Part shown: piece after piece, positions 1 through 64,000 of the stretch
Position numbering within the stretch: the stretch's first letter is position 1
Layout of the letters: every line of letters begins with the position of its first letter
DNA from: Thiothrix litoralis
GTDB lineage: Bacteria; Pseudomonadota; Gammaproteobacteria; Thiotrichales; Thiotrichaceae
Direction: 5' to 3'
DNA length: 64,000 bases
Assembly (NCBI RefSeq): GCF_017901135.1
Contig: NZ_CP072801.1
Span: 2,294,001-2,358,000, forward strand
Notes under the pieces: model-generated
What the model saw: the letters and a program-made list of their open reading frames with translations, nothing else
Told to the model about the DNA's origin: nothing
The model's database searches: none
Translations under genes and position numbers: made by a program

Positions 1-2
1 AA

Positions 3-482
3 GCACAGGCATGGGCTAATGGCTTGGTGAAAAACTTTGCCCGCCCCCCCGAAGGTGGCGACCGCGATCAGATCAAAGCGGCGGCTGCCGGACAGTGCGA
101 CATTGCCATTTCCAACACCTACTACTACGGGCAAATGCTGGCAGGTGAAAATGCGGAAGACAAAGCCGCTGCCGAAAAAGTCGCGATTTTCTGGCCTAAT
201 CAGGCCGACCGTGGCACGCACATCAATATCAGCGGTGCGACTGTCACCAAAACCGCTAAAAACAAGGATAACGCCGTCAAACTGATGGAATTTCTGGTGA
301 ACGACGAATCGCAGCAATGGTACGCCGAAGCTAACCATGAGTACCCGGTGAAAGCGGGCGTCGCTAGTGGCGACATGCTGCAAGGCTGGGGTGAGTTCAA
401 AGCGGATAGCCTGAACTTGTCGGAACTTGGCAAACACAATGCCGAAGCCGTCAAAATCATGGATAAAGCTGGGTGGAAATAA
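3..482 (+). CDS. Iron(III) ABC transporter substrate-binding protein, C-terminal part (partial)
   Basis: The reading frame is open from the first bases of the window, so the gene begins upstream and only about 159 C-terminal residues are seen. The segment matches the second lobe of the FbpA/FutA family of periplasmic ferric-iron binding proteins: an RPPEGGDRDQ stretch followed by NTYYYG, whose tyrosines belong to the iron-binding set in this family, and a late NDESQQWYAEANHEYPV segment typical of these proteins. It should capture Fe3+ in the periplasm and hand it to the permease encoded next. The permease start codon lies inside the last codons of this gene, indicating translational coupling. 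A different metal or anion specificity cannot be excluded from the fragment alone. Confidence 0.85.
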   Translation, partial: AQAWANGLVKNFARPPEGGDRDQIKAAAAGQCDIAISNTYYYGQMLAGENAEDKAAAEKVAIFWPNQADRGTHINISGATVTKTAKNKDNAVKLMEFLVNDESQQWYAEANHEYPVKAGVASGDMLQGWGEFKADSLNLSELGKHNAEAVKIMDKAGWK

Positions 483-2110
483 AACCCCTGCTGTGGCGTG
501 CTGTGCTGTTGAGCATGGCACTGCTGACCGCCTTGCCTATCCTTGCGGTGTTCGGCTATGTGTTCGTGCCTGCACCCGAGGTTTGGCAACATTTGCGTGA
601 AACGGTGCTCAGCGATTACTTGTTGAATACCTTGTGGCTGGTGCTAGGCGTGGGTTTTGGCGTATTGCTGCTGGGGCTTCCGGCGGCATGGCTAAACAGC
701 ATGTGCCAGTTTCCGGGGCAACGCTTTTTTGAATGGGCATTGCTGTTGCCGCTGGCTATGCCTGCTTACATTATTGCCTACACCTATACCGGGATGCTGG
801 ATTTTTCCGGCCCCGTGCAAAGCCTGTTGCGTGAGCTGACCGGCTGGGGCTATGGCGATTATTACTTCCCGAATGTGCGTTCGCTGGGTGGTGCCATCAC
901 CATGCTCTCCTTGGTGCTGTTCCCGTATGTGTATTTGCTGGCAAGGGCAGCCTTTCTGGAACAGTCGATTTGCGTGCTGGAAGTGAGCCGTACACTGGGG
1001 TCAAACCAGTGGCAAAGTTTCTTTCGCGTGGCTTTGCCGTTGGCGCGGCCTGCCATTATTACCGGCTTGTCGCTGGCGTTGATGGAAACGTTGGCGGATT
1101 TTGGCACGGTGCAATATTTCGGGGTAACGACGTTTACCACGGGTATTTTCCGCACGTGGTTTGGGTTGGGTGATCATGCGGCTGCGTCACAACTCGCGGC
1201 CTTGCTGATGGGGTTTGTGTTCGTGCTGATCCTGTTGGAACGCTGGTCACGGCACAAGGCACGTTACCATCATACGTCCAGCAAGTATTCGCGGTTGCCG
1301 CGCTATCCTTTACGGGGAAGTTATGCGGTCGCGGCGGTACTGGTCTGCGCCCTGCCCTTGCTGCTCGGTTTCGTGATTCCCGTCGGGCAATTGCTGTACT
1401 GGAGTGTCACCACCGCTACCAACGGCTTGGATGCTGATTTCATCAAGCTGGTGTGGAACAGCATTATGCTGGCAAGTTTGGCGGCACTGTTTGCCTTGCT
1501 CTTGGCGCTGATTCTGGGCTACGGCAAGCGCTTGAGCAACGATCCGCTGGTCAACCTGACAGCGCGGATAGCGGCGATGGGTTATGCGATTCCCGGCACG
1601 GTAATTGCGATTGGGGTACTGATCCCGTTTGCGTGGATGGATACGCAACTCAACACTATCAGCCAGCAATGGCGAGGCAGCACTATCGGGCTGGTGCTGA
1701 GTGGCACGCTGTTTACCGTGCTGTTTGCTTACAACGTGCGTTTTCTGGCGGTGTCCTTGCAAACGGTGGAAGCCGGGTTGGGGAAGATTAAACCGACGCT
1801 GGATAATGCCGGGCGTTCGCTGGGTTTGAGTGCGTTTGGTGTGCTGCACCGCCTGCATTTACCGCTGATGAAAGGCACGCTACTGACCGCTATTCTGCTG
1901 GTGTTTGTGGATGTGTTGAAGGAGCTGCCTGCTACGCTGATTTTACGCCCCTTCAACTTCAATACCTTGGCAGTGCGGGCGTATGAATTGGCTTCAGATG
2001 AACGGCTGGCGGATGCGGGTCTGCCCTCACTGATGATCGTGGTGGCGGGGATTATTCCGGTAATTTTATTGAGTCGCTCGATTGGTAAATCGCGGGCGGG
2101 GGAACATTGA
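473..2110 (+). CDS. Iron(III) ABC transporter permease, fused two-domain type
   Basis: A 545-residue integral membrane protein with about 12 hydrophobic segments arranged as two copies of the binding-protein-dependent permease domain, as in FbpB/SfuB. Each half has an EAA-type loop that docks on the ATPase: one near SRTLGSNQWQSFFRVALPLARP and one near GRSLGLSAFGVLHRLHLPL. The start is a GTG at 473 that overlaps the end of the binding-protein gene by 10 bp, and the stop TGA shares a base with the ATG of the ATPase gene, so all three are translationally coupled. It should form the inner-membrane channel for ferric iron. Substrate assignment rests on the neighbouring binding protein. Confidence 0.88.
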   Translation: MEIKPLLWRAVLLSMALLTALPILAVFGYVFVPAPEVWQHLRETVLSDYLLNTLWLVLGVGFGVLLLGLPAAWLNSMCQFPGQRFFEWALLLPLAMPAYIIAYTYTGMLDFSGPVQSLLRELTGWGYGDYYFPNVRSLGGAITMLSLVLFPYVYLLARAAFLEQSICVLEVSRTLGSNQWQSFFRVALPLARPAIITGLSLALMETLADFGTVQYFGVTTFTTGIFRTWFGLGDHAAASQLAALLMGFVFVLILLERWSRHKARYHHTSSKYSRLPRYPLRGSYAVAAVLVCALPLLLGFVIPVGQLLYWSVTTATNGLDADFIKLVWNSIMLASLAALFALLLALILGYGKRLSNDPLVNLTARIAAMGYAIPGTVIAIGVLIPFAWMDTQLNTISQQWRGSTIGLVLSGTLFTVLFAYNVRFLAVSLQTVEAGLGKIKPTLDNAGRSLGLSAFGVLHRLHLPLMKGTLLTAILLVFVDVLKELPATLILRPFNFNTLAVRAYELASDERLADAGLPSLMIVVAGIIPVILLSRSIGKSRAGEH

Positions 2111-3162
2111 TGAGCAAACTGACCCTACAAAACATCCACATCCGTTACGGCAACAACGCCGTCGTACACGCGGTGAGCCTGACGGTGGAAGACGGGCAAA
2201 TCGGCTGCTTGCTAGGGCCGAGTGGCTGCGGCAAAACGACGCTGTTACGGGCGATTGCCGGTTTCGAGTCCGTCACACAAGGCAGTATCACGCTGAATGG
2301 ACAGCTTATCAGTGACCACAACACGCACTTGCCCCCGGAAAAGCGTACTATCGGCATGGTGTTTCAGGATTACGCACTGTTTCCGCACCTGAATATTGCC
2401 GACAACATTACCTTCGGCATTCGCAAACAGTCCAGCCAGGATAAGGCGCGGCGGGTGGCGGAATTGCTGGAACTGGTCAATCTACCGGGCTATGCAAAAC
2501 GTTACCCGCATGAGCTTTCTGGCGGACAGCAACAGCGCATTGCACTGGCACGGGCGCTCGCGCCACGCCCACGCTTATTATTGCTGGACGAGCCTTTCGG
2601 CAGTCAGGATGTGGAATTGCGCGAAATGTTGGCGCGGGAAGTGCGCGACATCCTCAAGCGCGAAGGCATGACCGCGATTCTGGTTACGCACGACCAGCAC
2701 GAAGCCTTTGCAATGGCAGACGAGATTGGCGTGTTGCAACAGGGGCGTTTGCAGCAGTGGGATACGGGTTACAACCTGTATCACAAACCCGCGAATGCCT
2801 TTGTGGCGGGGTTTATCGGGCAAGGGGTCTTGCTACCCGGTATCGTCTTAAACCACAACACCGTCGCGACAGCACTGGGCAATGTACACGGCGATGTACC
2901 TGAAAGTTGCCAGCCAGAATGCCCGGTCAGTGTGTTAATTCGCCCGGATGACCTGCGACTGGTGGCCGATTCACCACACCCAGCAACCGTCGTATCGCGA
3001 GGATTTCGGGGTGCAGAATATTTATATGGGCTGGCACTCAGCGATGGTAGTCAGCTATTGGCATTAACACCCAGCCACCAAGCCCATCCGATTGGTGCAA
3101 GTGTTTGTATTGAATTAGACTTGCAACATCTGGTTATTTTACCGACGCTTACATCTTACTAA
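2110..3162 (+). CDS. Iron(III) ABC transporter ATP-binding protein
   Basis: A 350-residue ABC ATPase of the FbpC/CUT family. Visible motifs: Walker A GPSGCGKTT (about residues 36-44), Q-loop glutamine near 86, signature LSGGQQQR (136-143), Walker B LLLLDEP ending at Asp160-Glu161, and the switch histidine near 194. The C-terminal third (after about residue 235) is the TOBE-like regulatory domain. I place the start at the ATG at 2110, which overlaps the permease stop (TGATG), rather than at an in-frame TTG one codon earlier. It is the last gene of the uptake operon and runs 14 bp into the convergent downstream gene; no terminator hairpin was seen between them. Confidence 0.92.
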   Translation: MSKLTLQNIHIRYGNNAVVHAVSLTVEDGQIGCLLGPSGCGKTTLLRAIAGFESVTQGSITLNGQLISDHNTHLPPEKRTIGMVFQDYALFPHLNIADNITFGIRKQSSQDKARRVAELLELVNLPGYAKRYPHELSGGQQQRIALARALAPRPRLLLLDEPFGSQDVELREMLAREVRDILKREGMTAILVTHDQHEAFAMADEIGVLQQGRLQQWDTGYNLYHKPANAFVAGFIGQGVLLPGIVLNHNTVATALGNVHGDVPESCQPECPVSVLIRPDDLRLVADSPHPATVVSRGFRGAEYLYGLALSDGSQLLALTPSHQAHPIGASVCIELDLQHLVILPTLTSY

Positions 3163-3601
3163 AAGCAGCCGCAATATCATCAACACTCAACTCACGGGAA
3201 ACCTGCGCTCGAACCTGTGGAAGTTCCTCTTCTGGTGAAACCCGGTATTCTTCGGGAATATCCAAAGTCAATGTCCAGCTATTGGCATTAAACAAGGCTT
3301 TTTCTTTGGATAATTCTGCGCCTTTAGGAAAACGGTATAAGGGTGAATAAAAACAGACTTTATAAAAGCCACCCTGTAGTTTGAGTTTCCTGACATTGAA
3401 AGTGGTTTCAGAAGGTTCTTCAACTTGATGAAAGGCGATCTGCCCGGTTTCACTGGTATCAAAAGCCAGCCAGCTACCCGAAACCCAACCAAGTTTTCTG
3501 AATAGACCTGCGCCAAAAGATAGGCACAGATTATCCCGATAACCAACATGCTCCATATCCAGGATAATATCAAAACTTCCTGAAGAAGGTTTTTTGTTCA
3601 T
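3149..3601 (-). CDS. Hypothetical protein, 150 aa
   Basis: I do not recognise this protein. It is a soluble-looking 150-residue product with no signal peptide or membrane segment, mixed beta-rich composition (repeated short hydrophobic-aromatic strands such as GFYKVCFYSPLYRF and SWTLTLDIP) and an acidic C-terminal part. The ATG at 3601 follows a GAGGGA Shine-Dalgarno-like sequence. It is convergent with the iron-transporter ATPase gene and overlaps its last 14 bases. It is divergent from topB across a 264-bp spacer. Nothing in the context points to a job. Confidence 0.6.
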   Translation of the reverse strand: MNKKPSSGSFDIILDMEHVGYRDNLCLSFGAGLFRKLGWVSGSWLAFDTSETGQIAFHQVEEPSETTFNVRKLKLQGGFYKVCFYSPLYRFPKGAELSKEKALFNANSWTLTLDIPEEYRVSPEEELPQVRAQVSRELSVDDIAAAFSKM

Positions 3602-3865
3602 TCATTCCCTCAATTGATATGCTCAAAAAAATCATGAAAAGATTATTGAACGGAGATAATAGCCGAATTCAGCATTTGTTATTATAAAAGGCTGTTAACC
3701 CGATAATGATTCTGGGACGAACTCAGATTTAACAGACGCAACTGTTCCAGCACGACACACCTTAAGAATAACAGGCACGCCCCCAAAATAAAAGAGCTAT
3801 GTAATAACAAGGTTTGCCGCTTGGCGTAGAAGTGCCTATGATGCTAGCGATGACTAATCTGAATA

Positions 3866-5968
3866 ATGACCATCATGCTTTACTTGTGTGAAAAACCCAG
3901 CCAAGCGCGGGATATTGCCCGTGTGTTGGGTGCGAATGGACGGGGTGACGGTTTCTTACAAGGTCAAGGTATCACTGTGACGTGGTGCTTTGGGCATTTG
4001 CTGGAACAGGCCGAACCCGAAGCCTATGGCGAGCAATACAAACGCTGGAATTTTGCCTCCCTGCCTATCCTGCCCGAACAATGGAAGCTGGAAGTCAAAA
4101 AGTCCGGCGCCAAACAATTCAAGGTGATCAAAGCACTGTTAGCCAAGGCGCAGCACGTCATCATCGCCACCGATGCTGACCGTGAAGGCGAAATGATTGC
4201 CCGCGAAGTTATGGAACACTGCCGCTACCACGGACAAATATCACGCCTGTGGCTATCAGCCCTCGACGACGCCAGCATCCGCAAAGCCCTAGGGCAACTC
4301 AAACCGGGCGCAGACACCGAGAAACTCTATCAAGCCGGGCTAGCGCGTAGCCGTGCCGACTGGCTGGTAGGCATGAACCTCAGCCGCGCCTACACACTCG
4401 CTGCCCAATACAGCGGGCAACTCGGCGCAAAAAGTGGCGCATTAAGCGTTGGCAGAGTGCAAACCCCTACCCTGCGACTGGTCGCTGACCGCGATGCCCA
4501 CATCAAACATTTCGAGCCGGTGGATTACTGGGATGTCAGCGCCATTTGCCTGCCCCATGATGCGCCACAAACCTTCAAAGCCAACTGGGTTCCCCCCAAA
4601 GGCAAGGAAGGCATTGACCCGGAAGGCCGTTGCATCGACAGGGCACTCGCCCAACAAGTAGCCATTCGCTGCAAAAACGAGCAAGCCAGTGTGCTGCGGT
4701 GCGATACCGAACGCAAGCGCCAGAATGCCCCGTTGCCCTACGACCTTTCCGGTTTACAGGTGGAAGCCTCGCGGCGCTGGGGCATGAGCGCCAAACAAGT
4801 GCTGGATGTGGCACAAGCCCTGTATGAAACCTATAAACTCACCACCTACCCACGTACTGACTGCGGCTACCTGCCGCGTTCCCAACACGCCGATGCGGCG
4901 GCCGTGTTTCAGGCATTGGTGCAAACCGACCGCAACTTATCCCCGCTGGTCACGCAAGCCGACCCCAGCCGCAAAAGCAAAGCGTGGGATGACAGCAAAA
5001 TTACTGCCCACCACGGCATTATTCCCACCGCTGCCAAAGGCAGTATCGAGCGCTTGTCGGAAAGCGAGTTTTTCATCTATGACCTGATCCGCAAGCGTTA
5101 TCTGGCACAGTTTTTCCCTGCTTACGAATACGATCAAACCGTGATTGAACTCGACTGCCAAGGCTACAAATTCCGCGCCTCCGGTCGGGTGGATCGGGTA
5201 GCAGGCTGGAAAATTGCCTATCAGGAACCGGGCGATGACACCCTCGTCAAATCTGACAAAGACGCTAAAACCGATGAAACCGCGCAAGCCTTACCCAAAC
5301 TCACGGTAGGCGACAATGTGCTGGTGCAGGACACCGAAACCCTGCAACGCCAAACCAAACCACCCGCCCCTTACACCGAAGGCACGCTGATTCAGGCCAT
5401 GAAGGGCATTGCCAAGCAGGTCGAAAACCCCAAGCTCAAAGCCATTCTCAAGGAAAATGCTGGCATTGGCACCGAAGCCACCCGCGCCGCCATCATCGAA
5501 ACCCTGTTGACCCGCAAACTGCTGGAGCGCGAAGGCAAAAAGAAATGCCTACGCGTCACCGCCAAAGGCAATGCCTTGATCAGCATGTTACCTAACGCCG
5601 TCAAAGATCCGGCACTGACGGCTGCATGGGAACAGGCGCTCGAAGCCGTCGCCAATGGCGAAATGCTGTTGGAACAATTCATGGAAAAACAACAAACTTG
5701 GCTGCTGAAAGTGCTGGAACGCGCCAAAGCCGGGGCAGGTGGCACTACCCCTGAAGCACTGGCAACGGAATTTCGCCCCAAACCAGCGCAGCCTAGCACC
5801 GCTCAAAGCACTGACATCCCACCGGAAAGCAAAATCTGCCCACTCTGCGGCAAGGCGATGGTGCAACGCACCAGCAAATACGGCGCATTCTGGGGATGCA
5901 GTGGCTTCCCCCTGTGTAAAATGGCTGTCAACATCCACACCAATACTCGCCGAGGCAATGCAACATGA
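3866..5968 (+). CDS. topB: DNA topoisomerase III
   Basis: A 700-residue type IA topoisomerase that relaxes negative supercoils and decatenates DNA by cutting and passing single strands. The TOPRIM domain at the N terminus holds the catalytic Glu9 (CEKPSQA) and the acidic triad motif ATDADREGE (101-109). The active-site tyrosine lies in TTYPRTDCGYLP at about residue 328, the same number as in E. coli TopB. The C terminus adds a zinc-ribbon (CPLCGK then WGCSGFPLCK, about 658-690), which distinguishes it from shorter forms. ATG at 3866 is used; a second in-frame ATG at 3875 would also give a normal N terminus. The stop overlaps the start of gabD by 4 bp. Confidence 0.95.
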   Translation: MTIMLYLCEKPSQARDIARVLGANGRGDGFLQGQGITVTWCFGHLLEQAEPEAYGEQYKRWNFASLPILPEQWKLEVKKSGAKQFKVIKALLAKAQHVIIATDADREGEMIAREVMEHCRYHGQISRLWLSALDDASIRKALGQLKPGADTEKLYQAGLARSRADWLVGMNLSRAYTLAAQYSGQLGAKSGALSVGRVQTPTLRLVADRDAHIKHFEPVDYWDVSAICLPHDAPQTFKANWVPPKGKEGIDPEGRCIDRALAQQVAIRCKNEQASVLRCDTERKRQNAPLPYDLSGLQVEASRRWGMSAKQVLDVAQALYETYKLTTYPRTDCGYLPRSQHADAAAVFQALVQTDRNLSPLVTQADPSRKSKAWDDSKITAHHGIIPTAAKGSIERLSESEFFIYDLIRKRYLAQFFPAYEYDQTVIELDCQGYKFRASGRVDRVAGWKIAYQEPGDDTLVKSDKDAKTDETAQALPKLTVGDNVLVQDTETLQRQTKPPAPYTEGTLIQAMKGIAKQVENPKLKAILKENAGIGTEATRAAIIETLLTRKLLEREGKKKCLRVTAKGNALISMLPNAVKDPALTAAWEQALEAVANGEMLLEQFMEKQQTWLLKVLERAKAGAGGTTPEALATEFRPKPAQPSTAQSTDIPPESKICPLCGKAMVQRTSKYGAFWGCSGFPLCKMAVNIHTNTRRGNAT

Positions 5969-7416
5969 TACCTTTGAAAAATCCCGACCTGCTGCGTTCA
6001 CAGTGCTACATCAATGGCGCATGGGTAGCCGCTGATGATGGCGATACTTTAAACGTTACCAACCCAGCAACGGCTGAAACCATCACCAGCGTTCCCCGTT
6101 GTAGTGCTGCGCAAACCCGTGCCGCGATTGATGGTGCAACCCTCGCCCAACGTGAATGGCGCAAACGCACCGCCGCCGACCGTGCCAACGTCTTGCACAC
6201 TTGGCATCACCTCATGCTGGAACATCAGGAAGACCTCGCACAGATCATGACCGCAGAACAGGGCAAACCACTGGCAGAATCACGCGGTGAAATTGCCTAC
6301 GCCGCCGCCTTCATCCAATGGTTTGCCGAAGAGGGCAAACGCACTTACGGCGACGTGATTCCCTCACCCTTCCCCAACAGCCGCATCGTGGTGATCAAGG
6401 AACCTGTCGGGGTATGCGCCGCGATTACCCCGTGGAATTTTCCCGCTGCCATGATCACCCGCAAAGCCGCCCCGGCACTCGCCGCAGGCTGTGCAATGGT
6501 CGTCAAACCAGCAGAACAAACCCCCTTATCGGCGCTGGCGCTGGCAGTACTGGCTGAACAGGCAGGCGTACCCGCAGGCATTTTCAGCGTAGTAACAGGC
6601 GATCCGCACGTCATCGGTGGCGAATTAACCAGCAATGACAAGGTGCGCAAACTCAGCTTCACCGGCTCGACGGCGGTAGGCCGTTTATTGATGCAACAAT
6701 GCGCCCCGACCCTGAAAAAGCTTTCACTGGAACTCGGTGGCAACGCACCCTTCATCGTGTTTGATGATGCCGATCTGGATGCAGCGGTTGCCGGTGCAGT
6801 GGCCTCGAAATACCGCAATGCCGGACAAACCTGCGTCTGCACCAACCGCTTTCTGGTGCAAACCAAGGTGTATGACGCCTTTGCCGCAAAGCTTGCGCAA
6901 GCCGTCGCCAAGCTGAAAGTGGGGCATGGCACGGAAAGCGATGTTAACCAAGGGCCATTGATTGATGAAGCCGCACTCTGCAAGGTGGAAGCTTTGGTCG
7001 CCGATGCCGTACAAGGTGGTGCCAAAATCGTCGGTGGCGGCGGACGCCATGCGCTGGGTGGCACGTTTTACACTCCAACAGTATTGACGGGTGTCTTGCC
7101 TAACATGCGTGTGGCAAAAGAGGAAATCTTTGGCCCAGTTGCGCCATTATTCCGCTTTGACACCGAAGAAGAAGCTATCCAGATGGCGAATGACACTGAA
7201 TATGGCTTGGCTGCTTATTTGTATGCGCGGGATATTGGACGGGTATGGCGCGTATCGGAAGCGCTGGAATACGGCATGGTTGGGATTAACAGCGGTATTA
7301 TTTCCACTGAAGTTGCCCCATTTGGCGGTCAAAAAAGCTCAGGATTGGGGCGTGAAGGCTCGAAATACGGGATTGAGGAATACTTGGAAATCAAGTATCT
7401 GCACATGGGGTTGTAA
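5965..7416 (+). CDS. gabD: NAD(P)-dependent succinate-semialdehyde dehydrogenase
   Basis: A 483-residue aldehyde dehydrogenase of the GabD subfamily, oxidising succinate semialdehyde to succinate in the GABA shunt or related pathways. Key residues are visible: the oxyanion-hole/cofactor segment TPWNFP (155-160), the general base Glu256 in LELGGNAPF and the nucleophile Cys290 in NAGQTCVC. The paired cysteine two residues later (C292) is found in redox-sensitive GabD enzymes. The start overlaps the topB stop (ATGA), so the two are co-transcribed although functionally unrelated. The 3' end overlaps the convergent truB gene by 26 bp. Closely related aldehydes could be the true substrate. Confidence 0.88.
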   Translation: MIPLKNPDLLRSQCYINGAWVAADDGDTLNVTNPATAETITSVPRCSAAQTRAAIDGATLAQREWRKRTAADRANVLHTWHHLMLEHQEDLAQIMTAEQGKPLAESRGEIAYAAAFIQWFAEEGKRTYGDVIPSPFPNSRIVVIKEPVGVCAAITPWNFPAAMITRKAAPALAAGCAMVVKPAEQTPLSALALAVLAEQAGVPAGIFSVVTGDPHVIGGELTSNDKVRKLSFTGSTAVGRLLMQQCAPTLKKLSLELGGNAPFIVFDDADLDAAVAGAVASKYRNAGQTCVCTNRFLVQTKVYDAFAAKLAQAVAKLKVGHGTESDVNQGPLIDEAALCKVEALVADAVQGGAKIVGGGGRHALGGTFYTPTVLTGVLPNMRVAKEEIFGPVAPLFRFDTEEEAIQMANDTEYGLAAYLYARDIGRVWRVSEALEYGMVGINSGIISTEVAPFGGQKSSGLGREGSKYGIEEYLEIKYLHMGL

Positions 7417-8323
7417 GAGATTCATACGCCAGCAAGCGCCGGGGAATGATAACGCCCCGGATGCATTCGCCTAGTCCGATGAATTCGCCGAATTCACTGT
7501 ACAAACGCAGCAATTCAGCATCCGTATCATCGGTACGCACTTTTTGGCCTTGGCGCAAACGAGTGATGACAGCATCTTCTACGGTGATAGCGGGCAGGTG
7601 TGGTAAGGCAACATCCAATGGCAGCAATACTTTATCCAAAGCATCGAAACCTTGTTCCGCCAATGCCCGCAGCTCTTCCAGCGTGTACATGCGGAATGTG
7701 CTGAATGGCTCAACCGACTCGCGCCGTAGCATGGAAACATACGCGCCACAGCCGAGCTTTTCGCCAATGTCTTCCACCAGCGTGCGGATATACGTGCCTT
7801 TGCTGCACACCACATCCAGCGTAAGGGTGTCGTCGGTACGAGCCAACACTTGCAGGGAGTGGATGGTAATGTCACGAGCAGGACGTTCCACTTCCAGACC
7901 TTGACGTGCCAACTTGTACAGCGGCTGTCCGTCTTTTTTCAGCGCGGAATACATCGGTGGAATCTGGCTAATGTCGCCCCGGAATTGTGCCAATACGGCT
8001 TCCAGATCAGCCTCAGAAACATCAGGGATAGGGCGTGGATTGACTCTTTCACCTTCTGCATCGCCTGTAGTACTCACATACCCCAGTGTCGCCGTGGTGA
8101 TATAACGCTTATCGGAATCGAGCAAAAAGGCTGAAACCTTGGTGGCTTCACCAAAACAGACGGGTAACATGCCAGACGCGAGGGGATCAAGACTGCCGGT
8201 ATGCCCGGCTTTTTCGGCCTGAAACAGGAAGCGTGCATCCTGCAAGACTTTGTTGCTGGATGCGCCTAAGCCTTTATCCAGCAGCAAAATACCGTTGAGT
8301 TTGCGGAAGCGGCGGCGACTCAA
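7391..8323 (-). CDS. truB: tRNA pseudouridine(55) synthase
   Basis: A 310-residue TruB that isomerises U55 in the T-loop of almost all tRNAs. The catalytic aspartate is Asp46 in GHTGSLDPLASG. Downstream conserved motifs KRYITTATLG and KGTYIRTLVEDIG are present and a PUA-like domain closes the C terminus. The start codon is TTG at 8323, overlapping the rbfA stop (TTGA); no better ATG is nearby and the N terminus from the TTG matches the family. It is the last gene of the rimP-nusA-infB-rbfA-truB operon, the usual arrangement in gammaproteobacteria, and ends by overlapping convergent gabD. Confidence 0.95.
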   Translation of the reverse strand: MSRRRFRKLNGILLLDKGLGASSNKVLQDARFLFQAEKAGHTGSLDPLASGMLPVCFGEATKVSAFLLDSDKRYITTATLGYVSTTGDAEGERVNPRPIPDVSEADLEAVLAQFRGDISQIPPMYSALKKDGQPLYKLARQGLEVERPARDITIHSLQVLARTDDTLTLDVVCSKGTYIRTLVEDIGEKLGCGAYVSMLRRESVEPFSTFRMYTLEELRALAEQGFDALDKVLLPLDVALPHLPAITVEDAVITRLRQGQKVRTDDTDAELLRLYSEFGEFIGLGECIRGVIIPRRLLAYESLTTPCADT

Positions 8324-8739
8324 GATTCAGCCGCACCTTTGCTGGCGTCAGCATCATCTTCTTCATCGGCATGACGGTCAGAGGCGACTGCTTTCGCAAT
8401 CAGCGCAGACAATGCATTCCCACGCGACTGGGTTTCATCGTAGAAGAAGTGCAAGGCCGGGGTCATACGCAGTTTCAGCAAATGCCCCAGTTCACGGCGC
8501 AAGAAACCAGCAGCATGGTTTAACGCTTCCTGCGCTTCCAGACCTTGCTCGGCTTGCAATGCGTCGAACCAAATTTTGGCGTGGGCGAAATCTTTGGAGA
8601 CTTCCACATCCAGCAACGTGATCATGCCAACCCGTGGGTCTTTCACCCGGTCACGGATCAGAATGGCCAAATCGCGGCGGATTTGTTCGCCCACCCGATC
8701 AGCACGGGCGAAGCCTTGAGGACGTGAGTGTTGTGGCAT
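8320..8739 (-). CDS. rbfA: 30S ribosome-binding factor A
   Basis: A 139-residue cold-shock/30S maturation factor that binds the 5' domain of 16S rRNA during late assembly. The family core is seen in RADRVGEQIRRDLA near the N terminus, DPRVGMITLLDVEVSKDFAHAKIWF in the middle and the LGHLLKLRMTPALHFFYDE strand-helix-strand segment of the KH-like fold. The C-terminal tail is acidic (DEEDDADAS). It sits between infB and truB, 3 bp from the infB stop and overlapping truB by 4 bp. Confidence 0.95.
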   Translation of the reverse strand: MPQHSRPQGFARADRVGEQIRRDLAILIRDRVKDPRVGMITLLDVEVSKDFAHAKIWFDALQAEQGLEAQEALNHAAGFLRRELGHLLKLRMTPALHFFYDETQSRGNALSALIAKAVASDRHADEEDDADASKGAAES

Positions 8740-8742
8740 GGT

Positions 8743-11616
8743 TTAGATCTTCCTGGCCACTTCAACACGTTCATAACATTCGATATTGTCGCCTTTGCGC
8801 ACGTCGTTGTAGTCCTTGACCGCGATACCGCATTCCGTACCCATGTGGACTTCTTTGACGTCATCACGGTGACGGCGCAGGGATTCCAACTCACCGTTGA
8901 AAATCACCACATTGTCACGCAAGACACGGATAGGCAGACTGCGACGCATGGCACCATCGACCACCAAGCAACCAGCGACCTGACCCAGCTCGGAGGAGCG
9001 GAACACTTCGCGGACTTCCGCCAAACCAACAAAGACTTCACGAACTTCAGGTGACAACAGGCCACTCATGACCGACTTGATGTCATCAATGACTTCGTAA
9101 ATGATGCTGTAATAACGGATATTGACGCCGTTATCAGCCGCCGTCTTACGGGCAGTCGCATCGGTACGCACGTTGAACGCGATAATGGTGGCGCGGGAAG
9201 CCGAAGCCAAATCCACATCACTCGCGCTGATTCCGCCGACACCGGCAGTCACCACGCGGACTTCAACCTCATCCGTTGATAGGTTGAGTAATTCATTGCG
9301 CAGGGCTTCCACACTGCCCTGTACATCAGCCTTGATCAGGATATTCACCTGAGCACGTTCACTGGCTTTCACTTGCGTGAAGAAGTCTTCCGACTTGCTC
9401 ACATGCTGTGCAGCAAAGCGGGTATCACGCTGCTTTTCACGGCGCAATTCGGCAATTTCACGGGCTTTACGCTCATCAGTCATCACGATGACTTCATCAC
9501 CCGCTTCAGGTGCGGCGGACAAACCGAGTACAGCGACCGGGATGGATGGACCTGCTTCCTTGACCGGGCGACCAGCCTCATCAAACATGGCACGTACACG
9601 ACCGTATTCGGCACCACAGAGCAGTAAATCACCGCGACGCAAAGTACCATTACGCACGAGTACAGTAGCCACTGCACCACGGCCTTTTTCGATACTGGCT
9701 TCGATAACGTTACCGGTAGCAGGTGCGTCAACCGGAGCGGTCAATTCCTGAACTTCAGCAACCAGCAGCAAGGTTTCCAGCAGGGCATCAATGCCTTGTC
9801 CGGTTTTGGCAGAAATCTGTACTACGGGTACATCACCACCCCAAGCTTCGGTATTCACTTCATTCTGGGAAAGTTCGCCCAATACTTTGTCAGGGTCTGC
9901 GCCTAGTTTGTCGATCTTGTTGATCGCCACTACCATCGGTACACCAGCCGCTTTCGCGTGCTTGATGGCTTCCTTGGTTTGCGGCATGACGCCATCATCT
10001 GCGGCAACGATCAGGATAATAATGTCAGTAACTTGTGCACCACGTGCCCGCATTTTGGTAAACGCTGCGTGTCCTGGTGTATCGAGGAATGTGACCGTAC
10101 CGTGATCGGTGTCTACATGGTAAGCACCAATATGCTGGGTAATCCCGCCCGCTTCACCAGCGGCAACGCGAGTTTTACGGATGTAGTCCAACAGGGATGT
10201 TTTACCGTGGTCAACGTGACCCATGATGGTAACGACTGGCGGACGTGGCTTGGCTTCGTAACCGTTAACATTTTGACCAATCATGGCAGCCAGCAAAGCG
10301 GCATCGTCCATTTCTTGCATAGGCTTGGCTTTGTGACCCAGCTCTTCTGTCACCAGAATTGCGGTATCCTGATCAATGGCTTGGTTGATGGTCATCATCA
10401 TGCCCATTTTCATCATCGCTTTGATGATGTCAGTGGCACGGATAGCCAGCTTCTGCGCCAGCTCAGACACAACGATTGTGGTGGGAATTTCGATTTCTTT
10501 GACGACAGGCGCTGTTGGCTTTTCAAAACCATGCTTGGCATTGGCATTGCTGTTTTGTTGACGCGGATCAGGTCTGAAGGTATCACGACGGCCACCGCCT
10601 TTCTTTTTGCCGGAGCGGTTGCCTGCGGGAACATGCAACTCCTCACGACCACCACGCCCTGCAACCTTATTTTTAACCGGCTTCTTGTCGGTCTTTTCAG
10701 CAGGAGCAGCATCGGTATACTTTTCAGTAACAACGGGCTTTTCAGCTTCTGGCTCACTGCTATCAGCCACTTCTCGTGGAGCCAGTGTAGGCTTGGGTCG
10801 TATCTTGGACGGACGGCGTTTCAGCGCAGAAGCTGCTTCTTCGCGGGCTGCTGCTACCACTACATCACGCTGTTCCTTAGCGCTCAGATTGTCATCAGGC
10901 TCAACGCCGCCGGTTGTAACCGCCGCTGTCATCACTTCAGGCACCGATGCTGGCCCTGGCGTAGCAACAGGAGCTGGCGATGCTGCTGGTGGTGGCGTCT
11001 CGACCTTGGTCTCTACCACCACAGGTTTAACAGGTGCACTTGGGGGAACTACAGCTTCAGCTTCTTTCACCACAACCTCTTCAATAGCTGGGGAAACGGT
11101 CGGTTCAACAACAACAGGCGGCTGAGGCACTTCTTTAACCTCTTCAGGTACTATCTTGGTAACTTCCTGACGCTGTTCCACACGTTTGGTTTCTTTCTGG
11201 ATACCAGACTCACGTGCTTGACGCTCAGCCGATAATTGGCGTGCCAGTTCTTCGGTACGGCTTATCCGTGCACCGGCAGCAGGTGGCGAGTGCTCTGTCG
11301 ATTGAGCGACTGGCTTAGCACCGGCTGCGAAGTTTTTCTTATGGCGAACTTCCACGCTGACTGTTTTACCGCGTTGACCACCCGCACCGACTGTCATTTC
11401 GCTGGTAGAACGCCGCTTTATGGTTATTTTATTACCACTATTACTGACAGGCGCTGCACCTTGGCGAATGTGCGCCAACAAGGTGAGTTTTTGTGCATCC
11501 GTAATCCATGCATCTGGGCCGTTAACGTGAATACCTGCATCCTGTAACTGCTTGAGCAGAACTTCAACGGGGGCATTGATTATCTCGGCAAGTTTTTTAA
11601 CTGCTATGTCCGACAT
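8743..11616 (-). CDS. infB: Translation initiation factor IF-2
   Basis: A 957-residue GTPase that brings initiator fMet-tRNA to the 30S P site and promotes subunit joining. The N terminus has the IF2N helical domain ([20 protein letters not shown]), followed by a long low-complexity linker rich in Pro, Val, Glu, Ala and Lys (about residues 120-380). The G domain begins near residue 465 with GHVDHGKTS (G1), DTPGHAAF (G3) and NKID (G4), followed by the beta-barrel and C-terminal domains that bind fMet-tRNA. It lies 21 bp after nusA in the conserved operon. The length is usual for long-form proteobacterial IF-2. Confidence 0.97.
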
Positions 11617-11637
11617 TTATTTCTTCCTCCCGCAGAA

Positions 11638-13134
11638 TTAAGCTTCTGCCTTGTCGTCCGCAAACCAAGGTTCGCGAGCTTTCATGATCAAACTGGCCGC
11701 ACGGGCCTCGTCAATTTCAGCTGATTCCATGAGTTCATCCACAGATTGTTCAGCCAAATCTTCCATCGTGCAAATGCCTTGTGTTGCCAATTTGAAGGCT
11801 AGGGTATCATCCATGCCTTCCATATGCAGGAGATCAGCCGCTGGCAAGCGGGTATCCTGAGAAATGGCTTGTGACAGTAACGCCGTTTGGGCACGGTCAC
11901 GCAACTCATTAATAATCGTTTCGTCAAAGCCGTCGATGGCCATGAATTCTTCAATCGGGACGTAAGCGACCTCTTCCAGCGTCGTAAAACCTTCTTCTAC
12001 CAGAATAACGGCAACCTCTTCATCCACATCCAGCTTATCCATAAACAGGCTGACCAGTGATTGCTGCTCGGCCTGCGTTTTGGCTTCCGCTTCTTCGACA
12101 CTCATCACGTTGAGTGTCCAGCCGGTCAACTCGCTGGCAAGACGTACATTCTGACCACCCCGCCCGATAGCCTGTGACAACTTTTCGCTGTCAACACCAA
12201 TATCCATGCTTTTGGTTTCTTCGTCCACTACAATGGAGAGCACTTCTGCCGGAGCCATCGCATTCATCACATAGGTGGCGATGTCGTCGTTCCAGAGTAC
12301 GATGTCGACCCGTTCCTTGCCACCGAGTTCGTTGGTTACGGTCTGAATACGCGAACCACGCATCCCGACGCAAGCACCAATCGGATCAATGTTCGGCAAG
12401 TTGGCACGAACGGCAACCTTGGCACGTGAACCGGCATCGCGAGCAGCACCCATTATATCAATCATTTCCTGACTGACTTCAGGAACTTCGAGTTTCATTA
12501 ACTCAATGAGGAAGTTTACATCAGAACGGCTGACAATGATTTGTGGCCCGCGCATGTCCTGAAGGATTTCTTTCAGGTAGCCGCGCACCCGCGCCCCAAC
12601 ATGCAACATTTCGCCGGGCACCATTTCTTCCCGTGGAATGAATGCTTCGGCATTCTCACCGAGATCCAGCACAATACCCTTACGGTCAGCACGTTTCACC
12701 ACGCCCATAATCAAATGACCAACATGGTCACGGTAGGCAGACACGACTTTTTCACGTTCGGCTTCGCGCACCTTGGCAACGATGACCTGCTTAGCAGTCT
12801 GGGCGGCAATACGACCGAAATCTACCGAAGGGATGGATTCTTCGACATACTCGCCGATAGGAATATCTAACCCACGAGCAGTAGCATAGCTTTGCAGGAT
12901 TTGACGCTCCGGGCTTTCAAATTCAGGGTCTTCGTCATCCACAACCTTCCAGCGGCGATAAGTCTCGTAATCACCTGTCTGGCGATTCACGGAAACACGC
13001 GCATCCATACCCATGCCATAACGCTTGCGGGTAGCCATTGCCAATGCTGTTTCAACTGCTTGGAAGATTAATTCCTTGCTGACATTTTTCTCATTGGAAA
13101 CTGCGTCGACAACGTAGAGAATTTCTTTATTCAT
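11638..13134 (-). CDS. nusA: Transcription termination/antitermination protein NusA
   Basis: A 498-residue RNA polymerase accessory factor acting in pausing, intrinsic termination and antitermination. Domains in order: the N-terminal RNAP-binding domain, an S1 domain (about 135-200, GHLIMGVVKRADRKGIVLDLG), two KH domains (about 230-345, containing GMRGSRIQ and AIGRGGQNVRLAS) and two acidic C-terminal repeats (about 370-490) as in E. coli NusA. The ATG overlaps the rimP stop by 4 bp. Co-transcription with rimP and infB is the ancestral arrangement. Confidence 0.97.
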   Translation of the reverse strand: MNKEILYVVDAVSNEKNVSKELIFQAVETALAMATRKRYGMGMDARVSVNRQTGDYETYRRWKVVDDEDPEFESPERQILQSYATARGLDIPIGEYVEESIPSVDFGRIAAQTAKQVIVAKVREAEREKVVSAYRDHVGHLIMGVVKRADRKGIVLDLGENAEAFIPREEMVPGEMLHVGARVRGYLKEILQDMRGPQIIVSRSDVNFLIELMKLEVPEVSQEMIDIMGAARDAGSRAKVAVRANLPNIDPIGACVGMRGSRIQTVTNELGGKERVDIVLWNDDIATYVMNAMAPAEVLSIVVDEETKSMDIGVDSEKLSQAIGRGGQNVRLASELTGWTLNVMSVEEAEAKTQAEQQSLVSLFMDKLDVDEEVAVILVEEGFTTLEEVAYVPIEEFMAIDGFDETIINELRDRAQTALLSQAISQDTRLPAADLLHMEGMDDTLAFKLATQGICTMEDLAEQSVDELMESAEIDEARAASLIMKAREPWFADDKAEA

Positions 13135-13607
13135 GCGTTTTTACCGCCCTTGCGCTGAGGTCGAATATCCAGAACCACTCGCCCACGGTCAATAATCTCG
13201 TAGGGAATTTCGTATACGGTGCCTTCCACGTCCATGAAAATATGGGTATCGTTTGCGTCCTGCAACTTACCAACGAAGTTGCGGCGCTTTTCTACGGGAA
13301 GGCGGGTGCGCACTTTAATCTGTTTGCCCACATAAAGAGCATAGTGTGCGGGAATAAATAATACCCGATCAATACCGGGTGAAGACACTTCAAGAATATA
13401 GGCTACCGGAATCAGGTCGTCCACATCAAGCGATGCACTCAACTGATTGCTGACACGACCACAATCGTCGACGGTAATACCCTGATCTGAATCGATGAAA
13501 ATACGTAGCAAAGCGCTTTCTGTCTGCGGGCGGTATTCATACCCCCACAACTCATAACCGAGGCCAGTTACCGTGGTGCTGATCAGCGTATCCAGTCTTT
13601 CTTGCAT
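13131..13607 (-). CDS. rimP: Ribosome maturation factor RimP
   Basis: A 158-residue factor for 30S subunit maturation. The start at ATG 13607 gives MQERLDTL, aligning with the family N terminus; a longer open frame runs upstream through the tRNA and terminator and is not coding. Conserved blocks are LRIFIDSDQGITVDDCGRVS and LEVSSPGIDR. The C-terminal SH3-like domain ends with IDRGRVVLDIRPQRK. It follows a tRNA-fMet gene and a terminator hairpin, mirroring the E. coli metY-rimP-nusA order, so some readthrough of that terminator, or a promoter within 13610-13640, must supply the operon. Confidence 0.93.
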   Translation of the reverse strand: MQERLDTLISTTVTGLGYELWGYEYRPQTESALLRIFIDSDQGITVDDCGRVSNQLSASLDVDDLIPVAYILEVSSPGIDRVLFIPAHYALYVGKQIKVRTRLPVEKRRNFVGKLQDANDTHIFMDVEGTVYEIPYEIIDRGRVVLDIRPQRKGGKNA

Positions 13608-13639
13608 TACGTCTTTAGTACCTTCCTGGGTAGCACATA

Positions 13640-13664
13640 ATAAAAAAGGCCCTGACAGGGCCTT
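13640..13664 (-). terminator. Intrinsic terminator between tRNA-fMet and rimP
   Basis: A perfect 8-bp stem (AAGGCCCT / AGGGCCTT, 13646-13653 and 13657-13664) with a 3-nt loop is followed on the minus strand by a run of six T residues. It lies 8 nt after the tRNA 3' end and would release the tRNA transcript or act as an attenuator for the rimP-nusA-infB operon. Confidence 0.85.
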
Positions 13665-13672
13665 CTTATAAT

Positions 13673-13749
13673 TGGTAGCGGGGGCAGGATTTGAACCTGC
13701 GACCTTCGGGTTATGAGCCCGACGAGCTGCCAGACTGCTCCACCCCGCA
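13673..13749 (-). tRNA. Initiator tRNA-Met (CAT)
   Basis: A 77-nt tRNA with an encoded CCA end and anticodon CAT in the loop CTCATAA. It carries the initiator signature of three consecutive G-C pairs in the anticodon stem (GGG/CCC). The first base pair of the acceptor stem is unpaired: base 1 is U and base 72 is U, where E. coli has C1:A72. Lack of a 1:72 pair is the formylation determinant, so the identity as fMet is firm. It sits directly upstream of rimP, as E. coli metY does, and has its own promoter. Confidence 0.95.
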
Positions 13750-13761
13750 TCAGAGGAGCGA

Positions 13762-13790
13762 ACTATAAAGCAAAGGCTCAAGCCTTGCAA
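13762..13790 (-). promoter_or_regulatory. Sigma-70 type promoter for tRNA-fMet / rimP operon
   Basis: On the minus strand a -35 hexamer TTGCAA (13785-13790) and a -10 hexamer TATAGT (13762-13767) are separated by exactly 17 bp. The -10 is 12 nt upstream of the mature tRNA 5' end and is followed by TCGCTCC. This is the only strong promoter visible ahead of the tRNA. Confidence 0.75.
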
Positions 13791-13814
13791 GTACTATCGA
13801 AACAAAACCTCAAA

Positions 13815-14105
13815 TTAACGTACATGACGGTAAATGAACCCTGGAAATGCGAATACCATGAACAACGCCAAGGTGACAGCGTAAAATTCCCACGCTTGAG
13901 GATAGATTGACCCCATCGTCCGGTCTTCCAGTAATAAGGCAATGCCCCCCACGACAAAGTACAGGACAAACCATTCCAACAAACGTACCCACATAGACTT
14001 GCTATCGCATTGCAGGATCAGGAAACAACGCTGGCTTAACCACGGCAGGTTAGCCAACAATAACGCAAGGGCAAGAAACCCCCACTGTAAAACAGGTAAA
14101 CTCAT
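13815..14105 (-). CDS. DUF2818 family membrane protein
   Basis: A 96-residue protein with three hydrophobic segments (about 5-25, 40-62 and 70-90). The start at ATG 14105 gives MSLPVLQWGFLALALLLANLP and overlaps the nuoN stop by 4 bp. The motif ANLPWLSQR and the position immediately after nuoN match DUF2818, a small family found at the end of nuo operons in beta- and gammaproteobacteria. Function is unknown; translational coupling to nuoN suggests a complex I assembly or accessory role (inference). Confidence 0.75.
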   Translation of the reverse strand: MSLPVLQWGFLALALLLANLPWLSQRCFLILQCDSKSMWVRLLEWFVLYFVVGGIALLLEDRTMGSIYPQAWEFYAVTLALFMVFAFPGFIYRHVR

Positions 14106-15538
14106 AAACGACTGGCGACCATTGCTGCTGAACAAATACCCATCAATGCACTAGGGAACACCCCTAACAGCACCATGAGCACGCCATTTACACTGATCAG
14201 CACCGTAAAATCAAGATCTGCCTTTATCGGCGCGTTTTCTTCTGGCTTGTCGAAGTACATCATCTTGATGGCACGTAAGTAGTAATAAGCACCAATCACC
14301 GACATCACCACCATAAAGACGGCAGGCCACAAATAACCGGCTTGCATGACCGCCTGAATAATCGACAGCTTAGCGTAAAACCCAACCGTTGGCGGAATGC
14401 CTGCCATCGAAAACAGGAACACCATCATGATGAAGGCATACCAAGGGTTGCGCTCATTCAAACCTTTGAGGTCATCCAACGTTTCGGCCTCAAACCCTTC
14501 CCTGCCCAACAGGATCAGGATCGCAAAGCCACCTGCTGCCATCATGGCGTAAGTAATCGTATAGAACAGCGCCGCGCTATACCCTTCAGTCGTCCCCGTC
14601 AGCGTACCTAGCAAGATAAACCCCATGTGCGCAATCGTTGAATACGCCAACATCCGCTTGAGATTTAGTTGCGCAATGGCGCTCAGATTACCTAGGAAGA
14701 CCGACAGCAAACCAAACACCAATAACAATTGCGCCCAACCCGGCTGCGCCGTACCCATCGACTCCGCCAGCACGCGCAACAACATCGCCAATGCCGCCAG
14801 TTTCGGCACACTGCCTAAAAACATCGTCACTGCCGTAGGTGCTCCCTGATAAACATCAGGCACCCACATATGGAACGGCACTGCCCCAAACTTGAAGGCA
14901 ATCCCCGCCACAATGAACACCAGCGCAAACAGCAACGGAATATTTTCCAGCACATTCTGGGCGCTAACGAATGCCAATACTTCCGGTAGCTCCAGCTTGC
15001 CACTCAATCCGTACAGGATAGAAATACCATACAGCAACAACCCTGATGCCACCGCGCCCAACACAAAATACTTCATCGCCGCTTCTGAAGAGCGCCCATC
15101 ATCGCGATTGAACGCCACCAGTGCATACATCGACAAGGCTAGCAATTCCAGCCCCAGATAGACCACCAGCAAATGGTTGGCAGATACCATCACCAACATC
15201 CCCAGCACTGCAAACAAACCCAGCAGGAAAAACTCACTTTGCCATATATCAAGGTCTTTCAGGTATTTACGCGCATACACGAACACCCCGAAGGTCAGCA
15301 ACAGGATGCTAATTTTCAACACCCCTGCCAAATCATCACGCACATACATGCCATTCAAGCCAGTTGTCTTGTCGCCATCCATCGCCCCATAAGCTAACAA
15401 CGCAGTTGCCAGCAAAGCCACCTGGGTCAGTAAGTAAGAAATCATCCGGCAATCTTCACGCAACATGACATCAATCAACAAGATCAAGCAGATCGTGCTG
15501 AGCAGAAAAATTTCTGGCATCGCAATCGTAAAATTCAT
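14102..15538 (-). CDS. nuoN: NADH-quinone oxidoreductase subunit N
   Basis: A 478-residue antiporter-like membrane subunit of complex I with about 14 transmembrane helices. The conserved core includes the broken-helix region with charged residues (FKFGAVPFHMWVPDVYQGAPT) and KRMLAYSTIAHMGF. I choose the ATG at 15538, which overlaps the nuoM stop (TAATG), over a GTG three codons upstream. It contributes to proton translocation. It is the last of the 14 nuo genes, followed by the coupled DUF2818 gene. Confidence 0.95.
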   Translation of the reverse strand: MNFTIAMPEIFLLSTICLILLIDVMLREDCRMISYLLTQVALLATALLAYGAMDGDKTTGLNGMYVRDDLAGVLKISILLLTFGVFVYARKYLKDLDIWQSEFFLLGLFAVLGMLVMVSANHLLVVYLGLELLALSMYALVAFNRDDGRSSEAAMKYFVLGAVASGLLLYGISILYGLSGKLELPEVLAFVSAQNVLENIPLLFALVFIVAGIAFKFGAVPFHMWVPDVYQGAPTAVTMFLGSVPKLAALAMLLRVLAESMGTAQPGWAQLLLVFGLLSVFLGNLSAIAQLNLKRMLAYSTIAHMGFILLGTLTGTTEGYSAALFYTITYAMMAAGGFAILILLGREGFEAETLDDLKGLNERNPWYAFIMMVFLFSMAGIPPTVGFYAKLSIIQAVMQAGYLWPAVFMVVMSVIGAYYYLRAIKMMYFDKPEENAPIKADLDFTVLISVNGVLMVLLGVFPSALMGICSAAMVASRL

Positions 15539-17088
15539 TATGGGCACCCCCCCGCGAGTCCACTACACAGCTTGCTCTGCAAGACCTGATCCAACAGGTG
15601 TTTGATTGACACTTCCATCACATCCGTCAAGGGTTGGGGCCACAAGCCCAGTAGCAATACCGCAGCGGCCAATATTGCCAACATCCAGAACTCACGCTGC
15701 CCAATATCCTGCAACGCCGCCACTTCCGCATTTTTGACATCACCAAACATCACCCGCTTCACCAGCCAGAGTGTGTAAGCCGCCCCCACAATCAGGGTAG
15801 TTGCCGCCGCAAATGCAATTAATGGATGAGCGCTAAAACTCGCCAAAATAACCATGAACTCGCCAACAAACCCCGACGTTCCCGGCAAGCCTGTATTAGC
15901 CATCGCAAACAACACATACAGCGCCGCAAACACTGGCATCTTGTTGGCAACGCCACCGTAGGCATTAATATCACGGGTATGCATCCGGTCATACAACACA
16001 CCAATGCACAAGAACATCGCCCCAGAAATGAAACCGTGCGACACCATCTGCACCATACCGCCCTGAATCGCCAGCACCGCACCACTCATGGCCAAAGGAT
16101 TAGTGGCTCCACCTTTTACGATTCCGTAAATCACAAAGAATCCCAAGGTCACAAACCCCATGTGTGCAATCGAGGAATACGCCACCAGCTTTTTCATGTC
16201 TTGCTGCACCAGTGCCACAAAACCGATATACACCACCGCTGTCAACGACATGAAAATCACCAGCCAATCCAGTTGCGCCGCCGCGTCAGGCACAATCGGC
16301 ATCGCAAAGCGCAGGAAAGCGTAGCCACCCACTTTCAGGGTAATCGCCGCCAGAATCACGGAACCACCCGTCGGGGCTTCCACGTGCGCATCCGGCAACC
16401 AAGTATGCACTGGCCACATCGGCACTTTCACACCAAACGCCAGCAGGAATGACAGGAAAATCAGGATTTGCGGCGTCAGCCCAATTGGCAGCTTATGCAA
16501 ATCAGCCACCGCAAAACTACCACCCAACTGATACAGGTAAATCAAGCTGATCAGCAGGAACACCGAACCAAAAAAGGTATACAGGAAAAACTTGATCGTG
16601 GCATACACCCGGCGTGCGCCACCCCAAATACCGATGATCAGGAACAGCGGAATCAGCATCGCTTCAAACAGGATATAAAACAGCATCGCATCCAGCGCCG
16701 CAAACACCCCATTCACAATTCCCCCCATGATCAGGAATGCCGCCATGTATTGCGACACCCGATAAGTAATGATCTCCCAACCGGCAACCACCACCATCAC
16801 TGTCATGAAAGTATTCAACAGGATCAACGGCATGGAAATACCATCAACCCCCAAATGGTAGTTGATCTTGAATGCCTCAACCCAAGGGATGGACTCCACA
16901 AACTGCATGGCAGGCGTTGTCGGGTCAAACCCGGTATACAACGGCAGGCTCAGCAGGAAAGTCAGCAAAGCAATCCCCAGTGCAAATTGTTTAGCACCCG
17001 AACGGTCACCGACAATCAGGACACCCATACCACCGACAATCGGCAGCCAGATCAAAAAACTCAGTATTGGCAAATCAAGCATGTGCAT
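15538..17088 (-). CDS. nuoM: NADH-quinone oxidoreductase subunit M
   Basis: A 516-residue Mrp-antiporter-like complex I subunit with about 14 transmembrane helices. Typical blocks are FLLAFGVKVPMWPVHTWLPDAHVEAPT and KKLVAYSSIAHMGFV, carrying the conserved lysines and histidines of the proton path. The glutamate of the N-terminal helix region (PWVEAFKINYHLGVDG) is present. Two in-frame ATGs lie close together (17088 and 17082); either gives a normal N terminus. It follows nuoL by 21 bp. Confidence 0.96.
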   Translation of the reverse strand: MHMLDLPILSFLIWLPIVGGMGVLIVGDRSGAKQFALGIALLTFLLSLPLYTGFDPTTPAMQFVESIPWVEAFKINYHLGVDGISMPLILLNTFMTVMVVVAGWEIITYRVSQYMAAFLIMGGIVNGVFAALDAMLFYILFEAMLIPLFLIIGIWGGARRVYATIKFFLYTFFGSVFLLISLIYLYQLGGSFAVADLHKLPIGLTPQILIFLSFLLAFGVKVPMWPVHTWLPDAHVEAPTGGSVILAAITLKVGGYAFLRFAMPIVPDAAAQLDWLVIFMSLTAVVYIGFVALVQQDMKKLVAYSSIAHMGFVTLGFFVIYGIVKGGATNPLAMSGAVLAIQGGMVQMVSHGFISGAMFLCIGVLYDRMHTRDINAYGGVANKMPVFAALYVLFAMANTGLPGTSGFVGEFMVILASFSAHPLIAFAAATTLIVGAAYTLWLVKRVMFGDVKNAEVAALQDIGQREFWMLAILAAAVLLLGLWPQPLTDVMEVSIKHLLDQVLQSKLCSGLAGGCP

Positions 17089-17109
17089 TTCCAGGTAAAA
17101 CCAACGGGC

Positions 17110-19140
17110 CTAGAAGAATAGGAACCAGGTAAGCATCAACAAAATGCCCGCCACCATCGAGAAGGCATAATGATACAAATAGCCCGTCTGAACTTGACGC
17201 GCCAACCCGGAGAACCAACCAACTGCCTTGGCAGCGCCATTCACGATGAAACCATCAATCATCAAACGCTCACCCACTGACCACAACCCGTTACCGAGTG
17301 AGACAGAGCCTTTAGCGAACACTTTTTGATTGAAATCGTCCAGGTAATACTTTTGATCCAGCAGGGTATGCAACCAGCGGAACTTGTCATAAGCCCAACG
17401 GGCAATCGCATCATCTTTGAGGTAAATGAACCAGGCAGCGCCCAAGCCAGCCATTGCCAACCAGAACGGCGGCGCCATCAAGCCGTGCAGGACAAAACCC
17501 AGTACCCCATGATAAGCAGCACTGATTTCTTCAATACCCGGATGAGCTGACAGCAAACCTTGCAAAGTAGGATCAAAACCATGCGCCTTATCATTCACAA
17601 AAATGGCATGATGGAAGAACTCACCCACCACCATCGGATCGAGCAAATAACCCGCCAACACCGACGGAATCGCCAACATAATCAACGGAATCGTCACTAC
17701 CCAAGGTGATTCGTGTGGCGTACCGCTATGGCCATGATGGTCAGCATCGTGATGCCCGTGATCGTCATGACCGTGTGCATCAAAGCGCTCCTTGCCGTGG
17801 AATACCAGGAAGAACATACGGAAACTGTAGAATGCCGTCACAAACACACCCAGCAACACCAACGTATACGCATAGCCTGCTGCCCACAAATGTGACTCGT
17901 GCACCGCTTCAATAATCAGGTCTTTGGAGAAGAAACCAGAGAAACCGGGGAAACCAATCAAGGCCAGCGAGCCAATCAGGGAAGTCCAATAGGTAATCGG
18001 CATGTACTTTTTCAAGCCACCCATTTTGCGGATGTCCTGCTCATGGTGCATCGCTATGATCACCGAGCCAGCCGCCAGGAATAACAGCGCTTTGAAGAAC
18101 GCATGGGTCATCAAGTGGAATACTGCCGCCGAATAAGCCGAAGCCCCCAATGCCACCGTCATATAACCCAACTGTGACAAGGTAGAATACGCCACCACCT
18201 TCTTGATGTCATTTTGCACAATGCCGATCAAGCCCATGAAAAACGCTGTGGTTGCCCCAATAATCAGGATCAGATTCAAAGCCGCATCGGACATCTCGAA
18301 AATGGGCGACATCCGCGCCACCATGAAAATACCTGCCGTTACCATGGTTGCCGCATGGATCAGCGCTGAAATCGGCGTTGGGCCTTCCATTGAATCCGGC
18401 AGCCACACATGCAAGGGCACCTGCGCTGACTTGCCCATCGCACCGATGAACAACAGAATCGCAATAACCGTCAGCGTATCCCACTTCCAGTCGGAAAAGA
18501 CCTCAATCTGACTTCCTGCCAAACCCGGAACCTTTGCAAAAGTCTCCACATAATCCAGCGTACCGGTATACATCAAAACAGCCGCAATCCCCAGCAAGAA
18601 ACCAAAGTCCCCCACACGGTTGACCAGAAACGCCTTCATGTTCGCGTAAATCGCCGTCTCTTTCTTGAACCAGAAACCGATCAACAAATAAGACACCAGC
18701 CCCACCGCTTCCCAGCCGAAGAACAACTGCATGAAGTTGTTACTCATCACCAGCATCAGCATCGAGAAGGTAAACAGGGAAATATAACTGAAAAACCGCT
18801 GATAACCGGGGTCTTCAGACATGTAGCCAATCGTGTAAACATGCACCATCAACGATACAAACGTCACCACCAGCATCATCATGGTACTGAGGTTATCCAG
18901 CATGAAACCGACTTCAAAACGGATATCTGCAATCACCGCCCACGTATACACCGTGCCGTTGAAAGTATTCCCGTGGAACATCACATCGTTAGCCACCACC
19001 AGTGACAACAGGAACGCCACCGCCACACCCAGAATCGTGACCCAATGCGCCCCGGCACGCCCAATCTTTTTGCCAAACAACCCCGCAACAATTGCCCCGA
19101 ACAAAGGTGCAAGCGGAATAGCCAGATACATCGCTTCCAT
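17110..19140 (-). CDS. nuoL: NADH-quinone oxidoreductase subunit L
   Basis: A 676-residue distal antiporter-like subunit of complex I with the long lateral helix at its C terminus. Conserved blocks include FFGWEAVGLVSYLLIGFW, GKSAQVPLHVWLPDSMEGPTP and KKVVAYSTLSQLGYM. A hydrophilic loop at about residues 450-476 is strikingly histidine-rich (alternating His, Asp and Gly), preceding the HESPWVVTIPL segment; such loops occur in other NuoL proteins but the His density is high here. It ends 21 bp before nuoM and starts 3 bp after nuoK. Confidence 0.96.
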   Translation of the reverse strand: MEAMYLAIPLAPLFGAIVAGLFGKKIGRAGAHWVTILGVAVAFLLSLVVANDVMFHGNTFNGTVYTWAVIADIRFEVGFMLDNLSTMMMLVVTFVSLMVHVYTIGYMSEDPGYQRFFSYISLFTFSMLMLVMSNNFMQLFFGWEAVGLVSYLLIGFWFKKETAIYANMKAFLVNRVGDFGFLLGIAAVLMYTGTLDYVETFAKVPGLAGSQIEVFSDWKWDTLTVIAILLFIGAMGKSAQVPLHVWLPDSMEGPTPISALIHAATMVTAGIFMVARMSPIFEMSDAALNLILIIGATTAFFMGLIGIVQNDIKKVVAYSTLSQLGYMTVALGASAYSAAVFHLMTHAFFKALLFLAAGSVIIAMHHEQDIRKMGGLKKYMPITYWTSLIGSLALIGFPGFSGFFSKDLIIEAVHESHLWAAGYAYTLVLLGVFVTAFYSFRMFFLVFHGKERFDAHGHDDHGHHDADHHGHSGTPHESPWVVTIPLIMLAIPSVLAGYLLDPMVVGEFFHHAIFVNDKAHGFDPTLQGLLSAHPGIEEISAAYHGVLGFVLHGLMAPPFWLAMAGLGAAWFIYLKDDAIARWAYDKFRWLHTLLDQKYYLDDFNQKVFAKGSVSLGNGLWSVGERLMIDGFIVNGAAKAVGWFSGLARQVQTGYLYHYAFSMVAGILLMLTWFLFF

Positions 19141-19143
19141 TGC

Positions 19144-19449
19144 TTACCCCTTCATCGAATCAAGTTGTTCAACATTGATCGTGCGCCGGTTACGGAACAA
19201 GACCACCAGAATCGCCAAGCCAATCGCCGCTTCCGCCGCCGCCACGGTGAGAATGAAGAACACGAATACCTGCCCCGCCATATCCCCCAAATAATGGGAA
19301 AATGCCACGAAGTTCAGGTTTACCGACAACAACATCATCTCGATGCACATCAGCAAAATCAGCACGTTCTTACGGTTCAGGAACATACCCGCCACGCTGA
19401 TGGCAAACAGCAGCGCCGCCACGATCAGGAAATGCGACAAAGGGATCAT
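19144..19449 (-). CDS. nuoK: NADH-quinone oxidoreductase subunit K
   Basis: A 101-residue three-helix membrane subunit of complex I. The two membrane glutamates needed for proton transfer are visible, one in [13 protein letters not shown] and one in [12 protein letters not shown]. The ATG overlaps the end of nuoJ by 4 bp (ATGA) and nuoL begins 3 bp after its stop. Confidence 0.96.
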
Positions 19450-20045
19450 GCTTGCTCCTTGGTTTCAGATTTCATCTTGACCAGACGCACACGGTCTGCA
19501 CGCTTCACCTGCACCTGCTCGCTAATATCCTGCTTGCGCGAATCCGGGCGACGCCGCAAAGTCAGGACAATCGCCGCAATAATCGCCACCACCAGAATGA
19601 CCGCAGCAATCTCAAACGGGTACACATAATTGGTATACAAAATTGCACCCAAGGCTTCGGTATTGTTTTCCGGCGCTGGCGCTTTGGGGGTCGCAATCTG
19701 AAACGGTGCACTGCGCAACACCATGATCATTTCCACCGCAATCACGCCTGCCACCAAAAAACCGACCGGCGCGTATTTGGCAAAGCCCTCTTTCAACGGG
19801 TCAATATTCAAATCCAGCATCATGATGACAAACAGGAACAACACCATCACCGCGCCGACATACACCAACACCAGCACAATGCCGAGGAATTCCGCCTCCA
19901 ACAGCAACCACAACGCGGCACTGGTAAAAAAGCTCAAAATAAGGCACAACGCCGCATACACCGGGTTACGTACCGTCACCATACCCACTGCCGCTGTCAC
20001 CAATACAGCGGAAAACAGGTAAAAGATAATCTGCTCGAATATCAT
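19446..20045 (-). CDS. nuoJ: NADH-quinone oxidoreductase subunit J
   Basis: A 199-residue five-helix membrane subunit of complex I. Family features are [16 protein letters not shown] in helix II and the helix III segment [25 protein letters not shown], which carries the pi-bulge region of the proton path. The C-terminal 30 residues are basic and charged ([11 protein letters not shown] onward). It lies between nuoI and nuoK and overlaps nuoK by 4 bp. Confidence 0.95.
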
Positions 20046-20066
20046 GTTTAATCTGTCTCCTCGGGT

Positions 20067-20558
20067 TTAACGGTAAGGGGCATCAGCGGCTTTCATCTTG
20101 GCGATTTCAGCTTCGTGCTTATCGCCAATCGCCAGTAATTTATCTTTGGTCTGGATGTTTTCACCACGATTCTCGAAGTGGTACTCGAAAATATTGGTTT
20201 CCACAATCGCATCCACCGGGCAGGCTTCCTCACAGAAACCGCAATAAATGCACTTGAACATATCAATGTCATAGCGCGTGGTACGGCGCGTCCCATCCGG
20301 GCGTTCTTCCAGCTCGATGGTAATCGCCAGCGCCGGGCAAACGGCTTCGCACAGCTTGCAGGCAATACAACGTTCCTCACCATTCGGGTAGCGGCGCAGC
20401 GCGTGATGCCCCCGGAAACGGTTAGAAATCGGCGTCTTTTCTTCCGGGTACTGGATCGTGACTTTGCGCTCGAAGAAATACTTCCCCGTCACGCCCAACC
20501 CCTTCAACAACTCTTGCAGGCTGAACGTCTTGAAATAATGTTTCAGGTTCAAACTCAT
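20067..20558 (-). CDS. nuoI: NADH-quinone oxidoreductase subunit I
   Basis: A 163-residue peripheral-arm subunit carrying two [4Fe-4S] clusters (N6a and N6b). Both ligand motifs are visible: [12 protein letters not shown] and [12 protein letters not shown]. The start at ATG 20558 is fixed by a strong AAGGAGG Shine-Dalgarno 5 nt upstream; a longer open frame upstream overlaps nuoH and is rejected. It hands electrons from NuoG toward NuoB. Confidence 0.96.
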
Positions 20559-20568
20559 GTCAGCCTCC

Positions 20569-21639
20569 TTACAGCCACGGTTTCCAGCCCAGCGCAATCG
20601 CCAGACCTTCCGCAAAAATCCACACCAGCGTCACCGGGATCAGAATTTTCCACCCCAAGCGCATGATCTGGTCATAACGGTAACGCGGGAATGTCGCCCG
20701 GAACCAGAAAAACAGCAGCATGAAGAACGACGCCTTCAGCAATAACCAGTGGACACCATCCCCGAAAAACAGCCCCAACACCGGCATATTCGTCAGGAAA
20801 TCCAGCCCCTGAAACGGCGACAACCAGCCACCCAGGAACATCAGCGCCGTCAGTGCCGAAATCAGCCACATATTCGCGTATTCAGCGAGGAAGAAAATCG
20901 AGAAGGCCATGCCGGAATATTCCACATGGAAACCCGCCACGATTTCAGATTCACCTTCCGCCACGTCGAAGGGCGCACGGTTGGTTTCTGCCACCCCGGC
21001 GATGAAATACACCACAAACAAACCAAACAACGGCCACACAAACCAGCTAAAAATACTGCCGGATTGCGCCCGCACAATATCGCCCAGATTCAAGCTACCG
21101 GAGGCCATCAGCACGCCGACTAAGGCAAAGCCCATCGCAATTTCATACGACACCATTTGCGCCCCAAGACGCATCGCACTGAGCTGCGCGTATTTGGAAT
21201 TCGATGCCCAACCCGCAATGATGACCCCGTAAATCCCCAAGGAAGTCAGCGCCAACAAGAACAATAACCCGGCATTCACATCCGCCAACACCAAACCATC
21301 GCTAAACGGAATCACCGCCCAGGCCGCAAACGCAGGCCCCATCGCCAGCAACGGTGCAATCAAAAACAGAAAGCGGTTAGACTTTTCAGGAACAATGATT
21401 TCCTTGAAAATCAGCTTGAACATATCCGCAAACGGCTGCAACAAGCCTTTGAAACCGACCCGATTCGGCCCCACCCGCACCTGCATGAAACCGATGATTT
21501 TGCGTTCCGCATAGGTTGCATACGCCACCAGCAGGATCAGTGGTATGACAATCGCCATCACCTTGATCAGGATCAACAGCAGCGTTACCAGCCACTCAGG
21601 GAGAAATGCACCGAAGAAATTTGCGAGTATTTCCATCAT
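20569..21639 (-). CDS. nuoH: NADH-quinone oxidoreductase subunit H
   Basis: A 356-residue membrane subunit with eight helices that forms much of the quinone entry site. Conserved loops are seen: [32 protein letters not shown] on the quinone side, and [26 protein letters not shown] with the acidic cluster of the E-channel. Start overlaps the nuoG stop by 4 bp; a second ATG directly follows the first. Confidence 0.97.
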
Positions 21640-23963
21640 TCCCCTGCCTTTGTTATTTGGAGCGTACCAAAGGCCGCGCCTAACACACTGGATATTTCAA
21701 TCCCGGATTGGATACCCGCACACCCGACGGGAATACCCGCATCCAACTGCGCCGGAAGCGTAATCGCCACCGCACCTTGCGACACTTTCAGCGCATCACC
21801 TGCCGCCACGCCCATATTCGCCGCGTCTTGCGGATTCAAATGGACAGCCGCTGGTGGAATCATCGCCTGCAACGCCTTGGCACGGCGCACCAATGGGTCG
21901 ACACGGTACATTTCCACATCACCGATACGCTGGAAATGGTTGGAAGAGGGCGTATGCAATACGCCCCTACCTTCTTCCGTAGGGGCGTATTGCATACGCC
22001 CATCTGCGTTGTAGGTATTGTTGCAGGATTCTACGCCGTCAAGTTCGAGGTGCAGTTCCGCGACGATTTCTTCGGTAGCCACCCAATCGAACTCAGGTAC
22101 ACCGGCGGTATTACCGAGAACGCGCAGGATTTTCCAAGTAGGACGAGCCTCGTCTGGCAACTTCGCCGCCCCCTTGAAGCTTTGCCACTGACCAGCCACA
22201 TTACAAAAGGTGCCGGAGGTTTCCGCAAACGTAGAACCGGGCAATAATACAGTGGCGTACTTACGTGTCACTTCATCCGCAAACGGCGCAATCACAATGA
22301 CGTTTGCAGCGGCGCTGAGCGCTTGCATCGCCTGCTGTGGGTTGGCGAAATCTGCCAGCTCAGTATTCAGCAATACGAAGGTGCGGGTCTTGTCATTCAG
22401 GAACTCACTCACCGGCACGCCCGGCTGCTTGAGTTCGCGCCCTGCCGACAAGCGATGGGGTACGACACCTGTTACCCAAGCACCAACACTGTTGGCGCTT
22501 TCCGCCAGATAACCGAAGGTTGCGCCAGTTTGTTGGGCAATCGTGTAAGCCGCAGCCCGTAATGCCGCAAAATCTGGGTGCTGAGTCGCGACATTACCCA
22601 GTAATACCGTGGCATGTTCCGCCTGTTGCAGCGCAGCCATTACGCCATTGTCGGGGTCATTGGCAATCGCTTGCAGGGCTTGCAACATCTCAGCCGGGGC
22701 AACAGCCTGTTGTGCTACGTCGTAGTTGAAGTCAAACGCACGCGGGTTCAACGCCATCACTTGCGCACCCTTGAGGGCGGCCTTACGAAGGCGATGATTC
22801 AGCAAGGGCTGCTCTTGACGTGCATTCGAGCCGACCAGAAAAACAGCGTTCTGCTGTTCCAGTTGCTCGATAGGCATTCCCAGTGACGGGCAAATGGGCG
22901 CAGCATCCTGATCGCTGAAATCAGTCTGGCGTAAGCGGTGGTCGATATTGCGGATATTCAAACCGCGCATCAGCCGCTGGAACAAATACAACTCTTCCAG
23001 CGTAGACGTGGCATTGGCCAATGCCCCCGTGCGTGCCGGGTCAGCCGCACGCAATATTTCCGCCGTAGCATCCAACGCCTGTTGCCAAGTCGCGTCATAC
23101 CAGTGACCGTCACGCTTGATCTGCGGCTTGGTAATACGGTCAGCGCTGCGGATACCTTGATAACTGAAGCGATCGCGGTCTGAAATCCAGCACTCATTGA
23201 TGGCTTCATTGTTGCGGGGCACTGCACGCACCACTTCCTTCTGGAAAGTATGCACATGCAGGTTGGAACCCACGCAATCGTGTGGGGCAATGCTATCGTG
23301 TGACTGCATTTCCCACGCCCGCGCCTTGTAACGCGAAGGTTTAGCGGTCAGCGCACCGACCGGACACAGGTCAATCACATTGCCTGACAGTTCGGATTTG
23401 AGCGACTTTTCGATATAAGTGCCGATTTCGAGACGGTCGCCGCGCCCTACCCCACCCATTTCGCGCATCCCGGCAATTTCGTCACCGAAACGCACGCAGC
23501 GGGTACACTGGATACAACGGGTCATTTCGGTTTCGATCAGCGGGCCGATGTCTTTGTCCAGCACCACCCGTTTGATTTCAGCGTATTGCGATTTATTGCT
23601 GCCGTAACCGACCGACACGTCCTGCAATTCGCATTCACCGCCCTGATCACAGATCGGGCAATCCAACGGGTGATTGATCAGCAGGAATTCCATGATCGCT
23701 TTTTGGGCGTTGCGGGCTTTTTCTGAGCGCGTCCAGAACTTCATGCCCGCATTCACCGGGGTCGCGCAAGCGGGAATAGCCTTCCACGACTTTTCCATTT
23801 CCACCAGACACATCCGGCAGTTGGCAGCTACCGACAGTTTTTTGTGGTAGCAAAAACGCGGGATGGTAATGCCATTGTCGTCAGCCACTTCAATCAGCAT
23901 TGCGCCTTTACGCGCCTGAATCGGCTGGTCATTAATCTCAATTGTGACGAATTCTTCTGCCAT
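21636..23963 (-). CDS. nuoG: NADH-quinone oxidoreductase subunit G
   Basis: A 775-residue peripheral-arm subunit carrying the N1b, N5 and N4 iron-sulfur clusters. The N terminus shows the [2Fe-2S] cysteines (RFCYHKK and CRMCLVEME), the His-Cys motif for N5 ([18 protein letters not shown]) and [14 protein letters not shown] for N4; the rest is a molybdopterin-oxidoreductase-like domain without cofactor. Residues 655-672 (GRMQYAPT...GVLHTP) are encoded by a perfect inverted repeat that interrupts the C-terminal region in frame, listed separately. The frame stays open, so the protein is probably functional with a small extra loop. Confidence 0.95.
21948..22001. repeat. In-frame palindromic element inside nuoG
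   Basis: Two 23-nt arms (21948-21970 and 21979-22001) are exact reverse complements and flank an 8-nt loop; each arm contains GGGCGTATGCAATACGCCCC or its complement. The unit is 54 nt, exactly 18 codons, and encodes [18 protein letters not shown] at NuoG residues 655-672. Because of the symmetry both strands can read GRMQYAPT. It resembles dispersed palindromic repeats that insert in frame into genes, as the Rickettsia palindromic elements do. No second copy was noticed in this window. Confidence 0.85.
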
Positions 23964-23966
23964 GTA

Positions 23967-25247
23967 TTACCCCTTCGCCACCATGCTACGACCGTGTTCG
24001 ACGTAGTATTCAAATTCTTCGCGGAAGTGCTTAACGAAGCTCCACACCGGCATCGCTGCCGCTTCACCCAAGGCACAAATGGAACGCCCTTCGATATTGT
24101 GGGAAATTTCTTCCAGCCGCGTCACGTCTTCCAGCTTGCCCTTGCCTTCCACAATCCGGGTCAACATGCGGTACAACCAGCCCGTGCCTTCACGGCAAGG
24201 CGTGCATTGCCCGCAGGATTCGGAGAAGTAAAAGCGTGAAATGCGCTGCAACACCTTGACCATATCGGTGGTGTCGTCCATCACGATCACCGCGCCCGAA
24301 CCGAGGTAAGAACCTGCCTTTGAGATGGTGTCGTAATCCATCGTCAGCCCCATCATCACCTCGCCCGGTAATACGGGTACGGAAGATCCACCTGGAATCA
24401 CCGCTTTCAGCTTGCGTCCGTTGCGTACCCCGCCCGCCAGTGCCAGCAATTCAGGGAACGGCATTCCCATCGGAATTTCAAAATTGCCCGGATTATTCAG
24501 ATGACCGGACATCGAAAACAGCTTTTCGCCACCGGAGTTTTTTACGCCTAGATCAGCAAACCACTTGCCGCCGTTGCGCATAATGACCGGAATGGACGAC
24601 AGCGTTTCGGTGTTATTAATGGTGGTTGGGCGACCGTACAGACCGAAACTCGCCGGGAATGGCGGTTTGAAACGCGGCTGGCCTTTTTTGCCTTCCAGCG
24701 ATTCCAGCAGCGCGGTCTCTTCGCCGCACACATACGCACCCGCACCAAGCGTGCCGTGCAGGTCGAAATCGACACCGGAACCTTGAATGTTTTTGCCCAG
24801 CAAACCCATTTCGTAAGCTTCTTTCACCGCCTGCTCGAAACGAATGAAAGGTTCATCCATAAATTCGCCGCGCATGTAGTTGTAACCCACCGTCGCGCCA
24901 ATGCTGTAACCAGCAATCGCCATGCCTTCCACCAGCGCGTGCGGGTTGAAACGCAGGATGTCACGGTCTTTGCACGTACCCGGTTCGGATTCGTCCGAGT
25001 TGCACACGATGTATTTTTGCCCCGGCATGTCACGCGGCATAAAGCTCCACTTCATGCCGGTGGGGAACCCTGCCCCGCCACGTCCGCGCAAGCCGGAATC
25101 CTTGATTTCCTCAATGACTTCTACAGCGGGGGGCTTTTCTGCCAGAATTTTTTTCCACGCCGAATAGCCGCCAACCTTGAGGTAGCTTTCCAGTGTGTGG
25201 GCTTGATCGCCGAATTGGGTGGTGATGAAACAGACTTGATTTGCCAT
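23967..25247 (-). CDS. nuoF: NADH-quinone oxidoreductase subunit F
   Basis: A 426-residue subunit that binds NADH and FMN and holds cluster N3. The NADH/FMN site glycine-rich segment [13 protein letters not shown], the [11 protein letters not shown] loop and the N3 ligands in [12 protein letters not shown] are present. Start chosen at ATG 25247 (MANQVCF), preceded by GGAG overlapping the nuoE stop; an upstream extension would run into nuoE and has no family support. It is 5 bp downstream of nuoE. Confidence 0.96.
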
Positions 25248-25251
25248 GTGC

Positions 25252-25773
25252 TTACTCCAGTCCGTCCAGAATCTCATCCACTTTTTCAGGGGTGAGATGG
25301 GTGTGGTATACGTGGTTGACCTGCATCATCGGCGCACTGCTGCACGCGGCGAGGCATTCTTCTTCCACTTTGAGGAAGAACTTGCCATCCGGGGTCGCTT
25401 CGCCCAGCTTAATACCCAGCTTGCCTTCAATGTGTTCCAGAATGCCGTCGGAACCGCACAACATGCAGGAAACGTTGGTGCAGACTGAAATGCTGTATTT
25501 TGCCGCCGCTTTCGCATCCATTTCATACATGGAATAGAAGCTGGCGACTTCGTAGACGGCAATTTCTGGCAGGCCGAGGTAATCGGCAACCGCATCCATT
25601 TTCTCGCGGGACAGGTAATGGTCTTCGTGCATCACAGCGCGTAACGCCGCTAGCAACGCCGACTGTTTTTTATCCTCAGGATAGCGCTTTAACCAGCTAT
25701 CAATGTCCTCACGCTCGTGATGGCTGAGCAAGGCGCTTTTGCGCTTGAGCATCGTGATGGGCTGTTCAGTCAT
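25252..25773 (-). CDS. nuoE: NADH-quinone oxidoreductase subunit E
   Basis: A 173-residue thioredoxin-fold subunit with the [2Fe-2S] cluster N1a. Ligands are visible in [11 protein letters not shown] and [10 protein letters not shown]. The ATG at 25773 shares a base with the nuoD stop (TGATG); a TTG one codon upstream is ignored. It pairs with NuoF in the NADH-oxidising module. Confidence 0.95.
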
Positions 25774-27026
25774 CAACGGTCAACCTCCCCGAATACAATA
25801 TCTTGTGTGCCGATAATCGCTACCACGTCAGCCAGCATGTGGCCTTTGGTCATTTCATCCAGAGCTGACAGGTGTGCAAATCCCGGTGCGCGAACTTTCA
25901 GGCGATAAGGTTTGTTTGCACCGTCAGAGACGATATAGCAACCAAACTCACCTTTGGGATGTTCCACAGCGGCATACGACTCGCCTACTGGCAGGCAGAA
26001 ACCCTCGGTCATCAGTTTGAAGTGCTGGATCAGCGCTTCCATGTCCTGCTTCATCTCGCCGCGCGTCGGTGGGGCTACCTTGCTGTCGTCCAACATCACC
26101 GCGCCGGGATTCACCCGCAACCACTTGATGCACTGCTTGATAATGCTATTGGACTGGCGCATTTCTTCCACCCGCACCAGATAACGGTCATAGCTGTCAC
26201 CTTGCACCCCGACCGGAATATCGAAGTCCATTTTGTCGTAGGCGGCATACGGCTGTTTCTTGCGCAAATCCCATTCAACCCCAGAGCCGCGCAGCATTGG
26301 GCCGCTGAAACCCAGTTGCAGGGCACGTTCGGGTGATACCACACCGATCCCCACCAAACGCTGTTTCCAGATACGGTTATCGGTCAACAGAGTTTCGTAT
26401 TCATCCACATAACCGGGGAAACGGTTGGTGAAGTCTTCCAGAAAATCCAGCAAGGAACCGCCGCGATTGCCATTGAGGCGCTTGGCTTCGGCTTCCGAGC
26501 GAAAACGGTTCGGCAGGAATTGCGGCATGGAATCCGGCAGATCCCGATATACCCCGCCCGGACGGTAATAGGTGGCGTGTAAGCGTGCGCCGGACACCGC
26601 TTCGTAAGCATCCATCAAATCTTCACGTTCGCGGAAAGCGTACAGGAACATGGTCATTGCACCCACGTCCAGCGCGTGTGCGCCAATCCACAGCAAGTGA
26701 TTGAGAATACGGGTAATTTCGTCAAACATGGTACGGATGTAGAGCGCACGTTCCGGGGCAGTAATCCCCAGCAGCTTCTCAATCGCCAGCACATAGCCGT
26801 GTTCGTTGCACATCATCGACACGTAGTCGAGGCGATCCATGTAGCCGATGCTTTGGTTATACGGTTTGCTCTCGGCCAGCTTTTCAGTACCACGGTGCAG
26901 CAAGCCAATATGCGGGTCGGCACGCACGATGGTTTCACCATCCATTTCCAGCACCAGACGCAACACGCCGTGCGCTGCCGGATGGGCTGGACCAAAGTTC
27001 AGCGTAAAATTGCGAATTTCAGGCAT
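25773..27026 (-). CDS. nuoD: NADH-quinone oxidoreductase subunit D
   Basis: A 417-residue 49-kDa-type subunit that lines the quinone-binding cavity together with NuoB. Conserved motifs include [15 protein letters not shown] near the N terminus (with the quinone-site histidine), [12 protein letters not shown], and the C-terminal DPVFGEVDR-like ending (IVFGEVDR). NuoC and NuoD are separate genes here rather than fused as in E. coli. ATG overlaps the nuoC stop (TAATG). Confidence 0.97.
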
Positions 27027-27742
27027 TAGTCATCACGCTCCGCTGTCGGTGGTGAGAAACGCTGGTCAGCACGGATGGTACGTGGCACCAGTACACGCGC
27101 CTCGATCGACACAGGTTCATAAATAACGCGCTTCTGTTCGGCGTCGTAACGCATTTCGACCTGTCCAATGAGCGGGAAATCCTTACGGAACGGATGCCCA
27201 ACAAAGCCATAGTCGGTCAGGATGCGGCGCAAATCGGGGTGTCCACTGAACATAATGCCGAACAGATCGAATGCTTCACGCTCATACCAGTTGGAGGAAT
27301 TCCAGATTTCCACCAGTGAATGTACCACCGGAAAACCGTTATCTTCACAGCGGGTACGCACCCGGATACGCACATTACGGCTGACTGACAGCAAATGGAT
27401 CACCACCGCGAAACGCTTACCTGTAAAAGCGACATCCCCGTCCGACTCGCCAAAATCGAATGGGTCAGCCTCTTCTGCCTGCACTGCTCGGCTAAAGCCG
27501 CTGCGGGAAGCGGTGGTCACATCCCATTCCGCATCGCCGTAAGTGAGGTAATCGACACCACACAGGTCGGTCAACTGGGCAAAATCAAGCATGGGGTCGT
27601 GACGCAAGAAACGGGCAACTTCCAGCCAGTGTTCAGCCGCCACTTCCAGCGTCAGCTCATCCAGCGCCAAAGTGCTCGTTGAGACTTTACTACCCAGCCC
27701 TTCCTGAAGGTAATCCTTGATGAATTCGAGTGATACAGTCAT
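27026..27742 (-). CDS. nuoC: NADH-quinone oxidoreductase subunit C
   Basis: A 238-residue 30-kDa-type subunit of the complex I connecting arm. The family signature is clear in [29 protein letters not shown] and [19 protein letters not shown] 25-residue acidic insertion ([13 protein letters not shown]) sits in the central part. Separate from NuoD, as in most non-enteric proteobacteria. Confidence 0.95.
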
Positions 27743-27745
27743 GAA

Positions 27746-28222
27746 TTACCGCGCTATCGTATTGGTTCGACGGATTTTGTTCTGCAATTGGATAATCCCA
27801 TACAGCAGAGCTTCGGCGGTTGGCGGACAACCGGGAACGTAAATATCAACAGGCACGATACGGTCACAGCCCCGCACCACCGCATAGGAATAATGGTAGT
27901 AACCACCACCATTGGCACAAGACCCCATCGAAATAACCCAACGCGGTTCAGCCATTTGATCATAGACCTTGCGCAGTGCTGGAGCCATCTTGTTGGTCAG
28001 CGTGCCCGCCACGATCATCACATCCGACTGGCGCGGACTGGGGCGGAACACAATGCCAAAACGGTCGAGATCGTAACGTGAAGCCCCTGCGTGCATCATT
28101 TCCACTGCACAGCAAGCCAAGCCAAAGGTCATTGGCCACAACGAACCAGTACGCGCCCAGTTGATCAGAGCATCGGCTGTCGTGGTGACAAAACCTTTTT
28201 CCAGAACCCCTTCTACTCCCAT
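27746..28222 (-). CDS. nuoB: NADH-quinone oxidoreductase subunit B
   Basis: A 158-residue subunit holding the terminal [4Fe-4S] cluster N2, which reduces quinone. Ligand cysteines are in [17 protein letters not shown] and VPGCPPT. Start chosen at ATG 28222, giving [24 protein letters not shown], the standard N terminus; it overlaps the nuoA 3' end by 10 bp. The longer open frame upstream lies within nuoA. Confidence 0.97.
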
Positions 28223-28569
28223 TCCAGCGCCCCTTTCTTCCATTCGTAGATAAAACCAACAATCAGGATAGTCAGGAAAATACCCATCGCGACAATGCCG
28301 AACACGCCAATGGTGTCGAGCACCACAGCCCATGGAAACAGGAAGGCAATTTCAAGGTCGAAGATAATGAAGAGGATGGCGACAAGGTAGTAACGCACAT
28401 CAAACTTGATGCGGGAGTCTTCAAACGCGGGAAAGCCGCACTCGAATGGTGAATCTTTTTCTGCGTCGGGTCGGCGCGGGCCTGCAAGCAGCCCCAAGCC
28501 CAGCAATACCACTGCCAAGCCAAAACCGACCGCCAGAAAAACGAGAATGGGAAGGTATTCTCCTAGCAT
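28213..28569 (-). CDS. nuoA: NADH-quinone oxidoreductase subunit A
   Basis: A 118-residue three-helix membrane subunit of complex I and first gene of the operon. The conserved loop between helices 1 and 2 with the conformationally active cysteine is seen in [33 protein letters not shown] good AGGAG lies 6 nt before the ATG. About 185 bp upstream to the next terminator must hold the nuo promoter, but no convincing -35/-10 pair was found there. Confidence 0.96.
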
Positions 28570-28755
28570 GTAAACTCCTGGTGCAAACCGTGGTGCTCTC
28601 TCTCCAAACCACCCGGTTGTCTATGATGCATGATTCCAAACACACACTGTTTGTATCACTATTTCGTTATACAGTCGAATATAACGGGGCATGAACCACA
28701 GATTAATTCCCCAAAGTGGGTATTGTCAGGTTTTAGCAAGAATTCGGCACAAAAG

Positions 28756-28789
28756 AAAAGGCCCGTTATCATCAGATAACGGGCCTTTT
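28756..28789 (-). terminator. Intrinsic terminator after tRNA-Leu
   Basis: A 15-bp perfect stem (AAAAGGCCCGTTATC and its complement) with loop ATCA lies 7 nt beyond the tRNA-Leu 3' end. It is flanked by A and T runs on both sides, so it can work in both directions, but the genes reading into it are on the minus strand. Confidence 0.88.
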
Positions 28790-28795
28790 CATGTA

Positions 28796-28880
28796 TGGTA
28801 CCGACGACCGGACTCGAACCGGTACAGCTTGCGCCACTACCCCCTCAAGATAGCGTGTCTACCAATTCCACCACGTCGGC
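28796..28880 (-). tRNA. tRNA-Leu (GAG)
   Basis: An 85-nt class II tRNA with an encoded CCA end, anticodon GAG in the loop CTTGAGG, the TTCGAGTCC T-loop and a long variable arm. The first bases GCCGACGTGGTGGAATTGG match the leucine tRNA family. It lies next to secG, as leuU does in E. coli. Confidence 0.95.
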
Positions 28881-28893
28881 AAAGCAGGCGGTC

Positions 28894-28922
28894 ATTATAC
28901 TCGACTATTTCTGTTCTTGCAC
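28894..28922 (-). promoter_or_regulatory. Promoter for tRNA-Leu
   Basis: On the minus strand, a consensus -10 TATAAT (28894-28899) lies 13 nt upstream of the tRNA 5' end. A weaker -35, GTGCAA, sits at 28917-28922 with 17-bp spacing, inside the last codons of secG. Confidence 0.65.
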
Positions 28923-29348
28923 AGGTTTTTCAGCCTCAACGGGCTTTTCAGTAGGATTTTTTTCCACTGGTGCAACTGGAACATCACTGGCAGAAGATTT
29001 TTCAACTGTTGGAGCCGGTGGAACATCACTCGCAGGGGCTGCTGGTGCTGTTTCCACTGCTGCCGGGGCGGGCGTTGTTGTGTGTCCCCCCATGATACTA
29101 CCAGACTCGATAGTGCGACCTGATGCAAGGAATGCCAATGCCAATGCCACCAAAAAGAAAACTGTCGCCAGAATCCCCGTGGTACGGCTCAGGAAGTTGG
29201 CTGAACCTTGTGAACCAAATACAGTACCTGATGCGCCGCTACCGAAAGCAGCACCTGCATCTGCACCTTTGCCTTGCTGCATCAAAATCAACACAATCAT
29301 AGCAACAGAAACAACGATCAAAATGATCAACAACACATTGTATAGCAT
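28905..29348 (-). CDS. secG: Protein-export membrane protein SecG
   Basis: A 147-residue subunit of the SecYEG translocon with two transmembrane helices (about 2-22 and 53-73). The cytoplasmic loop MQQGKGADAGAAFGSGASGTVFGS is the family signature. The last 65 residues form a Pro/Val/Glu/Ala-rich low-complexity tail ending VEAEKPVQEQK, making it longer than the roughly 110-residue E. coli protein. It lies 17 bp downstream of tpiA, the usual arrangement in many proteobacteria. Confidence 0.93.
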   Translation of the reverse strand: MLYNVLLIILIVVSVAMIVLILMQQGKGADAGAAFGSGASGTVFGSQGSANFLSRTTGILATVFFLVALALAFLASGRTIESGSIMGGHTTTPAPAAVETAPAAPASDVPPAPTVEKSSASDVPVAPVEKNPTEKPVEAEKPVQEQK

Positions 29349-29365
29349 AACGTTTTTTATTAACC

Positions 29366-30118
29366 TTAGTTTCCGGCCTTACAGATGGCCAGAAATTCCT
29401 GTGCATCCAGCGATGCACCACCGATCAGGCCGCCGTCAATATCCGGCATTGCAAACAATTCAGCAGCATTAGCGCCTTTGACGCTGCCACCGTACAAAAT
29501 TTGTACCTTTGCTGCGACTGATTCATTCAGTGCAGCAAGTTTACCACGAATAAATGCATGAACATCCTGAGCTTGCTGTGGGCTGGCTGTTTTGCCAGTA
29601 CCAATCGCCCAAACTGGCTCGTAAGCAATCACGCCATCAGTCAGTGCCTCCACACCTTCCAATGCAATAACCGCATCCAGTTGACGTGCCACCACCGCTT
29701 CTGTAACGCCAGATTCACGCTCCTCCAACGTTTCACCAACACACAGGATAGGCTTGAGGCCATGCTTGCGGGCAGCCGCAAATTTGCGAGCGGTGTCACC
29801 ATCCTGCTCACCGTAAATAGCACGACGCTCAGAGTGCCCTACAATCGCGTAGCTACAGCCGAATTCCTTCAGCATCGTCCCAGAAACTTCGCCGGTAAAA
29901 GCACCCGTCTCCTGATCAGCAATGTCTTGGGAACCCAAACCAATGCGGTCTCCGCTCAACAGACCTTGGGTCATGGGAATATAGACGTAAGGCGGGCAAA
30001 CTGCCACCGCTACATTATCCAGACCTTTCAGCCCTGCCAGAATAGCGCTAACCAATGGCTCGATAGTTGCCTTTGATCCGTTCAGTTTCCAGTTACCTGC
30101 TACCAATTTTTGACGCAT
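29366..30118 (-). CDS. tpiA: Triosephosphate isomerase
   Basis: A 250-residue TIM-barrel enzyme interconverting dihydroxyacetone phosphate and glyceraldehyde 3-phosphate in glycolysis and the Calvin cycle. Catalytic residues are visible: Lys11 in AGNWKLNG, His95 in VGHSERR and Glu167 in AYEPVWAIGTGK. The phosphate-gripping glycine motifs YGGSVKGANA and GGLIGGASL follow near the C terminus. Sits between glmM and secG. Confidence 0.97.
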   Translation of the reverse strand: MRQKLVAGNWKLNGSKATIEPLVSAILAGLKGLDNVAVAVCPPYVYIPMTQGLLSGDRIGLGSQDIADQETGAFTGEVSGTMLKEFGCSYAIVGHSERRAIYGEQDGDTARKFAAARKHGLKPILCVGETLEERESGVTEAVVARQLDAVIALEGVEALTDGVIAYEPVWAIGTGKTASPQQAQDVHAFIRGKLAALNESVAAKVQILYGGSVKGANAAELFAMPDIDGGLIGGASLDAQEFLAICKAGN

Positions 30119-30206
30119 GATTTCACCTCTCCTTCAAGCAAGAGGCGAAAGATTACCTGCATAAGCCTTGGAAATCAATCTTCATTCCGGGCAGGTTACG
30201 GGTAAG

Positions 30207-31541
30207 TCAAGCCGCCGCACGTACCGCATTGGCAATTTGTTCCGCCAACGCTGCCGTTTCGTGCGCATCTTCGCCTTCCACCATCACCCGAATTAACGGT
30301 TCTGTACCGGAAGCACGCAACAGCACTCGACCACGATTGCCTAGTTGCTGCTCAACTTGACGTACCGCATCCTGAATCACTACCGACTCATCCAGATTGA
30401 TCTTTTCCCTGATTCGCACATTAATCAAGGTTTGCGGGTATTTGGTCATCACCATTTTCAGCTCATGCAAAGGCTTGGTGGTCAAGCGCATCGCCCGCAG
30501 CACTTGCAGCGCAGCAACAATACCGTCACCTGTCGTGATGAAGTTACTCACAATAATGTGGCCGGAAGACTCACCGCCCAAATTACATTCATGCTGGTTC
30601 ATCAGCTCAATCACGTAGCGGTCGCCAACATTGGCACGGTAGAAAGGCACATCCAGTGCCTGAATGGACTTTTCCAGACCGAGGTTGCTCATTAGCGTCC
30701 CCACGACCCCGCCCTGTAATTTTCCTTCGCTATGCGTATGGTGAGCAATAATGGCGAGTATTTCATCGCCATCCACGGTTTGCCCACGCTCATCCACCAT
30801 GATAAGACGATCACCGTCACCATCCAGCGCAATCCCCACATCTGCCCGGTAACGCAACACCGCATCACACAAACCATCCACGTGAGTTGCACCGCAAGAT
30901 TCATTGATATTAATACCATCAGGCTGATTACCAATGGCAATCACTTCGGCTCCCAGCTCACTGAACACAGCCGGAGCCACGTGATAGGTGGCACCATTGG
31001 CGCAATCCACGACAATCCGCAAGCCTTTCAGGGAAACCCGGTTAGGCAACGCCCGCTTGCAGAACTCGATATAACGGCCTGCGGCATCTTTGGCGCGTTC
31101 GACCTTGCCGAGTTCGTCAGACGACACTGTTTTGAAATCCATGTCCAGCCAACGCTCGATTTCTTCCTCAACTGCATCGGGCAATTTAGTGCCGTCGCCG
31201 GAGAAAAACTTCAGGCCATTGTCATCGTAAGGGTTGTGGGATGCACTGATCACGATACCCGCAGAGGCACGGAAGGCGCGGGTCAAGTAAGCCACGGCAG
31301 GCGTTGGCATCGGCCCCAACAAACGGATATTGACACCCGCTGCCACCAAGCCAGCTTGCAAAGCAGACTCCAGCATGTAACCGGAAATGCGCGTATCTTT
31401 ACCAATCAACACCAACGGATGCCCATTGTTCGCCAGCACTTTGCCTGCTGCCCAACCCAACTTCAACACGAAGTCAGGTGTCATCGGGTAGCGACCAATC
31501 TTGCCGCGAATACCATCCGTCCCAAAATATTTTCTTGCCAT
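30207..31541 (-). CDS. glmM: Phosphoglucosamine mutase
   Basis: A 444-residue alpha-D-phosphohexomutase that converts glucosamine 6-phosphate to glucosamine 1-phosphate for peptidoglycan and LPS precursors. The phosphoserine loop [12 protein letters not shown] (around residue 101), the Mg-binding loop DGDGDR and the sugar-binding GGESSGH are all present, as is the C-terminal phosphate loop [15 protein letters not shown]. The N terminus [13 protein letters not shown] is exact for GlmM. It lies 20 bp after folP, as in E. coli. Confidence 0.97.
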
Positions 31542-31561
31542 CAGCCCTTCAACCTCAATTT

Positions 31562-32377
31562 CTATTGATCCACAACAGCATTTACCAATTTCATCGCATC
31601 CACTGTTGCACCGACATCATGTACCCGCACAATACGCGCACCCTTCATAGCTGCTACGACAGCGGCTGCCACGCTGCCCTGCAAACGCCCCTCAACCGGA
31701 CGGTTATTCAACAAACCACCGATCATGGACTTACGTGACAGCCCTACCAGTATAGGCAAATGTATCGTAGAAAATTCATTCAATCTACGCAATAAATCGA
31801 CATTATGCTCTAAAGTTTTACCGAATCCGAAGCCAGGGTCAAGAATCAAGCGATCACGGGAAATGCCAGCCCGCTCACAAGCAGCAATACGTTCTTCAAA
31901 AAACTGGCGAATATCTTGCACCACATCCCCATACTGTGGTGCCTGCTGCATGGTGCGCGGTTGCCCCTGCATGTGCATCAGGCAAACGGGAACCGCTAGC
32001 TGGGCACACATTTCCAGTGCTCCGGGCGCTTGCAACGCATACACATCATTGATCAGATCAGCACCTGCCGCTACCGCCGCCTGCATCACCGCTGGCTTGC
32101 TGGTATCCACTGACACAGGAACGTCAAAGCGGGCACGAATGGCCTCAATAACCGGTACAACCCGTTCCAGCTCAGCCTGCACGGATACTGAAGCCGCACC
32201 GGGACGGGTAGACTCCCCACCCACATCAATAATATCGACGCCTTCCGCCAACATCTGCTCGATGTGGCGCAAAGCTGCATCCTGCGGCTGAAACAGTCCC
32301 CCATCGGAAAATGAATCCGGGGTGACATTCAGGATACCCATCACTTGTACTGACGCTTTATTGACTTGCCATGCCAT
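31562..32377 (-). CDS. folP: Dihydropteroate synthase
   Basis: A 271-residue TIM-barrel enzyme joining 6-hydroxymethyl-7,8-dihydropterin pyrophosphate with p-aminobenzoate in folate synthesis. The family motifs [37 protein letters not shown] and VGLSRKS are present in order. A GGAG lies about 9 nt before the ATG. It is separated from ftsH by a hairpin terminator. Confidence 0.97.
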
Positions 32378-32389
32378 GGCGCAACTCCA

Positions 32390-32422
32390 AAAGAAAAGGC
32401 GCGGAAACGAGCCCCGCGCCTT
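32390..32422 (-). terminator. Intrinsic terminator after ftsH
   Basis: On the minus strand a 9-bp perfect stem (AAGGCGCGG / CCGCGCCTT) with a 9-nt loop is followed by TTCTTTT. It lies in the 70-bp gap between the ftsH stop and the folP start, so folP-glmM may have its own promoter or depend on readthrough. Confidence 0.75.
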
Positions 32423-32447
32423 ATTACTTTACGGTTTACCGTCACCC

Positions 32448-34388
32448 TCAGTGAGAGCTGGCGGTTCCACCAATAACCTCATCTTCTGAGCCAGCGCTCT
32501 TGCCGCTGCTGGTAGGTGTTTTAGGTGGCACACCCCGCCCGCCTGAAGAGGAATCGTCATCATTCCAGTCAGCCGGTGGTGGTGGCACTTCACCACGCAT
32601 TAAAGCATCTACCTGCGCCCGATCAATGGTCTCGTATTTCATCAATGCTTGTGCCATCGCATGTAATACGCTCATTTTGTCGGTCAGAATCTGCTTGGAA
32701 CGGGTGTAATTGCGGTCAATCACCTCGCGGATTTCACCGTCAATCGCATGAGCCGTCTCATCAGAAACATGTTTATGCTGCGTCACTGAACGCCCCAAGA
32801 ACACTTCGCCCTCATCTTCCGAGTATGCCAACGGCCCCATACGACTGGATAAGCCCCACTTGGTGACCATGTTGCGGGCAATACTGGTAGCACGCTCAAT
32901 GTCATTGGAAGCACCTGTGGTAACACCTTCCGCACCGTAAATCAGCTCTTCCGCAATACGACCACCGTAGAGGCTGGAAATCTGGCTTTCCAAACGCTGC
33001 TTACTGGCACTGTAACGGTCTTCTTCCGGCAAATACATGGTGACACCCAAGGCACGACCACGCGGGATAATGCTGACCTTGTAAACAGGGTCATGTTCCG
33101 GCACGCTCAAACCAACGATGGCATGACCTGCTTCGTGATAAGCCGTCGCCAGTTTTTCCTCTTCCTTCATAACCATTGACTTGCGCTCAGCACCCATCAT
33201 GATTTTGTCTTTGGCCTTTTCAAACTCACCCATATCAACGGTGCGTTTGTTGGCACGCGCTGCAAACAAGGCGGCTTCATTCACCAGATTGGCCAAGTCA
33301 GCACCCGAGAACCCCGGTGTGCCGCGTGCAATCAGCATTGCCCTGACATCATCACCCAACGGTACTTTGCGCATGTGTACTTTCAGGATTTGTTCACGAC
33401 CACGCACATCGGGCAATGGCACAACAACCTGACGGTCAAAACGACCGGGGCGCAACAAAGCAGCATCAAGTACATCCGGGCGGTTAGTTGCCGCAATGAC
33501 GATGACGCCTTCACTACCTTCAAAGCCATCCATTTCCACCAGCAACTGGTTGAGGGTTTGCTCACGTTCATCGTGACCACCACCGACCCCCGCGCCGCGC
33601 TGACGGCCTACCGCATCAATTTCGTCGATGAAAATAATGCAAGGGGCATGTTTTTTGGCTTGCTCGAACATATCACGCACGCGAGATGCACCCACGCCCA
33701 CAAACATTTCCACAAAGTCAGAACCGGAAATGCTGAAGAAAGGTACTTTCGCCTCACCCGCAATGGCTTTTGCCAACAGGGTTTTACCGGTACCCGGCGA
33801 ACCGACCATCAGCACACCGCGTGGAATCTTGCCACCCAGTTTCTGGAACTTGCCGGGATCGCGCAGGAATTCAACCAGCTCAGCCACTTCGTCCTTAGCT
33901 TCTTCACAACCAGCGACATCATTGAAGTTAACTTTGACCTGATCTTCGGTCATCATCCGGGCGCGGCTCTTGCCAAACGACATAGCACCACGACCACCGC
34001 CACCACCTTGCATCTGGCGCATAATGTAAATCCACAGACCAATAATTAGCAGGAAGGGAACCCAGCTAATAATGATGTCCCAGATAATACCGCGCTCTTC
34101 AGGTGGGGATGCCTGAAACTTAACCTTGTTAGCGACCAGGTCATCGACCAGCTTGGCATCATTAGGCGGACTATAGGTGACAAATCGACTATTATTACTG
34201 TCGAGGCCTATAATTTTCTGCCCTTTAATATCAACTTCTTTAACACTGCCAGCACGGACATTGCTCAAAAAGTCTGAATACGGCATAGAAGCCGTAGGCT
34301 GGGCAGGTACACTGAACTTGCTGAACACTGCAATCAAAACGAATGCAATAACAGCCCAGATCAGCAAATTTTTGGTTAAATCGTTCAA
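32448..34388 (-). CDS. ftsH: ATP-dependent zinc metalloprotease FtsH
   Basis: A 646-residue membrane-bound AAA+ protease that degrades misfolded and regulatory membrane proteins. Two transmembrane helices flank a periplasmic domain (about 7-28 and 105-125). The AAA module has Walker A GSPGTGKT (about 200), Walker [12 protein letters not shown] and the SRH arginines; the protease domain has the zinc motif HEAGH (about residue 417). The C terminus is Ser/Gly/Pro-rich. The start is a TTG at 34388 with GGAG 7 nt upstream; no ATG precedes the first helix in frame. Confidence 0.96.
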
Positions 34389-34442
34389 GTGACTTCTCCA
34401 CTATCAACTAGCGTCATCTATTTATAACACCTCAAAGAGATA

Positions 34443-35063
34443 TTACAACACAAAACCCTGTGCTAATACATAAACCTCCCGACTACGTGGTCTTGAGGCC
34501 GCCGGTTTGCGTATTTTTACGGTTTTAAAACTGCTGCGAACATCACGGATGAACGCTTCAGACCCTTCGCCTTGAAAGAGTTTAACCAAAAAGGCACCGC
34601 CTGGCTTTAATACCTGACGAACCATATCCAGTGCCAACTCACACAGATGAACAGCACGGGGCTGATCGACAGCATCCACACCACTCATATTGGGGGCCAT
34701 ATCAGAAATAACAAGGTCGGCACGCTCACCACCCAGTAAATTCAGGATTTCAGCCAATACCGCCTCATCGCGAAAATCCCCCAGTACAAATTCGACAAAA
34801 GGTAGCGGATCAAGCGGCAAAATATCACTTGCCACGATGCGCCCCTTTGAACCGATGAGCTTGGTCGCATACTGACTCCAGCCGCCGGGAGCAGCACCCA
34901 GATCGACCACCTTCATCCCAGGATGCAGGATACGGTCACGCGCCTGAATTTCCTGTAATTTATACACAGCCCGGGAACGGTAGCCTTCCTGCTGTGATTT
35001 TTTCACATATTCGTCACTAAAATGCTCGCCCAACCACTTTTGGCTGCTTTTGCTTCTTGCCAT
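34443..35063 (-). CDS. rlmE: 23S rRNA (uridine(2552)-2'-O)-methyltransferase
   Basis: A 206-residue RrmJ/FtsJ-type methyltransferase acting on U2552 of the 23S A loop. The SAM motif [13 protein letters not shown] lies at 52-64. The catalytic tetrad is conserved: Lys35, Asp121 (SDMAPNMSG), Lys161 and Glu196, each offset by three from the E. coli numbering. It precedes ftsH as in E. coli and is divergent from yhbY. Confidence 0.96.
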
Positions 35064-35109
35064 GCTGCGTTATCACTCATTACACTTCATCAATTTATGG
35101 AAGCCTATC

Positions 35110-35412
35110 ATGGAATTGACCGAAACACAGAAAAAGCGGCTGCGTAGCCGCGCTCATACCCTGAATCCCGTCGTACTGGTCGGCCAACATGGACTAAAAC
35201 CCACGGTTCTGGAAGAAATCACCTCAGCGCTGGACTATCACCAACTCATTAAAGTAAAGCTCAGTGTGGGCGACCGTGACTTGCGCGATGAAATGGTTGA
35301 GCAAATCATCCAGTATAGCCAAGCACTACTCATCCAGCGGGTAGGCAATGTCGCTGTGCTATACCGGCGCAACACCGACCGCCCTGATGTGCTCAAAGAG
35401 CCGGTGCTGTAG
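35110..35412 (+). CDS. yhbY: Ribosome assembly RNA-binding protein YhbY
   Basis: A 100-residue CRM-domain protein that associates with pre-50S particles. Features are LTETQKKRLRSRAHTLNPVV, the GxxG motif region VGQHGLKPTV and the strand LIQRVGNVAVLYRRN. Start at ATG 35110 gives the normal length; the open frame extends 20 codons upstream into the divergent rlmE promoter without support. The rlmE-yhbY divergent pair is conserved in gammaproteobacteria. Confidence 0.93.
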   Translation: MELTETQKKRLRSRAHTLNPVVLVGQHGLKPTVLEEITSALDYHQLIKVKLSVGDRDLRDEMVEQIIQYSQALLIQRVGNVAVLYRRNTDRPDVLKEPVL

Positions 35413-35436
35413 CCTGCTACGTCTCAGAAAGTGGCA

Positions 35437-35853
35437 TCAATGTGCTTCTGGCACGCCTTGCCAGAGCATTTCATAACCCACTTCATAGGTGTTGTCACAA
35501 TATTCCGCCAGCTTGGCAAACTTTTCCTTGAACAGTTTGTCAGCGTGGGATTTCTCATGCTGCTCGAATGACTGCCAATAGGTGACAATCACAATATCCC
35601 CCATGTTTTGTTGAACACGCTTATTGGGGTGACTACCACCGCCATCAACCGAGCCTTCATCCGACACAAAGCCTGCATTGCGGTAGACCTGACCACCGAT
35701 GAAGCCACCGTTGTCATCCCCATAAGCATTTTTGACGACATTACACATTTCGCCAAGCACCAACTCAACATCTTCAACTGTGACGCCATCTTTCAGGTCA
35801 ACAACATTGAACAACATGGTACAGCCAAAAGGGATCTGGATAGGGTTAAACAT
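35437..35853 (-). CDS. Putative dimeric alpha/beta-barrel protein, 138 aa
   Basis: A soluble 138-residue protein without a signal peptide. The second half (IVIVTYWQSFEQHEKSHADK) looks like the strand-helix unit of dimeric alpha/beta-barrel proteins such as antibiotic-biosynthesis monooxygenases. The arrangement Cys in GEMCNVV, then GGFIGGQ, then HEKSH (His-x3-His) after a Trp, and a final MLWQGVPEAH also recalls the N-terminal half of archaeal/bacterial sulfur oxygenase reductase, where a Cys, two His spaced by three and a Glu form the active site. That comparison is from memory and only suggestive. It is convergent with yhbY and divergent from a 240-residue unknown gene. Confidence 0.5.
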   Translation of the reverse strand: MFNPIQIPFGCTMLFNVVDLKDGVTVEDVELVLGEMCNVVKNAYGDDNGGFIGGQVYRNAGFVSDEGSVDGGGSHPNKRVQQNMGDIVIVTYWQSFEQHEKSHADKLFKEKFAKLAEYCDNTYEVGYEMLWQGVPEAH

Positions 35854-35957
35854 GGTTTCTCCTGTTTACATTCATTATTGGATGCGTAGCATTACGGTCA
35901 TGCCAGCACCTGAATTATAATCCACTACTAACATCAGCGCTTACAACCGGATAAAAC

Positions 35958-36680
35958 ATGTACTTAAATGACAACAAACCATCCACCGCCAAACCCCTCT
36001 CGCGTCAAGGGCAAATCGAGCGCATCCTCCAGCAGCTATCACACCAGCAACTGCAAGACTTCGTGCTGGAAAAAGCCTTACAGGATGGCGACTTCCGCGA
36101 TACCTTGTTGATTTGCTTTGCAGACCTGTTAAGCAGTGACGAACCCGCCGAACCTAAGTACCGGCAAATGCTGGCGAACATGACGCTGCGCCACGCGAAT
36201 GCAGAAGGTTACATCCGCAGCACCAGTGCGCAACACCTGACAGATGCCATCAACAAAATGTTGGAAGTTGCCCGTAAAGCAACTACGCCTACCCGCGAAA
36301 CCACTGACTTATGCCTTGCTGTTATCAGTGGTTTTCCTGCGCTGGCAGAGCGTATGGAAGACCCTGAAGACTATATCTACGCATTGATGCGCACCACATG
36401 CATCACGTTATGGGAATGTTACAGCATCCTGCCCGCTGAACGCCAACAGGCATTGTTTGAGCGCATTCTGCAGGAATATGCCAAGCCTGTTTATCTCGAC
36501 CTTGATCTGGACAGCGCTTTGCTCTCACTACTGAAAGACTGGGCGAAACATGACAAGCAGCGCCAGCGTGCCTGTCTCCACCAACTGGAACAATTGCTCA
36601 AAACCGTTGGAAAAGATCACTGGCGAAAAAATTACCTTCTAGAACAAACCAACAGCTTACTGGGATTCTGGAAACCTTAA
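35958..36680 (+). CDS. Hypothetical protein, 240 aa
   Basis: I do not recognise this protein. It is a predicted soluble, almost entirely helical product with Leu- and Gln-rich amphipathic segments (RILQQLSHQQLQDFVLEKAL near the N terminus), suggestive of a helical-repeat scaffold. No cofactor or catalytic motif is seen. It is transcribed toward the dsr operon and shares the bidirectional terminator that follows dsrP. In Allochromatium vinosum the genes dsrN, dsrR and dsrS follow dsrP; this protein is not one of them as far as I can tell. Confidence 0.6.
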   Translation: MYLNDNKPSTAKPLSRQGQIERILQQLSHQQLQDFVLEKALQDGDFRDTLLICFADLLSSDEPAEPKYRQMLANMTLRHANAEGYIRSTSAQHLTDAINKMLEVARKATTPTRETTDLCLAVISGFPALAERMEDPEDYIYALMRTTCITLWECYSILPAERQQALFERILQEYAKPVYLDLDLDSALLSLLKDWAKHDKQRQRACLHQLEQLLKTVGKDHWRKNYLLEQTNSLLGFWKP

Positions 36681-36725
36681 CACCATCAGCAAATCGCCCT
36701 GCGCCATTCTAAAGCAGCAAGTGCA

Positions 36726-36752
36726 AAAAAACCGGCACGAGGCCGGTTTTTT
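36726..36752. terminator. Bidirectional terminator closing the dsr operon
   Basis: An 11-bp perfect stem (AAAAAACCGGC / GCCGGTTTTTT) with a 5-nt loop lies between the stop of the plus-strand 240-residue gene (36680) and the stop of dsrP (36774). T runs follow the stem in both directions, so it can end both transcripts. Confidence 0.92.
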
Positions 36753-36773
36753 CAAGAATCAGGCGAAACGGCA

Positions 36774-37982
36774 TTACTTGCTATGCGGATCAACCACTGC
36801 ATCAGACAAGGAATCCGGTAGGAAGCGCAATACTTTCACACCGATGGTCACCATCACCAAAGTAAGGGCTACACCCCCCACCCCCAGCATCAATTCCCAA
36901 ATGCTTGGCACATAAGTATTCAGAGTGCCATCAAAATAGTCACTGGAAACCTCTGCACCGGGGAATAAGGTTAGTGGATAAGCCTGCCCGCCAATCAAAA
37001 TCACATACAGTTGCGCAAAGCCACCCAAGATAGTAAAGAAGGCTGCCAACAACAATGCAATGCGATTATCGGTCAGCCTACGGCAGAAAATCAGCGACAG
37101 TGGCAGCAAGCTACCCAACATGATCTGACCGACCCAGAATAACTGGGTATAGATACCGCCACCGAACAGGATAAAGTTTTCCACACCTGCTTTTTGGGCA
37201 ATGTACAGCCCGGTAAAATGACGCGCACCTTCCAACAACAACACCCCACCGATGAACACTGCCAACAGGTAACGTAAACGGTTCATTACCGCATCACCCA
37301 ATTGACGGCCTGTCCATGTGTAGGCGAAATACAGAACCAGAATGAAGACCGACAAACCCAGCGCGAAAGACATCACAATAAACAAAGGCGCCATGACCGC
37401 CGAGTTATAAAAGTCACGTGCGACCAGAAAGCCAAAAATTGAGCCAGTACCAGCAGTAAGGATCAAACGCCATGTAAACGCTGCCACACCAGCCAACTTA
37501 TAGAATTTCTTAACCTTACGATCCATCATTGTCCAGATATAAACCGCAGACAAAGCTAGAAAACCGTTATACAGAATAATATTCCAAGCAAAGATAGACT
37601 TAAAATTGTAAGTCGTCATCGCCACAATCAAACGATCAGGATGACCCAAGTCCAATACCAGCACGATCAAACCACCAACCAGCAACGAAATCGCCAGTAA
37701 GGCCGACAATCGCCCCATCGGTTGATAGAGCTTCTTGCCAAAGACTGTACCAATCGAACCAACGTTCAAAGCACCCGAAGCGGCGACGATGAGGAAAATG
37801 GCGAACACATGCGGCAAACCCCACACGACCTGGTTATTCATACCGGTGATATGATGCCCATGATGCTCGGCGGTAAAAAATGCCAGTGCACCCAAGGCAA
37901 GGAATGCACCCAAAACCGCCAACAGGATATAAAACCCTTTGCTGTCGTTGGTTTCGCGGAAAATGATTGCTTGACTAGCCAT
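36774..37982 (-). CDS. dsrP: DsrP, NrfD/PsrC-type membrane subunit of DsrMKJOP
   Basis: A 402-residue polytopic membrane protein of the NrfD/PsrC family with about ten transmembrane helices. It is expected to exchange electrons between DsrO on the periplasmic side and the quinone pool. Family-type residues include LDLGHPDR after the third helix and TGTGSIFGFLVARDFYN. It is the last gene of this dsr operon; a bidirectional terminator follows 22 bp downstream. No heme-binding motif is visible, as expected. Confidence 0.93.
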   Translation of the reverse strand: MASQAIIFRETNDSKGFYILLAVLGAFLALGALAFFTAEHHGHHITGMNNQVVWGLPHVFAIFLIVAASGALNVGSIGTVFGKKLYQPMGRLSALLAISLLVGGLIVLVLDLGHPDRLIVAMTTYNFKSIFAWNIILYNGFLALSAVYIWTMMDRKVKKFYKLAGVAAFTWRLILTAGTGSIFGFLVARDFYNSAVMAPLFIVMSFALGLSVFILVLYFAYTWTGRQLGDAVMNRLRYLLAVFIGGVLLLEGARHFTGLYIAQKAGVENFILFGGGIYTQLFWVGQIMLGSLLPLSLIFCRRLTDNRIALLLAAFFTILGGFAQLYVILIGGQAYPLTLFPGAEVSSDYFDGTLNTYVPSIWELMLGVGGVALTLVMVTIGVKVLRFLPDSLSDAVVDPHSK

Positions 37983-38002
37983 CGCTATTTACGTCCTTTC
38001 CG

Positions 38003-38755
38003 TTAGATGCCGTGGTAACGCACGCCAGTATTCAAACCGAGATCAGCACGAATTTGCTTACCACCGATGGATTTCATCGCTTGGCTTACTGCGCTATTCG
38101 GATCATTCAAATCACCAAAGACCACTGCATCCGGTGCTGCTTCCACACACGCTGGCAACTGACCGTTGTCAATGCGGTGAACACACATATTGCAGGACTC
38201 TACCGTACCCATACCACGAGGGGAGTGGGGCTTCTGATCTTGCAAGGCTTCATGTACAAAACTACGTGCTTTGTATGGGCAAGCCATCATGCAGTAACGG
38301 CAGCCGATGCAGATGTGCTTGTTAACTTGCACGATGCCATCAGCACGCTTCATGGATGCACCTGTTGGGCAAACGTCGACGCACGGCGGGTTCTCGCAAT
38401 GCTGGCACATGACTGGCAAACTGAAACTGTTATGGGTGAGCTTATCCGTGACCTTCACAACCCGCGCCCAATGCGCTTGCTGCTCTGGGCTTGAATGCGC
38501 TTCATCACCCCAACCATGCTCTTTTTTACACGCTGCCACCATACCTGCACCACCATCGGTGAGCTTGGTGACATCAATCAACATGCCCCAACGCTTAGCA
38601 TTGGTGACAGCTTGATCTGCTGGCTTGGCAGCAACTTCACCGGCAGCGTGTGCTTCACGCAGCAGTAACGTGGGGGCAACAGCGACCACTGCCACCGCGC
38701 CACCTAATGCCGTGATAAAATTACGGCGGTATTCATCAACACGGTTCTGGCTCAT
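38003..38755 (-). CDS. dsrO: DsrO, periplasmic iron-sulfur subunit of DsrMKJOP
   Basis: A 250-residue ferredoxin-like protein exported by Tat: a twin-arginine RRNF at 10-13 precedes a hydrophobic stretch and a likely AHA-A cleavage site near residue 38. Cluster ligands are seen in CQHCENPPCVDVCP, CIGCRYCMMACP and CNMCVHRIDNGQLPAC, enough for up to three [4Fe-4S] clusters. It should relay electrons between DsrJ and DsrP. Start overlaps the dsrJ stop by 4 bp. Confidence 0.94.
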   Translation of the reverse strand: MSQNRVDEYRRNFITALGGAVAVVAVAPTLLLREAHAAGEVAAKPADQAVTNAKRWGMLIDVTKLTDGGAGMVAACKKEHGWGDEAHSSPEQQAHWARVVKVTDKLTHNSFSLPVMCQHCENPPCVDVCPTGASMKRADGIVQVNKHICIGCRYCMMACPYKARSFVHEALQDQKPHSPRGMGTVESCNMCVHRIDNGQLPACVEAAPDAVVFGDLNDPNSAVSQAMKSIGGKQIRADLGLNTGVRYHGI

Positions 38756-39273
38756 TTTGCAGCTCCTTGTTGTGGCTGTGCCACCATCTGGACTTCAGCC
38801 GCCGTGGGGGCAGCCGCAGCCGTCACCCCTTGGGTAAAGTGATGACCTTCCACACTACCAACGGTGTGTTGGTAGTTCGGATCTTGACCCACTTCAGGGC
38901 GGTCAGCATGGCATTGGAAGCAATCAATTTTCTGACCGACTGCTGCATGACAAGTCGTACAGAAGTGCTCTTTATCACCGTAGTGCAAGGGCGTACCATC
39001 TTCTTTAGTCGCTGAAACGTGGCAATTGATGCACTCTTTCAGGCTATGCTGCTTGGTACGGATACCTTCAATCACGGTTGCATCACGCTGGTGCATGAGC
39101 ATATCCATGTGCTTGGTACGGATAACGTTTTCCGGTTCCACACATTGTTCAGCTTTTTGCTTCGCTGTGGCAAGGTTGAGATCAGCTTCCGAGGGAGCTT
39201 TGCTGCAACCTGCCAACAGCGCAGCTAAAGCCAACACTGATGCCAGAAATACGGTTGAAAACTTACTAGTCAT
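38752..39273 (-). CDS. dsrJ: DsrJ, triheme cytochrome c of DsrMKJOP
   Basis: A 173-residue periplasmic cytochrome with three CXXCH sites: CINCH (81-85), CTTCH (105-109) and CFQCH (118-122). Cys44 in EQCVEPENV matches the cysteine that serves as an unusual heme ligand in Allochromatium DsrJ. The start at ATG 39273 follows AGGA; a longer open frame reaches back into dsrL and is rejected. The N terminus carries a hydrophobic segment ending in LLAGC (Cys23), a lipobox, so this DsrJ may be lipid-anchored rather than held by an uncleaved signal helix. Confidence 0.92.
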   Translation of the reverse strand: MTSKFSTVFLASVLALAALLAGCSKAPSEADLNLATAKQKAEQCVEPENVIRTKHMDMLMHQRDATVIEGIRTKQHSLKECINCHVSATKEDGTPLHYGDKEHFCTTCHAAVGQKIDCFQCHADRPEVGQDPNYQHTVGSVEGHHFTQGVTAAAAPTAAEVQMVAQPQQGAAK

Positions 39274-39313
39274 GCTGATTCCTGTCGAGTCTGCATTCAA
39301 GGATGATGTGAGA

Positions 39314-41269
39314 TTACTCACCCAACCCCATTTCGATGTAACCAGTTGGGCAAACGTCTGCACAGATGTGGCAGCCGATACACTTGGAGTAGTCGGTTGC
39401 AACATAACGACCGAGTGTCGCCTGTTTCTTTGGCACACGGTAAACAGCCGTTTGCGGGCAGTAGATAACGCAGTTATCACACTCGAAGCACATACCGCAG
39501 CTCATGCAGCGCTTGGCTTCTTTGATTGCATCAGCTTCTGCCAACGGGTTCATACGCTCAGCGAAGTGACCCAATACTTCTTCAGCCGTTGGTACATCTT
39601 CAGTACGCAAATTGCGTTCAACAACCGGGAAGTGCCCCAAGAACAAGGCTTTAGACGATACAATGACGTTTTTAGAACGGTCATCGTAGTTGTGGACGGC
39701 ATAGCCTGAGCCATCCGTACCACGCATGTCTTCAGCGCGAGCATCTTCGTAAGCGGCTGGGTTCAAACCTGCTTCTTGCAGTTTTTCCATCAGATCGAAG
39801 TGATGCTTATCTACTTTCGGACGCTTTTTCAGCTCTTCCGCACGCAAGTACTGGTTGATAGTTTCGGAAGCGATAGACGCCTGACCGATAGCCGTTGTCA
39901 GCAAATGCGGACGAACCACGTCACCTGCCGCAAAGTGGCCAGGCTTGCCCGGTACTTGATACAGGCCATCAGCATTGATCTGGTTACGACCATTGTTCAA
40001 AGAGTCAATGCCATCCAGCTTACCGAACTGACCAATAGCTGAAACAATGATGTCGGCTTCGATGATGGTTTCTTTACCGCCTTCTTTCGCGACAGGCATA
40101 TTGCCTTTCATCACGCACTCGACGACTTTCAGGCCAATGGCACGACCATCAGCGCCAAACACAATTTCAGTCGGCATAACTTCAGTCAGGATAGTAACGC
40201 CTTCTTTCAGCGCATCTTGAACTTCGTGTTCTGCTGCTGTCATTTGATCCAGCGGGAACAGGGTAGTCAAGGTAACGGCTGGTGCTGCTTTTTCACCAAC
40301 ATCACCGTGAACCAGTTTGCCTGTTGCGGAATCTTCAGCATTTTCAGCGTAATTAGCCAGCGTACCAATACGGCGTGACACGGATACTACGTCGATGGAG
40401 GTATCGCCACCACCGACACACACCACGCGAGGAGCAGTGTATTTCATCGTGCCCTTGTTATAGGCTTCGAGGAAATCAACGGCTGATACGCAGTTGGGTG
40501 TTTCAGCAAACTTGTCAACGAACAGGCCACGGCCGTTCCAGCAACCAACTGTCCACAGCACTGCATCGAAATCACTTTCCAGTGTTTCAATCGTCACGTC
40601 TTTACCGACAGTGGTGTTGCACTTGATAGTGATGTCACCCATGTTGATAATACGTTGCATTTCAGCACCCAGCTTGTCGCGTGGTACGCGGTAGCCGGGG
40701 ATGCCGTAACGCATCATGCCACCCAGTTCTGGGTGCTGCTCAAACACAGTGGAAGCATGACCCATGCGACGCAATTGATAAGCCGCCGTCATACCTGCTG
40801 GACCACCACCGATGATGGCAACTTTCTTGCCGCTCAATTCAGCACCTGCTTCAAACGTGAAGCCTGCTTCAATCGCGCTATCGCCGATGTACTGTTCAAC
40901 CGAGTTGATGCCAACGAAATCGTCAACGTCGTTACGGTTACAACCTGTTTGGCAAGGAGCCGGGCAAACACGACCCATCATGGACGGGAACGGGTTAGCA
41001 TTGGTGGAACGGCGGAAAGCGTATTCCTGCATGGTCATGCCAGCAGGTGGCTTCTCGATGCCGCGCACAATTTGCAACCAGCCACGAATATCTTCACCCG
41101 ATGGGCAGCTACCTTGGCAAGGTGGTGTTTTGTGGATATAGGTTGGGCATTTATACGTAGTATCTTCGACAAAAATTTTGTCGTGCATACTGCCCCATTC
41201 ATGATCACCGTCTTTGTAACGGCGGAATGTTTGACTTTTAAGCTTGCTGTCGTGCGCTGCGGTTGCCAT
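39314..41269 (-). CDS. dsrL: DsrL, iron-sulfur flavoprotein NAD(P)H:acceptor oxidoreductase
   Basis: A 651-residue cytoplasmic protein related to the small subunit of glutamate synthase. The N terminus has Fe-S cysteines (CQGSCPSGEDI, CPAPCQTGCNR), then an FAD site GGGPAGMTAAYQL (about 156-168) and an NAD(P) site VVCVGGGDTSID. The C terminus has two ferredoxin-type motifs, CMSCGMCFECDNCVIYCP and CIGCHICADVCP. In sulfur oxidisers DsrL is essential and passes electrons from DsrAB to NAD+; its presence supports the oxidative direction of this pathway. It lies between dsrK and dsrJ. Confidence 0.95.
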   Translation of the reverse strand: MATAAHDSKLKSQTFRRYKDGDHEWGSMHDKIFVEDTTYKCPTYIHKTPPCQGSCPSGEDIRGWLQIVRGIEKPPAGMTMQEYAFRRSTNANPFPSMMGRVCPAPCQTGCNRNDVDDFVGINSVEQYIGDSAIEAGFTFEAGAELSGKKVAIIGGGPAGMTAAYQLRRMGHASTVFEQHPELGGMMRYGIPGYRVPRDKLGAEMQRIINMGDITIKCNTTVGKDVTIETLESDFDAVLWTVGCWNGRGLFVDKFAETPNCVSAVDFLEAYNKGTMKYTAPRVVCVGGGDTSIDVVSVSRRIGTLANYAENAEDSATGKLVHGDVGEKAAPAVTLTTLFPLDQMTAAEHEVQDALKEGVTILTEVMPTEIVFGADGRAIGLKVVECVMKGNMPVAKEGGKETIIEADIIVSAIGQFGKLDGIDSLNNGRNQINADGLYQVPGKPGHFAAGDVVRPHLLTTAIGQASIASETINQYLRAEELKKRPKVDKHHFDLMEKLQEAGLNPAAYEDARAEDMRGTDGSGYAVHNYDDRSKNVIVSSKALFLGHFPVVERNLRTEDVPTAEEVLGHFAERMNPLAEADAIKEAKRCMSCGMCFECDNCVIYCPQTAVYRVPKKQATLGRYVATDYSKCIGCHICADVCPTGYIEMGLGE

Positions 41270-41346
41270 GCCTATCTCCTGTTGGAAAACCCGAACATAC
41301 CGGATTAATCAATATCTAAAATCGTTTTGAACCAGAGGACTGCGCC

Positions 41347-42909
41347 TTATGCGTCGTCGTCCTCATCCTCTTCTTCGTCAGGACGTGCCTGAACGGACAC
41401 TTGCCGTTGCAGGATGATTGCGTTACTCACCAATTGGTGAACACTGACAATCTGATCCATCGTGAAACCGTAATACGGCAACACTTTCGTAAATTGTGAT
41501 TTGCAAATCGCGCAAATCGCCGCCATGTGGGTCACGCCATTATGGGTAGTCACATGCTTGAGGGCTTCAGCACGCGGCTGAGCACCTTTAACACGGATTT
41601 CCATCAAGTCGTCTGTCAACAAACCACCACCACCACCACAACAGAAGGTTGCGTCATGAATGGTGTCTGCTGGCATATCCACAAAATTGTTACATACTGC
41701 GCGAATGACATGGCGTGGAATCTCAAACTGACCACCGGGGGCATCACCCATACGGCTACCACGTGCCACGTTGCACGAGTCGTGGAAGGTCAGAACCTTG
41801 TCATCATTCTCGGTCTTGTCAATTTTCAGCGTCCCAGCCTGCAAATGTCCCCAAGTAAACTCCAGAATGTGTTGGGGTATTGGGTAACGCTGGTCAAGAA
41901 AATCAAACGGCCCAGCCAGTGTATTCAGGAAACTGTATGCCACACGCCATGCATGACCACATTCGCCGAACACAATACGTTTAACTTTGTGCTTGATCGC
42001 TGCTTCACGAACCCGCAGGGAAACCCGGCGCATGGTCTCGTAAGAGCCGATGAACATGCCGAAGTTACCGGCCTCCGAGGCAACAGTACTTAATGTCCAA
42101 GTTACACCCGTTTCATGGAATACTTTGGCATAACCAATCAAACCATCAATGTGCGGCTCAGCAAAGAAGTCCGCCGAAGGTGTTACCAACAGCACTTCTG
42201 CGCCATCTTCATCCAATGGGAACCGAACTTTGATGCCAGTATCATCTTCCACATCCTCTTCCAACCCCTCAACCGTATCGAACAGCGCGGGACCAGGCAA
42301 ACCAAGGTTATTACCAATCTTGTAAACCTTGCCGAGGATTTCATTACAATACTTCTGACCATAACCGACGTGATCCAGAATCTCGCGGGCAGCCATGGAA
42401 ATTTCAGCCGTGTCGATCCCATAAGGGCAGAACACGGAACAACGGCGGCACTGTGAGCACTGGTGATAATAGTTATACCAGTCCTTCAACACATCTTCGG
42501 TCAGGTCAGTTGCACCCACCAGTTTGGGGAAATACTTGCCCGCAAACGTGAAGTAACGGCGATAAACCTTACGCAGCAAATCCTGACGTGCTACTGGCAT
42601 ATTTTTCGCATCAGATGTACCAATAAAGTAATGACACTTATCGGTACATGCGCCGCATTTAACGCAAATATCCAAGAACACTTGCAGGGAGCGATAACGG
42701 CCTTTCAAATCAGCCATTTTATCCAGTGCACGCTCTTTCCAATTAGGTACCAATTCACCAATTTCTGCGAAATCGGAAGGGAAGTGCATCGCCTCCTGAA
42801 AGGCGGGTTTGGCGATGAACGGGCCTTTGCCCTTCATCACATCTTCACGCACTGCTGGAACTTCGCAGTAGCCTTCACCCGTTAATGTTGGAACTTCGTA
42901 ATCAGCCAT
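41347..42909 (-). CDS. dsrK: DsrK, HdrD-like iron-sulfur catalytic subunit
   Basis: A 520-residue cytoplasmic protein resembling heterodisulfide reductase subunit D. It has two [4Fe-4S] motifs (CVKCGACTDKCHYF and CSQCRRCSVFCPYG) and CCG-type domain cysteines (HDSCNVARG, TFCCGGGGG, AAICAICKS) for the special cluster that is thought to act on the DsrC trisulfide/disulfide. The C terminus is a short acidic tail. Partner of DsrM, encoded immediately upstream. Confidence 0.95.
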   Translation of the reverse strand: MADYEVPTLTGEGYCEVPAVREDVMKGKGPFIAKPAFQEAMHFPSDFAEIGELVPNWKERALDKMADLKGRYRSLQVFLDICVKCGACTDKCHYFIGTSDAKNMPVARQDLLRKVYRRYFTFAGKYFPKLVGATDLTEDVLKDWYNYYHQCSQCRRCSVFCPYGIDTAEISMAAREILDHVGYGQKYCNEILGKVYKIGNNLGLPGPALFDTVEGLEEDVEDDTGIKVRFPLDEDGAEVLLVTPSADFFAEPHIDGLIGYAKVFHETGVTWTLSTVASEAGNFGMFIGSYETMRRVSLRVREAAIKHKVKRIVFGECGHAWRVAYSFLNTLAGPFDFLDQRYPIPQHILEFTWGHLQAGTLKIDKTENDDKVLTFHDSCNVARGSRMGDAPGGQFEIPRHVIRAVCNNFVDMPADTIHDATFCCGGGGGLLTDDLMEIRVKGAQPRAEALKHVTTHNGVTHMAAICAICKSQFTKVLPYYGFTMDQIVSVHQLVSNAIILQRQVSVQARPDEEEDEDDDA

Positions 42910-42923
42910 GGTGCTCTTACCTC

Positions 42924-43691
42924 TTATTTCTTCAGTTCGTCGAGGTACAACTTACCTTGACGTTCCAGTTCCAATGCCCAGCCAGATATATGGCGTTTTT
43001 CACGCGGGTTATCCACCTGATTACGGGTCGGGCTAAAAAATATGCCCGGTGCGTGCATCAACTTACTGATCGGGAAAATAATCATCAGCAATGCCACCAA
43101 CAGCAAATGAATCAATACAATCGGATCAGCGGGTAAGCCTTCGTCACCGAAGAAACCAAACGTCAACAAACCACCAAAGAATGCTTTTACCTGGGTGACA
43201 TCCGTATGGGTAACGAAGCTCATCATCAGGCCACTCATGCCGATCGCAATCAGCAGTGCCAACATCAAATGGTCAGATGGCGCAGAAATATAACGCACTC
43301 GATCCACTAAGAAGCGACGCGCCCACAAACCGGCCAAACCCAATACCATTGTAAAACCAGCATAGCGACCGAAGGGCTGCATGAAGACCAAAAAGTCATT
43401 CATATCGACGAAATAACGGCTATGACGTATCAATACCAACCACAATGACATGTGGAATAGGATGGCGAATAACCAAAGCGTTTTATTCGAGCGGAATAAG
43501 CTCTGAAAAAACACCACCTCACGGAACATGCGCCATACCACACCTCGCTGCGTTACAGGCGCAGGCGTAGTGGGAATCTTCAACGGGGCTGGGGTATTCC
43601 AATATTGACGGACTTTTACGACCACACCGCCAACTAAAATTAACGTTGCCGCCCAAAACAACAGTCCGTAAAGGATACTTACGAATGTCAC
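42924..43691 (-). CDS. dsrM: DsrM, heme b membrane subunit
   Basis: A 255-residue NarI-like membrane protein with about five or six helices; histidines in LFHMSLWLVLIRHSRYF and LIHLLLVALLMI are candidate heme b ligands. It anchors DsrK and connects it to the quinone pool. The start is GTG at 43691 with a good AGGAG 6 nt upstream. It is separated from dsrC by a 93-bp gap holding a strong hairpin. Confidence 0.93.
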   Translation of the reverse strand: MTFVSILYGLLFWAATLILVGGVVVKVRQYWNTPAPLKIPTTPAPVTQRGVVWRMFREVVFFQSLFRSNKTLWLFAILFHMSLWLVLIRHSRYFVDMNDFLVFMQPFGRYAGFTMVLGLAGLWARRFLVDRVRYISAPSDHLMLALLIAIGMSGLMMSFVTHTDVTQVKAFFGGLLTFGFFGDEGLPADPIVLIHLLLVALLMIIFPISKLMHAPGIFFSPTRNQVDNPREKRHISGWALELERQGKLYLDELKK

Positions 43692-43754
43692 TATGTACTC
43701 CTGATGCCATTGTCTCTCTTCTGAAAACCTGTCAACAACAGGGCTTAAGAAGAG

Positions 43755-43772
43755 GCTCCGGCGAACCGGAGC
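43755..43772 (-). promoter_or_regulatory. UUCG-capped hairpin in the dsrC-dsrM gap
   Basis: On the minus strand a perfect 7-bp stem GCTCCGG/CCGGAGC is capped by TTCG, an exceptionally stable tetraloop, 12 nt after the dsrC stop. It is followed by CTCTTCTTAAG rather than a T run, so it looks more like a 3' stabiliser or partial attenuator than a full terminator. It could raise dsrC mRNA over the downstream genes. Confidence 0.6.
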
Positions 43773-43784
43773 AACTCTATAAAA

Positions 43785-44120
43785 TTATACGCAACCCGTT
43801 GGTTTAGGCAGACCGCCGTATTTACAAGCTTGCTTGCCAGGGCCGTATGGGAACAGGCTGTACAGGTACTTAGAGTTACCTTTATCAGCGCCCAAACGCT
43901 TGCCAACGGCTTTAGTCAGAACGCGTACCGCTGGAGCAATTTGATACTCTTCATAGTATTCACGCAGGAAATTCAGGATTTCCCAGTGTTCGCTAGTCAG
44001 GGTAACGTCTTCTGCTGTTGCCAGCGCTTCTGCAACTTCTGGAGTCCAGTCGTTCAGATTCTCCAGATAGCCTTCTTCGTCCAGCGCGATGTCTTTGCCG
44101 CCGATGTTAAGTGATGCCAT
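43785..44120 (-). CDS. dsrC: DsrC, sulfur carrier protein
   Basis: A 111-residue physiological partner of DsrAB. The flexible C-terminal arm carries both redox cysteines, Cys99 and Cys110 (KQACKYGGLPKPTGCV), eleven residues apart as in Allochromatium DsrC. Thiolated DsrC donates sulfur to DsrAB and is regenerated by DsrMK. Start chosen at ATG 44120 (MASLNIGGKD); the seven-residue upstream extension is not supported. A second DsrC-like protein without cysteines is encoded at 50032-50376. Confidence 0.97.
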   Translation of the reverse strand: MASLNIGGKDIALDEEGYLENLNDWTPEVAEALATAEDVTLTSEHWEILNFLREYYEEYQIAPAVRVLTKAVGKRLGADKGNSKYLYSLFPYGPGKQACKYGGLPKPTGCV

Positions 44121-44151
44121 GAGATGGCCTCCTATCAAAAAATGTTAAAAC

Positions 44152-44457
44152 TTATAGCCAGCTTTGGGTCGTATCGTTGTTTGCTGTCAGGTCTACAAAA
44201 CCTGCATAATCAACGCTGACTATCCCGTCCATTGCTCTGCCGTCCAAACCACGTGCCGCCAGGTCTGCACCCAACACATACACGGTCTTGTCTGCCATCG
44301 CAGCCTTTACTTTACCAGAAAAGCTTGACCCATCGACTGCTCCAACCACCGCATCTTCAATCATAATGATCGAATCGCCAGCGTTAGCGTGCGTCAAGCA
44401 ACTATCAAAAGCCACACGTTCAAACGGGGACTTATTGACAATATGTAACATAGCCAT
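44152..44457 (-). CDS. dsrH: DsrH, sulfurtransferase subunit
   Basis: A 101-residue TusB/DsrH-type protein of the DsrE2F2H2 hexamer. The conserved cysteine is in DSCLTHANAGDSIIMIEDAV. The start at ATG 44457 follows GGAGG by 7 nt; an in-frame TTG two codons upstream is disfavoured. The hexamer passes persulfide sulfur to DsrC, the next gene. Confidence 0.94.
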   Translation of the reverse strand: MAMLHIVNKSPFERVAFDSCLTHANAGDSIIMIEDAVVGAVDGSSFSGKVKAAMADKTVYVLGADLAARGLDGRAMDGIVSVDYAGFVDLTANNDTTQSWL

Positions 44458-44471
44458 GATCAAATCCTCCG

Positions 44472-44876
44472 TTAGAAGCTCAAAATTACTTCTTGCTCAG
44501 CCATCATTGCTGCCATGCCTTTGGCATCAACCAGAATAATGGAAGGCTTTTCAGCGTAATCATCATCAGCATCTTCGTAAGTGAGCTCCATCAGGTCATC
44601 AACCGTCAGGCCACGCTCTGCCAAAGACTCGCTGGAAACGTACAGCTTGGTAATGTCATAGTCACCCAGTGCACGAAAGGTCGGTGAGAAATTCTTCATG
44701 CCGATGCCTTTGCTGTTTTGGCCTTTCGTAATTTGGTAAACACCGTCGTCGATGAATGCCAAACTAACGTTTTGCTCAAAAGCAGCAGAAATCAAGACGA
44801 CTTCCAGTGACTCCAGCGCGTAGACCGTGCCGTAAGGAGCTTTACGATTTACAAACAGAAAATTCTTTGTAGTCAT
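44472..44876 (-). CDS. dsrF: DsrF, sulfurtransferase subunit
   Basis: A 134-residue TusC/DsrF-type protein (FLFVNRKAPYGTVYALESLEVVL at the N terminus). It forms the DsrEFH complex but carries no catalytic cysteine, in line with the family. It lies between dsrE and dsrH with 12- and 14-bp gaps. Confidence 0.94.
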   Translation of the reverse strand: MTTKNFLFVNRKAPYGTVYALESLEVVLISAAFEQNVSLAFIDDGVYQITKGQNSKGIGMKNFSPTFRALGDYDITKLYVSSESLAERGLTVDDLMELTYEDADDDYAEKPSIILVDAKGMAAMMAEQEVILSF

Positions 44877-44888
44877 TTTTACAGCTCC

Positions 44889-45281
44889 TTAATCGCCAAA
44901 CACGACTAAACGGTCAGACTGAATACCACCCTCAACCAACTGACCCAAGCCCGAAATACGGAAACCGGGGGCAATGTTGTTGGCGTCCATACCCTGACGC
45001 TTCGCCTCATCTGCATCCATAATGCCGCGACGTTGTGCCGCTGCGATACAGATAACCAAGTCCAAACCGTGCTTTTCAGCCAGCTCTGTCCACATTTTTT
45101 GGATCAGGCGGTCGTCAGCCGGTGGAACAGTCAAGCGTGTGCCGTTGTTTACGCCGTCATGGTAGAAGAACACACGAAAAATTTCGTGGCCCTTCTCCAA
45201 TGCAGCACGGATGAACTGAATGGCAGAATCAGACGCTTGGTGCTGATAAGGCCCTTCGTTGACCAGAATTGTGTATTTCAT
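44889..45281 (-). CDS. dsrE: DsrE, sulfurtransferase subunit
   Basis: A 130-residue TusD/DsrE-type protein with the active-site cysteine Cys78 in LVICIAAAQRRG, the same number as in Allochromatium DsrE. It accepts sulfur and passes it on to DsrC. The presence of dsrEFH marks an oxidising, not sulfate-reducing, dsr system. Confidence 0.95.
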   Translation of the reverse strand: MKYTILVNEGPYQHQASDSAIQFIRAALEKGHEIFRVFFYHDGVNNGTRLTVPPADDRLIQKMWTELAEKHGLDLVICIAAAQRRGIMDADEAKRQGMDANNIAPGFRISGLGQLVEGGIQSDRLVVFGD

Positions 45282-45308
45282 TCCGTTCTATTCCTCGTGC
45301 CGCTTCGA

Positions 45309-46385
45309 TCAGAAACGGATATGCGTTGAAGAGTTCAGGTTTGCACGCGCACCACGCCAGTTGTCGATGTGGTACTTGGTGAATGGCAGACCAGTCACTT
45401 CAAAGAAACGCGGCCAGCCGATACGCTCAACCCACTCGTTGATACGCTCCCAATCTTTCGCGCCTTCTTTGTAGCACTCCAGAATTTTCTTAACAATCGC
45501 TGTGGCTTCAGGCCAACGCGGTGGATTGTTCGGGATACCAGCAGCAACCAAACGTTGGAAGGTTGGTTTGCCACGCGCATTGGAGTGGTTACCACCGATC
45601 CAGACAGCCAATTGGGTATACTGGTGATCGTTGATCTGCATAGGAGGGCATGGTGGGTAACAAGCACCGCAGCAAATGCACTTCTTCTCGTCAACTTCCA
45701 GGGACGGTTTGCCGTCAACCATAGCAGGACGAATCGCCGCCACTGGGCAACGTGCAACAACCGTTGGACGTTCGCACACATTACCAACCAGCGCGTGGTT
45801 GATTTTTGGTGGCTTAACGTGCTGTACGTTGATCGCGATATCGCCTTGACCGCCACAGTTAATCTGGCAGCAAGAAGTGGTGATATGTACGCGGTTCGGC
45901 ATGTTCCATGCTTTGAACTCAGGCAGCAACTCATCCATCATGGCCTTAACCACGCCGGAAGCGTCCGTACCAGGGATGTCGCAATGCAACCAACCTTGTG
46001 TGTGGGACAGTGAAGTCACTGAGTTACGCGTACCACCAACGGGGAAACCCGCATCTTCCAGCGCCTTAACCAGCGGCTCTACTTTGTCGCCGTCAGCCAC
46101 TTGGAATTCGATATTGGAACGAATGGTGAAGTGAACATAACCTTCGCCATACGTGTCACCGATGTCCATCAGCTTGCGCAGGGTGAACACGTCGAGGATA
46201 CGTTGTGTACCCGCGCGGACTGTCCAGATTTTTTCGCCAGTTTTGGAAACGTGAACCAACACACCTGGGCGTGGGTCTTCATGATATGCCCACAAACCGT
46301 AGTTGCGGCGCATAACAGGGTGCATGTACTGGAAACCATCTGGGCATCCAGACTCAATAGGATCGCGCATTTCTGGTGCGGCCAT
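45309..46385 (-). CDS. dsrB: DsrB, reverse dissimilatory sulfite reductase beta subunit
   Basis: A 358-residue siroheme-[4Fe-4S] enzyme subunit. Cluster ligands are in TTSCCQINCGGQGDIA and VCERPTVVARCPVAAIRP, followed by the ferredoxin domain CICCGACYPPCPPM. With DsrA it oxidises DsrC-bound persulfide sulfur to sulfite in the cytoplasm. Length matches the family. It follows dsrA after a 94-bp gap that contains a hairpin. Confidence 0.96.
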   Translation of the reverse strand: MAAPEMRDPIESGCPDGFQYMHPVMRRNYGLWAYHEDPRPGVLVHVSKTGEKIWTVRAGTQRILDVFTLRKLMDIGDTYGEGYVHFTIRSNIEFQVADGDKVEPLVKALEDAGFPVGGTRNSVTSLSHTQGWLHCDIPGTDASGVVKAMMDELLPEFKAWNMPNRVHITTSCCQINCGGQGDIAINVQHVKPPKINHALVGNVCERPTVVARCPVAAIRPAMVDGKPSLEVDEKKCICCGACYPPCPPMQINDHQYTQLAVWIGGNHSNARGKPTFQRLVAAGIPNNPPRWPEATAIVKKILECYKEGAKDWERINEWVERIGWPRFFEVTGLPFTKYHIDNWRGARANLNSSTHIRF

Positions 46386-46437
46386 GTGAAGCCTCCGTCA
46401 GAGTAAACTCAAATTTATCAATAATCTGGGCAAACAA

Positions 46438-46456
46438 GGCGGCACACTTGGCCGCC
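46438..46456 (-). promoter_or_regulatory. Stem-loop in the dsrA-dsrB gap
   Basis: A 6-bp GC-only stem GGCGGC/GCCGCC with a 7-nt loop lies 24 nt after the dsrA stop, followed on the minus strand by TTGTTTG. The T run is weak, so it may slow RNase or mildly attenuate transcription rather than terminate. Confidence 0.4.
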
Positions 46457-46479
46457 CTGTTGCAAAGAGCCGTATAGTA

Positions 46480-47781
46480 TTAAGCAGCCGCAGCCATTTT
46501 TTCTTCGCGCTTGCGGTTGAACCAAGCTTCAGCAGCTTCGTCCCAACCATCAGTACGCACATAAGAAACGTTACGCGGTTGCTTGATCATGTTTGGATCT
46601 GGGTCAATACCGATGCCTTCGAGGAAGTTCACCAGACCGATACGCTCAATCATCTCACCGCAACGCTCATGTTCCAGACCGTTTTCAGCCCAGAAGTCGA
46701 TGATGGAAGCAGCCAGCTCAACGATACGCTCATAATCTTCTTCGGTATCCAGCTTCATGAATGGAATAACAACAGTACCCATCAAGTCGCCGATTTTCAG
46801 AGTACGCTTACCACCGATCAGGATAGTTACGCCCTTGTCATCGCCTACTTGCAGTGCTTTTGGCATAACGTTCAGGCAGTGCATACAACGTACACAGTTG
46901 CTGTTATCAACAGTGATGGTGTCATCGTCGTTCAGCTTGATCGCTTGAGTAGGGCAACGGCTAATAACGTTGTCGAACATGTACTGACGGCCTGCGGAAC
47001 GATCACCTTCTTTGCCAATTTCCTTGGCTTTCTTCATGATCATGTTAGCAACTTCAGCTTGATTGATTTTCATCTCATCACGCCAAGTACCAATAACCGC
47101 GAAGTCAGAACGTTCAATCGCGTTCTGGCAATCGTTAGGGCAGCCGGAAACCTTGAACTTGAACTTGTAAGGCAGCGCCGGACGATGCACGTCATCCGTA
47201 AAGTTGTTCATCAAGCGACGATGCGTGGCGTGCTCGTTACAGTTGGACATTTCACAACGGGCAGCACCCACGCAAGACATACCAGTACGCACGCAAGGGC
47301 CTGCACCACCCAAGTCCCAACCGTATTCATTGATTTCATCAAAGAAGTGTTGGAAGTTAACGCTGTTTGCGCCGATGAACATGATGTTGCCGGTTTGGCC
47401 GTGGAAAGTTTGCAGGCCAGAGCCCCATTTTTCCCAGCTATCAGCCAGTTGGCGCAGCATGTCAGTGGTGTAGTAGTTGCCAGCAGGTGGCTGTACACGT
47501 AGGGTATGGAATTCTTTGGATTCCGGGAACATGTGACCGACTTCAGAGAAGCGCGGGATAATGCCGCCACCGTAACCGAAGACAGAAATGGTACCACCTT
47601 TCCAGTAGCCCATTTTGGTTTCATAAGAGTGCTCCAACTGACCCATCAAACCATTGATGGTGTTGCGGATGCGTTCATCTGGATGCTCGTCACGCAGCTT
47701 TTTAAAGCCGCTGATGAAGCTAGGCCATGGGCCTTCTTCCAGCACATCTAGCATTGGTGTTGGATAATTTTTAATTGCCAT
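46480..47781 (-). CDS. dsrA: DsrA, reverse dissimilatory sulfite reductase alpha subunit
   Basis: A 433-residue subunit and first gene of the dsr operon. The siroheme-cluster ligands are in CVGAARCEMSNCNEHATHR and KVSGCPNDCQNAIER, and a ferredoxin domain follows with CPTQAIKL and NCVRCMHCLNVMP. The start at ATG 47781 has a strong GAGGAGG 6 nt upstream. Gene order dsrABEFHCMKLJOP matches Allochromatium vinosum. A 319-bp divergent spacer upstream should hold the operon promoter. Confidence 0.97.
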   Translation of the reverse strand: MAIKNYPTPMLDVLEEGPWPSFISGFKKLRDEHPDERIRNTINGLMGQLEHSYETKMGYWKGGTISVFGYGGGIIPRFSEVGHMFPESKEFHTLRVQPPAGNYYTTDMLRQLADSWEKWGSGLQTFHGQTGNIMFIGANSVNFQHFFDEINEYGWDLGGAGPCVRTGMSCVGAARCEMSNCNEHATHRRLMNNFTDDVHRPALPYKFKFKVSGCPNDCQNAIERSDFAVIGTWRDEMKINQAEVANMIMKKAKEIGKEGDRSAGRQYMFDNVISRCPTQAIKLNDDDTITVDNSNCVRCMHCLNVMPKALQVGDDKGVTILIGGKRTLKIGDLMGTVVIPFMKLDTEEDYERIVELAASIIDFWAENGLEHERCGEMIERIGLVNFLEGIGIDPDPNMIKQPRNVSYVRTDGWDEAAEAWFNRKREEKMAAAA

Positions 47782-48100
47782 ACCTGCCTCCTCAGTAAAC
47801 GATTACGATGGCGTTTCCTCCTGACCGGCTCTACACTCAAAATCAGGCTGAAATTTCAATTCAAAAACGGGTCGCGGAACTTTCGTTCCCTCAATATGCG
47901 AGTCTGCTAAGTGTATGCGTGATACCTACAACAAAGAATCTCACCCATGGGGTGTTGCCTGAATCCAAGCCGTATCCCTTAGGGGATATACCTTCAACAT
48001 AATCAAAAATAGTTCAGCAACAACAGTACAATAGCATATTCGGATTTTTTAATATTGCAAATAGCTGGATTTGGCAACGGTCTTTCCTGAGGTCTGTAAA
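47782..48100. promoter_or_regulatory. Divergent dsrA / dioxygenase intergenic region
   Basis: No gene is seen in these 319 bp. Notable elements: a perfect TATCCC-N4-GGGATA palindrome (47973-47988), a TGAAATTTCA palindrome (47849-47858) about 70 bp upstream of dsrA, and a small hairpin GGAAC-TTTC-GTTCC in the dsrA leader (47877-47890). No convincing -35/-10 pair was found in either direction, which fits activator-dependent control. The assignment of regulatory function is inference. Confidence 0.45.
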
Positions 48101-48979
48101 ATGCACAACTTACCCTTTTATTTCAATAACCTGATGACTTACCAAACATGGCGGACAAAAAAACTGGACGCCTACCCACTGTCATCCGAACAGTTGTTCA
48201 CGCCCATTCATGACCCGGAAAATCCCAGCGCAGCAGAACTGGCTCAACTTCAAAGTATTTGCCGTCAACACAATCTTGCCCTGTACCGTTTCATGCAAGG
48301 CGATGTGCGCAGCAAACGCCATGTGCACCGTTTAGGGCAAAAAGTAGGGCTATTCCGGCTGGATAACAATTTGTGTGCCGATGAAGACAGCCTGACATCC
48401 TTACACGTCACGTCCCATGTCGGGCAGCACGATTACATCCCCTATACTAATAAACAGTTAAGCTGGCATACCGATGGGTATTACAACCTGCCGGAAGCGC
48501 AAATCCACGGCATGGTATTGCATTGCGCCCAACACGCACTGGAAGGCGGAATGAGCTGGCTAATGGATCACGAGATTGCCTACATCCTGCTACGCGATGC
48601 CAACCCGGATTACATCCACGCTCTGATGCACCCGAATGCGTTTACCATCCCCGCCAATATCCTCAACGGGGAAATCATCCGCCCGGCACAATCCGGGCCA
48701 GTGTTCAGCATTACGCCAAGCAGCCACTTGCACATGCGCTATTCCGCCCGCCAACGTAACGTACAATGGCGTGATGATCCGCTCACACTGGAAGCTGCCG
48801 ATTTCCTATTGAATTTATGGCAACAGGACTCACCTTACAAAATAGGGTACACATTACAAGCAGGCGAAGGCTTGGTGTGCAACAACGTGCTGCATTGCCG
48901 CACTTCTTTCAAAGACAGTGACGACCCGGCACAACAACGCTTACTGTACCGAGGGCGTTATTTTGATCGGGTGCTTTAA
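48101..48979 (+). CDS. TauD/TfdA-like Fe(II)/2-oxoglutarate dioxygenase family protein
   Basis: A 292-residue protein with the HxD iron-binding motif SWHTDGYYN (His123, Asp125) and a distal histidine in NNVLHCRTSF (His265), followed by an arginine-rich LLYRGRYFDR segment that could bind 2-oxoglutarate. TauD relatives oxidise sulfonates such as taurine, but the N-terminal 100 residues are unlike TauD and the substrate is unknown. ATG 48101 is used, with GAGG about 8 nt upstream; a TTG 10 codons earlier is rejected. It is divergent from dsrA and first of a plus-strand group that includes the Cas6-like gene. Confidence 0.75.
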   Translation: MHNLPFYFNNLMTYQTWRTKKLDAYPLSSEQLFTPIHDPENPSAAELAQLQSICRQHNLALYRFMQGDVRSKRHVHRLGQKVGLFRLDNNLCADEDSLTSLHVTSHVGQHDYIPYTNKQLSWHTDGYYNLPEAQIHGMVLHCAQHALEGGMSWLMDHEIAYILLRDANPDYIHALMHPNAFTIPANILNGEIIRPAQSGPVFSITPSSHLHMRYSARQRNVQWRDDPLTLEAADFLLNLWQQDSPYKIGYTLQAGEGLVCNNVLHCRTSFKDSDDPAQQRLLYRGRYFDRVL

Positions 48980-49000
48980 ACCCCACCACAAGGAGACAAT

Positions 49001-49198
49001 ATGCTCAGCTTAAGCCAAATCCTGATGGCAGAAGGTGAAAACATCAGCAATTTCGACGAGTTAAAACAAATCGTACAAAAACGTGCCCTAGAAACAGGCT
49101 CTATTTTCTTCCAGATTGATATTGAACCACCCGGCTACAAAGACCGCCCGGAAGACTGGTACGATCAACTGGAAATTGCATTTTCATCGGCGAGGTAA
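49001..49198 (+). CDS. Small conserved-looking protein, 65 aa
   Basis: I do not recognise this 65-residue protein. It has an amphipathic N-terminal helix and an acidic, aromatic C-terminal half (DIEPPGYKDRPEDWYDQLE). The ATG has an AAGGAGA ribosome-binding site 5 nt upstream. It lies 21 bp after the dioxygenase gene and 4 bp before the Cas6-like gene, so it is almost certainly translated with them. Confidence 0.65.
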   Translation: MLSLSQILMAEGENISNFDELKQIVQKRALETGSIFFQIDIEPPGYKDRPEDWYDQLEIAFSSAR

Positions 49199-49202
49199 CA
49201 GG

Positions 49203-49892
49203 ATGTTTTGGCAGGAAGACGAAGATAAAACCCTCCCCTTCATCGCGCCCGATGACGTGCTGGACGTGAGTTTCGCCATCGACTGCAAGCGGTTGCCACT
49301 CGATCATGCTTGGGATTTGGCACAAGCTATCCAGCAAGCTCTGCCTTGGTTTGCCGAGGAAAGTGTGGCGGGGGTACACCCGGTTCACGTCGCTGAAAGC
49401 GGCAATGGCTGGGAACGCCCGGATGACCCGACCAACCAATTCCTATTGCCTTCGCGTCGCACCCGCCTATTTTTACGCATCCCCAAACAGCGGATTGCTG
49501 CCACACAAGCCCTCAGCGGCAAGACGCTGGATGTTGGCGACTACCCGATTGGCCTGCGTGACATGAAAGAAAAGCCGTTTATCCACACCTCAGTAGTCTT
49601 CGCTCGCTATGTCCTATCGAACGAGGGTGAAGATGAAAACAGCTTTTTGCAGCGTATGGCAGCAGAAGTAAAAAGGGTGGCGGATTTCAAAGTAAAAAAA
49701 CTGCTGTGCGGCAAAAGCCACACACTCCGCACGCCCGACAACGTTTTACACACACGTCATCTGATGATTGCCGATCTGGACAGTGACCCTTCCATCAAGC
49801 TGCAACAATACGGTTTAGGCGATGGGCGCAAGTTGGGTTGTGGGTTATTCATGCCACATAAGGGCATTAAAACCCTGAAACCTACAGAATGA
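49203..49892 (+). CDS. Orphan Cas6/Cmx6-like protein (MYXAN subtype family)
   Basis: A 229-residue protein resembling the family annotated as type I-MYXAN CRISPR-associated Cas6/Cmx6. Family-type blocks are LPLDHAWDLAQAIQQALPW (31-49), HPVHVAESGNGWERP (59-73), LLPSRRTRLFLRIP, and the glycine-rich RNA-binding loop GLGDGRKLGCGLFMPHK (204-220). Cas6 enzymes are ferredoxin-fold ribonucleases that cut CRISPR transcripts; His35, His59 and His62 are possible catalytic residues. No cas gene or CRISPR array is present in the window. The start at ATG 49203 lies 4 bp after the preceding gene. Family assignment is from sequence recall; cleavage activity in this setting is unproven. Confidence 0.75.
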   Translation: MFWQEDEDKTLPFIAPDDVLDVSFAIDCKRLPLDHAWDLAQAIQQALPWFAEESVAGVHPVHVAESGNGWERPDDPTNQFLLPSRRTRLFLRIPKQRIAATQALSGKTLDVGDYPIGLRDMKEKPFIHTSVVFARYVLSNEGEDENSFLQRMAAEVKRVADFKVKKLLCGKSHTLRTPDNVLHTRHLMIADLDSDPSIKLQQYGLGDGRKLGCGLFMPHKGIKTLKPTE

Positions 49893-49907
49893 TCCTCTAC
49901 GCCCATC

Positions 49908-49940
49908 GGCATACACCTCACAGCCGGGTGTATCCCTTTT
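49908..49940 (+). terminator. Possible weak terminator after the Cas6-like gene
   Basis: An imperfect stem pairs GGCATACACC with GGGTGTATCC (one mismatch, 8-nt loop), followed by CTTTTG. It lies 15 nt after the Cas6-like stop. The T run is short, so termination would be partial. Confidence 0.4.
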
Positions 49941-49968
49941 GAGGAATGGGAGGAACGGTACTTTTTCG

Positions 49969-49974
49969 TATAAT
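49969..49974 (+). promoter_or_regulatory. Consensus -10 element upstream of rspA
   Basis: A perfect TATAAT lies 58 nt before the rspA start. No -35-like hexamer is found at 16-18 bp upstream (the sequence there is ATGGGA-like), so an activator may be needed. A GTGTATCCC sequence ends 32 bp before the -10. Confidence 0.5.
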
Positions 49975-50031
49975 TTTGCGATCAAGAATTTCATCGAATG
50001 GCAACATTCACTTTTGCATGAGGAATAAAAC

Positions 50032-50376
50032 ATGGCTTACGAAGTAAATGGCACAACCATCGAAACCACTGAAGCGGGTTTTCTGGTAAACCTGAACGAT
50101 TGGAACGAAGAAGTTGCTAAAGTTATTGCCACTGAAGAAGGCATTGGCGAGTTGACCGAGCGGCATTGGGATGTCCTCAACTACTTGCGCGACCAATACA
50201 TCAACAACAACGGCACACAGCCAATGGAACGCATTATCCAGAAAGCCATGGCCGACAAGTGGAGCGACAAGAAGTTGTCCAGTAAAGACATGTACACCTT
50301 GTTCCCACGCGCACCGAGCAAGCAAGGCTTGAAAGTTGCGGGTCTGCCAGCGACTAACCGCAAAGGCGGCTATTGA
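50032..50376 (+). CDS. Cysteine-less DsrC-like protein (RspA type)
   Basis: A 114-residue DsrC/TusE-family protein. Alignable blocks are GFLVNLNDWNEEVAKVIA, LTERHWDVLNYLRDQY and MYTLFPRAPSKQGLKVAGLP. The C-terminal arm, which in DsrC carries two redox cysteines, here reads KQGLKVAGLPATNRKGGY, and the whole protein contains no cysteine. In the published classification of the DsrC superfamily, members without both cysteines are called RspA (regulatory sulfur-related proteins). It cannot carry sulfur covalently in the DsrC manner. It sits between the Cas6-like gene and a 63-residue gene, close to the dsr operon. Confidence 0.85.
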   Translation: MAYEVNGTTIETTEAGFLVNLNDWNEEVAKVIATEEGIGELTERHWDVLNYLRDQYINNNGTQPMERIIQKAMADKWSDKKLSSKDMYTLFPRAPSKQGLKVAGLPATNRKGGY

Positions 50377-50386
50377 TTTCTACCCG

Positions 50387-50406
50387 AAAGGGGGTATCCC
50401 CCTTTT
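50387..50406 (+). promoter_or_regulatory. Hairpin after rspA
   Basis: A perfect 8-bp stem AAAGGGGG/CCCCCTTT with loop TAT lies 11 nt after the rspA stop and is followed by a single further T and AACGG. It may be a weak terminator or an mRNA 3' stabiliser that lets the small downstream gene be read at a lower level. Confidence 0.5.
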
Positions 50407-50464
50407 AACGGAATCCGTTTATCCTGCTACCAAGAATTTGGTTATTTTGAAAGAGGCACCGGAC

Positions 50465-50656
50465 ATGAGCACTAAGCAAGAGCTGATCAACGAAATGATT
50501 GAAATGCAGCGCAAATTCACTGCATACGAGCAATCAGGCAAATTCAGCGCAGAAGAATATTACGTTGGTGAGTGGAAAACTTACCGCGAGCGTTATCAAG
50601 AGCTGACGAATGAAGTCCGCGAAATGGCATCCAAAGAAGCTAACTTCTGGAAATAA
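50465..50656 (+). CDS. Small helical protein, 63 aa
   Basis: I do not recognise this product. It is a 63-residue, highly charged protein predicted to be two helices (QELINEMIEMQRKFTAYEQ and WKTYRERYQELTNEVREMAS), probably forming a coiled-coil hairpin. Start at ATG 50465; the longer open frame upstream overlaps the hairpin after rspA and has no support. It is followed by a strong terminator, making it the last gene of the plus-strand group. Confidence 0.65.
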   Translation: MSTKQELINEMIEMQRKFTAYEQSGKFSAEEYYVGEWKTYRERYQELTNEVREMASKEANFWK

Positions 50657-50679
50657 GCTGTAATCGCTTCAGATACCTG

Positions 50680-50705
50680 AAAAGCCGCTAACCAGCGGCT
50701 TTTTT
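50680..50705 (+). terminator. Intrinsic terminator ending the rspA group
   Basis: A perfect 10-bp stem AAAAGCCGCT/AGCGGCTTTT with loop AACC is followed by further T residues, 24 nt after the stop of the 63-residue gene. Confidence 0.9.
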
Positions 50706-50730
50706 AGTTTTTACCAGACAACAAACCGAC

Positions 50731-51582
50731 TCAATGACCCACGGCGCGAATCTTGCGCACCTTTGCCCAAACTCCGTGGTTGGACTCATGCTGAACGTCC
50801 AGAATACTCACCACATCCCCTTGCTGGAAACCACCCATCGTGCGATTGCCGTGCGGCTGGTCGTAAATGCCGTGAATTTTTTGCGTGCGGTATTCCCCAC
50901 CGACTTCTGGTAAACCACTATCCGGGGCAATATGCAAACGCTGCCCGTACCAGCCGTAATCACGTAATTCCCCCAGATAAACCCACGCCACAATCCCCAC
51001 GGGCAAGGGTTTGCCACGCGGCATTTCTGCGGGTATTGCCACGGGGAGCGGTTCAGCACTGACCACTTCCGGCACTTCAACAGGTTCAGATTCAGGGGTA
51101 GCAGGCGCAAGCTGCTGCTGGGTAATTTTCTTCAGCTTGACGGGGGAGGTGGAACGGTTGGCCTGTGCCACGCGTTTAACATCAGCACTTTCGGCATCAT
51201 GCAAAACCGCTGGCATTACAGAGACCACTTGCTGTTTTGGTTTAGGCTTTGCTAGCGCCACCTGCGAAAAGTCCTGCCCTACGCGCATAAAACCCAGTGC
51301 CACCGGGCTATCCAGCGCGACCTGCCAGGACGCGGATACTGGCGCAGGCGGCGGCGGTGGAGGAATACGATTTAGCCGCGTAGTGGGTGCTGTCAAATCT
51401 TGCAGGGCATTCGCCAAGACCGGCTGACGCATAGACTGCGCCTCCAACACATTGAGGCGGTGGTAAAAATACCCCAACCCTGCCAAAGTACTGGCCTGTA
51501 CCGCAGCGACAGGAACCCATATCAGTGCCTGCTTGGTGTTAAATTCCCACCAAGATGACTTCTTGACCAACAGTTGCGCCAT
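50731..51582 (-). CDS. Membrane-anchored protein with proline-rich linker and SH3-like C terminus
   Basis: A 283-residue protein with one transmembrane segment near residues 20-40 (ALIWVPVAAVQASTLAGLGYF), a run of prolines (IPPPPPPAP), a Pro/Glu/Val-rich linker and a C-terminal beta-rich domain (about 200-283) that looks like an SH3-type fold. The topology suggests the C-terminal domain is periplasmic. The start at ATG 51582 has AAGGAG 8 nt upstream; a longer frame starting 17 codons earlier is rejected. No function can be assigned; a cell-envelope role is a guess. Confidence 0.65.
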   Translation of the reverse strand: MAQLLVKKSSWWEFNTKQALIWVPVAAVQASTLAGLGYFYHRLNVLEAQSMRQPVLANALQDLTAPTTRLNRIPPPPPPAPVSASWQVALDSPVALGFMRVGQDFSQVALAKPKPKQQVVSVMPAVLHDAESADVKRVAQANRSTSPVKLKKITQQQLAPATPESEPVEVPEVVSAEPLPVAIPAEMPRGKPLPVGIVAWVYLGELRDYGWYGQRLHIAPDSGLPEVGGEYRTQKIHGIYDQPHGNRTMGGFQQGDVVSILDVQHESNHGVWAKVRKIRAVGH

Positions 51583-51696
51583 GCAAAACTCCTTGTAGCT
51601 GCATTTAACACTCACCCCCTGTTTTGCACTCAAACCAAACGATTGCCAATCGTATCCCTGACAAAGAAAAGGGATTTTCGGCTTAGTGGCACTAAC

Positions 51697-52365
51697 CTAC
51701 ACCTCACTCCACATTCGCAACAAGTTGATGTGGACAGTGCTGATGTTGGCCGCCTCGCTCGAGGCTGGCAGCTTTTCCATCACACTCTCACGCGCCTGAG
51801 CCAACTGGTAAAGCAATTCGCGCTGTTGCGGGTCTTTCACCAGACTTTGCGCCCATGTCACTGCCACCAGCCGTACACCTTTGGTCACTTCCGCGACTTT
51901 ATGCCAACTGCCAGAATCATACACAACCGCATCACCCGCTTCCCCACGTATTTTTTCTTCCCCATACGCAGTGCGGATAACAATTTCACCGCCCTCGTAG
52001 TCATCATTGAGGAAGACTGTGCTGGAAACATCCGTGCGGTAACGCCCCGACATCGGCCCCATCACCGGGTCATCAACGTGGAAACCGTAGGCCATACCCG
52101 GCAGATAACGCGCATAAAACGCAGTGGCCACCCGCAGTGGCATAACGGCGGCTTGATATTCAGGGTTTTGTACCAGCGGCGACATCACCATCGCATTCAG
52201 GCGACGGTGCAAAGGGCTGTTGGGGGAAAGTTCCTGATTGTACTTAACCTTGGCAGCCTCCGCTCCGGCAGAAAAGCGCCCATCCACGAATTCGCCGGTG
52301 GCCAACAATTCCTGTACTTCCTTGATACGCTGGGGGTCGAGTACTTTTTTGATCAGCAATAGCAT
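51697..52365 (-). CDS. PiuC/YbiX-type PKHD hydroxylase (Fe(II)/2-oxoglutarate)
   Basis: A 222-residue PKHD-type hydroxylase. The iron ligands are His96 and Asp98 (GFHVDDPVMGPMSGRYRTDVS) and His155 (SGSWHKVAEV), with Arg165 as the likely 2-oxoglutarate anchor. Family members are linked to TonB-dependent iron-siderophore uptake, but no receptor gene is adjacent here. ATG 52365 is chosen with AAGGAAA upstream; the 24-codon extension is rejected. Divergent from the small gene at 52429. Confidence 0.88.
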   Translation of the reverse strand: MLLLIKKVLDPQRIKEVQELLATGEFVDGRFSAGAEAAKVKYNQELSPNSPLHRRLNAMVMSPLVQNPEYQAAVMPLRVATAFYARYLPGMAYGFHVDDPVMGPMSGRYRTDVSSTVFLNDDYEGGEIVIRTAYGEEKIRGEAGDAVVYDSGSWHKVAEVTKGVRLVAVTWAQSLVKDPQQRELLYQLAQARESVMEKLPASSEAANISTVHINLLRMWSEV

Positions 52366-52428
52366 GGCAATTTCCTTTAAGCGATGGAATCGGGTAATCT
52401 GCCCACGAGACAGATAAAAGGTTAAAGA

Positions 52429-52749
52429 ATGATGCAATTACGGATACAAATCAACGACACCACACGCGATATTGACGTGCCAGATTTCATACTGGCAGAA
52501 GGCGAAGACTTTTTTGCACAACTCGATCAGGACATGGATAAAGGCTATCAAATGAGCCGGACATGGGTAGACAACCCCGATCAGGAACAGCGGTGCCAAA
52601 TTGTGGCAGACAAGCTTCTCACCGCACTATCCAACGGCAACCAGCAAAGCGGCACACTCATGGCGGCCTACATACTCAAACGGATGCCACGCGTGAGCGA
52701 AATCCACATGAATATCGAAGGCGATATGACCGGGCACGATTTCCTGTAA
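52429..52749 (+). CDS. Hypothetical protein, 106 aa
   Basis: I do not recognise this 106-residue acidic protein (IQINDTTRDIDVPDF at the N terminus, ending MTGHDFL). It contains a DKGYQMSRTWVDNPDQEQRCQ segment and no signal peptide or membrane helix. Two adjacent ATG codons are possible starts. It is divergent from the PKHD hydroxylase gene and convergent with soxA, whose stop lies 5 bp away. Confidence 0.6.
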   Translation: MMQLRIQINDTTRDIDVPDFILAEGEDFFAQLDQDMDKGYQMSRTWVDNPDQEQRCQIVADKLLTALSNGNQQSGTLMAAYILKRMPRVSEIHMNIEGDMTGHDFL

Positions 52750-52754
52750 AGGGA

Positions 52755-53537
52755 TCAATACCGCACAGCAGGCGTTTCGATTTTCAGGCCATTGGAACGC
52801 GACATAATATAAGCGCCCAGCAGTTTGCTTTCTTCTGCATCGGGCGCGAACGGTTCGGCACGCATCAAGGTCAGGCATTGTTTAATGCGTAAATCGAGGT
52901 TTGCCATTTCACCCGTATCCAGCCGGTAAGCTGGGAAACCATTACCCTGCCCTTGGCTGATTTTCTGCCCACGAATCATCTGACCGGGGTACATGTCATG
53001 GCAATGGGCGCAAGACATATCAATCAAGCCGAAGCGGGTTCTGTACAGTTCCTCACCTTTTTTCAGTAGCGGTGCCATATCGCCGTCGGTTTGCACATTG
53101 ACGGGTTCACCAACAGCCAAATGGCGCACAAAGGTTTCCAGTGCCAGCAAATCATGATCGTATGCGGGCAAGGGGGCTTCACCTGACTGCTGTTCACGGC
53201 AACTCATGATTTTATCTTGCAAGCGCACAATGCCGCCCTGCGCCTTATCGTAGATCGGGTAACGCGCCAGATTGTTCACAGCCAGCTTTTCACCCGCCTC
53301 GCCGTGGCAACTCGCGCAAGATTTGCCGGACGCAGGCTTGGCATTAAACAATACCCGCCCTGCCTCCACGGCAATGAAACCGGGATTCTGGAATTCATCA
53401 TCCTGCATCTCACGGGTTTCGTCTTTGACGAATTCATGACCAGACTTGGAAGGTGTCGGCGCATCAGCAGATACATAACAAGACATTGCCAGCAGCAAAC
53501 TGCCCATCCACAAACGTGAGGAAGTAGGTGTAATCAT
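52755..53537 (-). CDS. soxA: SoxA, diheme cytochrome c of the SoxAX complex
   Basis: A 260-residue periplasmic cytochrome with a signal peptide (about 1-24). It has two CXXCH sites, CASCH (74-78) and CAHCH (176-180), and Cys221 in IKQCLTLMRAEPF, which corresponds to the active-site cysteine that is a heme ligand and persulfide-modified in SoxA. SoxAX joins thiosulfate to the SoxY carrier as the first step of the Sox cycle. It overlaps soxX by 4 bp. Other sox genes are not in the window. Confidence 0.94.
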   Translation of the reverse strand: MITPTSSRLWMGSLLLAMSCYVSADAPTPSKSGHEFVKDETREMQDDEFQNPGFIAVEAGRVLFNAKPASGKSCASCHGEAGEKLAVNNLARYPIYDKAQGGIVRLQDKIMSCREQQSGEAPLPAYDHDLLALETFVRHLAVGEPVNVQTDGDMAPLLKKGEELYRTRFGLIDMSCAHCHDMYPGQMIRGQKISQGQGNGFPAYRLDTGEMANLDLRIKQCLTLMRAEPFAPDAEESKLLGAYIMSRSNGLKIETPAVRY

Positions 53538-54001
53538 TTGAGCGTTACCAGATAAGCGATGACATCCTCGACCTCTTGCGCGGACAGGAATGTCTTGCCC
53601 TCGTAGGATTTCGCAGGGCGATTGATCAGGCTGGGGTCACGGTAAAAGCCGGGCATGATCGAATTCGGGTTCAGATGACGCGAATCCACCACCCGCAAGC
53701 GTAATTGCGCCTCCGTAAGGCGGGCGGCAATACCAGCCAGCGGCGGCGCAATCGTCCCATAGGCTTCGATGCCTTCAATTGGCAACTGGTGGCAAGCGAG
53801 GCAATTGCCTTTTGCTCCATCCGACACCACTTTAATGCCATTCGCGACATCACCTTTCAAACCGCATAACGGTGCAGGAATGGCATAATTAACCATTTCC
53901 CACTGGCAATAGGTTTCTGGCGCGGGCGGAACACCTTCGACTTCAGCCATCGCAGGCATACCAACAAACAAGAGAAGAATCAGGGTGTTTACAGTTTTCA
54001 T
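53534..54001 (-). CDS. soxX: SoxX, monoheme cytochrome c of the SoxAX complex
   Basis: A 155-residue exported cytochrome c with a signal peptide ending near AMA-E (18-20), one heme site CLACH (67-71) and a probable distal Met ligand in NSIMPGFY (Met116). It pairs with SoxA encoded next. The N-terminal extension carries two cysteines (Cys32 and Cys46) that could form a disulfide. The ATG has only a weak AGG upstream, and an FNR-type palindrome lies 34-47 nt upstream. Confidence 0.93.
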   Translation of the reverse strand: MKTVNTLILLLFVGMPAMAEVEGVPPAPETYCQWEMVNYAIPAPLCGLKGDVANGIKVVSDGAKGNCLACHQLPIEGIEAYGTIAPPLAGIAARLTEAQLRLRVVDSRHLNPNSIMPGFYRDPSLINRPAKSYEGKTFLSAQEVEDVIAYLVTLK

Positions 54002-54007
54002 CCTATT

Positions 54008-54048
54008 ATTCTAGGCCACTGTAGCCACCCTGTCTTGATTTAAATCAA
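54008..54048 (-). promoter_or_regulatory. FNR-type palindrome and -10 upstream of soxX
   Basis: TTGAT-N4-ATCAA (54035-54048) is a perfect match to the FNR consensus. A -10-like TAGAAT (minus strand, 54008-54013) lies downstream so that the palindrome would centre near -41, the class II activator position. The predicted transcript would then start about at the soxX ATG, giving a leaderless or near-leaderless mRNA. Function is inferred. Confidence 0.55.
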
Positions 54049-54052
54049 ATCG

Positions 54053-54802
54053 TTAGCGAGAACTAAGCCTTTTATTCTGCTCTTTCAACATAGGTATAAC
54101 CGCTCTCTCGATAGCACTAACATTGTTTGCAGCTTGGCAACTCAACAATTGAGCTTCCAGTTTTTTGATCTTGTTTTCCAGTTGCGTGGTCAAAGAAACA
54201 TCCACAGCAGGAGGCAGCACTGCCTGACCCGGGCATTGAATTGCATTACCATAATTCCCGGTATACCCCTGCAACCAACCAACATTCATAAAATCATTAC
54301 CAGGGTTGGTATTCACTGAATTAGGCAATTGATTAAACGGATCAGCATTCTCCAGCAATGCAACCTTGCTGGAACAGCCAGTCGGGCTAGCAAATGAGAA
54401 AATACGCATTTCCTCCCCAGCCTGCCAACCAAAGTTGGGTGCTCTACCCTTCGTATATTGAAGACCAAACGACAAATAATCAGCATCAGGGTTTTCTACG
54501 GGCGCATCGACCCGTGAATGATTAATCCATGCCAAACCATCAACGGCACTATGGATACTTAGGGCATCAAAACGACCACTATCAACACCATGAGGAACAC
54601 TTAACGTCACTTGGGCGGACAATGCCATATCAGGGGATGGCACCACATCAGGCTTCATATAGATCACGTATTCACTGCTATCAGCCTCATACGCTATACG
54701 AAACTGAACATCAGCCATAACATTGGATGCGCTTAACAAAGCTAACAGCGCGACACTGCTTTTGAGGGAAGCGGCAAAACCATACATTGCGGTTTTCATC
54801 AT
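54053..54802 (-). CDS. Secreted protein of unknown function with C-terminal coiled coil, 249 aa
   Basis: An exported 249-residue protein: a signal peptide (hydrophobic SSVALLALLSASNVMA, cleavage near residue 30), a beta-rich domain of about 160 residues with DYLSFGLQYTKGRAPNFGWQAGEEMRIF and a Cys pair, and a C-terminal coiled coil (TTQLENKIKKLEAQLLSCQ). It may be a cell-surface or sheath-associated protein, but I cannot name a family. Two in-frame ATGs lie at the start. The flanking DNA is AT-rich compared with its neighbours. It stops 51 bp before the soxX start. Confidence 0.6.
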   Translation of the reverse strand: MMKTAMYGFAASLKSSVALLALLSASNVMADVQFRIAYEADSSEYVIYMKPDVVPSPDMALSAQVTLSVPHGVDSGRFDALSIHSAVDGLAWINHSRVDAPVENPDADYLSFGLQYTKGRAPNFGWQAGEEMRIFSFASPTGCSSKVALLENADPFNQLPNSVNTNPGNDFMNVGWLQGYTGNYGNAIQCPGQAVLPPAVDVSLTTQLENKIKKLEAQLLSCQAANNVSAIERAVIPMLKEQNKRLSSR

Positions 54803-54957
54803 GTCACCTTATTTTTATATAAGTAAATCGACACTCTGAGCTTTATTAAAATATCCTTATTAACTAATACCGCTTCCGTTAAGCTCAAGTTAACCATATA
54901 TAAAAATGATGACTTAAACAAGTCACATTTATCATAAAATCCAATGATTCTGCGTAT
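54803..54957. promoter_or_regulatory. AT-rich intergenic region with a TGACTT-N4-AAGTCA palindrome
   Basis: No gene is seen in these 155 bp. A perfect inverted repeat TGACTT-AAAC-AAGTCA lies at 54910-54925, with the geometry of a dimeric regulator site. It is upstream of the secreted-protein gene (start 54802) by about 110 bp. No clear promoter pair was assigned. Confidence 0.35.
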
Positions 54958-55566
54958 TCAGGCAAAAATCACCCAAGTGGTCGCAATGTATTTCACCCCG
55001 GACTTGATCAACCCTGCCCTGTGTTCATGTGTCCAAAAAGGCGGAAACAACACCAGCTTGCCCTTTTCTGGCTGCACACTCAGGTTCTGGAGCAAAAAGT
55101 CGGTGGAACCACCCGCTTCAACCGGCACATCATTCAAATACCACAACGCCACCAGTTGACGCATTGCAAATTGATGGCTACCGCCGTCGATATGCCAGTG
55201 GTAATACTCACCCGGTTGGTAACGTTGCAGGTTATAGCCCATATCCTTGAATGGGCTTTTGAAATACGGGAAGGTTTCGCGGAACTCACGTAAAGCCAAC
55301 GCCAGTGAACGGTGCAGATTGTTATCCACGTCCTTCCAGTGCGGCTTGTCATCGCCACTGACAAAAATGTCGGTGGTTTTTTTCACACTCTGATTGCTAC
55401 CCATATCTTGCCCGATACGCCCGGCGTATTGGTCAGCCAGATTTTGCTCGAAACGCTCCACCATGTTGTCGCACAGAAAACCCGGCAACGCATCACGCTT
55501 TTCAAAAATGAAAGAATTGGGGGAGATTTCACGCAGAGTTTGCAGTGGCGGACGAGTATCAGTCAT
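54958..55566 (-). CDS. Prolyl-4-hydroxylase-like 2-oxoglutarate/Fe(II) oxygenase
   Basis: A 202-residue member of the 2OG-Fe(II) oxygenase superfamily (prolyl-4-hydroxylase alpha-like). Iron ligands are His125 and Asp127 in YYHWHIDGGS and His180 in PPFWTHEHRAG, with Lys192 as the probable 2-oxoglutarate anchor. The C-terminal motif KYIATTWVIFA is typical. Target protein or metabolite is unknown. It is 45 bp from the TSUP permease gene on the same strand. Confidence 0.82.
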   Translation of the reverse strand: MTDTRPPLQTLREISPNSFIFEKRDALPGFLCDNMVERFEQNLADQYAGRIGQDMGSNQSVKKTTDIFVSGDDKPHWKDVDNNLHRSLALALREFRETFPYFKSPFKDMGYNLQRYQPGEYYHWHIDGGSHQFAMRQLVALWYLNDVPVEAGGSTDFLLQNLSVQPEKGKLVLFPPFWTHEHRAGLIKSGVKYIATTWVIFA

Positions 55567-55611
55567 GGTGGTTTACCTGTAGGGGTGAATACAGGCAACA
55601 GTATAAGCAAC

Positions 55612-56412
55612 TTACAGCACCGAATGCAGCATCTTCAGGCTCAACAACACCAGCAACAGCGCAAAGCCTTTCTTCAGAATCGGTATCGGCAAGGAATGCG
55701 CCAAATTCGCCCCAAACGGCGTAGTAAAATAACTGACCAGTGAAATCACCATAACCGCAGGCCAGTAAATGAAGCCCAAGGTGTAGGTTGGTAAGCCCGC
55801 CTGCCCCCAACCATTGAACAAATACCCCAGCGTCCCCGCCAATGCAATCGGCAAACCAATGGCAGCGGAAGTTGCAATTGCATTACGGATATTGACGTTA
55901 CACCACGTCAGATAAGGCACGGAAAGCGAACCACCACCAATCGCCACCAGCGCAGACACTGCCCCGATACCCGCTCCAACCGACGCCAACCCCATTGCAC
56001 CCGGCAATTCACGATGCGGCTTAGGCTTGGCATTCAAAATCATTTGCAAAGCAACATAGCCCATAAAACAGGCAAAGAAAATCGCCAAATGCCGTGAAGA
56101 AAGATAGGTCGCCAAAAAAGTCGCTGCAAACGTTCCCAGCAAAATACCCGGCGTCACGTGACGCACTACCGGCCACAGCACCGCGCCTTTGGCATGGTGC
56201 GCCCGCAGACTCGAAAAGGAAGTCATGACAATCGCCGCCATGGAAGTTCCCAGCGCTAAATGCACCACCTGATCCGGCGGAAAACCTTTACTCACAAACA
56301 GCGTAGTCAGGGCAGGAACCATGATACCGCCACCCCCAACACCAAATAACCCGGCAAAGAACCCGACGACAGCGCCCAATGCTAGCAATATCAACAGCAA
56401 ACTCATATCCAC
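55612..56412 (-). CDS. TauE/SafE (TSUP) family anion exporter
   Basis: A 266-residue membrane protein with about eight helices and the TSUP repeats (GFFAGLFGVGGGGIMVPAL and GAVSALVAIGGGSLSVPYL). Members export sulfite, sulfoacetate or related organosulfonates. Position between sulfur-oxidation genes makes sulfite export an attractive guess. The start is GTG at 56412 with AGGAG 6 nt upstream; an in-frame ATG lies two codons later. Confidence 0.85.
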   Translation of the reverse strand: MDMSLLLILLALGAVVGFFAGLFGVGGGGIMVPALTTLFVSKGFPPDQVVHLALGTSMAAIVMTSFSSLRAHHAKGAVLWPVVRHVTPGILLGTFAATFLATYLSSRHLAIFFACFMGYVALQMILNAKPKPHRELPGAMGLASVGAGIGAVSALVAIGGGSLSVPYLTWCNVNIRNAIATSAAIGLPIALAGTLGYLFNGWGQAGLPTYTLGFIYWPAVMVISLVSYFTTPFGANLAHSLPIPILKKGFALLLVLLSLKMLHSVL

Positions 56413-56651
56413 GTAACGCTCCTTTCCATAAGCAGACCCATCTCAAGTCCGATAGATGAGATGGAAGTGCAAATATGCAATATCCTGCTTAATAGGCTCA
56501 TTGGTACGCACAAAATAGTTCTCCAGTTTATACACCGCAAAGCAGCCCATAACATATGAACATCTGCTGGCGTTAACATAGCAATATTTTTCACATCGTG
56601 TTTGGGAAAGAGGACGTATTAAACCCTTAAATTCAAGTAACTGGCGAAACA
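56413..56651. other. Non-coding gap
   Basis: These 239 bp between the TSUP and Uma2 genes hold no open frame I can support, no hairpin terminator and no recognisable promoter. Confidence 0.5.
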
Positions 56652-57212
56652 TCACATCAAAAATCTGTAAACATCATCCACTGCCACATCCAGCCCGACC
56701 GATGCCAACGTCAACACCTGCCCCGCCGTGTAAATTTCCCGTGCCCATTCAGTGGAGCGGCGGTACACCTCGATATGTGGCGTATCCTGCGAACACAACA
56801 CGTATTCCTGCAAACTCACAAACAAGCGGTAAGCTGCCAACTTCTCGGTACGATCCTTGTAGGCCGTGCTGTCTGACAACACCTCGATAATCAGGCACGG
56901 CAATGTATTGTAATAAGGGTCGGTTTCTTCCTCGCAACTGACTTGTACATCCGGGTAGTAATAACGGTTGGTTTCCAGCGAACGGATGCCCACCTTCCTG
57001 TCGGACTGGTACACCTCACACGAACCACCCTCCAGGTGATTGAACAACAAATTGGTCAACTTCATGGCAATACGGTTATGTGCCCGGCTGGCTCCCGCCA
57101 TCGCGTAAACCTGCCCGTCGACGTATTCGTATTTTTCATCATCACCACGACTGTTTTCCCACTGCAAATACTCAGCGGGAGACATATAGCTGGATTTCGG
57201 TAATGCACCCAC
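56652..57212 (-). CDS. Uma2 family endonuclease-like protein (DUF820)
   Basis: A 186-residue protein of the Uma2/DUF820 family, which has a PD-(D/E)XK-like fold. The motif YPDVQVSCEEETDPYYNTLPCLIIEVLSDSTAYKD carries the Asp and Glu of the putative catalytic core, followed by KLAAYRLFVSLQEYVLCSQD. The N terminus MSPAEYLQWE is typical. Start at GTG 57212 follows AGAGG; an ATG lies nine codons further. Biological role is unknown; copies are common in filamentous bacteria. Confidence 0.85.
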   Translation of the reverse strand: MGALPKSSYMSPAEYLQWENSRGDDEKYEYVDGQVYAMAGASRAHNRIAMKLTNLLFNHLEGGSCEVYQSDRKVGIRSLETNRYYYPDVQVSCEEETDPYYNTLPCLIIEVLSDSTAYKDRTEKLAAYRLFVSLQEYVLCSQDTPHIEVYRRSTEWAREIYTAGQVLTLASVGLDVAVDDVYRFLM

Positions 57213-57286
57213 GTTACACCTCTGTGTTTGTTGCCAACCAAGATACTAACAGCTTAGCTTAGCGCTTTCCCAAAGGCAAAACGGCA

Positions 57287-60200
57287 CTACCCCACCCAAA
57301 CCCGTGCATTACGGAACATCCGCAACCACGCGCCATCTTCCCCCATCTCATCCGGTTTCCACGAGTGCTGCACGGCGCGGAACAAGCGTTCTGGGTGCGG
57401 CATCATGATGGTGAAGCGCCCATCAGCGGTGGTAACGCCCGTAATCCCCAACGGCGAACCGTTCGGGTTTTCCGGGTAATGCTCGGTAGCATTGCCGCGA
57501 TTATCCACGTAACGCAAGCCCACCAGCCCTTCCGCCAACATACCTTCAGCCGTCGCAGTATCAAACACTGCCCGGCCTTCGCCATGCGCCACCGTAATCG
57601 GCATCTTCGAGCCTGCCATGCCTTTCAGGAACAATGACGGCGATTCCAACACCTCGACCGCTGAATAACGCGCCTCGAACTGTTCGGAACGGTTGCGGTA
57701 GAAACGTGGCCAATGCGCCGCGCCGGGGATCATGTCGCGCAATTGCGAGAACATCTGGCAGCCATTGCACACGCCCAGCCCGAAAGAATCTTGCCGCGCA
57801 AAAAATGCTGCAAATTCATCGCTGGCTTGCGGGTTCATCAGGATGGTTTTCGCCCAACCGCCGCCTGCTCCCAGCACATCGCCGTAAGAGAAGCCGCCAC
57901 ACGCCACCAAGCCTTTGAAATCTTTCAGGCTAACGCGCCCGCTGATAATGTCGGTCATGTGTACGTCAACCGCCTTGAAACCGGCACGGTCGAACGCTGC
58001 CGCCATTTCCACCTGACCGTTCACGCCCTGTTCGCGCAGCACTGCCACCGCTGGGCGCACGCCGGTTCGGATATACGGCGCTGCCACATCCTCATCCGGG
58101 TCGAAGGTCGAGGTAAACGGCAGGCCGGGATCTTGCACATCATCCAAACGCTCAAACTCTTGCGCGGCGCAATCGGCATTGTCACGCAACGCCTGCATCC
58201 GGTAGCTGGTTTCTGCCCAGACTTTCTGCAAGGTCGCACGCGGGGCGCGGTAGACTTCCTTGTTGGCAAAGGTCAGCACCAGTTCGTCGCTGTCGTTGAG
58301 TTCGCCAATCACGTGGGTGCAATGCGCCAAACCGGCTTCGCGGAAGGCTTCCAGCACAGAATCCGTATCACAATGACGAATTTGCAGCACCGCACCGAGT
58401 TCTTCGTTGAACAGCGCTGGCAATAGCTGCCCACTGATCTGCCCAATGCAAGCCGTCACGCCCACATGACCGGCGAAACTCATTTCTGCCAACGTTGCCA
58501 GCAAACCGCCATCCGCACGGTCGTGATACGCCTGAATCAGGTTTTCAGCACGCAAATCCTGCACAGTGTCGAAGAAGGCTTTGAGCGCATCGGGGTTATC
58601 CACATCCGGCGCGTGATGCCCGACTTGCCCGTACACTTGCATGAGCGCGGAAGCTGCCAAGCGGTTGCGGCCTTTGCCGAGGTCAACCAGAATCAGGTCA
58701 GTGTCACCGATGTCGCTGCGCAACGCGGGGGTCAGGGTCTTGCGGATGTCCTGCACCGGGGAAAATGCGGTCACGATCAGTGACAAAGGAGCAGCCATTT
58801 CGCGGTCTTCACCGTCCTGCTGCCAGACCGTTTTCATTGACAAGGAATCTTTGCCGACCGGAATCGCCAAACCTAAACGTGGGCACAGCTCTTCGCCGAC
58901 CGCTTTCACGGTGTCAAACAGCGCGGCATCTTCGCCGGGGTAGCCCGCCGCCGCCATCCAGTTGGCCGACAGACGAATATTGCGAATGTCAGCAATATCC
59001 GCCGCCGCAATATTGGTGAGTGCTTCACCAATCGCCATGCGCCCGGAGGCTGCCGGGTTCACCAGCGCAATCGGGGTGCGTTCACCCATCGCCATGGCTT
59101 CGCCGAAATTCGTGCTGTAATCGCTGGACGTTACCGCCACATCCGCCACTGGCACTTGCCATGCACCGACCATCTGGTCGCGGGTGACCATGCCCGTGAC
59201 CGAGCGGTCGCCAATGGTGATGAGGAAGGCTTTGGAGGCTACCGTCGGCAAGCGCAATACGCGCTCAATCGCCTCAGGAAGCTCAATGCCACTCAGGTCT
59301 ATTTCCGGTTTGTGGAAGGTCTGGTGATGCACATCGCGCAGCATTTTCGGCGGTTTGCCGAGCAGCACGTTCATCGGCAAATTCACCGGATTGTTGTCAA
59401 ACAGGGAATCGCCAACCAGCAATTGTTGTTCAATCGTTGCGCTACCGACCACCGCGTACACGGCGCGTTCGCGGTCACACAAGGCGCGGAACGTGTCGAG
59501 GCGGTCTTCGGCAATGGCGAGTACGTAGCGTTCTTGCGCTTCGTTGCTCCAGATTTCCATTGGTGCCATGCCAAGTTCAGCGTTGGGAACAGCGCGGAGT
59601 TCAAAGCGGCCGCCGCGTCCTGCATCGTTGACGATTTCGGGGATGGCGTTGGAAATACCGCCTGCGCCCACGTCGTGGATCGAGAGGATCGGGTTTTCAT
59701 TGCCTAGCGCCACGCAGCGGTCGATGACTTCTTGGCAACGGCGTTGCATTTCAGGGTTGCCGCGTTGTACCGAAGCGAAGTCGAGGTTTTCCGCACTCGT
59801 GCCGCTTGCCATTGAGGAAGCCGCGCCGCCACCCAGACCAATCAGCATCGCGGGGCCACCGAGGACGATGATCGGCGTGCCTTCCGGCAGCGGGTTTTTG
59901 TTGATGTTGTTTTCGCGGATATTGCCCATGCCGCCCGCAATCATGATCGGCTTGTGGTAGCCGCGCAGTTCCGTGCCCTTCGCGCCGGGCGCTTGCATTT
60001 CAAAGGTGCGGAAGTAGCCGGTGATATTGGGGCGGCCGAATTCGTTATTGAACGCTGCTGCGCCAATGGGCCCTTCGAGCATGATGTCGAGCGCGGAAAC
60101 GATGCGCCCCGGTTTACCGAAATCGTGTTCCCACGGCTGTTCATAGCCGGGAATGCGTAGGTTGGAAACCGAGAAGCCGCTCAAACCTGCTTTGGGCTTG

Positions 60201-61177
60201 GAGCCGTTGCCGGTTGCGCCTTCGTCGCGGATTTCGCCGCCCGAACCTGTCGCCGCGCCTGCGAACGGGGAAATCGCGGTGGGGTGGTTGTGGGTTTCCA
60301 CCTTCATCAGGATGTGAACAGGTTCGTTGGTGTAGTGGTATTCGCCGGTTTTTACGTCGGTCAAAAAGCGCGTTGCCAAGGGGCCTTCGATGACGGAGGC
60401 GTTGTCATGGTAGGCGGAGAGGATGCCTTCGGGCGCGTGCGCGTGGGTGTTGCGGATCATGGCAAACAGCGATTTGGGCTGTTCTTTACCGTCGATAATC
60501 CAATCGGCGTTGAAGATTTTGTGGCGGCAATGTTCGGAATTGGCTTGCGCGAACATCATCAATTCTACGTCGGTGGGGTTGCGCTGGAGTTCGGCGTAAT
60601 TTTCCGCGAGGTAGTCGATTTCATCCGGGGAAAGTGCCAGACCCCAGTCAGTGTTGGCTTTGGCGAGTGCCGCCGCTGCGTCGTCCGAAATGTCGACGTA
60701 GCGCAACGGCGCAGGCTCGGCTTCGCTAAACAGGACAATCGCATCTTGCGTGTCTGCCAGCACCATTTCGGTCATGCGGTCGTGCAACAGCGCAGCGATT
60801 GCCCCACGCTCGGCGGTGGTGAGTGACGCGGTGGTTTGTACGTCGTAGGCGACACCGCGCTCTACCCGTTCCACCATCGTCAGGCCGCAGTTGTGGGCGA
60901 TGTCGCTGGCCTTGCTTGACCAAGGCGAGATCGTCCCGGCACGCGGGGTGACGAGGAACAGCATTCCGCTGAAATCGTGGCTGCCTTGCGTTTCTTCGTA
61001 GGTCAGCAATGCCTGCAAACGGGCGAGTTCGTCAGCACTCGGCTCACGCGAGGTGCGCACGAAATGGATGTATTCGGCTTGTACACCAGAGACCGCAGGC
61101 ACAGCCGCTTGCAGCGCATTTAACAGCTTGTTGCGGCGGAATTCGGAAAGGGCAACGCTACCGGGGAAGATCAGCAT
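57287..61177 (-). CDS. purL: Phosphoribosylformylglycinamidine synthase
   Basis: A 1296-residue large-type PurL (E. coli form 1295), converting FGAR, ATP and glutamine to FGAM in purine synthesis. The N-terminal and two AIR-synthase-like domains include [48 protein letters not shown] and the second-half KDSLSMKT. The C-terminal glutamine amidotransferase has the nucleophile Cys1137 in [10 protein letters not shown] and the histidine/glutamate in [12 protein letters not shown] 61177 ([11 protein letters not shown]) is the natural start; the open frame extends 66 codons upstream without family support. Confidence 0.96.
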
Positions 61178-61295
61178 GGGGGGTAAACCAATGGGTAGTT
61201 TGTCAAGGGAGGTATAATAGCGGAAAGTGGTGCGGGATTGTAGGCGATTCCCGTGCCAACTGCGACGGGGTGCGTCCGCAGTTTGGCAAGAGAAA

Positions 61296-61658
61296 TCAGG
61301 CAGCCTTGGTCTTGAGTGTAAAGTCAGTGTGAATTTCTGCAAATGGCACGAATACGCCACCCGCATCCCGTTCAATAATGCCCTCTTCCGCCAGCACCAC
61401 TACATCATCATGCACTCGGCGTATATCACGCCTCAGCAGCCGCGCCAGTTCGCGGATACTGACCATTCCAGCTTCCTGCAATTTTTCGATCAGTTCCCAG
61501 CGTTTAGGGGTGATTTTTTGGAACAATCGGGCAGGGGATGTGAAATAAATGTACTCATCCTACACTTCACCCGTTTTGAAGGCTTGCAGAAAACCTGCCT
61601 TGAAATCCTGCATGGCGTCCGCTTCGGATGTGATGCTGATAATCAGTTTCCTGTTCAT
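61296..61658 (-). pseudogene. TumA-type antitoxin gene interrupted by an in-frame TAG
   Basis: Reading from ATG 61658 gives a 32-residue N-terminal part (MNRKLIISITSEADA... to KTGEV), then TAG at 61562-61560. The same frame then continues uninterrupted (DEYIYFTSPARLFQKITPKR...) to a TGA at 61296. The whole 120-codon frame looks like one protein: an N-terminal toxin-neutralising part and a winged-helix domain with MVSIRELARLLRRDIRRVHDDV and a [12 protein letters not shown] ending, as in antitoxins paired with TumE/DUF6516 toxins. The ATG overlaps the toxin stop by 4 bp. The HTH part could still be made from TTG 61526. A CAG-to-TAG change is the simplest cause; sequencing error or suppression is possible. 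Confidence 0.7.
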
Positions 61659-61912
61659 GCTTTACCCCCTTCTCTCAGTGTTTGCACGTCAGCGAAAAAA
61701 TCTTCCAGTAGCTTTTCGGGTGTCGAAAATGTGTAGGCTTCTTCCCGTTCACCGTAGTGTCGGTGATCACCTTTGCCGCGTTCGTTGTCGTAGCCGATGT
61801 TACGCCTACTTTCGCAACCGTACTCAATCCCTAATGCATCCATTGCTTGCAGATCGTCGATCTTACCCAAGGAGAAATTCAACAGCGTGCGAAAATTCTG
61901 ACGAATTGCCAT
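61655..61912 (-). CDS. TumE/DUF6516-like toxin, short form
   Basis: An 85-residue protein whose C-terminal half matches the toxin family DUF6516 (TumE): YDNERGKGDHRHYGEREEAYTFSTPEKLLEDFFADV. The first 38 residues do not show the N-terminal strand pattern I expect of this family, and the protein is short for it, so it may have lost its N-terminal part. ATG 61912 has AGGA 8 nt upstream. Toxin-first order with a 4-bp overlap to the antitoxin is normal for this type. With the antitoxin interrupted, the pair is probably inactive or decaying. Confidence 0.65.
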   Translation of the reverse strand: MAIRQNFRTLLNFSLGKIDDLQAMDALGIEYGCESRRNIGYDNERGKGDHRHYGEREEAYTFSTPEKLLEDFFADVQTLREGGKA

Positions 61913-61977
61913 TTGCTAAAGTCCTCACTGATCACCAATAATGAAAAACGCCAATAGCCCAGCAGGACATCAGCTCC

Positions 61978-62397
61978 ATGACCATCCACCAACAAACGCT
62001 AACCATCACCACCACCGGACGCGGAACCTACAACATTACCGCCCAAATCGACACCCTTATTCGCGAAAGCACCATCAAAACCGGCCTATGCCACGTCTTC
62101 ATCCACCACACCAGCGCGTCGCTAATCATCACCGAAAACGCTGACCCCGACGTGCGCCGCGACCTTGAAACTATCCTCAAACGCCTTGCCCCCGATGGCG
62201 ACCCGGCCTACCGCCACAGCGATGAAGGCGACGATGACATGAGCGCCCACATCCGCTGTATGCTCACCCAAACCGAACTGACCATCCCCATCACCCGAGG
62301 GCAAAGTGCCTTGGGAACCTGGCAAGGCTTGTACCTCTACGAGCACCGCACCGGACGTTTCCAACGCAAACTCACCGTCACGCTGTATGGCGAGTAA
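61978..62397 (+). CDS. YjbQ family protein (UPF0047)
   Basis: A 139-residue protein of the YjbQ/UPF0047 family. Conserved blocks are TGLCHVFIHHTSASLIITENADPDVRRDLE, HSDEGDDDMSAHIRCML and GTWQGLYLYEHRTG. Members have weak thiamine-phosphate synthase activity and are called secondary thiamine-phosphate synthases, but the physiological role is uncertain. It is divergent from the toxin gene across 65 bp and convergent with the nitroreductase gene. Confidence 0.9.
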   Translation: MTIHQQTLTITTTGRGTYNITAQIDTLIRESTIKTGLCHVFIHHTSASLIITENADPDVRRDLETILKRLAPDGDPAYRHSDEGDDDMSAHIRCMLTQTELTIPITRGQSALGTWQGLYLYEHRTGRFQRKLTVTLYGE

Positions 62398-62403
62398 GTC
62401 AGA

Positions 62404-63027
62404 TCAACGGTATTCCACCATATCCGCCAACGGCTGGCGCAGCTTGGGTATCTGTTCTCCAGCACGGTAGCCAAAGGTCACGATGACAGCAACGCCATAC
62501 TGGCTGGTATCAATACCCAGCAATGTTTCCACACCCGATTTCGAGAAACCTTCAATCGGGCAGGAATCAATCCCCATGCTGGCAGCACCCGTCATCATGT
62601 TCGCCAACGCGAGATAGCACTGCTTGGAACTCCACGCGAAGGTATTGATATACGGTTTGATTTCGCTGTCATTGTGCGCAGCGTAACGTGCCAGATATGC
62701 CTGTTCCGCCTCGGCTGGCAAACCACGTCGCCCGAACAAACGCTGCACGTATTCACTGCCCGGCTCCACGGCGGCGGTTTTCGCCAAAATCACCACCGCA
62801 TGGCTGCTTTCGGTAATCTGCGGTTGGCTCCAGCAAGCTTCGCGCAATTTCTCACGCAACGCCGGGGTTTGTACCACCACAAAATGCCAGTGTTCCATAC
62901 CAAAAGACGATGGCGACAACCGCCCGAATTCCAGAATCTGCTGGAATGCATCAGCAGGAATCTGCCGCGCCGGATCAAACTTTTTACAGGCATGGCGGAA
63001 ATTCATTGCTTGCATGAAAGAGGACAT
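62404..63027 (-). CDS. Nitroreductase family NAD(P)H oxidoreductase
   Basis: A 207-residue FMN-dependent nitroreductase-fold protein. The FMN phosphate contacts are RHACKKFDP near the N terminus, with RLSPSSFGMEHWHFVVV and MGIDSCPIEGFS in the middle and end, as in NfsB-like enzymes. The true substrate (quinones, flavins or nitro compounds) cannot be told from sequence. No neighbour suggests a pathway. Confidence 0.88.
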   Translation of the reverse strand: MSSFMQAMNFRHACKKFDPARQIPADAFQQILEFGRLSPSSFGMEHWHFVVVQTPALREKLREACWSQPQITESSHAVVILAKTAAVEPGSEYVQRLFGRRGLPAEAEQAYLARYAAHNDSEIKPYINTFAWSSKQCYLALANMMTGAASMGIDSCPIEGFSKSGVETLLGIDTSQYGVAVIVTFGYRAGEQIPKLRQPLADMVEYR

Positions 63028-63106
63028 CGTTAAAACTCCTTAACTTAAAACGGCTCGGTAAATGCGCTACAGTATAGCCACCGCATTACACAAGGAAAAA
63101 CACATA

Positions 63107-63835
63107 ATGATAACGGGATTGTTCAAAGGGTTTGGCTGCGTCTTGCGCGGCCTGTCACTCATCACGCAAAAAGGCATCCGCCCGTTTGTAGTCGTACCGC
63201 TGCTGATCAACATCGTGTTGTTTTCTGGCGGTATTTGGCTGGCAAAGTCCCAACTCGACTACTGGATGACGCGCCTGCTACCAAGCTGGCTGACATGGCT
63301 GGAATGGTTACTGTGGCCGATATTTGCCGTGTTGATTTTCTTCGTGGTGTTCTACGTATTTTCAATAGTGGCCAATATCTTGGCAGCACCCTTCAACTCG
63401 GTGTTGGCGGAACGGGTCGAAGCCCGCCTCAACGGCCTGCCCGTGCCTGAGTTTGAGGGTTACAAAAGCCTGCCCGCGCTGATTGTGCGCACTTTTCGCA
63501 GTGAACTTGGCAAGCTGTGGTACATGGGCAAGTGGTTCGTGCTGGTACTAATCCTGACCGTGATTCCCGGCATCAACATTATCTCACCCGTGGCGTGGAC
63601 ACTGTTTGGCGCGTGGATGCTGGCGATTGAATACGCCGACTACCCGATGGGCAACCACAACCTATTTTTCAAGGATGAGTTGGTCGCACTGAAGAAAAAT
63701 CGGGGTGAAGCACTGGGGTTCGGCTGGCTACTGTCGCTGATGACAGCGATTCCCGTCGTGAATTTCTTCGCCATGCCAGTCGGCGTGGCTGGCGGTACGG
63801 CGCTGTGGGTAGATAAGCTATCCCAAAACCGTTAA
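63107..63835 (+). CDS. cysZ: CysZ-like sulfate transport/EI24 domain membrane protein
   Basis: A 242-residue membrane protein of the CysZ/EI24 family with about four membrane helices. Family blocks include GIRPFVVVPLLINIVLF, NILAAPFNSVLAERVE and EYADYPMGNH. In E. coli CysZ is a sulfate permease for cysteine synthesis. Start at ATG 63107 has AAGGAAA upstream; the open frame begins 15 codons earlier without support. Convergent with tsaB, overlapping its stop by 4 bp. Confidence 0.88.
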   Translation: MITGLFKGFGCVLRGLSLITQKGIRPFVVVPLLINIVLFSGGIWLAKSQLDYWMTRLLPSWLTWLEWLLWPIFAVLIFFVVFYVFSIVANILAAPFNSVLAERVEARLNGLPVPEFEGYKSLPALIVRTFRSELGKLWYMGKWFVLVLILTVIPGINIISPVAWTLFGAWMLAIEYADYPMGNHNLFFKDELVALKKNRGEALGFGWLLSLMTAIPVVNFFAMPVGVAGGTALWVDKLSQNR

Positions 63836-64000
63836 GGCTTGTTGGCCAGCCGTTCCTGCGTAGTCAAAGCAATCTTGTTACGCAGGTAAACCGGCTGTGC
63901 CTCTTCCGGCGCTACTGCCCTGCCCGCCTGCCATGCGGCAAGCGCCAGCGGCAGCATGAATTCGGCGGCTGGCAGTGAAGCGGTATCAGTTCCGCCTAGC
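63832..64000 (-). CDS. tsaB: TsaB C-terminal end (partial)
   Basis: Only the last 55 or so codons are in the window, the 5' end lying beyond position 64000. The ending AQPVYLRNKIALTTQERLANKP matches the C terminus of TsaB (YeaZ), which with TsaD and TsaE makes the N6-threonylcarbamoyl modification on A37 of ANN-decoding tRNAs. The stop TAA overlaps the cysZ stop on the other strand. Confidence 0.85.
   Translation of the reverse strand, partial: LGGTDTASLPAAEFMLPLALAAWQAGRAVAPEEAQPVYLRNKIALTTQERLANKP

Follow-up and report, generated by a model that had tools for sequence, protein, structure and literature searches.

A gene for a Cas6-fold protein stands beside the dsr operon of Thiothrix litoralis, and comparison of gammaproteobacterial genomes indicated that within this class its role is almost certainly a dsr-linked one outside CRISPR. 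Among 370 gammaproteobacterial genomes, 118 carried both a gene of Pfam family PF09559 and dsrA, 241 carried neither, six had the Cas6-like gene only and five had dsrA only. This near-constant partnership with dsr, in genomes with or without CRISPR, suggests that energy metabolism took an enzyme of CRISPR into its service. The first-pass annotation had proposed a repurposed, non-CRISPR Cas6 grouped with a cysteine-less DsrC paralogue near dsr; co-occurrence bore out the association with dsr, but the constant partners turned out to be dsrAB and a 65-aa protein (P65) rather than the DsrC paralogue in particular.

The features considered are listed below by their positions in the window, that is, the whole 64,000-nt stretch of Thiothrix litoralis DNA that was analysed (NZ_CP072801.1).

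48101-48979, plus strand: TauD/gamma-butyrobetaine-dioxygenase-like Fe(II)/2OG oxygenase (PF02668, 2e-17; HxD motif at residues 123-125)
49001-49198, plus strand: P65, 65-aa protein (alignment of 31 proteins; co-occurrence with Cas6)
49203-49892, plus strand: Cas6-fold protein, 229 aa, dsr-associated subfamily (PF09559/TIGR02807, conservation, predicted fold, dsrA co-occurrence)
49931-49974, plus strand: conserved rspA promoter region, TATCCCTTTTGAGGAATGGGAG ... TATAAT (same-genus comparison)
50032-50376, plus strand: rspA, cysteine-less DsrC/TusE-family paralogue (PF04358, 6e-35; tail RKGGY)
50386-50406, plus strand: conserved hairpin in the gap between rspA and the 63-aa gene (same-genus comparison)
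50465-50656, plus strand: 63-aa protein, conserved small family (alignment of 17 proteins)
50679-50704, plus strand: terminator-like hairpin and T tract at the cassette end (terminator scan)
47782-48100, no strand assigned: divergent dsrA/tauD control region (palindrome TATCCCTTAGGGGATA at 47973-47988)
46480-47781, minus strand: dsrA, divergent co-occurring neighbour (TIGR02064, 605 bits)
46386-46479, minus strand: dsrA-dsrB intergenic region, candidate substrate (non-terminator hairpin)
43692-43784, minus strand: dsrC-dsrM intergenic region, candidate substrate (hairpin)

The cassette thus comprises five plus-strand genes, tauD-like, P65, Cas6-like, rspA and 63-aa, separated by 21, 4, 139 and 88 bp, and the close packing of the first three is as the first-pass annotation had described it. 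The same annotation's terminator was recovered as an 11-pair stem followed by T's at 50679-50704; terminator-like sites in the region (three, against a shuffle mean of 4.4) were not in excess. Its -10 element before rspA also held up, as TATAAT, together with a TATCCC element, occurs 5' of rspA in the window and in 15/15 same-genus loci, two of which (L217 and L225) have the cassette with no adjoining dsrA. Both elements are kept in two relocated cassettes, and a promoter scan of the cassette region found no full sigma-70-type site. Some form of the 50386-50406 hairpin, which is T-rich on its 3' side and may be a partial terminator, was present in 16/16 same-genus sequences shown, and the palindrome TATCCCTTAGGGGATA of the divergent region differs slightly among 14 aligned same-genus sequences.

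For the co-occurrence counts dsrA was called as follows. Among the matches listed, 226 genomes had any TIGR02064 match at E<=1e-3 and 118 had one over the cut-off; five fragment matches (G093, G237, G256, G266, G308) were read as pieces of dsrA and added to the dsrA count, and the weaker listed matches were taken as dsrB or assimilatory reductases. In eight of the 11 exception genomes the contig stops where the missing partner would be expected. Where Cas6 and dsrA shared a contig they were close in 87 of 89 cases, and whenever they lay within 6 kb they were divergent (87/87; gap 662-4511 bp). The Cas6-like gene was also retained when unlinked from dsrA, at distances of ~164 kb (G050), ~18 kb (G056), 517 kb (G363) and 41 kb (G160). 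Within the window's order, where three genomes with a dsrB-type match only (G026, G027, G047) were scored dsr-positive, the well-assembled dsr-less genomes G028, G029, G031 and G042 were also without Cas6, the counterexamples being G003 and G046, which have Cas6 without dsrA. Cas6 and DsrA distances were correlated (r=0.556), a value reached in 0/2000 permutations. Outside the class the gene was found in 0/30 dsrA genomes, whose presence in the searched set we infer, so it is not required for Dsr chemistry as such.

The protein itself belongs clearly to the Cas6 family, as the first-pass annotation had recognised. It matched PF09559 at 9e-55 (186 bits, cut-off 26.7) and TIGR02807 cas6_cmx6 at 99.7 bits, marginally over the cut-off of 98.85; 66/66 aligned dsr-type proteins matched TIGR02807 at E<=1e-3, passing of the curated cut-off being shown for the window's protein. 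The predicted structure (pLDDT 91.1) has a Cas6 fold, and all 38 PDB hits found by Foldseek at E<=1e-3 were Cas6/Cse3 or Cascade-entry chains. Residues 204-220, where a glycine-rich loop had been noted, read GLGDGRKLGCGLFMPHK, with the glycine-rich loop itself at 204-214. Alignment showed this loop to be common to dsr-type and CRISPR-type proteins, and H35 was present in 65/66 of the former and 5/5 of the latter, making His35 a candidate active-site residue whose catalytic role we infer from position and conservation. The dsr-type gene is almost invariably single-copy and its products share a mean pairwise identity of 46% (92 loci). Long reading frames suggesting fusion of Cas6 to partner genes (L037, L038, L063 and others) look like upstream open-frame read-through, and a search for viral carriage gave no confirmed relative in viral contigs and no phage-record match.

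The nearest known relatives are the type I-MYXAN/I-B Cas6 proteins (Cmx6) of cyanobacterial plasmid loci (L211-L215), which show full-length homology, an H35 equivalent and an LQxxGxGxxRxxGCGxF loop, but are only 23-27% identical to the window's protein. In the plasmid loci the gene stands beside cas3 and other cas genes, whereas the dsr-type genes do not, and the dsr-type proteins differ from Cmx6 in having W3, a W70/R72 insertion that starts at the invariant W70, E145, K166, G170 and HK at 219-220. Sequence comparison shows a distinct subfamily within the PF09559 Cas6 family. The closest solved structure is the Cas6 of a type I-B CRISPR-associated transposon (8fcj/8fcu; profile E 4e-25, Foldseek TM 0.75-0.77), which differs in being a Cascade component and in having an Asn aligned with H35 in the printed alignment. 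Cas6e (Cse3) and archaeal Cas6 share the fold by Foldseek at TM of about 0.4-0.63 and 9-14% identity.

Partner genes were counted in two partly overlapping sets, 65 Cas6-bearing loci among 70 fetched loci picked across families, and 80 named loci that are the best 80 of 569 confirmed stretches. P65, rather than the DsrC paralogue, is the tightest partner of the Cas6-like gene: it adjoins Cas6 in 51/65 and 77/80 loci, and 108 of 109 P65-bearing genomes contain Cas6, with P65 lacking a match in 16/124 Cas6 genomes. The rspA gene adjoins Cas6 in 47/65 and 53/80 loci, the tauD-like gene in 46/65 and 54/80, which is frequent but not constant, and the 63-aa gene in 34/65 and 37/80. The neighbours are conserved, and this was one of three points on which the first-pass annotation could have been refuted; the other two, an association of the homologues with CRISPR and a CRISPR locus close by outside the window, did not materialise either. 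No tauD match was found in loci from Halochromatium (L173), Thiohalocapsa (L184), Allochromatium (L205) or Thiosymbion (L208); in L205, from Allochromatium palmeri DSM 15591, P65, an extra gene and Cas6 lie next to dsrA. The window's P65 matched no Pfam family, and the alignments of P65 and of the 63-aa protein both contain invariant columns. The rspA product has no Cys, as had been claimed, compared with two in the operon's true DsrC (43785-44138).

Given its fold and conserved residues, the protein probably acts on RNA, with cleavage as its putative activity. Our leading reading, which we put at a little short of an even chance, is that Cas6 was domesticated, keeping the RNA endonuclease fold and His35, as an RNA-processing factor of Dsr sulfur oxidation that usually works with P65. 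The likeliest substrates, a weaker part of the proposal, would be stem-loops in the polycistronic dsr mRNA at dsrA-dsrB and dsrC-dsrM. When non-redundant intergenic sequences of 40 nt or longer were folded and compared with shuffles, both regions were structured well above the shuffles, with a median z of -2.17 for dsrA-dsrB (87 sequences; a hairpin of -10 kcal/mol or lower in 48/87 and a T tract in one) and of -2.86 for dsrC-dsrM (76 sequences; such a hairpin in 63/76 and a T tract in eight). In the same folding test the dsrE-F, F-H, H-C and M-K gaps showed no structure beyond shuffles, and 5/19 dsrB-dsrE sequences fell at z<-3. The hairpins printed have no sequence motif in common, only structure. 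Twenty Cas6-less loci, drawn from the 30 dsrA genomes outside Gammaproteobacteria, were unstructured at dsrA-dsrB (1/20 at z<-3), a comparison that is not a matched control because in 17 of the 20, which look reductive, the part of the locus fetched showed no dsrEFH; for the other three, where dsrEFH was seen, z was -0.1, -1.5 and -1.4, and a dsrC-dsrM hairpin was seen in one of two Cas6-less loci (z -5.6 and -0.8). Stabilising hairpins within operons are also known in bacteria without Cas6.

Action on dsr mRNA is possible but doubtful. Cas6 usually cleaves at the 3' base of a stem-loop, which stays as the 3' end of the product, and a cut after dsrC would for that reason free a stabilised dsrA-C message and could set the ratio of soluble DsrABEFHC to the membrane complex DsrMKJOP. 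The fullest version of the scheme, in which the reverse-Dsr pathway of Gammaproteobacteria took over an RNA-processing enzyme from CRISPR that, together with P65 as a new cofactor, became a dedicated mRNA nuclease giving unequal operon outputs by cutting at the structured intergenic hairpins, is one that we regard as speculative and on balance unlikely.

Non-cutting, RNA-binding Cas6 proteins exist, and the protein might instead be a regulator that binds an intergenic hairpin or a structured leader and, without cleaving the mRNA of dsr or of the cassette, controls its translation or stability. The conserved fold and glycine-rich loop, the conserved hairpins and the palindromic divergent control region are all consistent with such a role, but retention of H35 in nearly every dsr-type protein at so low a mean identity exceeds what binding alone would seem to need, and we consider a purely binding role unlikely, if the strongest of the alternatives. 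Somewhat less plausible is a moonlighting protein or scaffold, in which the Cas6 fold would have no RNA role and would make contacts to other proteins, either P65 or those of the Dsr system; W3, the W70/R72 insertion and H219-K220 are absent in the five CRISPR-type proteins, which suggests a new partner, but the features common to the dsr-type proteins and CRISPR Cas6 are H35 and the RNA-binding loop. A different dsr-linked task in RNA processing, for example on a tRNA or small RNA tied to sulfur transfer, would fit the DsrC/TusE-family gene that adjoins in most loci, and there is homology between the sulfur relays DsrEFH and TusBCD. We think this improbable, as rspA adjoins less consistently than P65 does and no finding points to tRNA; the only Rfam families in the window are two tRNAs, both >19 kb from the cassette, which itself contains no tRNA or other Rfam RNA.

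That the orphan Cas6 matures crRNAs of distant arrays in trans is very improbable, even though most type III systems reportedly rely on a Cas6 provided in trans (PMC12669027) and at least three CRISPR loci occur in the Thiothrix litoralis genome. The array finder detected no array in the window, in agreement with the first-pass annotation, and the same finder detected arrays in 3/3 fetched cas loci of this genome. The nearest cas gene located elsewhere in the genome is ~219 kb from the cassette, and the CRISPR loci located, all at that distance or farther, have processing enzymes of their own: Cas5c in I-C, Cas6d in I-D, and a PF10040 Cas6 ~5 kb from the III-D genes. Across genomes Cas6 accompanies dsrA and not clearly cas1: Cas1 was matched in 57/124 Cas6 genomes and 88/246 others (p=0.07 by Fisher's test, which counts related genomes as independent; any match at E<=1e-3, 145 in total, 144 over the cut-off). 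The absence of a Cas1 match from 67/124 Cas6 genomes, including 5/5 of those of 1.0-1.1 Mb, and the separate processing enzymes of the CRISPR loci led us to reject service to CRISPR in trans as a general role. Nor do we assign the gene to a type I-MYXAN system, as the window contains no array, the genes tested around it were dsrA, tauD, P65, rspA and the 63-aa gene, and Cas1 does not clearly accompany it across genomes. A neutral hitch-hiker or type I-MYXAN remnant could explain the tight dsrA linkage in most one-contig genomes, but is scarcely credible for a gene found in 124/370 genomes, retained when unlinked, conserved at its active-site residue and kept in 1 Mb genomes.

Our literature search found no study of dsr-linked cas6. 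The legend to Figure 3B of a study of mangrove MAGs names cas6 with dsrL, dsrABCMKJOP and dsrEFH, in maps that include Chromatiales and Burkholderiales (PMC10989796), and judging from that legend this is probably the dsr-type gene; in the portion of the paper available, cas6 is listed without comment and the text does not mention CRISPR. An IscA-like dsr-linked protein is likewise a dsr accessory and is named as having a part in regulation (PMC11406059), but is unrelated. The Dev operon of Myxobacteria and other exaptations also place CRISPR parts outside immunity; the cases described there draw on more than one cas gene or on CRISPR systems (PMC8730458), whereas here a lone cas6-family gene sits in a metabolic locus.

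As 66/66 dsr-type proteins match the model named by NCBI 'type I-MYXAN CRISPR-associated protein Cas6/Cmx6', its CRISPR label may conceal a conserved companion of a major sulfur-oxidation locus, which surveys of CRISPR may score as an orphan cas6. Because Allochromatium palmeri carries the locus, Allochromatium, the genus of the model A. vinosum, seems a practicable place for a test. Should the protein process RNA, it would add a post-transcriptional layer to rDsr and an extra-immune function to Cas6; the fullest version of the scheme, if true, would make this a solitary Cas6, retained over a long time, in the service of respiration and not of immunity.

The five-gene group described in the first-pass annotation was recovered intact: genes for a TauD-like oxygenase, a 65-aa protein (P65), a Cas6-like protein of 229 aa, a DsrC-family protein lacking Cys (RspA), and a 63-aa protein, closed by a terminator-like hairpin. 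The Cas6-like protein matched the Pfam family PF09559 at 9e-55 and the NCBIfam model TIGR02807 barely above the cut-off, and its gene is the only PF09559 gene in the genome, which is a single contig of 4.28 Mb. Among the best 80 of 569 stretches, the closest named homologues were from Thiotrichaceae, Leucothrix and Cocleimonas. Two genes just past the cassette encode a PKHD-type 2OG-Fe(II) hydroxylase (window 51697-52368) and a SoxA/TsdA-type cytochrome c (52755-53537). Features on the dsr side and before rspA are:

46480-47781, minus strand, dsrA, divergent from the cassette
47973-47988, palindrome TATCCCTTAGGGGATA in the dsrA-tauD control region
49931, related TATCCC element before rspA

A comparison of 16 genomes of the genus indicated that rspA has a conserved promoter region of its own, and that the TATCCC element, palindromic in the dsrA-tauD control region, occurs again upstream of rspA, which suggests that dsr and the cassette share a regulator. 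P65, Cas6, rspA and the 63-aa gene remain together even in two genomes where they do not adjoin dsr. An A/T-rich block (GTACAATAGCATATTC..ATTTTTTAATATT) at window 47782-48100 is nearly unchanged in 14 same-genus genomes. One paper reports that in A. vinosum DsrC binds to DNA upstream of dsr, and that Thiodictyon has an extra DsrC-like gene with a locus number (THSYN_22565) close to that of its dsr cluster (PMC5944118).

A search of one set of 370 gammaproteobacterial genomes, all of 85% completeness or more, for PF09559, dsrA and Cas1 confirmed that the Cas6-family protein accompanies the Dsr sulfur-oxidation genes almost constantly in the Gammaproteobacteria sampled. PF09559 was present in 124 genomes and dsrA in 118 above the cut-off, plus five detected as fragments; 118 genomes had both genes, 241 had neither, and 11 had one alone (Cas6 in six, dsrA in five). 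The orphan Cas6 beside dsr that the first-pass annotation had pointed out is thus confirmed and belongs to a wider pattern than it described. The Fisher p of 5e-82 treats kindred genomes as independent and so exaggerates the strength of the evidence, but in several families with both states the two genes change state in step (f1, f2, f31 and f50; for the last three, switching was taken from the PF09559 and dsrA match lists of the 370 genomes). Most exceptions to the pairing reflect assembly gaps. Of the six genomes with Cas6 only, five (G124, G146, G178, G327, G356) have a contig end at the expected dsrA position, and in the other three sampled genomes of the genus of the sixth (G341) Cas6 and dsrA are on separate contigs. 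Among dsrA-only genomes, G161, G174 and G255 have a contig edge where the remaining cassette is expected, P65 and tauD still being present in G174; the completeness of G259 and G389 is 86% and 88%. Of 63 genomes from the window's order, 51 carry Cas6, 48 carry dsr and 44 carry both; the 46 good genomes comprised 39 with both, two with Cas6 alone (G003, G046), one with dsr alone (G027) and four with neither (G028, G029, G031, G042). G046, at 96% completeness, is a real or apparent exception. Eight genomes (G114, G136, G198, G207, G351, G371, G424, G426) carry a second dsrA match that exceeds the cut-off and lies at a great distance or on a different contig.

In all 87 genomes that have Cas6 and dsrA no more than 6 kb apart, the two genes diverge, with gaps of 662-4511 bp, and the same arrangement was seen in each of the 52 named loci, among the best 80 of 569, that had dsrA within reach. 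Conservation of the wider group was uneven: P65 held its place in 51 of 65 fetched Cas6 loci and 77 of the 80 named loci (best 80 of 569; the two sets overlap), rspA in 47 and 53, tauD in 46 and 54, and the 63-aa gene in 34 and 37, and all five genes in 21 and 28. P65 was found in 109 of the 370 genomes, 108 of them with Cas6, the other being G174, where the contig ends; 16 of the 124 Cas6 genomes gave no P65 match in this search. In some lineages, such as Allochromatium palmeri, a gene of about 235-241 aa (locus L205, 7259-7981; L164, 7171-7875) separates P65 from the Cas6-like gene, and a Pfam search of it in these and similar loci gave no match.

Linkage to dsrA is conserved, yet is unnecessary for retention of Cas6. 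The gene is kept about 164 kb from dsrA in G050, about 18 kb in G056, 517 kb in G363 and 41 kb in G160; Marithrix, Parabeggiatoa and Thiomargarita have P65-Cas6 pairs with no dsrA within the fetched stretch; and in G101 P65 is still beside dsrA with Cas6 on a different contig. That Cas6 is kept even when unlinked points to a shared function and speaks against hitch-hiking. Cas6 and DsrA distances were correlated (r=0.556 over 92 loci, reached by 0 of 2000 permutations), as expected under joint inheritance, a result that vertical descent alone would also yield.

The gene tracks dsr rather than CRISPR. Cas1, present in 145 of the 370 genomes, occurred in 57 of 124 Cas6 genomes vs 88 of 246 others (p=0.07), no clear association; 67 Cas6 genomes, five of them of 1.0-1.1 Mb, had no Cas1 match. 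Set beside the 118 genomes that pair Cas6 with dsrA, this favors the non-CRISPR reading first put forward from the sequence. Three CRISPR loci were fetched from the window's genome (G000, contig C1), all with arrays:

about 1.04 Mb, L231, type I-C with Cas5c
about 1.16 Mb, L232, type I-D, encoding its own Cas6d; array of about 71 repeats
2.56-2.59 Mb, L233, type III-D, including Csx1 and a gene of the SAVED/CARF type

The III-D genes have a PF10040 Cas6 about 5 kb away, and the three systems seem to have no need of the dsr-linked Cas6. Short regular repeats were found in three of 150 loci of other genomes (145 of the 150 with Cas6), at L088 14288-14430, L156 1-237 and L192 1472-1819, and may represent either CRISPR arrays or repeats within coding sequence. 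The protein is a member of the Cas6 family; the locus is not CRISPR.

An AlphaFold2 model built from 66 dsr-type sequences (mean pLDDT 91.1, pTM 0.87) recovered the Cas6 fold that the first-pass annotation had proposed to look for. All 38 Foldseek matches in the PDB at E<=0.001 were Cas6/Cse3 entries or Cascade complexes, two of which (8yb6_B and 8yha_B, type I-E HNH Cascade) are listed without the subunit identity of the chain. The top match was chain B of a type I-B CRISPR transposon Cascade (TM 0.75-0.77), named Cas6 in a concordant profile search (8fcj_B, 4e-25), and by predicted fold the dsr-associated protein is a Cas6. Five CRISPR-type relatives, encoded on cyanobacterial plasmids beside cas3 and other cas genes, served for comparison. 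The dsr-type proteins share with them His35 (65 of 66 dsr-type, 5 of 5 CRISPR-type), R92, Q201 and the Gly-rich loop, and differ in W3, an insertion with W70 and R72, E145, K166, G170 and H219-K220. We read the alignment as indicating a separate subfamily with RNase features kept, in which His35 would be catalytic. TIGR02807, an NCBI CRISPR model, matches 66 of 66 dsr-type proteins in the alignment at E<=1e-3 and is a likely source of their CRISPR names.

Full-text searches, with subscription papers mostly outside their scope, found no study of the Cas6-like gene in dsr loci. The Figure 3B legend of a paper on mangrove rhizosphere MAGs names cas6 as one of the genes mapped near dsr, uncommented in that section (PMC10989796), so the neighborhood is already in print, unremarked, in agreement with the present finding. 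In passages from other papers Cas6, where mentioned, belongs to CRISPR (PMC3397948, PMC6504805, PMC10952691, PMC5728499, PMC5944118, PMC11406059, PMC5294841, PMC8730458, PMC12669027, PMC8226683, PMC5109826, PMC4046663, PMC8616872).

What is known of the dsr-linked Cas6 is its fold, residues and genomic association, from which we infer RNA cleavage. Candidate substrates were sought by computational folding of the dsr intergenic regions. Cas6 usually cuts at the 3' base of a stem-loop. Intergenic RNA was structured between dsrA and dsrB (median z -2.17; 28 of 87 at z<-3) and between dsrC and dsrM (median z -2.86; 33 of 76), intermediate in dsrB-dsrE (5 of 19), and unstructured in dsrE-F (0 of 35), F-H (0 of 2), H-C (2 of 60) and M-K (0 of 28). 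Hairpins of -10 kcal/mol or lower occurred in 48 of 87 dsrA-dsrB and 63 of 76 dsrC-dsrM regions; only 1 and 8, respectively, had a T-rich tail, so most are not terminators. Among the hairpins listed, position and structure are kept and sequence is not, which fits a structure-recognising nuclease or a stabilising element. In Cas6-less loci dsrA-dsrB was unstructured (1 of 20 at z<-3), though most of those loci look reductive; of two dsrC-dsrM regions there, one showed strong structure (z -5.6). On this comparison, dsr mRNA is a possible but rather doubtful substrate.

Outside the class, the association appears to end. dsrA was above the cut-off in 31 of 189 phylum genomes, 30 of them outside the Gammaproteobacteria, and a PF09559 search of 199 phylum genomes, in which we infer from handle numbers that those 30 were included, matched the window's genome only. 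A dsr-type protein profile found nothing in four outside-class dsrA genomes, in a search run without a positive control, and dsrEFH, the oxidative signature, was seen in just 3 of 20 fetched outside-class dsr loci. The Cas6-like gene thus looks like an accessory to Dsr in the Gammaproteobacteria rather than a universal one.
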